Origin: Ligula intestinalis
Lineage: Eukaryota; Platyhelminthes; Cestoda; Diphyllobothriidea; Diphyllobothriidae
Assembly (NCBI GenBank): GCA_036362985.1
Contig: JAYGXS010000006.1
Coordinates: forward strand, 16,097,972-16,161,971
Direction: 5' to 3'
Length of the DNA stretch: 64,000 nucleotides
Shown piece after piece: positions 1 to 64,000 of this stretch. Every line of letters starts with the position of its first letter. The first letter of the stretch is position 1. The position numbers were made by a program, and so were the translations under genes. The notes beneath the pieces are model-generated. The model saw only the letters and a list, made by a program, of their open reading frames with translations. It was not told where the DNA came from and did no database searches.

Positions 1-974
1 CTACTATCTTCCTAAGCAGTTTTTTTCTCTCGCACACTTTTTGAACATGGAGGCCCGTTGAACAATGTCTCCATTTTCACTGTAAGAGTTTTTTTTAACT
101 GCCATAATTTTTCGTTTTTAGTTCAAAATTACCTGCAAAACATTGCTAATGTTGCCCCAACAGGACAATTTCTGCTGACATTATTACGACTTTCTACGTC
201 TACTTGCACATATTGTCAAATTATTTTTGAATTTTTATGCTTTCGAAATAACTTTGTATAGATAGCGCCGTACCGGCGCTGAAAAATATAAATTACAAAT
301 TCCAAAGTGTAGGGTATGAAATATAAGAGGAGACTGTAAAGAAAAATTTAGTGGGACTTGAGATGAACAAGTATTATGTAACTAGATTGGCCACCCTCAT
401 TACGTTCTGTCCCACCAGATCGCAGTCCACTTCTTTTGGCATTTAGCTGCACACTGAACAATCAGCATCCATCCGCGTTGAGAGTGTTACTCACAATCAG
501 TTCTAGGTCATGTTGGCGAGGTGAGTCAGCAATCTGTTTTTCCTCCGATTGCGCTTCCTTGAACAAGTTACCTCGTAATGGCGGTTTGGGTTAAGTAAGA
601 TACCTTAGAAGTATTGCTCATTCTGCAATATTGGCTGATGATTGTAGAGACTTGGCAAAATTTCTGATTCGCAACCCTTGAGGTGTCGTGCTTGTCAGCA
701 ATTTAATCGAGATTTCGAAGGTGAATTTGAGGGTAGATGCGTGTATAATTCTCTCATCAGAGGCACACTGACGTGCTTGGGGTGAGGTGGGGTCATTAAA
801 CATAAACTTTAGTTCCTTAAACAGATAGCATGGTCAACAAAGACAAGAGAGAATGTAATGACTATTTATGGTTCATTAGGCGTCAGCACTCAGTCATACG
901 CAACCCTAAATGATGACCCACACATGGTTATTGAAGGTTCATCAACGAGCGTCAATATCACCCGCTCTAAACCG

Positions 975-1250
975 GAAAGTCAACGGGTCAGTGGCTCAAT
1001 GGTTAGAACGTTAGACCTCTAATCAAAAGGTCGTGTTTTCGAGCTTCGGGTGGGGCAGCACTTGCAGCTGGATATAACTGACTAGTGACAGCTGGGTCAA
1101 AAATGTTCAAATCAGACTTCGTTTACTTTGCCGGTAATGATATCTGCCTAGACTACTAGCCGCTGTGGGCTGCTGGCGGAGCTCGATAATGAGCCCCAAA
1201 ACAGAGTGGGACGAGTGAGTTCTGTTAGCGATCGGTGAACTTTCATCAGC
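975..1250 (+). repeat. tRNA-derived SINE (family A), forward copy
   Basis: A tRNA-like head starts near 985 with an A-box-like GTGGCTCAATGG and a degraded B-box (GGTCGTGTTTTCGAGC) about 45 bases later. The body shares long stretches with an inverted copy at 60058-60350, including the words GGACGAGTGAGTTC and AGCGATC near the 3' end. Two copies in opposite orientation with the same head and body are what a SINE family looks like. Promoter activity is inference; the B-box is poor in this copy. Confidence 0.6.
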
Positions 1251-2030
1251 GAGTGTTTTCATAGGTTTCTTCGTGGGGGAAGGTGATATGCAAATGGACA
1301 GGATGAAGAGGCTGTGTCACCAATAGCAAATAATTTGTCCGGGTGCATACGTTTTGGGAGCATGTAAGGAGCTGTGGATGTGGAGGTTGGAACCAGCCGA
1401 GCTGAGCAGCAGCGTGGATTCTTGGACGAGCATGAATCGAAACCTGTTCTGGTGAGCCCAGAGACAATGCTCTGCGCGGGTTTGTAACGAATGCAGCCGT
1501 CGCCCTTACTATGGCGACTTCTCTGAGGTTCCAGCACTGCCTTTGAGGCAGCGTGGAGCGGATCAGCGCTGGCATCGAAATCACCAAGGCCAATCCGTTT
1601 CTTTCGCGTTTGATACAGCCGGAAGGAGGGTGTACAGTTCCCCATAGAATTTTGTCTTCGCCTCCTCAAATCTGGTCTTTGGGGTGTGGGGGCCGTAGGC
1701 ACTGACGATAGCGACGGATTTGTTGTCGCAAAGATGCAAGTGCAAGGTCGTATAGTGGGTTTGATGTTCTGCAGCGGACAATGGGGTGCCAAGGGGGACG
1801 CCAGCGTGTGTCACTTGCTTTCGGCTGCCGTTTCAGAAACTATATCCGGCGCCCACTTCTTTCAGTTGCCCCTGTTTGACGAAGCCGGTCCAGGCGAAAG
1901 CACAGATGTCCACTCAGGAAGGCGTCGGCTCTCGGGAACCTTACATAGTCCCCTTTCCGGTCGGTTGTCTCAAATGCACACAACCGCCAGGCTGTCAGAG
2001 TCAATTGACTCACTATAACGCCTTGCAAAC
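1245..2030 (-). mobile_element. APE-type LINE, endonuclease-domain fragment (decayed)
   Basis: Read on the minus strand, pieces in shifting frames match the apurinic-endonuclease-like domain of a non-LTR retrotransposon. Around 1910-1850 it reads DICAFAWTGFVKQGQLKEVG, the counterpart of the usual 'DIAALSETR...QGQLEEVGAGY' block. Around 1735-1690 comes DNKSVAIVSAYGPHTPK, then FYGELYTLL. Stop codons and frameshifts break the frame several times and no reverse transcriptase follows, so this is a dead fragment. The family identification rests on remembered motif order, not a search. Confidence 0.65.
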
Positions 2031-2234
2031 TTGACGTGGGACGAAGCGGATGCGGCAAGGGTTATTGTTTGTTTGCTTGTTACGATCTTGTGCATCAGCA
2101 ATGCAAGAGCACCATTCTTAGCCCAGTCATCTGTGAGGTTTTTTGCAGTGCTACCTCTAACTAGAGGCTGTTTAGACATCCAAGAGTACCACCGAACTCC
2201 ATTGCGGGTCACAGATTCGTTTAGTGGAGAAGGG

Positions 2235-3400
2235 ACCAGTTAACCCCCGAATGCCTACGGGATTGCGTGTCACCTTTTAAGTAGAAGTTTTTAAAAGTGC
2301 GGGAGGGCGGATTGAGGAGGAAAATGAGGAAGGGCAAAATTACCGGGTGTGAGGACACATACAATGCCGAATACCCCCATTTCCTGCTGGTCCAGCATCA
2401 CTAATGGATGCGGGAGCACCTCTTATCTCCTCTCATGGAATTGATGCAACATTTGGTACTGTAAATCACGGCGAAATCCAGAAATTTATACTACACATTA
2501 GCTTGGCTTGAGTGATTCAAACACTCGCCGCGTTAGCTACACGATGGGACGATGGCTCGCACAAATTTTATTAATTTTACTATTCGAAACACTCTATGAG
2601 CTTGGCAAATGAGAAGAAGACAGGTAACAGTCTATTATAGGTACCACCACGGAAACCAAAATGCCCAGAATTCTGTAAGAGGAAACCGCTGGCAATAGTA
2701 CTTTAATTTAATAATTAATTTACTTGATCACTTGTTATTATTTAATTTGCTTTATTTTTTCCATTATTGTGCGTTTTTCCGTTTAATCATATTAGCTTTT
2801 TATCATAATTATATCAGTCTTTTTATGTTTTTGTTTGATATATTTCTTTAAATTTCTCTCCTGCACCTACGTAATGGCCCACCCGCATAAACCCTATTAC
2901 CACGAATCTTGTATTACAGAATTCTGGGGTTTTGCTGTCCGCGGTGATCCCTATAATAGTCTGTTACCAGAAGACGAACTGAATCCGCATCCGTTCACAG
3001 TGCGGACAGCTGCTGGACTCCTCCTCCACCACCTACTTCGTCCTTTGCTTAATAATGCACGGAGGCATAGTTTATAGCCTTTAACGATCAGGATACTACT
3101 TGGCGTTCGGTTTTCGTATCTCCTGATTTCCTGGTGCCACTAAACTTTTTCAGAATAAGATGATCAAGAATTTTAAATGCAGTACCACCTATTGTCACTA
3201 TCACTGTGCGATCAATGGTCAACTATATTCAAAGCTTACGTGTGGGGCATGCTTGCCAAATATAAAACAAGCTCAGCGTTTGCAACCGAATCCATAAAAC
3301 ATAATTTGTCCCATTTTTTAAAATGTTTTTGGAGGTGTATGCCATCTTGCCACCTACGAAAACTCCCAGCTGTATTATAGCTGTCTTTCTGGCAGTTCAC
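2235..3400. other. Unassigned AT-rich stretch
   Basis: No supported gene. 2690-2830 is very A/T rich. Short open frames here have no recognisable motif or splice context. Confidence 0.5.
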
Positions 3401-3414
3401 TTTCCGCGAACCCT

Positions 3415-4235
3415 CGACTTTGAGGAATAGTGTTTTCTTTTCCACAGTAAGTTCGGTGGGTTTTATTTGTTTCACGACCATATTCCTTCTAATAAATCTC
3501 TCAGGGCACCCATTCTCGCGAAGTAGGCCCTGAATTTTGCTAAGCTCCTCCTCGATACTGGCTGCTGAGTGAATTTTTCTAACCGTTTGTACTAAGCTGC
3601 GGACTACGTTTCGCTTCTGTTGAAGGGGTACGAAACTGTTAACATTCGTGTACTCTCTGGACCAGGTTTTCTTTCGATAAGCGCAACTTCGGACGCTACC
3701 GTCAGGTCTGCGATCCAGGAGGACTTTCAAGAAGGGAAGAGAACCCGCCGTTTCCACCTCCAATGTGAATTTAATGGACGGATGTGCTTTGTTGACAGCA
3801 TTAAGAGTGCGTCTACATCGGTTTCGGTTGCAGCGATCGCGAGGATATAACCTACGTAGCAACCCTTGTGTTTTAATTTGTGGATCTGACCACTCAATAA
3901 AAATTTCTTCAGCTTGCCCATGAACATGTCGGCTAGACGATGTCCGAGAGGCGAGCTCATAGCAATGCCGTCTATTTCTTTGTATAACTGACTGTCAAAA
4001 AGGAACTGCACATTTAGGGTGCATCTTAGTAATAGATACTTCAGGGTATTTATTGAATTTCCTATTTCAAGTTAATTTGTCAATAGGTATTCGTAAATGT
4101 AATCAACCGTCTCGGTAACCGGGACTTTTGTAAAAAGCGATGAGACGTCTAGAGAGAGAGCATTATCATGCCGCTTACGTTCACGTCTTTGCCGTCGTCG
4201 ATAAATTCGAACGTTTCTCGCTAGCTACTTGGGGC
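3415..4235 (-). mobile_element. Penelope-like element, decayed reverse transcriptase fragment
   Basis: The minus strand carries the central and C-terminal reverse transcriptase of a PLE. From about 4235 it reads an FEFIDDG-like block, then LSLDVSSLFTKVPV, then QFLFDSQLYKEIDGIAMSSPLG. The catalytic box expected as YVDDI is YVGYI here, so a catalytic aspartate is lost. A frameshift near 3840-3860 moves the reading into HPSIKFTLEVETAGSLPFL, then RKKTWSREYTN and NSFVPLQQKRNVV. Homology stops near 3415 before the GIY-YIG domain. There is an in-frame stop in the 4080 region. This is an inactive copy truncated at both ends. Confidence 0.85.
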
Positions 4236-4239
4236 CAGC

Positions 4240-4690
4240 TGATGCTGTAAAGGTATGAGTTTCTGTGCTTACCACTCCGATCTTCCAGAATAATTCATGA
4301 CACCAGGTCCACGTGGGTAAGGGAGAGAGGGCAGTAGATGTGGTGCACGTCTACTCTCTCTGTAATCTAAATCACATGCAACTACCACGCTTGCTTCTAG
4401 CCTACTGTGAAGCAGGCCATGGAAATTGCGGAACTCGACGGTCAAATGCTACTACTTGAACTATGCTCACTCACTGCTCTCTGAATTCCATAAGTCTCCG
4501 GCGAACCTACCAATCTAACGCATGCGTTGTCAGGTTCACATAGTTAGGAACTGACCCAACCGACTCGCTCATATGCTGCTCTCGCAACTCACTCTCAGGT
4601 CACACTACGGATCCGCCCACTTAAAATGCATGTGATGGCATGCAGGGTTAGGAAGCTAACCCGCCAGTCAGATGAGTCAGAAAGCCAGTA
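4240..4690 (+). repeat. Mixed repeat sequence with a family C repeat piece
   Basis: 4300-4400 contains GGGAGAGAGGGCAGTAGATG followed by a CACGTCTACT word and CACATGCAACTACC. These match the order of words in the other family C copies at 47.8-48.1 and 49.7-50.0 kb. The rest is unassigned and has no gene. Confidence 0.4.
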
Positions 4691-6143
4691 GAGCTGCTAC
4701 CAAGTCAAGTCAAGTTTATTAAAGGAAATAAAAGCAAATGCCTTTGAACTCCCTATTGGCACATTGTATTGAATAAATGCATCGGCACAGCCGAACATTT
4801 CAAAGAAGTCGTTTACATAATTGTAGGCGACTACTCGTTTGTTTCAAGTAATACTATCACATATGATAATGTCTGCTAACACGAACCAGCAGTGTAACTG
4901 AACGAGAAGAGCAGACATCTACCTCCAAAGGGGAGACCACAAGGGGAGACCTCCGAGGAGACCACAAAGTCACGAGAACGTCCCCAAGAACCGGAGATGC
5001 GACCATTATACGTCCTTGCTGTGATAAGAGCAGGGGAACCCACCCCGTTTTCAGCAGTGGATACGATAAAGAGCGTGACTGGGCCACGTAGCCTAGGACC
5101 ATAGGTGCGGTTGATGCGACTGCAGACGCGATCAGTGCAGTTCGCATAGTGAGAAGAGAAGTTTGATATGGCAAGGTACGGTGAAAACATATTTTGATTA
5201 AATAATAGTAATACAACTTCAAAATTACTTTAAGTATATATTTATAGCATTTAAACGATCGTTCAGTGTTTTGTTTAGGAGAACTCAGTTGCCGTGGTGG
5301 TCAAACTTTGTCTTAAAGATGTCCACGGATGGGGACATTACAATGTCCGCAGGGAGGGCGTTCCATGCCTGAATTAAACTCTTAGAGAAAAATAATTTTC
5401 TGGGGTCAAGTCTTGCCCCAGTCACACGTAATTTTAGAGGGTGTCCTCGCAGCCTAGAGGTGGTGGCCTGCTCATAGAAGTCATTTCTTTCGAGGCAAAA
5501 ATCCTGACTGCGCAGCATGCGAAATGCCTGGATTAGGTCACCGCGTAGCTGCCTGTAATCTAGAGGAAACGAGTCAACATTTACCAATCGGGTCTCATAA
5601 GGGAGGTTCCATTGGCCTCGTACTAATTTTGCTGCGTGTCTTTGTACCCTTTCAAGGGTTTTTTCGGTCTTTGGCTGTTTACGGTCTCCAGGCTTGGATG
5701 GCAAATTCCAGTTGGGGTCGCATGAAAGTGCCAAAGACCTTGCTAAAGACTACTTTATCAAACTTAGCAAAGGTGCGCTTGATTAGACGAAAGCTGGACA
5801 TTGCGGATTTGGCCACCTTTAAGCAGTGGACTGATGGCTTTAGTGAAGGCGTGAACCACACCTCTAGGTCCTTCTGAGCCTCTACCTCTGGCAGCGGCGT
5901 GCGATTAAGGTAATACACCCTCCGTGGTGCAGTTCTGGTTCTACTGAATCGCATTACGTTGCATTTGGCCACATTGAATAGCATGAGCTAAAGGTTCGAC
6001 CATTGCTCCAGTCGATGCAAATTTGCCTGGAGATTTAAGTCATTGTTTTCGTTGCGTATGACCTTCCAAAATTTTAGGTCATCAGCAAATATAACGATTT
6101 CGCAGTCTATTCCGCTTGTGTAGGTATCAATATATATATATAT

Positions 6144-7116
6144 TCACTCAGAGAGAATATATATTCGATCAGCAGTGACAGCAAGTGACAGGTGGCGAGG
6201 CGCTGATGAACTGCAGTTCGATGAAGTGTTTATGACCCATCTGATAGACACCAGTGGTGGACCAACTGCGCCGTCTGTAAGTGCGTTTGTTTGTGTTGTC
6301 CGACCAGCTGGTGTTCAGGGTTATGCTTGGCTGATGAAGGCTAAAAAGCCCGAAACAGTTCTGTATCAAGTTACCCCCAGATGCTCTCATACCCCACTTA
6401 CTGCTATTATGACTTAGCCGGCATCGGCCTGGCAGGCGGTCACCCGTTGGGGACCTCTGACCACCATATGAACTTTGTTTAGTTCGGAAGCCTATACGAT
6501 CGGTGTTCGCACATTCCTGAGTGAATATATACCCAATCAGCAGTGACAGCAAATGGCAGGTGGCGAGGCGCTGATGAACTGCGTTTCGATGAAGTGTTTA
6601 TGTACCATCATTAAGACACCAGTAGTGGACCAACTGCGCCTTCTGTGAGTGCGTTTGTTTTTTTTGTCTGACCAGTTGCTGTTTAGGATAATGTTTGGCT
6701 GATGGAGGCTAATAAGCCCGAATGAGTTCTGTATCATGTTACCCCTAAATGTCGTCATATCCCCCTTACTGCTATTATGACGTGGCCATAATCGGCCTGG
6801 CAGGCGGTCACCCGTTGGGGACCTCTGACCACCACATGAACTTTGTTTAGCTCGGAAGCCTATTCGATCGGTGTTCGCACATTCCTGAGTGAATATATAC
6901 CCGATCAGCAGTGACAGCAAATGGCAGGTGGCGAGGCGCTGATGAACTGCGGTTCGATGAAGTGCTTTTGACCCATCTGATAGACTCCAGTGGTGGACTA
7001 ACTGCGCCATCTGAAAGTGCGTTTGTTTGTGTTGTCCGATCAGCTGGTGTTCAGGGTAATGCTTGGCTGATGAAGGCTAATAAGCCCCCCAGATACTCTC
7101 ATACCCCACTTACTGC
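6144..7116 (+). mobile_element. Retrozyme-like tandem repeat, 368-bp units, nested in a LINE
   Basis: The word AGCAGTGACA recurs at 6171, 6539 and 6907, giving two successive periods of exactly 368 bases. The array holds about 2.6 units. The third ends abruptly at TACTGC before a TA run at 7117-7128; a matching TA run lies at 6130-6143. Both runs sit where the host LINE should encode contiguous reverse transcriptase, so they look like a duplicated target. Unit 1 has an intact hammerhead core (separate entry). Unit 2 has core mutations. Unit 3 has lost about 22 bases including GAAA. Tandem hammerhead monomers of this length resemble the non-autonomous retrozymes known from plants and animals; mobilisation by a PLE is inference. 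Confidence 0.75.
6318..6376 (+). ncRNA. Type I hammerhead ribozyme (predicted)
   Basis: The core is CTGATGA at 6331-6337 and GAAA at 6352-6355. Stem II is GGCT (6339-6342) with AGCC (6347-6350), loop AAAA. Stem III is ACAG (6355-6358) with CTGT (6361-6364), loop TT. The cleavage position is A6365, in the context GTA. Stem I pairs GCTTGG (6325-6330) with TCAAGT (6366-6371), then an internal loop (TTAT/TA) and GGG/CCC. The one departure from consensus is an A-C apposition at the base of stem II (6338 and 6351), where G-C is usual and which could weaken cleavage. The fold was derived by hand. Confidence 0.75.
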
Positions 7117-7569
7117 TATATATATATAAAGAAGAAGAAAGGACCAATAACGGAACCCTGGGGAACCTTGCTCTCAACCTCTACCTTCGCCTACCGCTGT
7201 TGGCCAAGACGTACCGTCTGGGTACGACCAGTCAAGAAGTTTTCGATCTACTGCAAAAGGTTTCCCTTACCCCTATATGGCTGAGCTTTATAGGAGATGT
7301 TGAGGAGGCACAGTGTTAAACGCCTTCTTGAAGTCTACGAAGACTGTATGCACCTTTTTCCTTTCATAGAGCGCTCATGTCCATTGTTCTAGACAAAAGA
7401 GCAGATTGGTCAAGCAGGAATCCATGCTGCTTGTCATAAAGAAGTTGATATTGCTCCAAAGGTGCATCAGCTTGCGTTTGACTATGCATTTCATGAGTTT
7501 GCAGGATACTGAGGTGAGGCTGACCGGTCTGTTGTTATTTGCGGTCGTCCACCTTGGTCACACTATCTG

Positions 7570-9550
7570 ATTGGTTCAATTGCCAGCCGATCTTTCAAAT
7601 GCTTGTATACGCCTGACTCGCCTTTATGAAGTACACCGTTAGCATACTGCAATACACTCTTATTCTTGTTGTCGAGTTCTCCTTTGAGGATTTAATCGAG
7701 GCGTTGTTGGATGATGAACATTGGGGCTTTTGGCAAGGTTATAACACTAGGCCTTTTTCGGTTGACCAGTGGGCGTTACTCTACACCCACTTCCAAGTTG
7801 CATTTTTGTATACACCACAATCGATGATTTCTCTGGAAGTTTGCAATCAGTTGTTTGGCTTTCAGCAGCGTTTTAACCGGAACAACGTGGTTTGCGAACG
7901 GTTATATCTGCATTTTGGATAAGATTTAGCCTCCACTGTCTCTAGTGGTATTGCGCGGTTGACACCCATCAAAACGTTTATGATTTACTTCTTCCTTTGT
8001 ATTATCATGTTACATTTGTGAGCAAATTGGGTGGAAAGCAGGTTAATATCAACTGGAACCTATTGGGTGGAAAATTATAAGGATAATTTCAAGTAGACCA
8101 CTTAAATGAGCAAACCGTGTTCTTGACGCATTGATATCAGAGCCGTCGATCTGTATGTTTTTGCATAATAACGTTCGACGATCAAGGAGCACTACTCAAA
8201 AAGGTGTAAAGGACCAGAAACAGGCAGTGCAGTCTCGCTGTTAATTGTCGGCAATAGCTCTTTGTTATGGATTGCTACTCGCCTCTTTATCACATGCATG
8301 TGCTGCAAATCAAAGGTTCAGGGAAAACGGAAGCTCTCAAAGTAGCAAACGCGAACGGATTCCTTTTGTCGGTATAACTCAGTTCCTGTTCTGGCGACAC
8401 CGTAGCGCCTATAAATATTTTGATTTTTAATGTTTACCTGCAGATAAACCTGACTCAGACGTGCGAACATACATCGTATACATCGCGCGGACAGCCAAAC
8501 GCCAACGACTGGCTTGTGGGTTCTTTGAACAAATGTTCTCTCCGCTTTTTGGGCTGCTTGTACTACCAGTGTCACAGTCAAATCTATCCTAAAAAGTCTG
8601 GCTCACTGCCTTTGTTGGTCGTTGCGCTTCAACAAACGCGCATTTTCCGTTTAATTCGAGAAAGAAGGAAAAAACATATCTCCAGCGTCAATAACTGTAG
8701 TTTTCAAAACATGTTGAAAATGACTTCACAAATTATGTTAAGAGACATGCTCGTCCAATTTTTATTAAGAATTCAATCTAGAATCCCACGCGTTGGACCA
8801 CCTAGCCTTCAATGACCAATGAATCCGGATTCGAATCCCATGCTATTCTAACCTGGGATTAGGTACGGCTGATTAACTACGGCCAATAAGCACTTCTGCT
8901 CTGTTCATAGTACAGATCGCTTTGTGGCTTAGGAACTTTACTTTCGGTAGGTTGAACATTGCCTAATAGACTGGAGTATGTGAAAAAAGGAACTTTCCAA
9001 GATGATCTAGCGCAAACGGTCGTTTCGATCAGTGCTAAGTTACAGTAGGTGAGCTTACTCATGTAAAGCCATGATCGAAATTGGAGTTTGTAGTTCAGCA
9101 TATACCTGGCCTCATCATGCCGATTTTTTGAGTGGATTTGATGCCCAGAAAACCTTTTACTTAAGAAAACGGCATGTTTGGTTAAGTTTATTTAAGGAAA
9201 ACAGGCAGAATTTAGGCGCAATCAGAAATGGCCGGATATCGAAGACATTTTTCATGCCATTTCGTATGACAGAACAAACTCTTTTGTTTTTATGTGTTGC
9301 GCAATCAAAGAAAATTAATATAAGCAAAAAAATCTTGAGGTATATCCCTTCGGGAACAGAAAAATGGAATATTAAGTCAATGAAAATCAGGTGAAAATAA
9401 ATGGTTAGAAGTTTAATCTACTTCTCAGAACAGCACGCGACCGGTGGTTTTGGGGCTTATACGGGTAGGGCATAGCAGTGGAAAGAAGAAATATTAAAAA
9501 GGGAGAGCGTACGAAAAGGATAATGACAGAAGGTCAAAATGTGTGTCTAG
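7570..9550. other. Unassigned intergenic or intronic stretch
   Basis: No supported gene. Open frames at 7626-7922, 8420-8815 and 9071-9394 show no domain or splice context I recognise. Around 8790-8850 a tRNA-like B-box word (GGATTCGAATCCC) may mark another SINE head, but no convincing A-box precedes it. Confidence 0.4.
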
Positions 9551-9559
9551 ACGGACCGG

Positions 9560-10530
9560 CGGCTAAGACAGGTGATAAAATGTGCGCGGTTGAATTGGGG
9601 ACTTGTCCGTCTCTGTGGGACCCATTTCCGAGGCCAGTGATAAACCGTGTGCCGTCGTGTTAGCGAATTTCGCTCATGGTAAATGCGGTGCCGTTTCTTT
9701 TGTGCGCACAGTCCCGGTCTGCATAGCCTGATGGCAGCGGTTTCTGCTGTAGCCAACAGATGCTGTCCAAGTGATTTTGTTTAGCTGGAGGGTACCTTGT
9801 AGGCCACTCGTAAAGCCTGTGGTTTGAGTCTACCATGTGCGCTAAAATAGAATTATTTATGCCCTTTATTTGGCCCTTCTCTAACCATGCGCGAAGGTGT
9901 TCTCGTACTCTTTTGGACAGACACCGACTCGTGTGACCAATATATTCTGCCTCCGCAGGAGCAGCTGAATGAGTAGATGCACATAGACGGGGTCTGGGCT
10001 GTCAGTTTCTCCTCTATCTCTCCGTATGGTATGGACATAGCTGAGCACAGTATATAGGCAGTGGCTGCTGGAAAGGTTTTCAATAAAACTTGGCACAGAC
10101 GCCTTCTAAGGAGTTCGCTTGGCACGTCCCCTTGAAACTGAAGAAGATTTGTTGCTTTTCTGCTGTTAGTACCGAAGGCTTTGGCAGTCTTTCAACTATT
10201 TTTTGGCAATAAATGGAATAGGATACCCATTTGGTCTAAAAATGCCTTCTGCTATCTTAAGCTCTTCTTCGATGCTGTCGGTAGAGTAAATCCTTCTAGC
10301 CCCTTATGTCAAACATCTTACTAAATTACGTTTGAACTTTAACGGCACGAAACTAGCAAAATGGTAATATTGCCCGAACCACGTCTTCTTACGATAAAAC
10401 TGACGCTGGATACCCCCGTCAGACCTTTTGCTCAAAAGTACATCGAGAAATAGGAGTGTTCTGAACTGTTCTTTTCAAATGTAAATTTTACGGATGGGTG
10501 TGCCTGATCTGGGGTATACAGTACAGCTGG
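9560..10530 (-). mobile_element. Penelope-like element, decayed RT and GIY-YIG fragment
   Basis: On the minus strand, in shifting frames: a HPSVKFTFEKN block near 10500, RKKTWFGQYYHFASFVP near 10390, a RRIYSTDSIEEELK block near 10290, then SELLRRRLCQVLLKTFPAA and the GIY-YIG start MCIYSFSCSCG (10000-9960). The following RIYWSHES is a frameshifted form of the usual GYIGHTS. The C-terminus has SILAHMVDSNHR near 9840 and LATAETAAIRL near 9750. At least one stop lies in the RT part. The element is dead and lacks the RT catalytic half. Confidence 0.8.
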
Positions 10531-10539
10531 AATGTTGGT

Positions 10540-11960
10540 TGCATCTGAACAAACCAACATTTCAGCTGAAGTGGCCTAAGTAGGTTCGCGTGGGGTGTCA
10601 TTCTTATATCGGAATAGAATGTGTCCTAGTAAGCAAACATACTTGCTGCGGGGGGTAACGTTATGAGATTTCAGTGTAAAACGAACCGTACCTAGTGTTA
10701 TGAATTAAGTAGACCGTCATGAGAAACATAAGCTGTTCTGAGAGGTAAATTAAACTTCCACCGGCAAATATAAGGAATTGTATTATTTTCGACTTAAAAA
10801 TATATTTTGCAAATTGCTTACGCTTGTGCTTTATAATTTTATAGAACTTTAACTGTTGCATCTTAGCTGTATGTGCTGTTTTGTCCTCTTTATTCTGCTG
10901 TCAGTTATCTAAGGCCTTAAATAATTGATCTATAGTTAAGTCTTTTTTTCATTTGACGGTTTTCAATGGAACAAATGAGTTCTCAACCAACGAATGATAC
11001 ATTAAAAAAGCAAAATATACCTTTATTTTATGATCAGTCGCTTCTTTAACGCAGTATAACTTACAGGTGCGTGAGGTAAACAGTTTGCCTGCTAAAAGGT
11101 TTTCATGCAAAGCTGGTGGTTTTGCACGAATTTCAGCCCAAACTATATATGCACCCATAAAAAAGGACAGGAGAATAGAAAAGCCCAGTCCAATTAATAA
11201 AAGTGGTGCTGCGCTTATTCCAACAAGGGTAAATATTCGCGTGTTCTAACCCAGACACTAGCCTAAACACGAACCTGAACCGTAATCCTTATCATTATCC
11301 TGACTTTCTCCTAAACCCCAATGCTACAGCTAACAAAAACCCCATCCTATACTGTGTTACCCAGTCCATAGCCAACCTGACTTTCAGACCGTAACTGCAC
11401 ACGGGATGGGTCAGTTCAGAATTGCGAGAACCCTGAGCCATAAAAAGAGCGATCACTGGTACGCCGGCATTCGTATGAACTCGGATCATGCATGCATATA
11501 AGGCAAGTGCAGTTAGTCTGCTGTGAAAACAGAAAACAGACATCGAAACGTCATAAACAGCATCTCACTTTCAAAAAAATTCAACAAGATGTTCAAAATG
11601 TTTCTTGGGTTTTGTTTACACTGACTGGCGGCGGATGTCGAGTCATTCCACAGGCGAATGGGTTCGTGGCCAAGCAACCGTGCACACAGAGTTACCGCTA
11701 AGAAAAAATAAGCACCCACAGCTTATAGTTCTACCAAAGTATTCAAACCGCAACAGAATGCACCTAACTGGTTGACTTGTCAACTAAAGTGTGGGCTGAT
11801 GGTGGCCATCTGAGTAACAATAGTAGGGTCTCGGAAACCGGCACGGTCAAAATACTGGAACGATGTCACCTAGATACTCTGTGTACTCTAAATAAAGATA
11901 CTACAGACAGTTAAGAAGGTCCTGTAGTGAGTCCACCTCCGGTGACTCTTCATGCATGAG
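10540..11960. other. Unassigned stretch with a degenerate telomere-like tract
   Basis: No supported gene. 11245-11330 is a loose hexamer-like series of CTAACC-type words (CTAACCC, CTAAACACG, CTGAACC, CTAAACCCC). Similar tracts recur at about 17.9, 42.0, 48.9 and 53.1 kb. Confidence 0.4.
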
Positions 11961-12715
11961 GTCACGTGATTGCAGTCTCAGTCTGGTTTCGGGGCCAGCC
12001 GTGCGAACACCTGCCTCACGCTGCCAGCCAGCATGTGCGGACATTCCAACGCACGTATGACTACCCCAGTCAGGCCAATCATTTTGAAGGCCAACTCACA
12101 AAAGGGCCTCACTGGGATATCTATCCATGCTATCACCACTTCGGACCCGGCACCCTAACGGCCGAACTGCATTCGTCCGACAGTCAACTTCCTTCTACCT
12201 ATTCTCCCTACTTCTGTACAGGATCAACTATTCCTACCGCTCTGGCCTCCCACTTCTTCTTTTCGCAAGGAACCGGGCCTGAAGATCGAACTGGCTAGGG
12301 TTTTACCGATTAAGCTAACTCCCTGCCACAGTCGCATTTCTCGTTAAATTATGCCAGGGAGAACGACAATGGAGGCAGCAGCAGCAACGAAAACACGTCG
12401 AGTCACATCGGTAAATTATTATCCTGTCGGTCCACGCCCTGAACCTATAGTCATTGTTCAAATGTGTACAGAGCAGGACAATGGTCTGTCACGAAAGTCA
12501 AATAACGAAAGATCAACAGGACTGGTAGTATCAAAAGTGTTTGCAAAAACATCTGCCTTCGCGTTAGTAGCAGTTACAAATGATGCTCACCGGGAGCAGA
12601 AAAGTAAAAGAAAGAGCTACACTACTTCCTAATCAGCAGACTCGTAACACCCATCGTGCTCAAAAAAATTTATAATACAAGCGAAAGTGCGAGTCCCGTT
12701 TCTACTACTGCCTCT

Positions 12716-12770
12716 GAGTATGGGTTAGCGAGCAAATCAAGAACGTCAGGCGAATAAAGTTATTGTCCTA
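12716..12770 (+). repeat. PLE-tail-like fragment with a GTCAGGC tail word
   Basis: AACGTCAGGCGAATAAAG at 12742-12759 followed by TTATTGTCC matches the tail word shared with copies at 33.48, 49.17, 53.83 and 57.99 kb. The hairpin that precedes this word in other copies is not recognisable here. It is a short relic. Confidence 0.5.
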
Positions 12771-12774
12771 TCGA

Positions 12775-13660
12775 TCGCATGCACTGTTGATCAAGATGGA
12801 CATTATTGACCGTATGGTTTGACTTGTACCCCGTTTCACCACGAGCGCACTGCCCCACCGAGAATGTATTGAGAGCACGCGTACTTTCGCCATTGGGTTT
12901 TCCGAAAAGCTGTTTCGCTGCAGAGTTAAATCATGCCTCGAAAACTTAAATGGAACCACGTATGCTAACTCTGGATGGTGTTAGCCATTTAAAATCGAAT
13001 TATTCCTAGAATATAGGTCCTTCGTACAAAGATGTCTTATAGGGTCCTGCTTGTCCAGAAGCTTTCCCGCCATTCGACGCCCTACAGATGGGTCTGCTGG
13101 GAGAAAATGTGTTTGAGTTTTAGCCTGAACATAGAGAAACAGAGGAACCTACCACGAGAGCGTAGTCAATTACATAAATTTGTGCATTTTGATAGAATTT
13201 GCCATAAACGCTTTTAATATTTATAAGGACCTGTGGCATTAAGTAATGACATTAATCCTGATATTAGAGAGAGTTTTTAACCCCCACCAGGAACATACAA
13301 TACATCGATCTCTGAGAGGGCAGAGTTCCAGACCTTATGCATTTATCCGTCATCTGACATTAATTTCATTGAACAAACTTGCTTGCACTCTAATTTTTCA
13401 CTTGGATTGGATTGCCTTGCAGGCGGTTTGCAAGCACATAGCGATCGGAAATCTACCTTATTTTACCAATTGGTTTGAGCTATAGTTTTTGCACGCTGAT
13501 TGGCTTGGATTAGGAACAAGACTTGTTCGGACTGTGCCTTAATGGCACTTTGGGGGCCTGTAGTGATGACTTGCAGGAGTCAAAATTGTTTTGTAGAGTT
13601 TATTTGAACATTGAAACCTTCCTCCTGGTCTTTGTCATTGCGAAGATATCTCCTCCTCCT
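12775..13660. other. Unassigned stretch downstream of the SAM-domain gene
   Basis: No supported gene or RNA. It lies 3' of the polyadenylation signal of the minus-strand gene. Short open frames show no recognised motif. Confidence 0.4.
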
Positions 13661-13663
13661 GTT

Positions 13664-13669
13664 TTTATT
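13664..13669 (-). terminator. Polyadenylation signal AATAAA for the SAM-domain gene
   Basis: The canonical hexamer lies on the minus strand about 38 bases beyond the stop codon at 13707-13709. This spacing supports the preceding segment being the terminal exon. Confidence 0.6.
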
Positions 13670-13706
13670 AAACACGGTATTGCTTTGGTTACATATGCAT
13701 CTAGCC

Positions 13707-14252
13707 CTAGACTTTGTCACACATATTTTCGACGGCCGGGTGCAGCAAGGAACGCTCGCATAGGCCACCACCGCTGTTGTTGAGATCATGCCGTGTCGCG
13801 GAGTGCTTCTTATGATGATGCAGGCCGCCTCCTGTTCCCCCCGTCCCTCGATGTTTTTCAGTGGCGACTCCACCGGGTACACCACCGGCAGCCAGGGACG
13901 ACGCACATCCACCCGCCCGTGAAATCCGACTCTTCGCTGAGGTCTTCTGATGCAGCAGGAGGGAGCTGGAGGGCCCGGATGGATTGGCATTGAGGAGGCC
14001 CTTGGGGATGAGAGCAGCCTCCTGGCGAATGCGACTGACGTGGCTCACCGGAATACCCAGGCTGTAGACCAGGTGAGCATCACTCAGAGCCATCAAATTG
14101 CCCGGTGTGGGTGGCTGGCCATTTAAGGCCGTTGAAAGACACTCGGCGTACATGGGCAGTCCAATGGAGGTAAGGAAGCCGAACAGATCGTCCGTCTTGA
14201 TCCCGTTGCAGTTGAGATAGCGCTGTGAGCGGATTTCTTCCAGGTTGGAGAT
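13707..14252 (-). CDS. SAM-domain protein, terminal exon
   Basis: The exon starts after a good acceptor (CCATTTCAG) and gives 181 residues before a TAG. Residues 20-82 form a sterile alpha motif domain: DDLFGFLTSIGLPMYAECL leads, and GIPVSHVSRIRQEAALI is the expected long last helix. SAM domains mediate homo- or heteromeric protein binding. The remaining 100 residues are low complexity, rich in Gly, Ser and His (HHHKKH), and probably disordered. The frame joins in phase 0 to the exon at 17450-17581 and, through it, to five more upstream segments giving a 451-residue partial protein. I do not recognise which SAM family it is; scaffold or adaptor is a reasonable guess only. The open frame continues upstream of the acceptor, but that part is read as intron. 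Confidence 0.8.
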   Translation of the reverse strand: MSNLEEIRSQRYLNCNGIKTDDLFGFLTSIGLPMYAECLSTALNGQPPTPGNLMALSDAHLVYSLGIPVSHVSRIRQEAALIPKGLLNANPSGPSSSLLLHQKTSAKSRISRAGGCASSLAAGGVPGGVATEKHRGTGGTGGGLHHHKKHSATRHDLNNSGGGLCERSLLHPAVENMCDKV

Positions 14253-15135
14253 CTGAAATGGAGGGTTGAATTGAGAAACTGCAGTACCATTGGCAAAATA
14301 GCAGGACAACCTTGAGACAGAATCCTTCACAGCCCACGAGGCATCACAAACCCATGAGCTCAAGGTAAGAGCCGTTACATGAAAATTTTTCTCGTATCTT
14401 AGCAGTTATATCTGTCTTTTATATGTCTTAATAAAAAATAGAACACAAACTCCTAACCAGACTTCGTTTAAATCGTCAACCAACTGACCTTGTCATTTGT
14501 TGGAAGCAGAGGAAATATCAGTTTAACAAGTGAGGAACCAAACTTAAGTCATAATACATGGAAATGAAAATATACTCTGGTGGCGGGATTAATGAAACCA
14601 GAAGACGGGACATCAAACAGGCATAAACCGATTTCAGTTAAGATTTGAAAAGCCAATATATAAACTGCTAGTACATTAGCCATAATCAGTCAACCTAATC
14701 AAACCGAGTATTAGCCAGCCCAATCTTCATTGTCTTAGCCGCTTATTATTACTTCTTATTACTGCTTGTCACTATATGATGGTCTGCGAATACTGCAAAT
14801 CCCCACGAGCTTGACACGCGCAGCGGTTAAACCTAATCGGTAAAGTGTCGGCCATGTTCGAACAAGTATAAACCAGGTAGTCCAGCAGTTCAACCATCGG
14901 TGTCGATGTCCACCGTCTGCCCTGGCTGGTTAGTAGCCCTTGTTGGATCAGGAGTCCCGCCTGCTTGGTCTCCATCCTGGCGGCGAGGCGGAGGAGTCTG
15001 AACCGCGTGGTCGCGACGGGCTGCACCGTCATAAAAAACAGAAATGGAGAGGAGGGAAAATAGATCCACCGTAGGGAGATTGGTGAAGCAGACCTTGGTC
15101 GCCGTGAGGGCGGGTGGGAACGCGACGAAGATGTT
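14253..15135 (-). other. Intron of the SAM-domain gene
   Basis: Start of the intron between exons 17450-17581 and 13707-14252. No separate gene is seen in this part. The open frame at 14772-15032 has no recognised motif. Confidence 0.4.
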
Positions 15136-15137
15136 TG

Positions 15138-15435
15138 GTGAGTCGCACGTGAGTTAGGTTTAAGTGATAGTAGACTTGCAATGCATCTACCACACTCTCT
15201 ATTCTCTCACATATATGTGTCCAGAGTCAATACAGAGTCAAGAATACAAGGAGCAGAATCCGACGCAGCTGGCTGGTGCGACCGAAACCTTCCCCTATAT
15301 GAACGACCACCCCCATATCCATGTTTGGCCGGTTCCACCTGAACCAGCCACATGCATCTTCTCCTGCCTCTGGTCTTTCTGACTTGGTCATGGGATAGGC
15401 CAGGCACTGTGCTTTCCACGCAGGCCAACTCATAC
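15138..15435 (-). repeat. Interspersed repeat (family C), inverted copy
   Basis: Read on the minus strand it contains GACCAAGTCAGAAAG-type sequence, then GTGGTAGATGCATTGCAAGT and CTACTATCACTTAAACCTAA. The same word order is found in forward copies at 40.8, 47.8 and 49.7 kb. No coding capacity is evident. It behaves as a roughly 300-bp SINE-like family. Confidence 0.55.
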
Positions 15436-15439
15436 ATAT

Positions 15440-16635
15440 TTTATTTTGTTAGGAAGAAGAAACTAGCCAGCGTACTTAACGAAGAACGGAAATAAGTCGG
15501 GGTGCAGTCATGGTTCTGGCATGAAAGCCCTTGTCTACACATAACGTGACACTACTGACCGAATCAGATTAAACACAAATTTTTATCCGCCAGATACAAT
15601 TTTTGGGTTTAACTCACTAAGGTAAGTGGCTACCCTCTGATGCGGTCGTAGACTTAAGTCGAACTTACTGGGGCAACAGATCGGAGCTACGGACAAGTCA
15701 GAGCCGGAAAACGACCTGTGCGATTTGCACTTCGTGGGACTGGCAGCAATTTTCTATTGCACTTCTGTGAGAGAAGATACACTATCGCGGGAGGCTGGCC
15801 ACGGGCCGTGAGTTTAACTTCGCAGACTTGAAAAATATTGCCCAGATCTCAAGCAGTTGGATTTGAGAATTGAATGGGAAGTCAATCAATCGATGTATCG
15901 ATCTGGTGCTGGCATACGGAGCCCTGCGCAGTCGCTTCCAGGCTTGAACTAGTAATCGACTTGTACCCCCTATGAGCGCGCCCTTTTTCTATTGTTGCTA
16001 CTACCTCTGATGGTGGACACTTGCAAGAGACTAGTAAAATAATTTTTGGATGCATAAATTTGGGGTACATTTGTGAGGGAAAGTACACATCGGTCCGTTC
16101 TACAGGAGATGAAATGGATTCGACAAGAAGTAAACAAAAGCATTTGACAGTGGCCCTAAAAAGAAGTCGTATTCTTTTTTGTAACTGCAGAAAATATTTT
16201 ATTGCCTTTAGAGATTACTATGAAGGTAGTAATCTAAACATAATTCGCCCATCTTTTCTCCATTCCTAAGCCAGCATACTTTCATTGTACAATTCAGTTC
16301 GTTCCTGTTGCTATTCCTAGTTCATGGTTCTTGATAAAAAAACGAAAGTCATGCAACAACATTATGTTCTACCATATACATCCGTCCCTAATTGCACACC
16401 GAAAATGTCAAATTACGAGGGCCAAATGGGCTTGGATTCTGTACCTCAAAGTCGCTACAAATAGTACAAGCAGAAGTGCAAGCTTAAAGAGAGGACCCTT
16501 CTGAAATTTGGAAATAAAATCGCTTTTTGCCATCCTTCCTAGGTTGCATTAAGTCAGCTCCTGAAAGTCAGTTGATCCCTAACTGTTGGCCTAACTAAAA
16601 CCGCTACTCATAATCCTTTCAGTATAACCTTAACA
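15440..16635. other. Unassigned intronic sequence
   Basis: No gene or repeat recognised apart from short shared words. Lies inside an intron of the minus-strand gene. Confidence 0.4.
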
Positions 16636-16654
16636 AGCATGCCAAACGCCTAGA

Positions 16655-16700
16655 GTTTTTCACACTTGGGTCAACTCAAATTAAGCAAATCTGCCAAACC
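16655..16700 (+). repeat. SINE family B, 3' fragment
   Basis: The run TTGGGTCAACTCAAATTAAG followed by CAAATCTGCCAAACC is identical or nearly so to the 3' part of the family B copy at 35575-35620. Only the tail is present. Confidence 0.55.
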
Positions 16701-16839
16701 AACTGAATGTTATATTAAAGTCAAACATCGATATTGTTAAGGTGGCACTTGTTCATAATGATGAAATCCGGAACAGAAGAGACCGTACAGTAGACACGAC
16801 AACGAGTGAAAAAGGACCAGCAGACCTCAATGCTACGAA

Positions 16840-17225
16840 AATTCCTATCAGAGAATTCGGAAGAGCAGTTGGCGAGCAACCCCTATCAGGCTGAGGAAGC
16901 CAGGCATGCTTGCACAAAAGAACCTTCTGCCAGGTCCGCGTCTTGCATGGCCAACGGTCACTTAACGGCACATATTCTTCCGAGCTCTCTCTTTCTCTCT
17001 ACCTCATCACTTTGGACGGACTTCACCAAACCCTCTCCACTATGTAAACAGCCTTCTCTATCCCTCCTCCCTATTCCCATGACTTACTTTTATGATAAGG
17101 CGAACACTATTGACCGTATTTTTAACATGCACCCCCATCCCACATAAATGCACTAACCCGATGAGAATGCATGCTTAGCTTACGTATGCTCGCCAACTGC
17201 TTTTCTGAGGATCTTAATGCGTAGC
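16840..17225 (+). mobile_element. Penelope-like element, 3' end only
   Basis: Starts within the last coding block: RLRKPGMLAQKN near 16890-16925, equivalent to the RLANPVLC block of the PLE at 43.3 kb, followed by a pyrimidine-rich 3' UTR and a terminal motif ACCCGATGAGAATGC...CGTATGCTCGCC (17157-17193). That motif recurs at the ends of the PLEs at 39.87 and 52.08 kb. Severe 5' truncation, as expected for target-primed insertion. Confidence 0.7.
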
Positions 17226-17449
17226 GTTTCAGGGGGAAAGTTCAATAAAGCATCAAGGGTAGATGAGAAATCAAGGAACAATACAAATGGATAAAGCTAA
17301 AAAACCAGACTGTTTAATTTGGACACAGTAATACATTGAAATGTTTTTTTTTCACTGCAGAACATAATCTCCTGAGCATGAATATAAGAGCAAACTCAAG
17401 AAAAAGCGAGTCTTTTAAACATCTGGGAGACTGAAATTGTGCTACTTAC

Positions 17450-17581
17450 CGCGGGTAAACCTGCTTCCTTCAGCTGACGTTCCCGAATAACCTCCAAGGT
17501 GACAGCTATTGCGTTGAATTCATAGTCAGCCTCACTTGCATATCGTTCAATCAGCTTCAGTGGAATGCCTGATTCTCCGTT
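17450..17581 (-). CDS. SAM-domain protein, internal exon
   Basis: An acceptor (CTAAATAG) and a strong donor (GCG|GTAAGT) bound exactly 132 bases, 44 codons in phase 0-0. The peptide runs NGESGIPLKLIERYASEADY and ends EVIRERQLKEAGLPA; it is predicted helical and charged. It joins without frame loss to exon 20505-20774 upstream and to the SAM exon downstream, making a helical region just before the SAM domain. No known domain recognised. Confidence 0.75.
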
Positions 17582-17589
17582 CTATTTAG

Positions 17590-18250
17590 GAGGCAGGGAG
17601 TTGAAAAGGCCAAAATGGACCAATAATATCTTACTTAAGGAAGCAGAAGGTTTCAGAGAAAATACTAATCAGGTCAAATGTTCTGCAAAAATGTGTGGGA
17701 GACTACAACTTAAGCCAAACACACAACGTGATATCACCTTGCTAAGAAGACAGGAGTTTGAGAATATTAACCTTTCCGCAATCTGCAAGGTAAACCGTGT
17801 ACTGGATCTTAAAAATAAGTTTTGGGTAGGACACAGGAAAAGATACTCTGCATTACAGGTGGGTCTGCTTTAAAGTCCCATGGGAGAAAGTGAGGGCTAA
17901 GGTTAATTTTGTGTTTATTTTAAAGGTTCAGTAGAAGGTAAGGCCAGAGTTGAAGTGATAGTTAGGGTTGGGATTAGGACGCGGAAATAGTTCCCATCCC
18001 CTTTTATACTGGGTCAGGGGATGTCCGTGTTTCCGCACGCTTTTACATTTTGAGTCATAGTTGAAAAAACGGTTACTCAACGTTCAAACTTCCCTCAAAT
18101 GCCGATACTCGTTCGTAAATTACAGGCAAATTGGGGAAAGGGTTGCGGTTGCCATTGGCTTCCGGACAGGGTTATTATTAGGGTTAGGACGTAAGAACAT
18201 ATACCCTTCGTTGATGAAAGTTCACCGACCTTTAAAGGAACACACTTGCC
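17590..18250. other. Unassigned intronic sequence with degenerate telomere-like words
   Basis: 17930-17985 and 18165-18200 contain TTAGGG- and TTAGGA-type words (GTTAGGGTTGGGATTAGG). An open frame at 17565-17873 overlaps the exon on the other strand and has no recognised motif. No gene supported. Confidence 0.4.
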
Positions 18251-18264
18251 CCATTCTACCTTAG

Positions 18265-18440
18265 GTCTCATATTTCGGGCCCTGACAGCAGCCGCATTGG
18301 CTAGTAGTCCAGACAGTATTTCCGACAAAAACAAGGGAGACTAGAGTGGCTATTTCTAACTTATTAGCCATCGTCAGCTAGTCATACCCAACCACAAGTA
18401 ATGCACAGCCCGATGCTCGAACTCGAGTGCAATTCCACGT
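18265..18440 (-). repeat. tRNA-derived SINE (family A), truncated inverted copy
   Basis: On the minus strand the words GAGTTCGAGCATCGGG, GGTTGGGTATGACTAGCTGA and GATGGCTAATAAG appear in the same order as in the inverted copy at 60.06-60.35 kb. The tRNA-like 5' head is mostly missing. Confidence 0.5.
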
Positions 18441-18444
18441 TTGA

Positions 18445-20020
18445 ATCTAGTGGAGATCCTCTTTAACGTCTTTTACTCACAGTTATAATGCCACACGTTT
18501 TGCACGCATGTTTGCATACATTGATTCCTTACGTTTTAAACGGAAAAAAATCTGCCTTGTCAACAGTTCGTCGTTAGCTGATTAACAGCGTCGATGTATT
18601 CTCATAAATGTTGAGATCCATTATTGTCTTCATTAGCTAGCAAGGTGTCAGGGCCCAGCTTAACTGCGAGTGCACGCCGCCCTGACGAGTCGTTCGCACG
18701 CCAGACCACCGGTTCGCCCACACAGAGTGCACGTGCTGACGGGCGCACCTGCGGCCTGGCAAGAGACTCTAACAAGTCAAATTTATGAGTCACAAAGCCA
18801 ATGAAGTCACGCCTTACTTTAGACCACAATCTCATTGGTCTCGTGTTGCATACATTCACTTGCTTAAGTATGATGTACTAGGTTTGTACAAAGACTGCTA
18901 ATTTTGCACTATTCTTGTTGTGTTTTTCCTTGGGGACTCACACAAGGCGTAATTAAACGGCGACCTGGCAGCTTTGTCCAAATTAACAACACAAAGGTCT
19001 TGGATAAAACATTTTAGGAAGCTAATCCATGGGGCAAAACGTTGAGCATGAAGGAAACTAAATCCATTAAATTAACCTTACGAGAATGAAGTAAGGAACC
19101 ACAGTTCTAAACCAACAAAATAAAGACCGGTATTATGAGCCGATGTGACAATCGAATGCTTGAAACAATGGAAAACGGTGATCTTGAACGACAAGCACTG
19201 GCAAACCGATCGTCTGCCAAAGATCTCCGTGCTGTGTCCAATATTTTGAACATCTGAACGTCCTGACGTTAAATGATACGGCTATTTTTCCCCCCAGAAA
19301 ACCATGTTAGGTCACAAGTGCCCTCACAAAGGCCCCAGTATCTGCTTTAGTTTTTACCAAAGGGGCGTTAGTGAGATGTGTTTAACATACAGGCATTGCC
19401 TGTAAACTGGCATAATAAGCATATCATTATTATCATAATCAGTTCTGCCTATGTTAGAAATTGTGCAAATAAACAAAGAGTGCGAATATGACATCAGTTC
19501 AAACCAAATGTGATATATCAAATAACATAAATTTAGAAGGAGTCTACATGGGCTGAATATTCCACGGTAGGCAGTATTTTGTCCATAAAATAAGACTAAG
19601 TGGACTTTAGAAAATTGCCGCAAAGGTGATTACAGGGCGACATATTGTACGCATGATGCCTAATTCTCCGACCAGAGGGAGTTACCAAAAGATAAGCCGG
19701 CAGTAAATTATAGAAAGTAGACACAGCTAAAAGGACCATCGAGTAGAAAGCAAAAATACTATGCTAGTAACTCATGAGGAGCAGACACCAAGTGGCTTTT
19801 TAGATAAAACGGGTAGTTACATCCTGACGACAGCGCTGAGGGTTCAAAAAAAACGATGAATACTGACAGTGTCTGAAACAATCGAAGTCACTTAAGAGGG
19901 ATCTCAGGTTTTTCCCCTTTTATACAAAGAACCTCGAAAATGGCACGGGTGCTAAAATGCACAAGCGCACTTTCGACAGGATTCTAAGTAGCCTCTTCCG
20001 GTCTCTTCGGAAACGGTCAG
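18445..20020. other. Unassigned intronic sequence
   Basis: No supported gene. Open frames at 18602-18859 and 19354-19623 (minus) have no motif, splice context or repeat match that I can see. Confidence 0.4.
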
Positions 20021-20027
20021 ACGATAT

Positions 20028-20180
20028 TTTGGGGTGACCCAATTGTGAAAAAACTCGAGGCGTTCGGCGGGATTAGATTCATGGCGCCAGGTGGGGTGTT
20101 TGTAGCTCAGTGGTTAGAGCGTTGGCTTCCGGTAAAAGACCTTCTCTATAACTCATCGTGCAGAAGTTCTTCGGATAAAG
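20028..20180 (+). repeat. SINE family B copy with inverted 3' segment
   Basis: 20098-20140 carries the tRNA-like head TAGCTCAGTGGTTAGAGC followed by TTGGCTTCCGGTAAA. It is immediately preceded (20030-20085) by the reverse complement of the sequence that follows the head in the 35.5-kb copy (GGGTGACCCAATTGTG... with TCGAGGCG and GGCGGGATTAGATTC). The copy is therefore rearranged: tail inverted in front of head. Confidence 0.6.
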
Positions 20181-20504
20181 TATATTCTAGGCCAGTAATT
20201 ACATTCAAAATCCTGCTAATTTTTGAATTAACTCGTTAATACCCAGCCGAGGGCTACCTTATTTTTGGTTACTGAAAAGCCAAATGATATAGTATTGGTT
20301 GGAGAATTAAAAATGTGAGAAACCAAGGGAATTCTTATAGGTATCTGCTCAACTGCGTAAATTGAAACCTATACGGAGTATTCCAAGTTCAATCTGAGTT
20401 TTGAGAAAGGAACGCTAGTTCTTTAGTGCTTCATTCAGCGGTAGTACAGGCTTTGACCACCAACCGTTGAGGACAAGTCTCGTGATTATAACTGGGAAAC
20501 TCAC

Positions 20505-20774
20505 CTCGTCTGAGTAGGGAGGTTTGGTCAGATCTATCCTTTCCAACCGCAGGCATTCGATGATTTGATTCTCTAGGACCTTTGTTGTTGCAACACAACC
20601 TCCGCCGTTGGATTTTCCACCGTTCCCAAGAGCGTTTGTATGCAGCGACGATTCATCAATTTTTACAGATTTTGGTGTTGAACCGGGACGTCTCTTCACT
20701 GCGACTACCTGATCCCCATTGCTTAGGCCGGAGGTTTGGGTCTTGCGCAGAATTCCAACTGGTGTCTTTGGTGG
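20505..20774 (-). CDS. SAM-domain protein, internal exon
   Basis: An acceptor (TTTGCAG) and a consensus donor (GAG|GTGAGT) bound 270 bases, 90 codons in phase 0-0. The N-terminal part is basic and Ser/Thr/Pro rich (TPVGILRKTQ, VAVKRRPGSTPKSVKID), like a disordered or phosphorylated linker. A Gly/Asn-rich stretch follows, then a helical segment VLENQIIECLRLERIDLTKP. The upstream partner exon is about 26.5 kb away at 47331-47401. The open frame runs past both splice sites but loses character there. Confidence 0.75.
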
Positions 20775-20779
20775 CTGCA

Positions 20780-21590
20780 AATTCGAGTGAGTGAGGAAAA
20801 GAGAGATAGAGGGGAGTCAAGGGTGCATTATTGTACCAAAACAAAAAGCCGTTAATAATATGACTTTGTATGATGGGTATGATTCTGTCCCGAAAAAGTT
20901 TTTTTATAAAACTTCCCGCCCCTCTTGGAGGCTCCAACTGCTTAGATGAGAAAAAATGCCACTTGTGCGGCGAAAAGAATTTTATTTTTAAAAAGCAAAG
21001 AAAAATTAAGCAAAATTATTAGCTTTTTATGATGCCGAACTTCCAACGCAGAATTGCAGCAGTCTTAGCTGTATGGCTTGCGTCCCTTACCCGTATCCTT
21101 TATGCTCTGATCTGACAACTGTCACTAGTCTAAAACAAGCATTCAATTTCCACTGGAGTTTTAAGTAAGATCATTCTAGGGGTTCCCTTTATATCAATGG
21201 AAACCTGCAAGTCTTATTTTCATAACACTATGAATTTTGCGTTTGGCGCGGAAACAAGGGTGGTGTCCTTTGACGGATGATAGGTAAATGGATATTGAAG
21301 CAAAATATTCTCTCGGTGATCGAACAGAAAATGATTTATAAAATACTAAAAATCCCTGCTTAAAATGTCGAAAGTAGGCAAAATTTAACGTCAATCGAGC
21401 TAAATCTTGCGGAATGGGGTGCCTTAGACACAATCACGCCATTCTCCTCCAATTGTTCCAATCTCCTACAATTTGCGTTTAAGGCCCGACTTATTACCAT
21501 AGCTGCTATTGTTCTTGTGGTCAATTTTTTTTTCTAAAAATATTGAGATAAGGGCTGCCGTGCGTATGCATGTGCATTTTGTGACTACTC
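20780..21590. other. Unassigned part of the large intron
   Basis: No gene, RNA or repeat recognised. Confidence 0.4.
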
Positions 21591-21599
21591 CTCGGTCTT

Positions 21600-22660
21600 T
21601 TATGCTATCCCACTTCATCTCCTGCTTGATAAATCGTCTGCATACGGCTCTCCCGACTAGGCTGTCTCTTGACCTTGGGTATATATTTCCTTGCCACATC
21701 CACCTCGTCCAACATGGCAAGCAAAAATCAAAGATCTTTCCTAACAACTGCGGAGTTCTGTAGTGGGCCTATTTTATCCCCTTGCATCTTCTCCTTCCAG
21801 ACTGATGAATAATGCTTGCCAACTTGATGTTTATATGTAAAATATGCTGATGGTATGATTGTTGGCCATCGTCTCAAAAGTCAGATGCCTCTTCAGGTTT
21901 TAAAAGATGACCTGGATCATGTCTTAGTGTGTTCGTTAGCAACGGTCTTTTACTGAATAATCAGAAGTCAGACTAGTTCGTTTTCCGACTGCGACCCGCT
22001 TGCAGTTCTGAATCCTTAGGCATCCTGTCAAATGAGGTATCCTCTTTTCGGTACCTTGGTGTTACTCTGACATGTAATCTTTCACTTTCCTTTCATATTG
22101 AAACCGTCTTCTTCAAGATTCGTAAACTCCTATATAAAATCAGCCAGTTACGTTCCTACCACATAACTTAAGCAATTTATGGAAGCGGTCATTAGAGGGC
22201 TGATACTTGGGCTTGATAGCTTGCTCCAAGGCACAACTGAACAGGTGCGTCCCGTGAGCGATCAGTGAGCAGCTATCTACCCTAATTGATAGATTTCTGC
22301 ATTCTCCCCCTCATTCTCCACTGCTCTCTGGTATTTTTTTCCACTGTGCTTAAAAGAAACTTTTTGATTTTTCAATGCATCCTCCGAATGCTCTCTTTCG
22401 ATGCCGGTGTTTCTTATGCATTTTTATCTGATAATGTATAAGAGCAAAATTTGACAACGACCAAGCAATTTATTGATCGAATTCTTGAGAAGGTTGCCCA
22501 TCCTCTCCATTCCGAATCAACAGCTATGACGTCTTTCCGCACTATGTGCCGAGACTTTTGAAAAATGTCCTGCTGTACACGGGAATATCAGAATTCTGTA
22601 CTGCCATCCCTAGCACGCTATCTTACGTGTAAAGAAATGGAAACCCAGAAGCTGAGATTG
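21600..22660 (+). mobile_element. LINE reverse-transcriptase C-terminal fragment (decayed)
   Basis: Forward-strand pieces in several frames: SKIFPNNCGVL at 21725-21762, GPILSPCIFSFQTDE at 21766-21810, the active-site region VKYADGMIVGHRLKS at 21840-21885 (YADD expected, YADG seen), then SSFRYLGVTLTCNLSLSFHI near 22040-22105 and FIDRILEKVAHPLHS near 22470-22515. This order of boxes is that of a non-LTR reverse transcriptase thumb and C-terminus. Several stops break it and the second aspartate is lost, so it is inactive. Confidence 0.7.
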
Positions 22661-22664
22661 AACC

Positions 22665-23685
22665 TATATTCATAGCAAATGTGTTTTTTATGTGAAACTC
22701 TAGATTTGTGAATATTCTGTTAATCATTCAAATGGTCTCAGTGAATGAAGTCACTTTTTGTTGAAAATTTTGGATGCTATCCTTCAAATAAAGCGTTTTT
22801 TTCTCTCTCTCGGCATTTTAAAAAAGCTACACAATTCGATAATGTTAACCATCGTGAAAGTGAGAAATTCTCTGTTTACAGTATTCCCATCGGTACGGTG
22901 GATAGGGGGCGTGGCTTGCGACAGGTTATTCCGGAAACACAGGATGCTACGATAACATCATCTACTATGCTTGTATGAGTGAAAAACCTTCAAGTCGCTG
23001 CATAACTGGTAACACGTTCTTTCGGCTTCCATGCGGGTGGTCGCCCAACACCTGTGCCGCCAGATCTAAGGCCACAACACCGCATAAACAGCCGATTGGG
23101 GACGGGCCAGCTCAGCAGCTGGAAAGCGCTACAAAAAAGCTGCAAGCCGTCTGCCTACCCCCCTTCCCCCCGACAACAGAGGTGCGGAAATTCCGGTGGC
23201 AAAGAAATCAGTGACCCAAAAGTCAAAGGGACCTTTTTAATAAATTATACAAAGGTAGTCCAGTCCACTGATCTGCCTGACGCTTTAAGTGTGGTTTTAG
23301 GTGCGCGCACATATTTTCAGTGACGGCAGACTGAATGACAATAGGCAACCTGGTAACAGTAAAGTTGGTCTACTTCCTCATATAACCCTTGCCCCTAGTC
23401 CTCTGCTTACTTTTAGTTTTACTTTAATTTCAGTTTAATATTTAGTTGATTAATTTTATTTACGTTTATTTTAATTTAGTTAGATACGGCCAACCTGAGG
23501 TAAATATACTTAAATAACTACAATATACCTAAATAAACTCAGCTCAACTTCAAAAAGCTAACAAAACTTAACTTAAACTAAAATTAAATCAAGAAATCAA
23601 ATAATTGACTAAAAACTAAAGTAACTAACACCACTGGTCCCGTAAAAAAGAATTCTGTGGTAAGGGATATCTTAGTTGGTCGAAA
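22665..23685. other. Unassigned intronic sequence
   Basis: A short NTFFRLP word at 23010-23030 recalls the endonuclease region of APE-type LINEs, but nothing around it supports that. 23400-23630 is an A/T-rich tract with many TTTAATTTAG and TAAACTTAAC words. No gene supported. Confidence 0.4.
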
Positions 23686-23689
23686 GTAT

Positions 23690-23885
23690 ATTCACAGTAT
23701 TTCATAACATCAAGGAAGTTGAGTAACTACTTCATGCTGTAAGCAAGCTGGGTGTGACGATGAAATTCACAATGGAAAAGGAACAGTGCAACAAGCTACC
23801 CTTCCTGAACTTCTTCCTATTTAGACAATAAGAAGTTCAGTTAGGTGATAAGTTTTCCACAAGAATATATAGAAAGGGCATTACT
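23690..23885 (+). mobile_element. Penelope-like element, short internal fragment
   Basis: 23760-23830 encodes MKFTMEKEQCNKLPFLNFF, the counterpart of the FTME...LPFLD block that follows the RT active site in PLEs. RIYRKG follows near 23860. A stop lies between them. Confidence 0.55.
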
Positions 23886-23900
23886 TACATTTCGTGGACT

Positions 23901-24302
23901 TTGTGCCAATGCAACGGAAATGAAACCTGGAGCAAACCCTACTTGAAAGTGTTTGAAAAGTTTCATAAAATGAGATCCGTGATGTCGAAATTGGCTGCCG
24001 CAAAGCAGTCTTTGTTAAACGTGACTATTCGGCATGCTTCAATTAAAGGCACAGCAAACACTGATACACTTGACAGAACTGTTAGTTTAGAAAAAGCTCG
24101 TAAGCTATTGCACACTTTATGGATGAAAAGTTTGCAAAGCACCATTGAAGTGACGTACAACTCAGCCGATCTTACCTTTGTTATCCCATCTAAAACTATT
24201 TCCATAAAATTGACGAAAAATGCCTTGGCATTGCATATCACACCAAAGTGTGTTCATGTATCCACAAGTACTTTTAGATGTGCAAACACAAAAGCAGTAT
24301 GA
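23901..24302 (+). CDS. Hypothetical ORF of unknown nature, 133 codons
   Basis: A continuous forward frame, directly downstream of a short PLE fragment. It is rich in Lys, Ser and Thr and has no domain, signal peptide or membrane segment I recognise. It may be transposon-derived or a chance frame. It lies inside the large intron, on the strand opposite to the host gene. Confidence 0.15.
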   Translation: MCQCNGNETWSKPYLKVFEKFHKMRSVMSKLAAAKQSLLNVTIRHASIKGTANTDTLDRTVSLEKARKLLHTLWMKSLQSTIEVTYNSADLTFVIPSKTISIKLTKNALALHITPKCVHVSTSTFRCANTKAV

Positions 24303-24414
24303 AGCTAGGTCAGTTAAGAATTGACCTAACTTGACTTTAAAATAGGAAAATAAAAGTCTTTGCTGATCTATCATGAGATCTCTCCAAGATAGCGGTCAAT
24401 CTTCTGACCCCGAA

Positions 24415-24495
24415 ACATGCTTCCAACTATTTTTTCAGACACAATCAACTCGGACCTTGCGCTACATGGAAGCAGCCTTAATATGCTAGAAGGGT
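24415..24495 (+). mobile_element. Penelope-like element, C-terminal fragment
   Basis: TCGGACCTTGCGCTACATGG at about 24451 matches the stretch encoding RTLRYLEAAY near the end of the PLE at 60.8-62.2 kb (62080-62110). Only about 80 bases are related. Confidence 0.5.
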
Positions 24496-24499
24496 TGCG

Positions 24500-26370
24500 A
24501 TCTATCAAAGAAAGCTGGCCTAAATGGTCAGCCTTTAATTATTCTGGTGATTCCTAGGCTTTAGACTTACTCATCTCTCCTTTCGCATGTCAGGTTTTCC
24601 CTTCTCCTTTCATATATTTTGGTTGAAAGCTAACACCTTCATTCAGCACTTTCAAGGACAGGCGTTATTTGAGATTATTGGGAAATTTATTTAGTGAATT
24701 TTCGACACTGGATCCCCAGGTAATCGTCAGACTTGAAAAAAATGTGCAAAAACGATGTGTTCACCACGATGTGATGCAAATTGCAACCAGCAATTAGCAT
24801 CCATACTAACCGATTGTTTAACTGTACGAGCACTTTGAAATATTAACTGTCCTTTGCCCATATTTCTCAAGTCTGACGACGACCTGGGGATCCAGTATCA
24901 AAAATTTACCGAATACAATTCCTTATTTTTGCAAAGGATGCCTTTCCTCAAAATTACATTTCTTGGGATGCTTGTCTTCTATTTCATTCAGCACTATCTG
25001 TGTACTGGACAATATTATTTCTGTTATGCATGCATTTTCCGTGAAAATTTAACTTGCGTGTGCTTGTTATCGATATTTTGTCGCCAGGGGTTGCAGTTGA
25101 TAAGCCGCCACTAATTTTGGTTTCTTTTCAACACATTCTGCTTTCTACGTCTAATTCATATTGGTGAAGTTTGCTTTAAATTCAAACTATATATAGCAAG
25201 AATCTAAAACCAAATATGACCCCACGGTTTGATTCCAAGCAGAAACTCATTTCTTATAACGTGACAAATTTTCGCCTCATCAATATTAAGAGACCTGTTT
25301 TTTTCATCCCCCTTTCTTATTAATGGCACACTCAGCTAAGCACGTTTAGCCTGGCATAACAGCGGAAGAAATCACGCGAATTCTTATGACGCGACATCAG
25401 AACAGGTTTTAAATTTATCCTCTGAATATGGAATGTCGTTAACAAACCACAGCAATATGGAGTGCTGTAGAAATTACAACCGGGCATCCGCTGAAAAGAT
25501 TATTTGATCCTCAAAAAAACGATGAACAGATCTAAGTGAGGAAACAAACCGCCAACGTCGGAAGTGGCTGGACTGGTCATTTTGTAGTTATGGGTCATAC
25601 TAAGCCAGTCAGACCTCAGTTCTGGGCAAAAATTACCAAAGATTGAATCTAATTTTGCTGGTTATTATGCAGCTGAATCGGAAGGAAACATTTAAATGAA
25701 CTGGAGGTTTACTGTTTCGGATACATAACATGCCTGATCCTTTCTGCCTTTGACCTGAAACACAGTTTTCGTAGGCAGTAAAATAGCAGTCAGCCGACAG
25801 TAATGCAAAATGAATATCAAAAGGTACTGATAGGTCATTTGTGATTTAAATGCTGTCATAAGCCACCCATTTCCACCCCCTGGGCGGAGCCTTTCATATA
25901 AATTCTGAATGATGAACCGATCTGAATTCTAAGGCTGGATATTACTGAACCAACAGGAAGTGAAAAATTAGCAAAAAATATGTTACTCCCACGTTTATTT
26001 CTGAAATTTATTATGTATTACATGATAGATGCTGCAAAAGGGACGAATGCAACCAACTTGCCTGCTATTTTTTTCAATTTTATTTACTGTATAGAATATT
26101 TCGTATTTGATTAATGATGCCCCAGGGTTAAGGGCATAATAGGGCTTGACTGCTAAATAAAATGCAGTTGCTTTTTTCAGATTATAAAAGATTACTTAGA
26201 TAAAGATTTTAGTTCCGATTATCATTCAGCCTACGCTGAATATAGTTCATAAACTCCAGGATGCCAGATAAAGAAGGATATTTTCGACCACATATAAAGT
26301 CTGAGTTAAGTGAAAACAAATAGCTAGAAGGATGAAAAATGAATAAAGGCGTTCGCGTTCCAGTTATTAA
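24500..26370. other. Unassigned AT-rich intronic sequence
   Basis: Low coding character. Open frames at 24854-25114 and 26209-26400 have no recognised motif. No gene supported. Confidence 0.4.
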
Positions 26371-26374
26371 CATA

Positions 26375-27223
26375 GATAAGGAAGAGAGATTGTCGAGCAC
26401 TGGTTCAATTTTTTATCATGAGCTTTCGAACTCTTACAGGAGTCCATCGTCATAGATAAGAAACAGCAGCAAAAGGAGTTGATTATATTGTGTGTACACC
26501 AATCAACTGTCAAGGGTCCTCAGGTCATGATGGGTAAGAAGCAGTCATGAGAAAGGCGGGGAAAGGGTGGGGACTATTACAGAGGCATGCGTTTATTAAC
26601 TGTCAGTGATGTCAGCGTTCGTCAGGGGGTCAGGAACGAAAATGGGGCTATAAAAGTGCATGTGGGACCAATTAACTGTGATGGACGTCTGGGCGTGATC
26701 GTACGTGATTGTGCAAGACTCTGTAAGCCGGTACCAATTTTATACATCGGTTTATTGAACGCTCATCCGTGGAACAGACTTCAATCAATTCTCTGCTCGT
26801 CATGTTTTTGGAATGGGCGAGTACACTGAAGGCCTGTTTCATAGATGTGAGTTGGAATCAACTGAGGTATCCTATTGGCGCCGGCTTACAGAGTCTTGCA
26901 CAATCACGTACAGTCAAGCCCAGAAGTCCATCACAGTTAATTGGTCCCACATTTTCGTTGCTGACCCCCTGACAAACGTTTATATCACTCACAGTTAATA
27001 AACGCATGCCTCTATAGTTGTCCCCACCCTACCCCCACCTTTCTCATGGCTGCTTCTTACCCCTTACAACCTGGCGACCCTTGACAGTTGATTGGTGTTC
27101 ACACAATATAATCAGCCTCTTTTGTTGCTGGTTCTTATCTCTGACGATGGACTCCTGTAAGAGTTCGAAAGCTCATGATAATAAACAACGTGAACCGGTG
27201 CTCGACAATCTCTCTTCCTTATC
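26375..27223. repeat. Fold-back palindrome, 849 bp, arms of about 420 bp
   Basis: The left end GATAAGGAAGAGAGATTGTC is answered at the right end by its reverse complement at 27204-27223. Matching inverted pairs continue inward: AGCTTTCGAACTCTTACAGG at 26421 with CCTGTAAGAGTTCGAAAGCT at 27154, and ACCAATTAACTGTGATGG with CCATCACAGTTAATTGGT. Pairing continues, with more mismatches, nearly to the centre at about 26799, so there is essentially no spacer. Each arm carries a hammerhead-like block near its outer end. The whole could be a fold-back transposon or a head-to-head pair of one short element. Confidence 0.8.
27141..27175 (+). ncRNA. Hammerhead-like motif in palindrome arm (incomplete)
   Basis: CTGACGA (27141-27147) is a known variant of the hammerhead core. 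It is followed by hairpin GGACTC-CTGTAA-GAGTTC and then GAAA (27167-27170) and GCTC. The would-be stem III is the self-complementary tetramer AGCT with no loop, so it could only pair between two molecules or two copies. The mirrored motif in the left arm reads ATGACGA and lacks the first core C. Confidence 0.35.
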
Positions 27224-27229
27224 CATTAC

Positions 27230-28180
27230 AAGTTATCCGAACCATTTTCGATACCCTTAAAAATTTATATTTATTTTATAAAGCGCATGAGAAAGTATTA
27301 TTTCTTGTACTCACATCATGGCCTATCAGGTCTTCTTCAAAGGTAATGTTTAAAAGAAGGTATAGTCTGGTTTAACAAATACTTGTAAGTATGCGATTTG
27401 TAACACTATACAAGTTTCATTTCTAAAGCTTCATATTAAATTAGTTGCAAATGCTAGTTCTGAAGGGCATCAGGTGTTATGCAACCTGTATAGTGTCCCA
27501 ATGGTAAAGCATAATGCATAACTGTTTTCAACATTAAAAAATACGTATTTTAGAATTTGACCTATAAAGGTAAATGTAACTTCAGATCTGAGTGTAAAAT
27601 TTTGGAGCCGAAGATCGTAGTTAAAAATAAAATCGGCACTTTAATTGGTAAGATGCTATCGTACGAACACAAAACGCTTTTAATGACATGCTTCTCATAA
27701 CATATTTTTGTATTTATACCGTTACAGAAAGCCGTTGTCAAAGTCATCATGTTTTTTACCAAGCTTGGCCGGAAATACGGTTACTGAAAGGCCGGAATCC
27801 TGGCCTGACTGAAATAATTTAAAATTATGCTGCACGGTTATTCATATAACCCTCCTTCCGCCTCTATATTCCTTCATTATGTAACCATGCCCGGGCGCCG
27901 ATACGCTTTAGCGTAACTTCACATCCACTCATCACTTGATGCCGCCCTCAAAGCAAAAATCAAGAATCGTGTTTATTGCAACCCCTTATGGTTAGTATCG
28001 GAACATTTCTGGTGTTACAGGGTTTTGTTAACAGATAACGCAAAAACGCGCATCCCGTTCAGCGATATGTAACACTCAGGCAAATGCAGTAAAACCATAA
28101 CAATCGTTCTTGGTAAATCGTACCGCTTGAATAAAATAAAATTTTGTAAATGTCCAAAACTTTAAAGAATAGAATGTGTT
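27230..28180. other. Unassigned AT-rich intronic sequence
   Basis: No supported gene, RNA or repeat. 27880-27930 is a short GC-richer patch without recognised content. Confidence 0.4.
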
Positions 28181-28254
28181 TACATGATTGCAGCTATGGG
28201 ATTGTTCATTAATCGGAAAGAAACGACGAAGGAGCCAAAGAACCTTATCCCACA

Positions 28255-28650
28255 CGAGTTATCGTCCCTCCTTAAGCTAATCAACCCAGCGAAGTGCTGC
28301 TTAATTTCGAACGCGATGCACTGGGAGTACTCAAGACTGACCAGGGCATCTTCATCGTGTCAGCCATCAAAGGGCGTTCCGTCGTTTTATTGGACAGAAC
28401 ATATTATCTTCAGACAGCCAAAAAATGCTGGAGGATCGTCATTTTTATTTCCCATGTGAAACCAGCTCCCTCAAAAAGCTGACACGCGAAATTTATTCGA
28501 CCCTCTTGGCATTAGAGCACTCAGCGGCAATAGCGTCGTCTAGCCGACGCATTTCGAGAGCGCAAGAAACGGCCTTGACCCACTTCTTTTGCCATCCCAA
28601 GGTGCACAAAGAGGACGCTCCTCTCCGACTGAAAGGCACTCCAACGTACG
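28255..28650 (+). mobile_element. Penelope-like element, N-terminal RT fragment
   Basis: Forward pieces in two frames: FERDALGVLKTDQGIFIVSA with KGRSVVLLDRTYY (28300-28405), then MLEDRHFYFP and LKKLTREIYSTLLALE (28425-28515), then FFCHPKVHKEDAPLRLKGTP (28588-28645). These are the N-terminal PLE blocks usually reading 'LPADKGRSTVVLD' and 'GLPKVHK...PLRPI'. A frameshift separates them near 28420. The catalytic half is absent. Confidence 0.75.
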
Positions 28651-28654
28651 GACT

Positions 28655-29330
28655 GGAAAGCACAACAACATGCATTCATGTAACAACGGAACGCAAAGAG
28701 TCGCATACAGCCTGGAATTTGCGATGGCATAAAGTGTATTTCGTTTTAACGTGCTCAAGGTGTCAGTCCCAAATTGCGTTACTTTCTAGAAAAATGAAAG
28801 TGCGCATTTGCAGTCGTCTTTGTCTTGAAAGAAGTCGAATCAGAAATATACAGAAAACTGGTTTAATAAAAAAATTCATCGATAAAGTACTAAATTATTT
28901 TAGGCTTTAGGTGATGGGAAACAGCATTGCTTAGCGAACAACTGATGCAAAATGATTTTAGGTAATATACTGTTGTCGTCAAATTATTAATATGATTATT
29001 TTATTAAGAAAACAAGTGTCATATTCATCCAAATCCGTACATTTCAGCATCGAGATCGCGTTTAGGCCTGACTTACTTGCTGCCGACTGAAGCAAAACAA
29101 GTAGACACGATCGTGAATACGTCTTCTGAAGAACAACCAGCAACCATGCGTGATTCTGCCGAACTCTGTTAGATACATAATGCGTATGCAGTAAGTGCAT
29201 TCCATAACTTTATTGTCCTTAACATTTGCTAAGATCCCATTAATACAGACCACAGGCAGTGGTCAGACAATCTACCTATGAACATAGGCATACGCCTACG
29301 CTCCGAATTTATTACTTATTAATATAATTT
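28655..29330. other. Unassigned intronic sequence
   Basis: No supported gene. Minus-strand open frames here are shadows of the PLE fragment or lack any motif. Confidence 0.4.
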
Positions 29331-29334
29331 ATAA

Positions 29335-29985
29335 ATCTGTATTACTCGATCATCCCTTATCGGTTACTTGTGGATCACTTCACATCTCCAAAAATGAAAA
29401 TTAAACAATCGAGTCATCTTTCGGCTTGCATTTAGTCAACGGGAAACACCACACTGAACAGTAATTCAACGTGTACTATTAAGTAGCAGTTTAAAAGTAA
29501 ACATATCACGGCAACAATAGGTTATGTAAACCGCCCGGATTTGATATACACAGCTTTCTACATCGTGTGCTTTAGAAGGTCTCGTTCTTTTTATCGCTTC
29601 ATGGTTACCAACTACTACTACTACTACTACTACTAGTACTACTTCCACTACTATATTCATAAAGCGAGTTACAAGTGTTGTTTTATTATGCTGTTTGCCT
29701 AGTGTGAACTGGGTTTGCGCCTTTTAAAGAACGCAGTCATTGTGGACAAACAAGTACTGCCTTAGTGGTTTGGAGAATGAAGATTAAATGATTTGACAAG
29801 TTGCCGAAGTTCCCCGCACCAGTTTTGGTACGTAGTCACATTCGTGTGAATAGCAGCATTCTTGGCCAGATATACAGTTAGTCGTGTCCTGAAATTCAAA
29901 CGTCGACCTCCTCGTGGTGGCTGACCGAGGGTAATGGTAAGTACCACTGGGGACAGTACCTTAGAAAAATTTCCCAAGAAACTTC
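29335..29985 (+). repeat. Decayed copy of a duplicated segment
   Basis: 29340-29470 aligns with 35128-35275: both hold TCATCTnTnGGCTTGCATTT, CAACGGGAAACAC and ACTGAAC in order. 29760-29865 aligns with 35725-35820 (GCAGCATTCTTGGCCAG against GCAGCCTTCTTCGCCAG). A third short piece is at 32895-32990. In this copy the frame corresponding to the 35-kb ORF has a stop. On the minus strand the second part reads LAKNAAIH and GELRQLVKSFN, with LAKKAAIH and EFQELVRSFN at 35.8 kb. That hints at a former coding segment on that strand, family unknown. Confidence 0.5.
29610..29655 (+). repeat. Trinucleotide microsatellite (ACT)n
   Basis: About eight perfect ACT units followed by imperfect units (AGTACTACTTCC). 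The minus-strand frame across it reads poly-valine and is not a gene. Confidence 0.85.
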
Positions 29986-30002
29986 ATCGACAATACAACT
30001 AT

Positions 30003-32900
30003 CATGGATCTTAATGTTGCTACGGCGTCCCCGGGAAGCGACGCAGTCCGTGGCTGCCCGGTGCCCGGAGTGCTAAATATGCGAGCGACTTAACTATAAC
30101 ATCGGTTGCTGGGCTGTGGGGACATTGCTTGATGCCGGAAAGCAAGCACATGTAGCACGCGCATTATGGGACTATAAAGTAGACGTTGCCTATCTGTCAG
30201 AAGTTCGTCTGCCAGAGTCTGGATCGAGAGAAATCAAGGTACTACAAGAAGAGGTTCAGAACGTGCTCCTCCACAGTTATTTACGAACTAACGCAGGACA
30301 GCATGGGGTGACAATAGCTATGACCGGATTGCCACGGCCCGCTTTAAAGGTCACTCAAAAAATATGTATGTGGTTGCTGTATATGCTTCAATATTGCAAG
30401 CAAAATAAACAGTCAAGGCTTAGTTCTACGAACATTTTCAAGCTACGGTGGCCAGAATGATCCCTAGGGATTTGCTTTTCGTCGCCGGAGACAGGAGTAC
30501 TAGAAGCGGCCCATGCAATAAAACCACGAAACACATCCTTTGAAAATATGAACTGGGCCAACATTATGATAACGGATAACGATGGGTAGTATATGCTGAT
30601 TATATCCATCTGGTCGTTACAAATATTCGTTTGGGACACCCCATCGGCAGTTTTTAACGTGGTAGTCAAACGATGGTCGAACGGTAAACCAGATAGACTA
30701 CAATTTGGTATGCTCAAGCTGGTTAACCTCAGTATCCGACAGCCAATCATTTGGAGGTACAGAAACTGGATCAGGCCATTTACTCCTCCGTGCTCTCTTC
30801 AAGCTCCACTCGTCGACTCGAAGTGAGAGATTTCCTCCAAAAAGTGTAAAAGTTATGACACTAGCAAACACAGAAATCCGTGGAGCATTCAACGAAATTG
30901 TCCCTACACGGATCAGAAATCAATCCACTGTTCACAACAAACCTCTAGTTAACTTCGATGATCGAACTTCACCTGATACTCAGTGGCCACACTTGAGGGA
31001 CGCCACATAAAGTGCGATGCATTTGAACTTGCAACAACAGGTAGTACTGAGAAGGGACTGGATCTTTACAGCGACCCGCCATCTCTCAGCCAGAGCTAGG
31101 ATCACCCAGTTGGCAAACTCAGAGAAGTATCAGTCATTGAGAGTTTACGCTAGGCGATCAGTAAGATATGACCTTTAGAAAAATTGGACCGAGTTAGCTT
31201 CAAACTTTGGTAACTTCCACCAGCTCTATTGCCTATTACATAAAGCAGCTGGCAAAAATAAATCACCTTGCGTCACCGTTTAGGATAACTTGGGTCAAGT
31301 GATAACTGATATGGCTGGCAAATCAATCGATGGCAAGAGCACCTAAGAGAGCTACTGGATCCGCCTGTACGTCCATCTGCGATCCTAAAGCTATCAGCTA
31401 GAATTCCATACGAGACTGACTGTGAGCCGCCTACACGATCAGAAATGGAAACAGCACTGCAATGATTGAAAGGTTGGAAGGCATCAGGCGAGGATGCTAT
31501 CCAAGTGGAAGTCTGTAAAACTGGCTGTTCTACTTCAACAATATCCCTTCGCCAACTGAACTTGACTGTATGGTGTACAAAGTCATCACCACTGAATGGT
31601 CCTTGTCTATCATCTTGCCGATACCAAAACGCGGTAACATGTCCATACGTTCCAGATATCGCGTTATAAGTCTCATTGATATAGCCGCCAAAGTGTTTGT
31701 GACCATCCTTCTCAATAGAGTTTCGATTCAAGTCAATTTACGCACACCTTCTAACCAAGTGCGTTTTGTACAGGTAGATGGTGTGTTGACCGGATCTTCA
31801 TTCTGCACCGCACACCGGAACACCAACGTCAGAATCAACAGATAACCACCACCTGTTTCATTGATTTCAAGTCCGCCTTTGATGCCATCAATAGAGAAGC
31901 CTTATGGCAAATCTTGCTTGCTGACGATCGCTCAATAAATATGCGCAATCTGATCAAAGCCTACTATAGCACAACATCAGCCTGAGCAAAAACCCTTGTT
32001 GGAGAGTCAGATTCGTTTCAAATAACGTCTGGAATTCGAAAAGGGTGTCTTTTTTCGCCAGCTTACTTCAACTTCTTGAGAGACTGGATGATGCATCAAT
32101 CAATTCTACGTGATAGTGGGTGTGAAATGAACCCTGAATTCAGAGTTCCTGATCTGCAGTGTGCCGATGGCATTGTCAATACAACCGAATCACCAGCTTC
32201 GCTGAACTGTTGGTCTGACGATCAATATACGCAAGACGAAGTTCTTGAATACGCCTCTTGGCACAGCAAAACCACTGTTTATCAGTAGTCAAGCCATCAG
32301 CTACTTGGGCTCTAATATACTAGCCAACGGACAGGCGAAATAGGAAATCAGTAACTGAATCATGCAGGTTCGAAATGCATGTAGGTTGCTAGCCAGACCA
32401 CTATGGCATCTTTCAGACATCCGCTTACGTACTAAGCCGTTAATATACAGAGCATCCATCCGACTGGTGTTAGTATATGCTTGCAAACTATGGCCAGTGA
32501 GAAAGGCAGACGTTATATCGATCAAAATCTTTGACGCTGGTGTCTTCAACCCTTTCTAAGAGTGTCGTGGTAGGATCGAATTTCCAATGTCAGGCTATAT
32601 CACAGGTGTTTCAAACTGTAAAATCTAGCATCATGCATCCAGCATCGTGGATTACAATGGTTTGGCCATGTCCTGCGCAAGCCACCAACGAACCTCTGTA
32701 GATTGTTCGTGAACCCTTTCGTAGTGCAAATTGGAAATACCGACATGGCGGTCAGCTGAAGATGTGGCTCAACGCTGTTAAGTCGGACGTCGAATGCATG
32801 GAGCTCTTAATCGTTTACGGCTTGTGACAATGGAACAAGCACTGCTGTACTCTTCTGCGGACTTGCTAATCTCAATTTTTTGAGCATAATCTTAGCCTTT
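30003..32900 (+). mobile_element. APE-type LINE with endonuclease and RT, decayed
   Basis: Forward-strand blocks: TLLDAGKQAHVARALWDYKV with YLSEVRLP (30120-30215) begins the endonuclease; DLLFVAGD near 30470; TGSGHLLLRALFKLHSSTRS near 30765-30820. The RT follows: GWKASGEDAIQVEV near 31470-31515, VITTEWSLSIILPIPKRGN near 31580-31635, YRVISLIDIAAKVF near 31660, FIDFKSAFDAINREALW near 31860, GIRKGCLFSPAYFN near 32030-32075. The active site expected as ADD reads CADGIV near 32160. A C-terminal YLGS...LWHLSDIRLRTK...IYRASIRLVLVYAC block spans 32300-32490. Stops and frameshifts are frequent; it is inactive. Confidence 0.8.
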
Positions 32901-32904
32901 TTTT

Positions 32905-33440
32905 TAGAAGGCTTCACGTTTCCAAAGAAAATAACTTTTGGGGCTTGCATTCAGTGACGAGACAATATCACACCAAACCGTGATCTGCAAATAGAGATGT
33001 AAGAGTTAGGCTATCCAAACGGGTAATGGGAACCGGTCAACATGTAAACAATATATTTTTAGTTTTTTAGATTTCTCGCTTTCAACTTTTTCATCTTCGA
33101 TTAATTCAACAGATCATGTCTACTCACGGTGTGCACTTGATTGTAGGTTGGTTTTAGACAGGTTTCACATATCCAGTTCCCCTGCAAAGCCGTACAGTGT
33201 CTTAGCAATCCATTTTAGTGTTACTAACATGAAGTCGCGACTTGCAGATGCAGTGCGTTTGAAAAGAATTGTCTAGTGACGCGCTGGGTTGTTCTTCGAA
33301 AATACTGCAATAATGGGTGACAAAAGGCTCACCATTTTAAAAGGAGAAGATGCCATCGTTAGGGCGAGAAGTTTATCAACCTGACGTTTCAGATTCGCTC
33401 TAGAAACCATCTTTAAGGGCAGACAGGGAAAGGGTGTTTT
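32905..33440. other. Unassigned sequence after LINE
   Basis: 32905-32990 carries a third, short relative of the segment at 29.4 and 35.2 kb (GGGGCTTGCATTCAGTGACG). Nothing else recognised. Confidence 0.4.
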
Positions 33441-33560
33441 TGTGGTTATCTCTGACGGATGGTTTGAACCAGAAGCTGAACGTCAGGCAAATAAACCTCT
33501 TGTTCCAGCAAGTGTGTCTTCTACTTCTGAAAGGGCCACTGTTCCGAGTTTTGCATTGAG
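33440..33560 (+). repeat. PLE-type 3' tail with degenerate hammerhead-like block
   Basis: CTGACGG at 33452, then hairpin TGGTT-TG-AACCA, then GAACGTCAGGCAAATAAACC and CTTGTTCCAGC. The GTCAGG tail and CTTGTTCC words match the copies at 49.1, 53.8 and 57.9 kb. The core has mutated from CTGANGA.GAAA, so cleavage is not expected. Confidence 0.55.
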
Positions 33561-33564
33561 CTGT

Positions 33565-35000
33565 TGCTAAACATTTTTCTTCCGACATATGCATACGATT
33601 TCTGCTGACAGTTTTACATAGGGACTATTTCATCTGATTTCATTCTGGTTTCTGCAACCGAACAGAAATGAACTTATAACAAAGATATTAAGTTACCTAC
33701 GATGCCCAGCACGACATGGTAACCATGAAAATGTATTGAGGAAATAAGTCTTGGCAGTTTAGCATAGATTCGTCACGCTATTTTGATCTAATGCGTAAGT
33801 TATTCCCTTAGAAAGACTCTAATTAAGGGAAAGTGCGATTTACTTCAGTATGTCGTGCGCAATAGACATTTATTTGCACGAAATCGGACGGAGTTTGAAG
33901 TCAAACAAATTTTCATTGCTATTTGGTGCGATAGAACCCATTTGTTCATTTACATAAGTGATGCTATGAGAGAACTCCATAATAAGCCAGAAAGGTTTCG
34001 AATAAATCTCTTGCAGAACCGACAAAGCTAGACTTGAATTGAAAAAAAGCAGTCAAAGTCAAGCTGAAGTAATCGCTTTGATTTTCAGAAATAAAGAACG
34101 AGTTTAGTTTAAAAAATTACTTTTTGCCAAGGTCTGAAGTTTTTGTCACAAAACGCGGTAATAAAAGTTTTGATTGCCATTTTTTACCGCATCAGTCATT
34201 TGGAACAATAACCACAACTGCGTATACGTTTTGAGAAGATGAAGGTTAAAGCCCGATCTTATTTGAGCTAATACATGCGACAGAATTCTTTTATGTGCGC
34301 TATAGTTTACGTCTATGCGTAATTGAGAAACGGAACACGCAGAGTAATAAGAATTATATCCTAATTCGAGTATATCAAGGGCCACATTTTTGCCTTCACA
34401 AGCTTAGATTGGAGTCCGAACGTAGTCAATTATGGCGAAAAATACTTCAGTATGAAGCACAAAGTGAATTATTCCATTTAAAAACCAATTATATTATTTA
34501 TTTTCAAGTGAATTCAAAAACTTCTCAAAGTTCTTCATTTTCTCCATTTTGCGGTAATTGAGTATTATTAAGAAGCGCACAACAACAACAAGCACTTAAA
34601 CATGTTTATGCGTTTTAAAATGGGATTTTAAGTAAAATAGCAGAAACAGGTGGGCATAATCTATTCTAGGAGACTCCTAGAGTATTGGACAAGAAAGCCT
34701 ATCGGTTGTGATATCCAGTTGCATGTGCATAAAAACAAAACTTCAAAAACAACTGCAGAGAGGACAATGTTTACCAGAGATTTGGGATTGCCTAATGTTA
34801 AGGCAGTCCTAACCGACAACTAGCTACATCCAGATAACAATAGCATGGATTGAAAGGCATAACGAGGGCAGGAATAACGTTAACAGCTTGCATCTGCAGA
34901 AAACAAACTGTTAGAAGGCAGAATCAGATAGCACGCAGGACAACACGAGATGTCAACAAGTTCTCGAAATTGGTTGGTCTATGCTCGACAAACAATAATT
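33565..35000. other. Unassigned AT-rich sequence
   Basis: No supported gene or repeat. Open frames at 34146-34385 and 34295-34561 overlap on opposite strands and have no recognised motif. Confidence 0.4.
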
Positions 35001-35004
35001 TTTA

Positions 35005-35271
35005 ATGATGCATTACAGAGCATTATTGCTCATAGGATTTTATTGTACCATAATACTCCAGGTTAAGGGCAGCGATCAGTCGACATTTCCCCTAAAATCG
35101 GCTTTGACTTATTCTGCAGACTTGATAACTTGCATTCCCGATCATCACCTCCCAGTTATTCGTGAAAGGCTTCACATCCCAATAAAAGAAAACGAAACAA
35201 TCGGGTCATCTCTAGGCTTGCATTTTATCAACGGGAAACACGATACTGAACTGCACTTCTACGAGTACTAA
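35005..35271 (+). CDS. Small predicted secreted protein, hypothetical
   Basis: 88 codons from an ATG-ATG start. The N-terminus has a hydrophobic core (ALLLIGFYCTIIL) after a short MMHYR start, as in a signal peptide, with a plausible cleavage after QVKG. The remaining 65 residues are soluble and acidic at the end (HDTELHFYEY), with one Cys (ITCIPDHH). I recognise no family. Its 3' half is homologous to decayed segments at 29.4 and 32.9 kb, so it is either one member of a local duplicated family or part of an unrecognised transposon. It lies in the large intron of the minus-strand gene. Confidence 0.3.
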   Translation: MMHYRALLLIGFYCTIILQVKGSDQSTFPLKSALTYSADLITCIPDHHLPVIRERLHIPIKENETIGSSLGLHFINGKHDTELHFYEY

Positions 35272-35484
35272 TAAGGTTACCAAAACACGTAATGAACGTC
35301 GCCCCAAAAGGAAACAATATACTTCTTCCGGTTAGACTTTTTGGTTTAAACACATTGTCAGCTTATTGTTGACAAAACTGGAATGTAAAGACGTAGAATA
35401 TCCTAGTAGTCGATTTTGCCGTAAGCAAAGTCAAAGCTGGACAAAGAGCTGGAGTAATGCTAAGCGCCCTTTCATGGCACGAGG

Positions 35485-35625
35485 TGGGGTGTTTGTAGCT
35501 CAGTGATTAGAGCATTGGCTTCCGGTAAAGGCCTTCTCTAATACGCGGGTTGAAATCCTGCCGAACCCCTCGATTTTTTCACAATTGGGTCAACTCAAAT
35601 TAAGCAAATCTGCCAAACCTCTAAA
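35485..35625 (+). repeat. tRNA-derived SINE (family B), best copy
   Basis: TAGCTCAGTGATTAGAGC (A-box region) and GCGGGTTGAAATCCTGCC (B-box region) lie about 45 bases apart and are closed by GGGGTG...CGAACCCC, an acceptor-stem-like pairing. The SINE body CAATTGGGTCAACTCAAATT follows. The anticodon arm is not well formed, so it is a SINE head rather than a working tRNA gene. Confidence 0.65.
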
Positions 35626-35689
35626 TAATGCTGAGGAAATTTGCCGAGCGGCAAACAGATTTGTGTTTTCCCATAAACACATCTATTCT

Positions 35690-37335
35690 GGAAAAAAGGG
35701 TATTGTTAAATTGATTGAATTATGGGGAATTGAATGATCTAACAAGCTCCTGAAATTCACCAAGTCCAAGTTTGTTCTGAAGATCTGCCCGCGTGTATAG
35801 CAGCCTTCTTCGCCAGTGACATAGTATCTTACTCAAAGTGCGTATGCAGGGCGGAATAAGTCAAACCAGTGTCTCACTAATCACACAAATAACGATTAGT
35901 GTTACCTCCGTTAACAAGTTTAATCCATTCTAGCACCAAGTTTGTCATTTGAAAAATTCGTCTTGCAAAACGTAGCAAATTAAACTGCATTAATTCAATG
36001 ATTGATTGCAGGCGACCGAGGACTCACGCCCTGGTACTAAGGTTAAAGGTGGACACAGGCACACATACACTTGCACTAAAAACTCGTTAACTGAACGGAA
36101 GCTCGTCAATCGAAGCAAATTTATGCGAGTGGCTAGCTCTTCACCTGAAATGCTCGTAGATTAAACTGCTCGTCACCCAAGGCTACATTGTATTTAGAAA
36201 CTTTTGAATATTAAAGCGATGCAATGAAAGCCTCTTATGATGAAGTCTGATGGTGTTCTGCGTCGAGATTCAAATAGAACTTACAAGATGAAACCATTTA
36301 CATCCTGTTGGTAAACGTTCTGCCCCTGAAAACAAACGTTTGCAGATATTTGAGACTTCGGGCGTAAGAGGTCAATAAGCTACGTCATAAGGGTGGAGCG
36401 CAAGCACAGAAAACCGACGATGAATGCCAAAATATCACATCGACATTAAAACTAGGTTGCTATGCATGACACGGTGTACTTGCTCAGAGTTCACAAACAA
36501 TATCATGCAAATGATCATTTCCCGATTACAGCAAATAAAGCAACTGTTAGATCTAAAAATAAATGCTTCGGAAACCATTTTTAAATTAACAAAAGAGGAG
36601 CCAAAGTGTGAAGTCACGAGAGGATTAAAAGTACTTTATGGAATACGTGAACAATTGTACTATTGGCGTGTTCTGACCACAACACCAGACTCCATTTAAC
36701 AATCAGCATCACCCAAACCTTATCGAGCTTTAGAAAATGAAACGCCATTGTTATTTTCCCTCCATTTTCATGTAATTTTTCTTATCTATGCACCAGTTGG
36801 CCCAGTATGACCAATAGAAACCACTTTTTAACCTAGCGCCGATTTGGAAGACGTTTTTCGACATTTTCAAGGACATTTCTCCACGGTGTTGACAATTGCG
36901 GTTTCTGTGTCATAGTGAATGAAGGACGATTTTCCTGAAAATGTTGGAATTATATTTTCAAAATAAAGCATATTCCTCGCATTAACTCGCGTGAAAAAAC
37001 CTAGTTTAATTTTAACAGTGAAACTAAGCATCCTAATGTTAACTCCAGAGCTAATTCCTGTGAAATACAGTGCCAGGCTAAATGCATCAAGGAGGATTCC
37101 AAAAATACCCGCTATAACAGCTCTAAAAGATGCCCCCTGAGGCATACTTAGTCTTTAATGGAAATTATTTCAAAAAAAATGGATTTCTGACTAATGTTAA
37201 GCAGGATTCTCGAAATGTCCACCACATCACTATTCGCTTGCTCCAGGGGGCGCATAAATGTTTGCGTTTATCGGACTTGGAGACCCTCGAGGTGGAGATA
37301 ATTTTGATCTCATTTTTTCTTTGTTAGTGGATGAA
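35690..37335. other. Second part of duplicated segment, then unassigned sequence
   Basis: 35725-35880 is related to 29760-29870. Beyond it no gene is supported. A forward frame at 36424-36699 (91 codons, SRLQQIKQLLDLKINASE) is a weak candidate for an exon or relic with no recognised family. Confidence 0.4.
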
Positions 37336-37337
37336 GA

Positions 37338-37473
37338 CTGAAACGACGCCTCAACCAAGCCGTATCACAAACCTTCCCAGCGGCGAAAGTTCGGGTGTTA
37401 TTCTCAACCAACCCGGTCCTACAAGGCCAAGATAAAGATGGCTGCCAACTCAGACCACTCCTATGTGCATATA
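37338..37473 (+). mobile_element. Penelope-like element, left part of a split copy
   Basis: Encodes RRLNQAVSQTFPAAKVRVLF followed by STNPVLQG and ends at CAYT, the start of the GIY-YIG domain (CIY expected). It is 5'-truncated at about 37338. The frame is resumed exactly at 39366 after a Tc1/mariner-like insertion. Confidence 0.8.
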
Positions 37474-39363
37474 CAGTAGGTCAAATATCTGATGCAACGT
37501 TGGGGATTGAGGGATTTGACACAAACTTGATGTCGTTTATTCAGTTCATTGGGTTGGCTTGAAGCACAAAATATTGTTTATTAGGACTTAATTGCGTTCA
37601 GGTCAGTATACTTTGAGAAAATATAGGCAGAAATGGGCGAAATCCAACGGTTGCTGATTACCAAGGAATTTCCTATGCTATTTAGCACTGCGGAGAAAAG
37701 ATTCCTCTTTGTGCGTGCTGAAGTATAAAAAAATTCACAAAGAGCAAAAAAAGTTTAATTTTTAGGTTCAATACAGAGAAAATTTTGTTTTGTGTCCAGG
37801 AAATTTAGGTTAGTGTACTAACGAGATACAGGACTACAGTCGAAGAAAAGTTGATTAATATTGTTAACAAGTGTTTGCTCTACAAATCTGTTATATTTTG
37901 TGCCCTAACGATAAGTAATGAACTTACAAGACGCAAAAAGGTTTTTTTCTAGGCCGAAATTAGTAGACCTATTTAACTTTAGATGGACTCCCTCGTAATC
38001 TCAAATGTTTTCTTATTACCATCGTAAACTAAGTCCGTCCAAATGTTGTCAAAATATAGATGGAAATCAACTTTTATCAAAACTCTAAACGGAAGAAGTA
38101 GAAAATTGCCATGTTTAAAGATATTGGAGGATATTTTGGGTCACGCTGTTGTACAATTAAAATCAAAGAACACTGCCCGGAAGTAAAAGATTGAATTGAA
38201 AACAGCTCTTGTTTACGTAGCAATGTAGGTTCTTTCATTTCCAGCACAATTGTTGCTTTCAGTTTTAGAGGAATCAAAAACCGGTCAAAATATGCCATTT
38301 TTATCTTGACTTTAACTTAAAAAACGTATCGTACACAAATATTTGACTTCAAAATATCTAAGGTACTTTTAAAGGTGGTTACTTATTCTAGAAAGTTTTT
38401 TAATTAATCTTAGTCATATTAATTTTTGGATTTTGTTGTGGAAATGAATTTTTCTCGACAATGAGTTGACACGTTTGGGCGATGCTAAAGTCATGACCAA
38501 CACAGGCAGCTATCAAAAGGGGAATATTTAAGAACTCATTATTCAGGTTAATGCTTTTTAGATATTTCTTATTTCTAAGTTTTCCGTAAAAAGGTTGAAT
38601 GAAATCGGTATTTATGGGCAAACAAAGCAAAACTGTGAAATTCGTAAAGTGTTCAGCAGCATTTCTAAAACAGTTGCTGCTCGTCGCACGCGAGCTCTCC
38701 AAATAATTTTACAAAAATTTGACAAACGGAAATTTCTTTCACCATACACAAGATGATATGAATTTGATTACAAGTACAACGGTTATCTAAATTTTTAGTA
38801 AACAACCAGCCTATCCGTGTGTGGCCGTCAATGTTTTTTTGTTCCGCTCAACAGCCGAGATGTGATTTCCATAGAAAGTCATTTTGCAATTGTCAAAAGA
38901 AATTGATACAAAGCACGCAAGAATCTTTTCGTGCATTCAAAACGGAAATATGTCCGAAAATTAAAATTTGGAAAAAACTGTACTGAAGGTGAATAAATCC
39001 ATTTCTGACACATTGAGTGCGAGTTTAAATTTTATTTGAAAACATTTAGTTCATAAAATTTTGTATTTGTACTTATTCTGTATTATCTTGCCATCCTTTT
39101 CCATTCCCATGCCTTAATGACAATTTTATTTCACATCACACTAGTAAATTTTCATGTGGCCATTTCTTGAGTTTGCAAGTTTTGTGAAAATTATATTTTT
39201 CTATGCTAGTAAATAGTAATTTCTCAACCAAACCTTGAATTTTTTTACTTATAGTTCTAAATTTACTGCTATATTAGTTGGGGGAACGCCGCGTACGCCG
39301 ACTTCCCACAAAATGACTTTTATTACGTTTTTGAACTAATTGCATGAGATTGTCCTTTAACTG
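37474..39363. mobile_element. Tc1/mariner-like DNA element, 1,890 bp, no intact transposase
   Basis: It begins CAGTAGGTCAAATATCTGAT and ends, read from the other strand, CAGTTAAAGGACAATCTCAT. Both ends then share GCAA, giving imperfect terminal inverted repeats with CAGT termini. A TA dinucleotide flanks it on both sides (37472-37473 and 39364-39365), the usual Tc1/mariner target duplication. Removing the element and one TA restores a continuous PLE frame. The interior is AT rich and its longest frame (minus, 38400-38702, 100 codons) shows no transposase motif, so it is probably non-autonomous or decayed. Confidence 0.75.
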
Positions 39364-39365
39364 TA

Positions 39366-39940
39366 CTTATTTACTTGCTCCTGTGAAGCAGGTTATATCG
39401 GTCGCACGAGTCGCTGATTTTCAAGACGAATACGGGAGCACCTCTCAGCACGGCCGGCCAAAGGTGAAGTCAAAAGCATCAACAGCTCTATGCTTGCCCA
39501 TATGGTTGACTCTGGACATCGTGTGGACCTCAGCGAACCCTTTAGTGTAATTTACGAGGTTCCGCCAAATTACCCAAAGTCACTGGGTCAGCATTTGCTA
39601 GCAACAGCAGAAGCAACCGTGATACGGTTGTGGAAGCCGGTTCTGTACGCGCCAAAGAACCTCCTGCAAGCCCCCAGCTTGGCACGGCCAACGGTTACGT
39701 ACTACCTGCATCATTCCCCCCGAATCTCCTGTCCGGACTCAACAAACCCTCATCAAATCGCAACCAGCTGATAACTATTAACCTCACCCCTCATCTATAC
39801 CCATGACTAATTTGCCTGTAGTGATTGCCATAATCACCAGCATGTTACTTTTGACCCCTCTCTATATAAATGCAATGGCTTGAGAATTTATCGAAAGTTA
39901 AGTATGCTCGCTAAATCTTCTTCTGAAACGAAATCGTGAG
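39366..39940 (+). mobile_element. Penelope-like element, right part of a split copy (GIY-YIG end)
   Basis: Resumes with LFTCSCEAGYIGRTSR, the GIY-YIG core, in a frame joining the left part. A frameshift follows, then MLAHMVDSGHRVDLSEPF and LLATAEATVIRLWKPVL (39490-39650). The 3' UTR ends near 39870-39910 with TGAGAATTTATCGAAAG and TATGCTCGCTAAA, the tail motif shared with the copies at 17.2 and 52.1 kb. Confidence 0.8.
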
Positions 39941-39944
39941 TTGG

Positions 39945-40785
39945 CTTACCTGTGCTAATGCCAAAACAGGAATAGTGGAGCAGAACAATAAAAGCCCACA
40001 CCTACTTGTGACAGTTTACTTTTTGAACGGAATTCGTAACTGATGTGTCTCCTCATTTATGCCTCACAACTACGTGTCTTCACACATCCGTCTCAGCATT
40101 TTCCCCATTATCCCCTCTCTGCTCTTTCTTTCTGATTTCTTCTTCCTCTTCAATTGTCGTGCAAATTAAGAAAGAAAAGTATAAATTCGGAGGGATATAA
40201 ATGACTCGCTATTGCGAATGGATGGTTAAGTCAGCGCCTCAAAGTTTTTCTAGTCACCCACTATCTAAACTATTGATCAAAATCGGGGTTTGTATATAGT
40301 GCATCTTTTGGAAAACATGAAAACTAACCGTGGCGTCGTCGGGGGGTTTTATGGCTGGCTTGTCCACTTATGTAAGAAATCACCCAATCAATCCCCATTT
40401 GTGTGAAATCTTAGTGATTGTATGTGGGGGCCAGGTCATGTACGTTGTACGCATAAATGAGGTCATTTAATCTATCAGTAGCTACGCTCATTCTCAGCAC
40501 CAGTCCATTGACCGTTACTTGGAAAGGGATAGGACAACGAAGTCGACGGCTCAGCGCATTTTCTTCACTCTAAACAATCTGACGCGCTTAGAGCCATAAC
40601 AGTTTCCCAAAAGCCGTGATTTAGATGGTTGTCAACTGACGGCATAACTCAGACCACCCAGTTAGTCCAGTGTGCATTTGTTTAGAGTGGCTGACTGGCG
40701 GACTGGAAGTCAGATTGCAGAAGATACTTCTTGATGTGGCCTTTATACTACCCTCACGCCATTAGATTCGACCTACGTATTTTGG
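39945..40785. other. Unassigned sequence
   Basis: No supported gene or repeat recognised. Confidence 0.4.
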
Positions 40786-40789
40786 CACG

Positions 40790-40985
40790 GTCCAGCTAAG
40801 CTAGGCACGTGTGCCCTTTCCCGTTGCACCTCTTCTTGACTTGGTCATGACGAAGGACCCAAGTTGCAAAGAGAGCGCGGTAGATAAACCACAAGTCTAC
40901 TACCATTTAAAACTAGTCTAGGCGTGAGTTAAGATGTTTACCCTCAGCTTGCTGACGCACATGATGGACATCGTCGAAATTCAGT
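40790..40985 (+). repeat. Interspersed repeat (family C)
   Basis: TCTTGACTTGGTCATGA, GAGAGCGCGGTAGAT, AAGTCTACTACCATTTAAAA and GCTTGCTGACGCACATGATG occur in the same order as in the copies at 47.8-48.1 and 49.7-50.0 kb. Confidence 0.55.
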
Positions 40986-40989
40986 CAAA

Positions 40990-43310
40990 CTACCAGCTGC
41001 TATGGATAATGATTGCGATTGCTTAGCCATTGCTGAGGTTTACTACACTTTTGGTTCAACAGCTTAACAGCTTAATTGCAAAGTGCACGATAAAGGAGCC
41101 CACGCAATATTATTCTCAACTAAGGTGTAAATAAGTCATCGATTGTTGATCTGCCTTTGAGAAATCTAACACCCCTGACTTCAGTAGTGCATTAACCACT
41201 TTCATTTTTCCAAATGAACGATAACTGAATTTGTTTAAATAGAGATTAAGGTTGCTGGCCCTGAGCAAATGAGCCAATTCACGCCTCAAAGACCGGGTGA
41301 ATTTCTGTCTTATTTTGTGCGTTTAACGTTTGGACACTCAAGGACCGAAAAAAACTCCGAGGCGTTGGCAAAACCATTAATCCGTTACAACGAGTCCTTC
41401 CTTCGCCAAAAACTCTTACCTACTACTTACTAATATGCACTTCTCTTGTGAGAAACGAAAAGGAGAGTAGAGTTGGAATAATTAAGGAGAATGCTGTGAC
41501 GGATGTGAGAACGAACTTGGTTTCGAGACGTGACTGAGCCGGCGAGAATAAGGCTTAACGAAAAAATTGTCACAATAAGCAACCGCTGGCTACAAATCCT
41601 CTTCTAAAGTTGTCTGACGCTACGGTGCTGAGTAACCAGTGCACATTTCCGTTCTCATCCACAAGAGTAAAAATGCAAACTAATACCACTGGCAAAAACA
41701 AGGGTGACTGGAATGACTATTTCTGACATTGGTTGTGGCTAACTGATGATAATTACCAATAACAGCGAATATGGTCATTTTAGTCGCCCTCATCTTCGGA
41801 GATGGTTTCGGCTTTACTCATAAATGAAAGGAAATTTAGAAAACGTGAATTGCGAATGCAGTGACTCACAACTTCAACGACGATTATATTATTTTTTTGT
41901 TGCTAAGGTGAAAGGTGGGTATGACATGGAAATAGGGACCACAGTTATTGCAAATGGCTCTTGCCTATATTTTGGGGGACTGGAGTCAGGGTTCTGGTTA
42001 GTGATAGAGCTATTGCTAGAGCTATGACGTTTATAATGAGGGAAAGGATCCGGTTTAGGTTAATGAGGATTCGGGGTTCGGTTAGGAATATAGTTTGGAA
42101 ATGTGATAAGACACCAGCCGGAAATCTAGGGCTATGTCAAGTACAGCACTGAGAGTGAGTCCGAATTCTCTTATATGCGCAAAAAGTGATGCGGTAAGCT
42201 TCTTTGTGAGACGAAAGTGACCATTATTTTCGCTATTTCTATAACACTCTCTTGTATCCTCTGACTTGAATCTGAGAATACAATCACTGAAAGCATACCA
42301 ACCGTTCATATATCATTGACGATTGATTGATTGGAAGCCAATTCATTTTGACTTTCTGTCGAGGGGATTACTGATGTTAACGTACTCCTTCCTACGTACC
42401 GCTTAAACCATCATGACATGTCTGTTTGACCTCTTCCCGCGTAGTTATATTAGAATCAGGCTTTTGTTTCCATAGTCAGCAGTCATACTACCATGCAGGA
42501 GTTGACTAAATTTTGTATTCTTTTTTTAAAGTGGAATTTAAAAAATGAGCAGATATTTTTTCCATGATGCTCACGCTTTGTACTTTTAAATACGCCTGCA
42601 TTATCTTTTCTTAAACAAGAAACCTACTTCCAGTCTGTTTTTCCTTACTTGCTTAGGGGTCTGGATTGGTCTTTTGAAAACGATCAGCCATTATGTGGTT
42701 TTATGGGCAGCTGAATAACTGTTTACCTCGCAAAGACTGATAATATTTCCACGGATGTGGCTACGTTCCAAAAGTAGGGCTGTTAACTTTGACAGCTTGT
42801 TAAATCGTTTAATTCCCGTTCTCCAGATCACTAAGGTAGAGTATATTTTTCCAGTATAATTGCGATATTTAAGAAGCACAAATGCGCCCGATACTAAGCA
42901 ACTAACTTAACCATTAGTCCAGCTGCATGTTCGGACTTAACATCATAATATGAAAATCGATAACCGGAACTTTGTAAGTTTTCGCACGTCAGTTTTGTTC
43001 TTGCAGTCTTTCCGGTACCTACATTTACCCTGTACGTGAGTGGGCATAATCTACTGAATAAAATGAACACGAAAAAAGTTTGAAAACAATAAACCTCGAC
43101 AGTAAATAATACGCTTTGGCAACGGTCCCTTATGTAAGCCCAGCTAGCCACCGCTGACCCAGGTATCGTGTTTAACGGAAATATTCGTAAGAGCGGAAAA
43201 GCAGCAAAATATATGCAAGAAAACCTAAGAAATAAATGCATTTTCTACAAATTTATTCCCCTTAGCCTATAGATGAAAACAAACTTGACCCTGATAATTT
43301 AAAAATAAAA
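40990..43310. other. Unassigned intronic sequence
   Basis: 41690-41770 resembles the 3' part of SINE family A (minus). 41995-42095 is rich in TTAGG-type words. No gene supported; open frames at 42894-43241 and elsewhere lack motifs. Confidence 0.4.
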
Positions 43311-43311
43311 A

Positions 43312-44795
43312 AACACTATTCACCAATGTACCCGTGGCAGAAACCATAAACTACCTCTGCGACGTTATTCGGGCCACGAACTACCAGATAGGTATGCCCG
43401 TGAAAACCCTCAAAGATCTCCTCACGCGATGCACACAAAATGTCCAATTTCTCTGCAATGGTCAGTTCTACAGACAGATTGATGGTGTGGCGATGGGCTC
43501 ACCACTTGGACCGTTTCTTGCAAATGTCTTTATGGGCAAGATCGAGAAAACGAGTCTAGGGGACACCATCAATGACCTTGCATTCTACGGTCGATATGTA
43601 GATGATATCTTCTGTTTGACTGACTATAACACTGACATTGATGCCTTGGTCGCGAAGTTTAACAACGCTCACCCATCGCTCAAGTTTTCTGCTGAGACTG
43701 AAGTGGACGATGAAATTGCGTTCCTTGACGTCCTTCTGCGAAGGCAAGAGGATGGATCTATCCTACGCAGGGTTTTCCGAAAGAAAACCTGGACAGGACA
43801 ATACACTAACTTCCACAGTTTTGTCCCCCTCAATATAAAACGAAATCTGGTCCAAGGATTAGCAGCTAGAATACGACAGATCTGTTCTCCTGAAACTGTC
43901 GAAGCAGAACTCCAACAGCTGCAGCATACACTAATTGAAAATGGATACCCGGAAAGGTTCATTCGCAGAAATATTGGTGAACGCGCCAAAAAGCCTGTCA
44001 CCTTAACTGCAGAAAAGAAAGACGTGTTCATAAGACTGCCTTTCTTAGGCGATGCAACCAGCGAGCTGGTCAGACGACGCTTGAGGACTGCAATCACAAA
44101 CGCTTTCCCAGCGGCGAACTTACGGGTGCTCTTCACGAACTCTCCCCTCCTACGATTGGGAGGTAAAGACAGACTCCCTTTGAAGGCCACATCAATGTGC
44201 ATTTACTCTTTCACTTGCTCCTGTGGAGCGGGATACATAGGCCGTACAACGAGGCGTCTCGAAAAGAGGGTGCGTGAGCACATACCGACCTGGCTAAGTA
44301 AAGGTGAAACTAGATCGATCTCGAGTGCTATTCTCGCACATCTAGTTGATACGAACCATCGAGTCGATACTAACGAAGCCTTTAAGGTGGTCTACAGGAC
44401 ACCATCTAATTTTTCCAAAGGCCTACGCCAACGGATGCTTGCTACAGCCGAAGCAGTGGCTATAAGGCTAGCAAATCCAGTGCTGTGTTGTCAGAAGACT
44501 CTGACACAAGCTCTGTCACTTCCATGGCCTAAACCGACACCAGGTGGCGATAGGATTTCGCCCCTCCCCACAAGTGACAATCCCTCAACCAACAGGCTGA
44601 CATGGCCTACATGCGCAAACTGACTTAGTCCGCGTTGGCCAATTAGCGCCCGTGTTAGATAGTTATTGATTTTTCTACCTATTCAAACTTTTATTGTTAT
44701 GTACAGCGTCAATTTCCCTTGCAAACGTTTGGTCTGATGAAGAGTTGCTGAAAACAATTGTTTGCCAAAAAAACTGACTTCTTAATCGATAAATG
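43312..44795 (+). mobile_element. Penelope-like element, 5'-truncated, uninterrupted RT + GIY-YIG frame
   Basis: A single open frame runs to a stop at 44621-44623 (429 codons from a GTG at 43334; homology begins slightly upstream at LFTNVPV, about 43312). RT boxes: QIDGVAMGSPLGPFLANVFM, the intact catalytic GRYVDDIFCL, FLDVLLRRQEDGS, RKKTWTGQYTNFHSFVPL. The GIY-YIG endonuclease follows: SMCIYSFTCSC, GAGYIGRTTRR, RVREHIPTWL, SSAILAHLVDTNHRVD, LATAEAVAIRLANPVLC. The N-terminal RT half is absent. A 3' UTR ends at 44735-44795 with CTGATGAAGAGTTGCTGAAA. The absence of stops suggests a young insertion. It lies in the large intron, antisense to the host gene. Confidence 0.9.
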
Positions 44796-44799
44796 ATGC

Positions 44800-45105
44800 G
44801 AGTAATCAAAATAAGAATAAAACACCTTTGTGCATTTGTTCATATGGATGTAGGGGCTACCATGCACTCTGGTACCTATAAAATAATAAACCAAACTTTC
44901 TGAAATACATATAGCAGTTAACTATTCAAATACGAGCATCCCTGGATATTTATTTAAGAAGGAGAGAAATTGTTTCAGAAACTGGAAACTTAAATTTTTA
45001 CATTTTCGGAGCTGGTTTTCAGTTCATCTTCAGACTATGGGATATGTACGGATGCATAAATAAATGCCAGTGGCCTAAATTACCTATTTTAACGCTATAT
45101 TTTTA
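44800..45105. other. Unassigned sequence between two PLE tails
   Basis: No gene or repeat recognised. Confidence 0.4.
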
Positions 45106-45109
45106 ACTT

Positions 45110-45520
45110 TTAGCCATCGGCCTCCCTTGGCCGACCGCATGCGGAAATCCAACACCTACTGAAGCCAAGAAGACGAAGCTACTGAGAATAGTCAAGCGCA
45201 AGCTGCGCGGCTGACATACAGAACTCAAGCCGCGGACCGCGAGAACATCCCCCCTGTCTCATCTGGGCATGGCAACCAGCGTCCTACCCGCGCAGGCGCC
45301 CGCGTTCAGGAGACGAGGGAAAACTCAGCTGCTTAATTATCCTCACCCTTTTCCTCCCCCTCCCCCTTCCCTAACCTGAAGATTATATAATCGCTGTAAT
45401 TAATTGACCAATTTTATTCCTCATGTCATGTACTGGCCTGATGATGAATGACCGAAAACGATCGTTTGTCAACACGACTTTCTAATCGTAGAAATGGCAA
45501 TTTTCGCTGAACTATTTGTA
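45110..45520 (+). mobile_element. Penelope-like element, 3' UTR only (solo tail)
   Basis: A GC-rich then pyrimidine-rich stretch (CCTCCCCCTCCCCCTTCCC) is followed by CTGGCCTGATGATGAATGAC, CGAAAACGATCGTTTGTC, then CTTTCTAATCG. The ending is arranged like that of the full PLE at 44.74 kb. No coding block remains. Confidence 0.55.
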
Positions 45521-45524
45521 ACGC

Positions 45525-47325
45525 GTTTGGACTGTTGTATTAGCACAGGTAGAATCGCCGTAGTGTTGAAGACGTAAAGCCTTTCACAAAAACTGTGATT
45601 TATGACCAGGAAATGCAAAGTACCGAGTCCGTAGACTAGGCCAAAGCCGATGGTGATAGGTAAACTGTCTGATAACTGCTAGTGACCTGAGTTATTGCTG
45701 CCTCACCACATGGCATGGGCAGTAATAATCTCGGGTTCCCCATCAGAAAGGGTACTCTTTACTAAGCACAGACTGCCAGATTTCTGTAGCTTGTTGGCAT
45801 GTTGGTTGGTTTACTCTGACTCCGTTTGCTGTTCGCAGGTACAGGCTACTGGGATTAGGTCCTACCCTGTTTATGTGGTTTACTCCCCAAACTTTCATGA
45901 TTTTGCTTCAATTACTGATATCGCTATATCGATACTAGGATTTATCGTTCAAGACCGACGAAATATGCAATGATTTTATCTCCCCAGGAATCATTTAAAT
46001 TTTCACTGTTCGTTATAACGTGAAATTCTTTAGCAAATGCAGTTGCATGTCGAGATCTATAGGTGCATGAGCACACTAATTCGGGATTTTCTTCAATCAC
46101 CACTCCTAAGCAGTGACCTATCGCGTCCCCTCGTTTATTTACATCAGCGCTTCCCTGTTTTTTACTGTCTGTTTTCTTCTTGCCAACACAAACGAACATG
46201 CGAGTCCCAAGAAGTATTTGATAAGAAGATGAACCAAGTCGTCTACTTCTGCTTTTGTATTTTCTGCGCTGATCGCCGTAGAACTTAGTCTCCTCTATAA
46301 AATATACCTTGTGTAAATTTCTACCATTCGTCATTAAACAGTATTTCCCTTATGTAACATTAATCAAATCAGCTGAAGGATTTTCGCATGCAAAAATGTC
46401 AGCTGAAGATACCGAAATGTGTTTTGGTGGAATCTCAGCTGCTTTGTTATGTGTAGCAGCCACCCCGGAAATCAAAACCTTTGCTGACAGGTAACGGCAA
46501 AACTTGAAATAGAAGTCCTTCTCGCTGCCTAGATTTCTTCATATTCATAACTGGATAGTATTCGTTTTTGATCTGCGCATCAATATGTGTTACCTGGAAT
46601 TCATATATCTGATGTGTGAACCTTCACAAATCTCATGAAAAAACTGATAAGAATATCAAAGTCAACATTTTAATCATGATTTTGCTGTAAATGTTTCAAA
46701 GTTTGGATCGACAATGTCACTCTTAATTATTTTTATAGTCAGCGACGAAATCAAGGAAAATTGAGAATTACTGACAATCTGAGACTGTAACCTAATATAT
46801 AATATTGGTATTGGCCGACAATATACGCCCAGGGATCAAATTCATATTGAGGGCAACTATTTAAGTTCCTATTGTTAAACATAATTAACGTAGTTATAAT
46901 AAGACTAAGGCTTTCGATTTTCAGATATCGCTCACAGGATACTAGGATCGGCCAAAACAAATAAATGGTTGATTTAACATGGTTCAGATTTTATCGAGAA
47001 ATCTAATTCATTAGGGCCGCAGTGATTTATTTAGCCTGATGTAAGGTTGCTACGTTGATCAGGTTGGTAGTTCTTCCTGATTTTAAACACAAGTATCACA
47101 CAATTTTTATTATGGTCCAAAAGAAAACAAAAAAAACTTTCAATTAGAGGGAATGCATTCCGTAAAACTATAACATTACCCCTGAGAGTAAAGTTTCAAG
47201 GAGTACGAAGACGCCAGTTGTACTGTAGTAGCGCTCTACCATATTGAAAGTACACATTTAACATTGAGTAAATAAGCAGTAAATACGTAATAAGTAAATA
47301 AATAAATAAAGGTAATAAGTGCCTG
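45525..47325. other. Unassigned intronic sequence
   Basis: A minus-strand frame at 45942-46334 (130 codons, with TRMFVCVGKKKTDSKKQ) overlaps a stretch related to sequence after the tail at 49.2 kb (a GGGACTCGCATG word against GGAACTCGTATA), so it is probably repeat-derived. No gene supported. Confidence 0.4.
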
Positions 47326-47330
47326 CTAAC

Positions 47331-47401
47331 CTGGGTAGGCAGGTGATCCTGAACAGCAAGGTGTTCTTTGACCCACTTCTGTTTGCCAGGACTCACTTTG
47401 G
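47331..47401 (-). CDS. SAM-domain protein, internal exon
   Basis: A 71-base exon between acceptor GTTTTCCAG and donor CAG|GTTAGC. It begins with two bases (CC) completing a codon begun by the A left over from the exon at 48251-48399. It then encodes KVSPGKQKWVKEHLAVQDHL and PTQ in phase 0, which joins the exon at 20505-20774. Phase agreement at both ends supports it although it is short. Confidence 0.6.
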
Positions 47402-47789
47402 CTGGAAAACATCATACAATCAGGGAACACAGTCAGGAATACAGTTCTAGTATTGTGTTTTGTCAGCAAAGAAAACAAGCATGAAGCTATTGCTTGTTGC
47501 GATGATTGGCATTGCAAAAATTCAAATGACGGGCATAAGGTTTCGTACTTAATCCTTTGCCAAAGGGTAGAAGCAAATCTCTCTCAAAAACACGCTACCG
47601 CTGGAGTAGGAGGATTACTGGCCTAACTTTTGACTTCAATTCTGAATTTATGATCAAATACCCAAAGGAATTTATAATCTGAAGGAAATGAATTCGAATT
47701 TTAACCGGGCTACTTATCGTACTTTGAGTAACGCCATGTGTCAGAATCACACGAGAACCGGTGCTTTCTAGTGGATGTGTCTCCTAAAA

Positions 47790-48115
47790 GGGCCACGTTA
47801 GATGCATTGGATCAACAGGATGGCAGATCAGGGGTCGGTAAACGTTATTCAGTTTGGCTTCCCATAACAATTGCTAAACATGAAGGGGGCGTGGTTGCAC
47901 GCGTAGGTGCAGGATCACGCCACAATAACTACCTTCATCCGATTTCGCCTCCGTTCTTTTTGACTCTGATTTGATACCGGGCGCAGGTTGATGAGGGGAG
48001 AGAGGGAGTGCGGTAGCTGCAGTGCATGTCTACTATCACTTAAAACTAATCCACGTGCAAGTCGCCATTCCTATACCATCTTCCTGTGGAGCACATGATG
48101 GATCTCTTCAAAGGG
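47790..48115 (+). repeat. Interspersed repeat (family C)
   Basis: Shares GGGGGCGTGGTTGCACGC, TTTTTGACTCTGATTTGATA, GAGAGAGGGAGTGCGGTAG, CTACTATCACTTAAAACTAA and CTGTGGAGCACATGATGG with the copy at 49720-50010, in the same order. Lies in an intron of the host gene just downstream of exon 48251-48399. Confidence 0.65.
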
Positions 48116-48250
48116 GACGATTGAATTGTAATGTAAGCATATTGCCCAAGTTACAACATAGCTTGTTAACTTGAAAAAGTCGAACATATGAGATACATGT
48201 CTAAAAAGGTTATTCATAGGTAATTTCTGTATGAGAAGTTGCGGGCTTAC

Positions 48251-48399
48251 TCCTAAGACTGACATCATCAGGTAGCCGCAGAAGAGACTGGCGGCCCATT
48301 TCCGCTTCCAGTGTTGGTTTAGGTCCTAAGCTGAGGGACCTCTGAGGAGTCAGTCCACCACCACCGTTGAGTTCGGAGGACTGTAACGTGCTGCCACTA
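48251..48399 (-). CDS. SAM-domain protein, internal exon
   Basis: A 149-base exon between acceptor TTTCCCCTCAG and donor GGA|GTAAGC. One base completes a codon, 49 codons follow, and one base is left over. The peptide has SGSTLQSSELNGGGGLTPQ and then RSLSLGPKPTLEAEMGRQSL and LRLPDDVSLR: a low-complexity Gly/Ser part and a linker. Only the frame used here is open across the whole segment. Confidence 0.6.
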
Positions 48400-48404
48400 C
48401 TGAG

Positions 48405-49080
48405 GGGAAATTCTAAAACAAAATAAAATTGGGAAGTTCTTTTTCCCTTCGTTTACACAGATAAAACCGACGCAAGGAATTATCTTCGTCGAATTTGCCG
48501 CTGTTGCATTCGCACGTTTTGCTCCATATATTAAAAGTGTATATTTGCATTGGCATTTATCGTATCCAATATCATTCTCGACATGAAGGCTATCGTAAGC
48601 CCTCTTGTTCCCGTGCCGCTGGGGTCAGTATTTGGCTTTAAACAGAGAGCAAGATACTGTTCGGTATTCTGTACTTATATGGTTCCCTAAACAGTACCTG
48701 GGAACATACATGTATACATACCTGGAAATAAAGGCGCCCCACCCAAGTTATACATGCAGCCTTACTCATAATTACACAAAGAGGAATATTTCTGTGTCCT
48801 ATCCCTTACAATAGCCCTTATTTAAATTTTAACTGTCGCTCTAATATTAACCTAAATCCTACAGTTAACACTTAACCCTATGCGTAAATCTAAGACGAAA
48901 CTTAGCCCTAACCTAACCATATACCTAATTCTATTTTCCTTGGCATTTGGCGCAAAAACATCAGTGAGTCGAACGCGAATTGTCAAGCCAGTACCGCATC
49001 AATTAAGACCCAAGCGGTGGCTACAGAAGTGAGCAATTATCACACACACGCGGATGACCACTATGAACTATAAATACATT
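48405..49080. other. Unassigned intronic sequence with degenerate telomere-like tract
   Basis: 48840-48935 is a series of TAACCTAAAT, TTAACACTTAACCC and CCTAACCTAACC words. No gene supported. Confidence 0.4.
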
Positions 49081-49081
49081 G

Positions 49082-49250
49082 CAGCTTGTGCATGTCTCCA
49101 CCCTATCTGCGCATGACCATGACTGTCTTATCATCACCTATGATTAAGGATTCCCGAGGTAATCTGAAACGTCAGGAAAATAAATTCCTTTTTTCAGTGA
49201 TCGCATCTTCGTCTTCTGAACTGCTGCCTGGAACTCGTATATTCTCTTCT
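49082..49250 (+). repeat. PLE-type 3' tail with hairpin and GTCAGG word
   Basis: ATCTGCGCATGACC, then CCTATGATTAAGGATTCCC, a partly broken hairpin, CTGAAACGTCAGGAAAATAA, and CGCATCTTCGTCTTCTGAAC. It aligns along about 150 bases with 57925-58050. The core reads TATGATTA where a hammerhead needs CTGATGA. Confidence 0.6.
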
Positions 49251-49254
49251 ATTG

Positions 49255-49715
49255 GTAAAAACATCTGCGTTGCAGACAGTCCTTGTGCTCACGTCTTACT
49301 CAAGGGGCCATATAAGTACACGCGATCGCAGGGAAAGGAACTTTACTCGCCTGACGTGTCGGATTCACGATCATCATCAAATAATGCCTGTCTTCTACAG
49401 TCAATCAAAGACCGGTTGTGATGTGTGTAGAATGCCTCTGAAAATTCCTCCCTACAAACATGCCGCCCGATTATTTGCCGTAGTTATTGTCTTTTCATTC
49501 AGCAACGATGCCAGTGGAGTATACTGGATACGGTTCGGTGGCAAATGCATACCAAAGTCCTCAGTGTTCTGTGGTGCTAAATTTTACCGTGATTTTTTGA
49601 AATCAGCAGGCTTTTCCGGAATCAGAAATCGCGTTAAACAGTTTGCAAAGGTCCTTCGTGATTAAAACTGTAGGCACTTGGGCTTCCCTTGATGTCCCTT
49701 AACGGGCTGCATGAT
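49255..49715. other. Unassigned sequence with an open frame
   Basis: A forward frame at 49252-49665 (137 codons) covers most of this span but has no recognised domain; its start overlaps repeat-related sequence. Not called as a gene. Confidence 0.35.
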
Positions 49716-49719
49716 AGAT

Positions 49720-50010
49720 GCGCTGGCCCAACGCAGGGGCGAGATCAGGGTAAGGCAGGTGTTATTTGGTTTGCGCTTCAATAAAAAGTTCTGAATATGG
49801 AGAGGGCGTGGTGGCATGCATAGATGCGGCTTCGGTTGCGCCAGCCGCCTGCGCCTGGTCTCTTCTCCGGTCTTCTTGACTCTGTCTTGCCCCAGGCACA
49901 GGTGGATTAGGAAAAGGTAGGGTGCAATAAATGCTGCGGAGGTCTACTTTGATTCAATACTTATTCACACGCAAGTCATCGTCACTGCACCAGCTTGCTG
50001 TGGAGCTTAT
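49720..50010 (+). repeat. Interspersed repeat (family C)
   Basis: Contains GGGCGTGGTGGCATGCATAG, TTCTTGACTCTGTC, a GGTAGGGTGCAATAAATGC stretch, GGTCTACTTTGATTCAATAC and CACACGCAAGTCATC, then GCTTGCTGTGGAGCTTATGG. It is collinear with the copy at 47.8-48.1 kb. Confidence 0.6.
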
Positions 50011-50014
50011 GGTG

Positions 50015-50630
50015 GAAATAATCGGAACTGATGTTCGAACTGTCAGGTACTGGGACTTATTTATAAAGGGAAGAGCTACGCGCTGGTGGCCGAGAAATGC
50101 AATAGGGCAAGGTGTCTTGGAAAACGTAAAGTTAGCCTCCGCCAATTCGTGGTTTGCTATTCGTGGATTCACTTATTCGCATTTTTGTGCATTTTTGCTA
50201 ATTATCTCCATTTAATCTTTTGGGATACGTAATTAGCGTAATCGTAAACGCACAGTAAATTTGTATTTTTTTCCATGCGTATTTCAGTATTTAGCAAAAA
50301 TATTTCACTGCGCACTTGTGCACTTATCAATTTTATGCCTACATACTGTATACGTTGCAAGAAGACGAAAGGCTTGAATTCTACGTGAAACAAAGTTTAT
50401 GTGCATGAATAAAGGGGCAATTTGCGCAGTTATAGCCGTTATAGGAGTGCCAATTGCAAGTGAGTTCAGGTATAACTGTAAGGCGTATAAGTTTAAGGGC
50501 AATGTTGTAAGATGTAATTTTAAAAAATTCAAATATAGCTAAAAAACTTTTTTAGAGAATCTCGAATATTCGCGAATTTTACCTATTTGCGCATAGCTAT
50601 GGTCTCTAATCTCCGCGAGTAGCGTGGGGT
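50015..50630. other. Unassigned intronic sequence
   Basis: No supported gene. The frames at 49931-50215 and 49954-50172 are opposite-strand overlaps with no motif. Confidence 0.4.
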
Positions 50631-50635
50631 GACTG

Positions 50636-52135
50636 TAAACGAGACGTCTCATTGCTGTTCACAAACGTCCCAGTAACAAGAACAGTCGACTATGTCTGCG
50701 ACTTCGTAGTGGCAAATAAAATAGAAGTAGGAATATCACCTGATGTATTAAGGGAACTATTACTCAAATGCACATTAAATGTGCAATTCCTTTTTGACAA
50801 CCAACTTTACAGACCAATACACGGCGTCGCTATGGGCTCGCCTCTCGGGCCTCTCTTAGCTAACATCGTCACGGGAAAGCTGGAAAAAATTCAACTTAAC
50901 AAGCAGATCCATGAGTAAAAACGCTATGGCCGATCTGCTGATGACATCTTCGCCATCGCCCCAGCAGATAGTGATTTAAATGCACTTCTACATACTGTTA
51001 ATCCAGCACACCAATCCATTAAGTTCACCTTGTAGGTGGAGACGGCAGGTTCTTTTCCTTTCTTGGATGTCCTCCCAAGTCGAAGACCTGACGGTAGCAT
51101 CCGAAGGAGCGTTAACCGAAAGAAAACCTGGTCTGTACAGTATATAAACTTTAACAGTTTTGGACCAATCCAAAATAAGAGTAACTTAGTCCGCTGCTTA
51201 ACGCAAAGAGCCAGAAAAATCTGCTCAGCAGGCACTATTGAAATGGTGCTCCAGAAACTGCAGGACCTGCTTTGACAGAATGGATATCCGGACAGATTCA
51301 TCATGAAGAATATGATGGAGAAAGAAACAAAGCCCACCACACCCACTGTGGAAAAAAATATGCTATTCCTCAAAGTCCTCTTTCAAGGGGATGCAGCAAG
51401 CGAACTCTTAAGCAGACGCCTTAACCAAGGCGTAGCACAAAACCTCCCAGCAGTAAAAATTTGGGTGTTATTTTCAACCAATCCGGTACTGCACGGTGAG
51501 GGTTAGGATAAGCTGCCAACTCAGACCACTTCTATGTGTATCTACTAATTTACCTGCTCCTGTGAAGCTGGTCATAACCGTCGCACGAGTAGGCGCTTAT
51601 CCAAAAGAATACAGGAACACCTGCAGGCATGGCTAGCAAAAGGCGAGACCAAAAGCATAAAAAGTTCTATCCTTGCACACATGGTTGACTCCGGACATCG
51701 TGTGGACCCAAGCGAAGTCTTTAAGGTAATAAGAAGGTCCCGCCAAACTGCCCAAAGTCCCTGGGTCAACGTCTGCTAGCAACAGCAGAAGCAACCGCAA
51801 TCCGATTGACGAAGCCAGTTTTGTGTGCACAAAAGAACCCCATGCAAGCTCCGTACTTGGCAGGCCAACGATTACCTAATTGACGTTGTAACTTACCATA
51901 CTAACAGCCTAGGTACTTGCTAAAAGGCCCAGACACGTGTTTTGTCGGTATTCTGCCGCTGCTTGACACAGCTGCGAGGGCTGTCTGCACCGTTCCGCGC
52001 TTTGATTGGCTCCCGCGTGTAAGGAAAGACAATCTATCGATTTTTAAATTTTAACCTCCCATGTACCTGTATGGCCTGATGAGAATTTACTGAAAACGTA
52101 TGCTCGCTAAAATATTTCGTTCTGAACTCCCAAAT
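50636..52135 (+). mobile_element. Penelope-like element, 5'-truncated, decayed
   Basis: Begins at the RT box SLLFTNVPVTRTVDYVCD, then QFLFDNQLYRPIHGVAMGSP and LGPLLANIVTG. The catalytic box is SADDIFAI (YVDDIF expected). FLDVLPSRRPDGS, RKKTWSVQYINFNSFGP, KPTTPTVEKNMLFLKV and SELLSRRLNQGVAQNLPA follow. GIY-YIG reads CIY(stop)FTCSCEAGHNRRTS, so the GYIG part is lost. At least five in-frame stops are present (for example near 50916, 51034, 51274, 51507, 51546). The 3' UTR ends with GGCCTGATGAGAATTTACTG and AAAACGTATGCTCGCTAAA at 52074-52114. Inactive. Confidence 0.85.
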
Positions 52136-52139
52136 ACGT

Positions 52140-52540
52140 TTCACTTTCACGTTATTGACGCCAACTTTGTCATAGTTTGGTCCTCTTGAATGGTAACACT
52201 ATCAGCTTCTTCACTTTCTTATTCATCCTTATCTAGGACAAGTATCCAATGCTATAAACTTTACACCTCGAAGTTCGCAGAGCCCCCTCTTGTTTTCTTA
52301 TAGTAGATGAACAGAATGAACTATTGTTTCATTTTTACATACTGACGAACGACAATACGTAGAGAACTCTTCCTCCAGTAACTTGTTGACTGCATGAAAA
52401 GCGCTTTCAAAAAGGGACCCAGCGGAAGCGGGAAGTTACTAGGACTTACTTCGGGAACCAAGCAGAGAGTCAAATTGCGTGGGTGAACTCTTGAACTCTT
52501 CGCTGGGACGTCGTTCTGCCTGAGGAGTTCGTTCCAACAA
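52140..52540. other. Unassigned intronic sequence
   Basis: No gene or repeat recognised apart from the intron context. Confidence 0.4.
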
Positions 52541-52542
52541 AC

Positions 52543-52568
52543 CTGCGGCTGACCTCAGAGGGCAATAT
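52543..52568 (-). CDS. SAM-domain protein, candidate 26-base micro-exon
   Basis: A strong acceptor (CCTTCCTGCAG) precedes ATATTGCCCTCTGAGG. If the donor is CAG|GTTTGT the exon is 26 bases, encoding ILPSEVSR plus two bases. That length is exactly what is needed to link the phase-0 end of exon 55286-55449 to the exon at 48251-48399, which needs two incoming bases. A longer version ending at CGAA|GTAAGT has a better donor, but in the phase-0 frame it meets a stop first, and in its open frame it does not match the neighbours. Inference from phase only. Confidence 0.4.
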
Positions 52569-52574
52569 CTGCAG

Positions 52575-53780
52575 GAAGGAAAAAAATGTATGAAGGTATT
52601 TTGTTATACGCCTCAGACAATTATCGATTAACAATTCATCGTATGCGGGAATTTTCGAAGCCACTGACAATCGGCATCAGCTCCAACCAACCAATTGACG
52701 AGATCAGGTGAAGGAGTTGAGAATATACGCACAACCCACCATCAACATACTCAAGCAAGGTGGTGTGTCCACTGAGCAGTACAAATATGGATTAAGCCTT
52801 TAAAAATAGGAATTGGGACATGGACTGCCGAAGAAAAAATCCACAAGGAAAAGTAGGTTGCTCAATGCCTCAAGTTAAGGGCTGTGAAGCGTGCAGGTAA
52901 AAGTCTGCAACATACGACGGCATCTAAAAAGTACGTGAAGGCGGTTATCCTTAAAAGTAACCGAATACTAGGATCCCTGTGTTGGGATAACTTGTATATC
53001 CACCTAAAATAACATGAAAATATGAATATCCTGTCCAAGTAATTGAGATGGCCCTACGCATAATTTCAGGAAATTTCAACATTCCTGTGTCCTTAACTTA
53101 CCACTACCTCTTACGTAAACCTAAACTGTGGATCATATCTCAACCCCAACTTTGCCTTTAGTCCTAACCATACAGTCAATACTAATTATACCTTAGCTCA
53201 AGCCTTAAACCTTGGCCAGTAGAATATGGTGCAGTTGCGGCCGAGGTAACTACGTCAGATAATTTGAAATACTTCTCAAAACACAAATTGCCGAACAACA
53301 GCAGAAGTGCGAAGAAATGACGCCAATTTCACAGTTACGGCTTGTTAGACGAGACCTGACCACACGGTCAAATTTGATAAGGCCGATATTCTCACGGGGA
53401 GTGCCAATTGTGTGAAGCGCGAGGTGCTTGAATCATGGTTTACGGACCTTCCGCGTACAAAAAAGTGTACTGACCTGCCCAATCTATATTTGGTGCTGAA
53501 GCTGAGTTTGGCCTAAGCAAGTCACCACTCGGGGAGCGCACAGGCCAACGCGTCTTCTAACGCTAGCACCAGGGAGCCAGATGGCCACGCAATCATCAGA
53601 CCAAAGTGCAACACGGGGATGAAAGTTCAGCAGGCCACAACCCGTATGCTGGCCATCAAGAAATTAGCACACAAGCGGACAAATACCCGCGATAGGAGGG
53701 GGCTTTAAATGACATAGGCACGCTGTAGGATAACGACTGTACCCCCATAAATACTGCAACTGCCTGTGTATGAACTACCC
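52575..53780. other. Unassigned intronic sequence with degenerate telomere-like tract
   Basis: 53090-53215 repeats CTTAAC, CTAAAC, CCTAACC and CTTAAACC-like words after TCCTGTGTCC. No gene supported. Confidence 0.4.
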
Positions 53781-53880
53781 ATTTCTCTCATGGTTTCTGA
53801 TGATGGATCCGAGACGGATTTTTAAACATCAGGCAAATAATGTTCTTTTTTCAGCGATCACATCGGCCTCTTCTGAGATC
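53760..53880 (+). repeat. PLE-type 3' tail with intact CTGATGA
   Basis: CTGATGA at 53797-53803, then a weak hairpin (GGATCC-GAGA-CGGATT), TTAAACATCAGGCAAATAA and TCAGCGATCACATCGGCCTC. This tail keeps the first core box but has lost GAAA (reads TAAA). Confidence 0.6.
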
Positions 53881-53884
53881 TTAT

Positions 53885-54685
53885 CCTATTTACCCTGAAA
53901 TTTGTAGCACATACACCTGTATTGCGGGCGGTCATCATTCTCATGTCCTGTTTAGGGTACGCGTATAATCCATGTTCATGCATTATTTCTTATCGAATTA
54001 ATAAAATAACGCTTATCAAATGAAGGCTTCACAAAAATAACAGGCCAGATAGCGCGATTAGTAACCGAACTTATAGTATCTTCTTTGGTCAGCGGCAGGA
54101 AAAAAACGAAGTATGGCATCATTTATATCCTGTTAATGGAGCTGGGAGACAAATTTAGGAGAGGAACCAGTGGCAACACAGCATATTTAGTCAGTTCGAT
54201 CAGATGACATTTACACCAAACGTTTAGCTGTAGAAAGTGTTCAGTTTGCTGTAACCGCATCCTGCCCCTCACGGACATGCAACTTCCTTCTGCGACTGCG
54301 TAACGTTTTGCCGGGCGCATTTGACAATACGCACGCCAGTGGCTGCTTAGGCTGGCGGTCTAGAGTAAATGAGCAAAGTCAGCATGTCACGCAAACCCCC
54401 AGGAAATGTGCGTGTGAAGCCTGGTTTGGTCAGCTGGGGGAAAACGGTCCTGATTAATAGAAAGGAGGTTCAATGTCAGGTAAAGTCTCTCGCTGAAGAC
54501 TAAACGCCATAACTGTTACCGATTTTGCTAACTCTGGTGATTGCTTGTAATCAGCCTATTTTACAAAGTTGATTATTATTTACGCTGTCTACTGGTAAAT
54601 ATCAGCCGCTTTTATAAGTTACGTCCTACTGCTACTGACCCATCTTTCGCCTATTGTTGTTTTTTGCAATCCCAGTGCACTATGA
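53885..54685. other. Unassigned intronic sequence
   Basis: No supported gene or repeat. The minus frame at 54123-54320 has no recognised motif. Confidence 0.4.
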
Positions 54686-54689
54686 GCAG

Positions 54690-54930
54690 ATCAGGCATAG
54701 AAAGCACGGCCAAAAGGATAGGGAGTTTTGTGGCACGCCTAGCTAGAAAATCACGTCACGCGATTCCACCTCTGGTCCATATATCTGTGTTGACAGCGAG
54801 CCCAGGTCGGAGAAGATTCAGAGAAGAAGAAGGAATGTGCTAGATTTAGTGCAATGCTAATTTCCCAATAAAATAATTCACATGCAAGTCACTGCCCTTG
54901 CGCTCACCCTGCTGTGTGGTAGTGGTCGAC
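54690..54930 (+). repeat. Interspersed repeat (family C), diverged copy
   Basis: The ending TTCACATGCAAGTCACTGCC followed by GCTCACCCTGCTGTGTGG corresponds to the 3' end of the copies at 48.06-48.11 and 49.97-50.01 kb. The 5' part is poorly conserved. Confidence 0.4.
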
Positions 54931-55285
54931 TTTTCCCTCAATTTCATGAAAGATAACTGAAATTTTCAAAAAAAACCATCGAGCAGGTAAATACCTTCAA
55001 AGTTAGTCTGCAAATGAGATACACCGAATCGGGCGTTTTCTTTGCATGGCTCACTTATTACACTGTACTTTCTAACATAAATTGACCGAATTGCTTACCA
55101 TTGGTGAAATACACGTTTGGTTGTGGTGTAGTATGTGAGCTCTTGGCTCAACTTGTGCGTTGTTTAAGCCTGTCAATAACAAATTTTGTTTAAACAAAAA
55201 TGTAACACACAAGCACATTTTCGCTTTTGACGCGTGCTCGCAACCGTCTTGCTAAACACACTACACAGCTCAATTCTCTCCTCAC

Positions 55286-55449
55286 TTGCAGCTGTTTATT
55301 TTGCCCTTCAACGACACCTCTCTGGTGATCATTCTTAGGCTCAGGAGAATCCAGCAACAATTTGCAAACGATAATTTCCTCAATTTGCACAAGCGCGGCC
55401 CAATTAACTTGGATCCTGATCTTCACGGAGTCATCCTTTGGCAAGTCGA
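55286..55449 (-). CDS. SAM-domain protein, most upstream exon recognised
   Basis: 164 bases between acceptor AATCAAGCAG and donor CAA|GTGAGG: two bases, then 54 codons ending in phase 0. The peptide starts DLPKDDSVKIRIQVNWAALV and continues QIEEIIVCKLLLDSPEPKN; it reads as a compact, partly beta and partly helical segment. The open frame extends beyond both splice sites but loses character there. Assignment to the same gene as the SAM exon rests on strand, order and phase, and depends on the 26-base micro-exon. The first coding exon and promoter were not found in the window. Confidence 0.5.
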
Positions 55450-55454
55450 CTGCT

Positions 55455-55885
55455 TGATTACTGCCGGCTAGGACCACGAAGGATCTAAGTGAGTTGTATC
55501 ATTTCTTATCTGCATCTTCATCCTCATATACCGGTTTTGACAATTTTTCCATTAGAATAGTCTAGTAAATCACTTACTAGCAGTAAGACTACCTTAGAAA
55601 GTTTTCCATTGTGTATTTGCCAAGGCGTTTTGTATATTTGTAGTGATATAGTCTCTACAAGTACAATCAATATTAAAATTCAGGTTATCAATGCAAACGA
55701 AAATGTGAGTCCTAGGAAGTAATTGGGAAGAAACAGATGGGATCACTGAGACAAGAACTTGATTCACCTGGTGTTTGGGATTCCATAATGGATCCGATCA
55801 CATAGAAAATATTAGAATCGATTAATTCATACACAGGAAGTTGCAGTATTTACACGATAGAGTCACTATGCTATAACATACATAT
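55455..55885. other. Unassigned sequence upstream of the recognised exon
   Basis: 55690-55760, read on the minus strand, contains CTTCCTAGGACTCACATTTT, related to the sequence that follows the PLE-type tails elsewhere. No gene supported. Confidence 0.4.
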
Positions 55886-55889
55886 GACA

Positions 55890-57440
55890 GTCAGCGGCCG
55901 ACGAAAACATTGTCATTCTTCCAGCCGACAAAGGACGGTCGACAGTTATTCTAAACAAAGAGCACTACGTCAACAAAGTCGCGACACTTTTGGGCGATAG
56001 CTCCACCTGCATCCCTCGGGAGGATAGCCCAATGAAGACGCTTGTCCACAGCATCAACAAGGACCTGGCGGGGCTTCGGAAGTCAAAGGCAATAACACAG
56101 ATTGACTGGCAAAAGATGAAACCAAAAGATGCAGCACTTTCAAGATTGTATGGCCTCCCCAAGGTCCAAAACCAGGAACACCCCTACGACCAATCGTTTC
56201 CCTCAGAGGCACCCCAAAGTTTTGCCTGGCCAAGTGGCTGTTTCAAAGTCTCAAATTTCTAACAGAGGGCTCTGCAATGACCGTTAAGTCAGCTGAACAA
56301 TTCATACAAAACTTGCAGGGTATTCGACTGACAAATGACGAAGTGATGGTATACTTCGATGTGACCTCACTTTATACTTCGATACCGCAACACGTTTGTC
56401 ATCAACAGTCGGGACAGGATTGGGGATTTCACAGAGAATCTGAACTCCATCTTCCCTGACATCTAGTTCACGATGGAGGAAGAAAAAGACTGCCAGTTGC
56501 CGTTCCTTGATGTGCTGGTGTGCAGAAAAGGTGTTGGGGAACTCAAAACAACAGTTTACAGAAAGGCGACAAATATCTCACGTATTCTGAGTTACCTCAG
56601 CAACCATCCCGCCACGCACAAACGCAGCTGCGTGAGAACTTTAAAGCGCTGCGAAAAAACTCACTGCAGCGAACCAGCCGACAAGAAGGCCGACGTCAAG
56701 TATCTGCGGAAACTTTGCACAATGAATGGTTATCCTGGCGCATTCGCCGAACAATGCAGGCGAGGGGTCAAAAAAAGAAAACCAACGGGAAGGCCAGAAA
56801 CGACACGCTGGCTAGCAATACCCTATATTGCTGGTATACCTGAAGAATTCGCTCGACCGGTCAGCGAATTTAGGATTGGTGTTGCTCACAGACCAGAAGC
56901 AACAATCCGCAAACAACTTATGCTGCCTAAATACCCAGTACCCGTTAAACAAAAGTCCGGTGTCATCTACCGCATGGACTGTCTTTCTGGTTAAGCAAAT
57001 TATGTTGGTGAAACCGGCAAACGGGTGCTCACGAGAATGCACCAGCACAAACTCGCCGTGGGACGGAATTACAAGAATTCTTTGGTAGCCGCCCACGCAT
57101 CCATGCCAGGGCACGGCTTCAATTTCGAACATGTGCAAATACTGGGTCAGTCAGAAAACCGAATCACACGCTTCTTGCAGGAGGCATGGCACTCACAAGC
57201 GGGCTCTATCAATAGGCATATCGATCTTCCAGATGCCTATCTCGCGTTGCGCGAGCAATGTCAGGGCTCAAGGTCACTCGCGGCGGAGCGAACAATGGGG
57301 AATCAAGGTCACCCACGGCAGAGCTGACTTAATCACGCAGTGAGCTGTACGTTTTCATTCCTTGACAATGGCCTCGAGTGAGAGTCCGAAACGTCGGGCA
57401 AATACACTACTGGTCCCAGAGAGCGTCTTCCTGCCTTCTA
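55890..57440 (+). mobile_element. Penelope-like element of a second lineage, RT core deleted
   Basis: Forward blocks: ENIVILPADKGRSTVILNKE (55900-55960), the KDAALSRLYGLPKVQNQEHP region (56127-56185), MVYFDVTSLYTSIPQ (56347-56390). After SIPQ it jumps straight to TFVINSRDRIGDFTENLNSI, so the QxxG/MGSP box and the catalytic YVDD are missing. The rest is present: FTMEEEKDCQLPFLDVLVCR, VYRKATNIS, KYPVPVKQKSGVIYRMDC, and GIY-YIG ANYVGETGKRVLTRMHQH, then ILGQSENRITRFLQEAWHS and SINRHIDLPDAYL. A stop lies after CLSG (56992) and another near 56463. The tail at 57385-57412 has TCCGAAACGTCGGGCAAATA. The spelling of the boxes differs from the other PLEs in this window. Confidence 0.85.
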
Positions 57441-57677
57441 TTTTATTAGCTGGGCCTCGTAAAGTTTCGACTATTGAGGATATTTGTAATTGTGGATCTC
57501 TAAGACGCCTACACGATTAACCATTTAATCCCCAACACCGGGTTTTATTTTGTAACTGAAAATCATGTTGAATGATTGAAATCTTTAATGAGAACTAGAA
57601 AACCCACCCAGTAGAGTGGAGATCCAGCTTTCGATAGAATAAAGAACAATTTATTTATGTGTGTTTTCTAGTGTATA

Positions 57678-57929
57678 TTAACAAATTTTTAGCCGACTTC
57701 CAAATTTCAGGAATAGATTCCTATTAGTGATTGAGGAAATTGCCAACTTGGATTTATACCGGTGTTTTAAAATGCGCTTTCTCAAATCTTGGTTTGTTCT
57801 TGCGTAAGTGATTTGGAGTGTTTCTTCATGATGGTGATCCTTGTTACTTAGTCTGTATAACCTTTTCCATTTCGAAGCAAGTGGACCTCTCATAAATCTT
57901 AGCGCAAATGCTTGTCGTATGAATTGCAT
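57678..57929 (-). CDS. Hypothetical basic ORF, 83 codons, doubtful
   Basis: An open frame rich in Lys, Arg and His (SKWKRLYRLSNKDHHHEETL). No domain recognised. It abuts a repeat tail on the opposite strand. It may be transposon-derived or a chance frame. Confidence 0.15.
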   Translation of the reverse strand: MQFIRQAFALRFMRGPLASKWKRLYRLSNKDHHHEETLQITYARTNQDLRKRILKHRYKSKLAISSITNRNLFLKFGSRLKIC

Positions 57930-58050
57930 CTGCGCATGTCTCAGACCTGTTTACGATTACCTATGACTAAGGATTCCCGACGGAATCCGAAACGTCAGGA
58001 AAATAAAGTCCTTGTTCCGGTGATCGCATCTTCTTCTTCAGAATTCTGTA
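57925..58050 (+). repeat. PLE-type 3' tail with perfect 7-bp hairpin
   Basis: GGATTCC (57971-57977), loop CGAC, GGAATCC (57982-57988), then GAAACGTCAGG (57989-57999) and AAATAAAGTCCTTGTTCC. The hairpin followed by GAAAC is hammerhead-like, but the 5' core reads CTATGACTAA where CTGATGA is needed. Confidence 0.65.
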
Positions 58051-58054
58051 ATAC

Positions 58055-60055
58055 GAAGCTGGTGGCCATAGAAGTTATACGGGTGAGGCATTGCGGGGTG
58101 CAAAAGAGAAAATAATATATATCAAGGAGAAACTGGAAATAATAGACAAAACCATTATAAAAACGACTATATAGCAGCGAAAACGCACATGGTAATTAAA
58201 AATTAATAAGCTGAATCAATTAAAGTAATTAACATACAATAAAATGAGTTACTATTTACACTGGTCCCGTATTACAGAATTCTCGGTTTCCCGTTTACGT
58301 GAGATAACCTATACTAGACAGTCAGTGACTTTTATTCACATTTGTCCAGCTCACATGACGCAAAATCATAATATTTTTCCAAAATATTTCTATAGTATAT
58401 TCGCTTGTCCCCAATGAAATAGGTTACCTCTTCCCGTGACAGAATATAGTACCCGATGAGACACCTGATAATAACGGTTCCACTAATCGAATTACCCAAT
58501 CGCTGATCAAGTGCCCATCTTCCCAGCCATGAAAACGTCGAAAGTAAGATAAGCCTCAAATTCTTGCTTTCTTGGCGAAAAACGCAACGCTTCCGCTGGC
58601 GTGCTAGAAGTGCAATCTGTCTATCAAAACAGCATTGTGGCGTCATAATTTTGGCAAAAACGCATGACGATTAGAGAGTAAGATAAATAATTACGAAAAC
58701 TTTCTGTTTTACGCCAGTCCATTTCACACAGTTGCAAATACTAAGCTTTACTACAAGGCAAAGTATAGTAATTTTGGGTCAATAACGCAGAGGTTACCCT
58801 ATGAAAAGCATAAGATTCCTGAGCTATGAAAAATCCCACTTTTGGGTATCTCGAAATCTGACCGTCATTCGTGTTTACCACGTATGTGTCTGTTTAAATT
58901 CCAAGGGCATTTCTTTAAAAAAAATACCTTTGTACAACGCATATCGTTCAGAATGAGTCGTTTTTAAAGCATTAACTTGCGGAGCTCCTTGATGCAGTTT
59001 CGGTGGTCAGATCATGCAGTGTAAACTTGAATACTGAAAAATTTCCGAGTCATTGACCAGATTGCTGTTCCATTCAATTTACGTCAAAAGGAGAAAAATT
59101 GTGCGCCAGCTTTCAGATAATTGCCGTTTTTAAACACTAGCAATGCCAAACTAAAGAAAATCTGCAACGAACAACACTTTTGCTGGATTGCAAGCCAAAA
59201 TACAGAAGCCACCACAATGACGATATAAAATAAACCCATTGATTTCCGCGGGAACTGCCTTTGCATTAGCTACAAGTAAGGACGCATTCTATGAACTTTA
59301 TAGCGCTTATAGCTGAAAAATTCGAAGACTAAGGAAATTAGGAAGAAGTACTATTAACAGTTCAAAGAGGAGACGACTAACAGGATCAGCCTTTGCTCGA
59401 AGAGAAGAATTCGCTAATTCATTCACAGATAAATATTATAGAAAAACAGAAAATAATATTTAAGAAGTACTGGAATAGGCAGCCACAAACAACAAAATTT
59501 GTGCGGGTAGTAGGGTGTACATTCCGCAGTCTAATTTAATTTTTGAAGTAATTTTAAGCGCAGAAGGCTGTTTACTAAAAGAGAGTTAATTTAAATCTGT
59601 TTTATAGAAGGAAATCAAGCCACTTCTGGACAATATTCACCTTCTTTGACATCCGAAATATTTAATGCGCTATTGTAAGGCCAAACGCTTTTATTTATGT
59701 GCGTTGTGTCATACGTTAGCCTTAATATAATCAGTATAAATGTTAAGTAAATCCTGCATGGAACGCAAAAGTTAATTTTGCATGCATGAAAATCAGATAA
59801 AGACAAGTATAAGAAATTACACTGGTTTTGGCAAAAAGGGCGGATTCATTTTTAAAAATATTGTCCTTTAAATGTCTGGCATGTTTTGCCATGAAATCTG
59901 TTTGAGTGTCAGCTGTTAACTGCACTTAGAAGTTATTGAGTCTCTGCGATAGGCTGTCGCTTTTCTCTGTCAAGTCAACAGTATCACACCGGCTCGTTTA
60001 TACTTCTCACTTTTATATTTCAAGCATTTTAAACTACCTTCTTATGTTGAGCTGA
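58055..60055. other. Unassigned AT-rich sequence
   Basis: No supported gene or repeat. Open frames at 58332-58646 (minus), 59084-59266 and others have no recognised motif or splice context. Confidence 0.4.
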
Positions 60056-60057
60056 CA

Positions 60058-60350
60058 CACCTTAGAATGACACCCATTGATTAAACTCCACTGATCGCTG
60101 ATGGAACTCACTCGTCCCGCTCTGACTTGCGACTCATTCTCGAGGTCCGCCAACAGCCACACAGTGGCTAACAGTTTAGGCGGATTGGATTTCCGGCAAG
60201 GTTAGGGCAGACTGGAATTGCCATTTCTGGTTCATTAGCTGTCATCAGCTAGATATATCCAACCCGAGACGGTGCCCCACCCAAGGCTTGAACCCGCAAC
60301 CTTTTGATCAGAAGTCTAGCGCTTCAACCATTGAGATACGGACTCACTGT
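60058..60350 (-). repeat. tRNA-derived SINE (family A), inverted copy
   Basis: On the minus strand: GTCCGTATCTCAATGGTTGA (A-box region), TTGCGGGTTCAAGCC (B-box region), then GATATATCTAGCTGATGACA and a body ending GGGACGAGTGAGTTCC. It is collinear with the forward copy at 975-1250. The B-box is better kept here than in the forward copy. Confidence 0.65.
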
Positions 60351-60354
60351 CTTA

Positions 60355-60795
60355 GTGGCTTAGATCAGGAAGTATTACCACTCGTTGATCAATGTTCACC
60401 GATTTATTCAGAACACTTACTACACAGACAGTTTATATACTGAACATCCAAATATCGATCTCAACTAAGGAGTACCCATATGATGCTGATATTTATGCCC
60501 CAGGAGAACTATCAAGCGATTATTCTGATTTGATTGATGACAATTTATAGAATATCAAGCTTTCACATTTTGAAACCCCCACTTCAACAGATAAATGGGC
60601 CCGGAGGACAAACAATTGCCCTGGCAGCGTCGATCACCTATTCAAAGATTCATGATATCCCAACTGTCAGTTGTCTTCGATATATTACTTACCAATATGT
60701 TCCGAAGTAGTTCCTGGCCTCCACGACAAAACAGACTTATGATATTTGTAAGTTTGATTACCCACACTCTAGGGAACCAATCATAGCAAAATGCA
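60355..60795. other. Unassigned sequence upstream of a PLE
   Basis: May contain a decayed 5' part of the following PLE, but no box is recognisable. Confidence 0.35.
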
Positions 60796-60799
60796 TAAA

Positions 60800-62200
60800 A
60801 TAATGATTGCGTGGCTTTTAGCAACTTCTTACCTGTCAAACTCACCATTTCATAGACTAGCACAATGGCTTGTGAAGGAAATAGAACCAATTCGCAAAAG
60901 GTTTTCTTCTTACACATTAAAAGATAGTTTCCCTTTTGTGGACGAAATAAGACACCAAAATATTTCCGACAAACACATGATATCCTTGGATGTTGAGTCA
61001 TTATTTACCAACGTTCCTTTGGAAGAAACTATTGATATCATTTGCACTTATTCTTCGGATACCTGTCTGGCCCCTGAAATATTACGAAACTTACTACAAT
61101 TATGCACAAAGAATGTCCAATTTCTATTCAATGGACCATTATACCGACAAATTGACGGAGTCGCGATGGGAAGCCCACTAGGACCTACCTTTGCTGACAT
61201 ATTTATGGGCCATTTAGAAGGCAAAGTATCTGCCAAATTGAACAGTAACACACTATACAGACGATATGTAGATGATATATTTGCGATTGTGGACAATCCA
61301 AGGGAAGCCGAAGGATTATTGTCTACAATGAACAGTCTGCATCCTAAGATAACATTTACTATGGAACAGGAACAAGATAACCATCTTTCCTTTCTCGACG
61401 GTAACTTATCCAGACAGAAAGATGGTTCCATTAGACGGACGGTCTTCCATAAAAACACCTGGAAAGGACAGTTTTTACATTATCTGAGTTTTGTTCCCAT
61501 TCAATGGAAACGTAACTTGGTATATACTCTTTTCCAGAGGACCAGCATGATCTGTTCTACGGATACATTGGATAATGAATTAACCAACCTTAAACGCACC
61601 CTTATGAAGCGAGGATATCCAAGTCAATTTATAGACAAATACAATAAACCTCTAAGACATAAATTGACTCAACAATTAGCACCAAAAAGCCCGTCTTCAT
61701 TTCCTTACCATTTAAGGGCGACAACATACTAAACACCATCAAAAGACGCCTTCTCAAGGCCATTGAAAGGACGTACTATGCTGCTGATCTGATAATTTGC
61801 AATCCGACAAAGCCTTTACCAGTTCCGCATGCGAAGGATGCCATGCCGATGCACGCCACTTCAAACTGCATTTATGAATTTACATGTACTTGCGGATGCA
61901 AGTACATAGGGCGAACGCAGAGGCAATTGGCCACCAGAGCTAAGGAACATTTACCTAGCTGGCTAATGAAACAAGAAAACAGAATTCCCCGATCCTCAAT
62001 TACTGAACATCTGTTAGACTCGGGCCATTCTGTTGACCCCCAAACGTCCTTCCGAGTACTTGTTCGAGCACGAACAACTCGCACTTTACGCTACCTGGAG
62101 GCAGCCTACATACGACGGGTCAAACCCGACCTATGTAAACAGTTGGAGCATGTAGTGAACCTAACTTTGCCTTGGTAACATTGGCTCCCTGTTTATACAT
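60800..62200 (+). mobile_element. Penelope-like element, nearly intact RT and GIY-YIG with one frameshift
   Basis: The first frame ends at 61732: NSPFHRLAQWLVKEIEPIRK, YTLKDSFPFVDEI, MISLDVESLFTNVPLEETID, QIDGVAMGSPLGPTFADIFM, the intact catalytic RRYVDDIFAIV, FLDGNLSRQKDGSIRRTVF, LSFVPIQWKRNLVYTLFQR. Near 61690 the frame shifts (KSPSSFPYHLRA in one frame, SLPFKGDNILNTIKRRL in the next). GIY-YIG follows: NCIYEFTCTCGCKYIGRTQR, RAKEHLPSWLMK, SITEHLLDSGHSVDPQ, LRYLEAAYIRRVKPDLC, to a stop at 62178. N-terminal blocks upstream of NSPFHR are missing or decayed. One base change could account for the loss of the frame. Confidence 0.88.
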
Positions 62201-62499
62201 TTTTCCTCCTAAGTTGTTACTTCAGGTGTTTTTCCCTGTTATTTTTGCTGACCATAGCTTTTGAACTTCTCATGTTATTGATTAGCCACTTGGCCACTCC
62301 TTATGACCTTGTGTTGATATCGATTTTTCTGTACGAATTCATTGTGTATCTTCTCTTTTGTGATTCACGTTAAGTAATGAGAGGCGGCAACTGACGAGCT
62401 CTCTCGAAATGATATGGATCCAATAAATCATTTTGCTGCTATTGCCATATTTAAATTTGCACCAGGGAAACGTTGCTTTAAACTATCAGTTAAGGGTTC

Positions 62500-64000
62500 T
62501 CATGAGTCTTTTAGCTCCAGATTCTTAAAGCCGACGGGACACACTTCTCGTGCAGAATGTTGGATTCCCACCGAAAATAAAAGAAGCACAAACAGCGAAC
62601 TGTTTGGACCTCGTATTATCGAAAGACCCGATTGATACAAGCGAAATTAGGTCAATCGCACTTCTCGGAAAGAGTGATCATTTCATGATCCTGTGGGAAT
62701 ATGCTTCAAACACCAAGCAACCGAGAAATACGGAGGTTCGGTTAGACTACTGGCGCGGAAAGTACACCGCAATGAGAAATGAACTAGCAGCAATAAATTG
62801 GTATGACCTTCTAACGGGTATTCTGAATGCCGACTGGAACACTGTCAGGGATCTTATGAGCGAAGTTATGCATCGAAACTATCCGCCGAAAAAAAGTACA
62901 AAGGGCGAGCAGGCCCCCCTGGTTAACGCAAGATCTGAAGAGCCAAATAAACTGCTAGAACGAACTCTGGAATAGGTACGCATCAACACGCCAGCCTTCA
63001 CACTACGAAGAATTCCGCCAAAAGCGGAACGAGGTTGGATCAAACATTTGAAAAGCGCGGAAAGATTACGAAGCGAAAATTATCGAGCGGGCCGTCATGA
63101 AGCCAAAGGTGCTCTACAGTTACATCAACAGCAGGCTAAAAAAACAAAGACACAGTTGCAGTACTAAAAGGTGAAACTAATGAGGAAATTATAGACAATC
63201 TCGAAAAAAGCAGAACACCTTAGCAAGTTTTTTGCATCTGTGTTCACGAAGGAACTGCATTTTAATCCGACCAACTTCCATGCAGAGAGTAATGGCAGAA
63301 TCATGGAGGACCTCCGTTTCACAAAAGAAGATGTAAGGAATGAACTTCTTGCGCTTAATGAAGCTAAGTCTCCGAGTCCAGACAAAATACCAGCAAAGGT
63401 ACTGCAAGAGCTGGCTTCGGAACTTTCAAGACCGCTTACGCACATTTTTCAGCTGTCCTTTGATCGAGGCCTCCTCCCATCCGATTGGAAAGTTGCGAAC
63501 ATATACCCTATTCACAAGGGTGGATCCAGAACCAGTGCGAACAACTATTGACCAGTGAGCCTTACTTGCATCTGTTGTAAAGTTATGGAAAGGATCATCA
63601 AAATGGCCACTATGAAGTTCCTCGAAGAAAAAGACATCTTTGATTGTGCCCAACAAGGGTTTCGAGGAAACCACTCCTACCTGACCAATATGCTTAAGTC
63701 TATGGAGCAGTGGTCCAAGTCATTAGACGAAATCACCCCCATAGATGTTGTTAACATAGACTTTAGAAAAGCATTCGATAGTGTCCCTCACCAACGGCTA
63801 CTGTACAAGGTTGGCGAAACCGGGATAAGGGGTAATTTACTAAATTGGGTAGGAGATTTTCTCATAGGCCGATCGCAGACCGTGTGCGTCGGAAACGCAA
63901 AATTCTTTTCAGTGCCAGTTGCGAGTGGAGTGCCTCAGGGCTCCGTTCATGGGCCAATGTTTTTAATCTACGTCAACGACTGTAGGCATGGACTGGTCAG
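62500..64000 (+). mobile_element. CR1-like LINE, runs past the window end
   Basis: Begins in the end of the endonuclease: ANCLDLVLSKDPIDTSEIRS and LGKSDHFMILWEY (62590-62715), then the linker YPPKKSTKGEQAPL, then RT: HLSKFFASVFTKE near 63225, LLALNEAKSPSPDKIPAKVL (63345-63405), PSDWKVANIYPIHKGGS (63480-63530), SANNY(stop)PVSLTCICCKVMER (63536-63592), the catalytic VVNIDFRKAFDSVPHQRLL (63748-63800), and GVPQGSVHGPMFLIYVNDC (63929-63983). Only a few stops and frameshifts are visible. It is the same lineage as the LINE at 4.7-7.6 kb, in better condition. Confidence 0.85.

Follow-up and report, generated by a model that had tools for sequence, protein, structure and literature searches.

Metazoan non-LTR retrozymes are dispersed tandem repeats with units of a few hundred base pairs and a type I hammerhead, ranging from dimers to long arrays (PMC7229834; Cervera and de la Pena 2020). 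The class is further characterised by a G+C content under 50%, by the lack of LTRs, a primer binding site and a polypurine tract, by self-cleavage of its RNA in vitro and by linear and circular RNAs of unit length. The sections of that paper drawn on here name platyhelminths among the hosts of similar repeats and give target site duplications (TSDs) of more than 4 bp. They also describe the unit RNA as highly self-paired, a property that they do not set against shuffled sequences. Penelope-like elements (PLEs) are named there as a strong candidate for moving animal retrozymes, and these sections hold no evidence from insertions. Satellite-like repeats with active type I hammerheads are also described in flatworms, namely the schistosome W-elements and SMalpha, and the parts of that account used here propose mobility and a TSD for them (PMC8490949). 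The PLE protein PAc cuts AT-rich DNA in vitro, extends both strands and starts reverse transcription internally at defined sites, which accounts for the optional tail (PMC11167929). In Adineta vaga, Penelope elements have inverted pLTRs, one end of which may carry a tail. Self-priming was favoured as the source of head-to-head Penelope copies on the grounds of palindromes at the junctions (PMC3846280, in the passages relied on). Among the papers listed in literature searches, none had a title or abstract opening that described fixed start sites or head-to-head insertion for animal retrozymes.

The window is the whole 64,000-nt stretch of the Ligula intestinalis genome that was analysed. It contains an array of about 2.6 tandem units of 368 bp at 6151-7119, which is very probably a member of the retrozyme type. 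The array and its insertion site comprise the following features.

5285-6143, minus strand: interrupted LINE-type reverse transcriptase (RT), C-terminal side, with FADD near 6080, stops and frameshifts
6130-6143, no strand: left (TA)n, first copy of the duplicated target, one of only two runs of at least five TA in the window
6137-6151, minus strand: inverted short arm, unit positions 152-166 reversed, overlapping the left TA run
6151-6518, plus strand: retrozyme unit 1, complete hammerhead
6316-6378, plus strand: type I hammerhead of unit 1, from an Rfam HH9 match and a descriptor
6519-6886, plus strand: retrozyme unit 2, with a broken hammerhead core (CTGATGG at 6699, GAAT)
6887-7119, plus strand: retrozyme unit 3, partial, with a 24-bp deletion and its 3' end at unit position 42
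7117-7128, no strand: right (TA)n, second copy of the duplicated target, sharing 3 nt with the CTGCTAT of the unit
7119-7440, minus strand: interrupted LINE-type RT, N-terminal side, with PQGSVIGP near 7145

The period of 368 given in the preliminary description was recovered by TRF (6151-7087, 2.5 copies, 87% match; copy starts 6151, 6519 and 6887). The array family resembles the metazoan non-LTR retrozymes in its hammerhead, which is type I by sequence, its 368-bp unit, which lies within about 150-450 bp, its copies of about 2 to 22 units and its dispersal. Target duplications, where present, are likewise longer than 4 bp (9-13 nt, in five of seven two-ended inserts). It differs from the elements in the sections of PMC7229834 used here in having A17 at the cut and an A-C pair at 10.1/11.1. 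A fixed pair of reverse transcription start sites, (TA)n targeting and head-to-head inserts were seen here and are not described for metazoan retrozymes in those sections. By description the family can be likened to the schistosome W-elements and SMalpha, as far as the portion of PMC8490949 used here describes them; the SMalpha-like relative in this genome is rather a tRNA-derived hammerhead SINE.

Two versions of the 368-bp unit had G+C contents of 0.481 and 0.503. The two ORFs of at least 120 aa in the array (142 and 179 aa, both on the minus strand) had no Pfam matches at 0.01. Self-pairing of the unit RNA showed no excess over shuffles (z about 0 and -0.9), and an A-box/B-box promoter match was weak and of a kind common by chance. 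An exact 24-mer of the unit gave no matches in viral_contigs and none in genome_contigs. Unit 2 carried 26 private changes compared to 8 and 7 in the other units (232 positions; p=9e-5), so the window copy did not arise simply by copying an identical circle three times over. The 24-bp deletion of unit 3 takes out GAAA, stem III and the cut site, and could stem from RT skipping over the folded ribozyme. It lies at about 7085 and is flanked by C runs.

A hammerhead had been claimed for all three units. The type I hammerhead is present at 6316-6378, but it is complete in unit 1 only, with CTGATGG/GAAT in unit 2 and the deletion in unit 3. In unit 1 stem I is formed by GGGU..GCUUGG and UCAAGU.ACCC, and CUGAUGA at 6331-6337 is followed by stem II, GAAA at 6352-6355 and stem III. 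The predicted cut is 3' of A6365. The best Rfam match was RF02275 Hammerhead_HH9 with 26.4 bits (E=5.9e-4 in 1.5 kb and 0.025 in the whole window), which is below the Rfam gathering score of 52. The internal loop of stem I and the A-rich loop II are similar to that model; the score, the A at H17 and the A-C at 10.1/11.1 depart from its norm. A descriptor-based ribozyme search, which had been proposed as a check, matched once when both strands of the window were scanned. The match is at 6331, within the array; the expected number was 0.03, and 3 of 100 simulations gave any match. The descriptor was written after the Rfam match had been seen and specified CTGANGA, stem II, GAA, stem III with A15.1-U16.1 and at least four pairs in stem I, with a mismatch allowed at 10.1/11.1. 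In a free fold of 6318-6378 stems I (with a UAU/U internal loop) and II were kept and stem III was paired differently (z -1.5; 18 of 200 shuffles folded equally well).

Among 140 aligned array copies the core (CTGANGA, GAA and A15.1) was intact in 91 and broken in 49. The cut base was A in 130 of the 140, and the A-C mismatch was present nearly throughout (A at 10.1 in 134, C at 11.1 in 133). From the sequence, this mismatch may slow cleavage. Unit positions 323-368, with the core and stems II and III, were the least variable bins (0.046 and 0.052); the highest variability (0.094) was at positions 1-23, where the 3' strand of stem I lies. The whole hammerhead was barely less variable than the remaining unit (0.064 compared to 0.074). 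A check of stem covariation found the pairs mostly retained and few double changes.

The array lies inside a minus-strand LINE-type RT with PQGSVIGP on one flank and FADD on the other, as had been noted. The minus-strand readings were VPQGSVIGPFFFFIYI on one side of the array and IYIDTYTSGIDCEIVIFADD on the other. When rejoined, with X for stops, the flanks matched RVT_1 (E=3e-13) and aligned gaplessly across the join to R2 retrotransposon proteins (best E 2.6e-4). The TA-rich edges were also confirmed, the (TA)n at 6130-6143 and 7117-7128 being the only TA runs of five or more units in the window. That the repeat might be a native part of the LINE, found in other LINE copies too, was rejected: it splits an RT domain that is continuous through the join, and the unit occurs in many different flanks. 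The left edge holds a feature absent from the preliminary description, a 15-bp inverted piece of the unit. This arm at 6137-6151 reads TATATATTCACTCAG and is identical at 15 of 15 positions to the reverse complement of both 6517-6531 and 6885-6899. It is read as the footprint of the other target strand, primed near site 167 of the RNA.

The genome (644,354,889 bases in 2,377 contigs) was searched with the 973-nt array. This gave 2,380 first-look candidates. Forty of them were scored, and 100 matches were listed on 14 contigs, at 39 places besides the window. The query favours copies with at least two units, and the scored loci over-represent long copies and similar ones. Thirty-five of the 39 places were fetched with their flanks for the count of ends; four long arrays were omitted, one of which was later fetched as L049. 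The search had been suggested as a means of finding monomers, dimers and flanking duplications, and it returned many dispersed multimers, some with TA-rich target duplications. At most of the 35 fetched loci the insert comprised about 2 to 4 units and was bordered by other DNA on either side.

Unit positions were numbered from the first base past the predicted cut, with window unit 1 as the reference. The AT run of unit 1 is 1 nt longer than that of units 2 and 3; "167" denotes the end of this run, and the site is resolved only to the AT run of the unit itself (about 160-167). In the window and the 35 loci, 20 of 31 readable main chains had their 3' end at 34-46 or 163-171 (observed 34-43 or 167; p=1.5e-17). 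The 5' ends were scattered, with 1 of 32 within the same unit windows (22 of 368 positions). Eleven of the 31 main chains ended outside sites 42 and 167, two of them at 368 as artefacts of the linearised query. A TA run of at least 6 nt abutted 24 of 29 ends at sites 42 and 167 and 0 of 14 other ends, counts that include several ends per locus; the background was 2.0% of 2,163 random flank positions. The 167-type junction word with (TA)n had 622 exact matches in the genome, and its reversed control had none. Site 167 had the best TA complementarity of the 368 positions (a run of 8 nt in unit 1 and 7 nt in units 2 and 3), and TA pairing could explain this site. At site 42 the pairing was 3 nt, and sites 104 and 131, with 4 nt each, had no ends.

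Among the 100 places listed for this junction word there were six pairs in which two 167-type 3' junctions pointed towards each other from either side of a single (TA)n tract, for example on C1 at 6977030-6977059, 14699805-14699832 and 25756139-25756166. In the flanks of L009, L022, L029 and L038 words recurred beside the (TA)n; one side has "cccgagatcgcc..cttctcat" and the opposite side "ttg(c/g)tgattgaagcgaaa". This suggests that the target of these four copies was a repeat with an internal (TA)n.

An inverted partner arm within 30 nt of the 5' end of the main chain was found in 12 cases among the 36 loci, in addition to the 15-nt arm of the window. Five of these 12 arms ended cleanly at site 42 or 167, and those of L010 and L021 ended there with N nearby. 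The arms of L015 and L032 ended elsewhere and those of L024, L026 and L034 met N. An insert was classed as two-ended if each of its outer ends lay at 42 or 167; there were seven, with the following outer ends.

Window: 167 and 42
L010: 167 and 42
L012: 38 and 167
L013: 42 and 42
L021: 167 and 42
L022: 167 and 42
L029: 42 and 167

L010 (N six bases from the left end), L021 (N inside) and L029 (further arms inside) were kept among the seven. L028 was excluded with its other end in N, as were L015 and L032 with the partner arm elsewhere and L024, L026 and L034 near N. Six of the seven had one site per arm (p=0.06 alone), L013 with site 42 twice being the exception. TA-rich words of 9-13 nt were common to both sides in five of the seven; none was clear in L012 and L021. 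Thirteen head-to-head joins (L009-L043) had overlaps of 1-4 nt in six cases and of 19 nt in L024, and gaps of 1-18 nt in six. In these 13 joins the two arms begin at unlike positions of the unit, which makes self-priming a less likely origin for the inverted arms; two separate primings fit the joins better. The 15-nt arm of the window is near-palindromic and fits self-priming or separate priming alike.

The PLEs of the same genome were compared. At least eight PLE fragments lie within the window, among them a young copy.

43298-44623, plus strand: young PLE, with relatives L044-L048, L050 and L051

As a query this copy gave 44,898 first-look candidates, of which 95 were scored, and 26 of these were at least 97% identical. 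L044 and L047 have open frames of 841 aa, and the PLE 3' region has a small hammerhead core of its own. The scored matches included four head-to-head pairs (L044, L045, L046 and L048). In all four, one arm had a short 3' end, at about PLE position 81-96, and the other a long 3' end that includes the tail (119-124; p=0.06); the TSDs of the pairs were 10-12 bp. The arms of L044 were 100% identical across 1,318 bp. The retrozyme likewise has PLE-style head-to-head arms with two alternative 3' ends, and when both kinds of insert were pooled the layout of one site per arm held in 10 of 11 (p=0.006).

As far as the portions of PMC3846280 and PMC11167929 used here extend, hammerhead PLEs and the retrozyme have in common copies arranged in tandem or inverted head to head, cuts in AT-rich DNA and TSDs of about 8-12 bp. 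An optional 3' tail on one inverted end, an internal start of reverse transcription and the extension of both strands are also common to the two in these sources. PLEs encode an RT and a GIY-YIG endonuclease, whereas the retrozyme encodes nothing recognised by Pfam and uses (TA)n. The start sites are about 125 nt apart in the retrozyme compared to about 30 in the PLE. PLE insertions in this genome were not at (TA)n, and no similarity beyond chance was found between the retrozyme unit and the PLE sequence. Since the array ORFs lack a Pfam-recognised RT or GIY-YIG, the retrozyme is not itself a PLE, though it inserts like one.

Other repeats were present in the window. A tRNA-derived SINE with a hammerhead module, presumably SMalpha-like, had three copies there, with L038:1250-1500 as the reference.

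837-903, minus strand: tRNA-derived SINE with hammerhead module
18321-18391, minus strand: tRNA-derived SINE with hammerhead module
60192-60262, minus strand: tRNA-derived SINE with hammerhead module

Its layout is a GGTTCGAA head followed by GGGTATGACTGGCTGATGA. Rfam reported no hammerhead at 18377, in one of the window copies. Elsewhere in the genome (TA)n lies just downstream of three copies of this SINE, in L026, L029 and L038, and the retrozyme copy L026 adjoins such a SINE (TA)n tract. About 850 bp at 26372-27226 match their own reverse complement with 81% identity, possibly a foldback element. A tRNA-like stretch within a repeat at 35489-35569 (Rfam 32.6 bits) is probably a tRNA-derived SINE; ARAGORN predicted no tRNA genes in the window, this stretch included. 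Relatives of its neighbourhood lie at 20078-20148 and 16640-16700.

The array is probably one copy of a non-autonomous family of metazoan-type non-LTR retrozymes. Its insertion probably involved priming from both target strands, in the manner of PLEs, on RNA that was either circular or an uncut multimer. This reading draws on the ribozyme sequence, the dispersal, the two clusters of 3' ends against scattered 5' ends, the (TA)n target, the head-to-head arms and the same layout in the PLEs. Genomic multimers would be transcribed and the hammerhead would cut the RNA into 368-nt units, which would close into circles; alternatively, some multimers would remain uncut. An autonomous retroelement, most likely of the Penelope type, would then cut an AT-rich or (TA)n target on both strands. 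The two strands would each prime reverse transcription at one of two internal RNA sites, which lie on the 3' side of the ribozyme cut, about 42 and about 167 nt from it. Synthesis of cDNA would go backwards past the cut site and continue round the RNA for more than one unit; the resulting two arms would then join head to head between duplicated (TA)n. We infer self-cleavage, circle formation, a PLE as the enzyme and the use of one RNA molecule by both primers. Two-ended priming in the manner of PLEs is, for its part, a likely account of the retrozyme inserts. A narrower version is offered tentatively, at somewhat less than an even chance. One RNA circle would serve two primers, each strand of the (TA)n target taking one fixed site and the cDNAs meeting head to head, and the PLE enzyme would do the same with its own RNA. 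On that version the 42/167 split between arms would follow from each site being available only once per RNA molecule.

Three other explanations were weighed. Satellite DNA spread by recombination, with the ribozyme as a relic, is highly improbable. Long arrays do exist (four among the 39 places), and L049 (499-8432) is an array of 22 units with ends lacking (TA)n, which shows that satellite-like arrays occur in this family as well. Of the 35 fetched copies, most are nevertheless short multimers flanked by other DNA; their 3' ends cluster at (TA)n, and some have duplicated targets. The suggestion raised at the outset, that the unit might be a simple satellite found only in long arrays, thus came out negative, and a pure satellite is ruled out for the short copies by the clustering of their 3' ends at TA targets. 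As to the template, with the start sites 42 and about 167 nt beyond the cut, any insert that exceeds this length reads back through the ribozyme cut. For these inserts a cut linear monomer is excluded as the template, which leaves a circle or an uncut multimer. It is less likely than not that the template was a long uncut multimeric transcript, with no RNA circle and no part for hammerhead cleavage in copying. It would accommodate the divergent unit 2 of the window with its broken core and the 49 broken cores among 140 aligned hammerheads, and PLE insertion in vitro is independent of hammerhead cleavage (PMC11167929). Mean unit distance was also no lower within loci (0.136, 144 pairs) than between loci (0.131, 4,707 pairs), values to which old long arrays contribute much; within-locus pairs differed by 1.6-5.7% in L009, L010, L012, L013, L015, L021, L022, L024 and L026. 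Against an uncut template, the nearest neighbour of a unit lay within its own locus in 31 of 92 cases (2.9 expected), and the first two units of an insert had a mean of 4.8 rare variants in common (29 loci) compared to 0.73 for random pairs. The low variability of the ribozyme stretch at 323-368 also speaks against it, although a template from a fairly homogeneous array is still compatible with these figures. A dimeric circle giving alternating units was rejected as a general rule: it fits the window copy, but units at lag 2 were closer than those at lag 1 in only 10 of 28 triples.

Twin priming leaves short overlaps at joins, and its inversion points are internal and variable. It is unlikely that a LINE of the RTE or CR1 type moved the retrozyme by ordinary target-primed reverse transcription, inserting it at (TA)n and producing the 5' inversions by twin priming. 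The (TA)n targets, together with the (TA)n beside the hammerhead-SINE copies of L026, L029 and L038, suggest one LINE-like partner. Site 167 has the top TA complementarity of all 368 positions, the 1-4 nt overlaps in six of the 13 arm joins are like those of twin priming, and the PLE insertions of this genome are not at (TA)n. Yet the inverted arms end at the same two sites as the direct arms, at the opposite site in six of seven inserts, and TA pairing at site 42 is only 3 nt. The same pattern was seen in four of four PLE pairs of this genome.

A retrozyme had already been proposed for this locus, and the new point is the insertion footprint. In the natural insertions it can be read as two preferred start sites, priming on both strands and a (TA)n target, and the genome's own PLEs provide an internal comparison. 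The PLE hypothesis can thereby be put to a direct test in the in vitro assay that already exists for PLEs. The retrozyme joins also bear on the origin of head-to-head PLEs, setting separate primings against the self-priming favoured in the passages of PMC3846280 relied on. If one RNA circle does serve two primers, this would be the insertion pathway of animal retrozymes.
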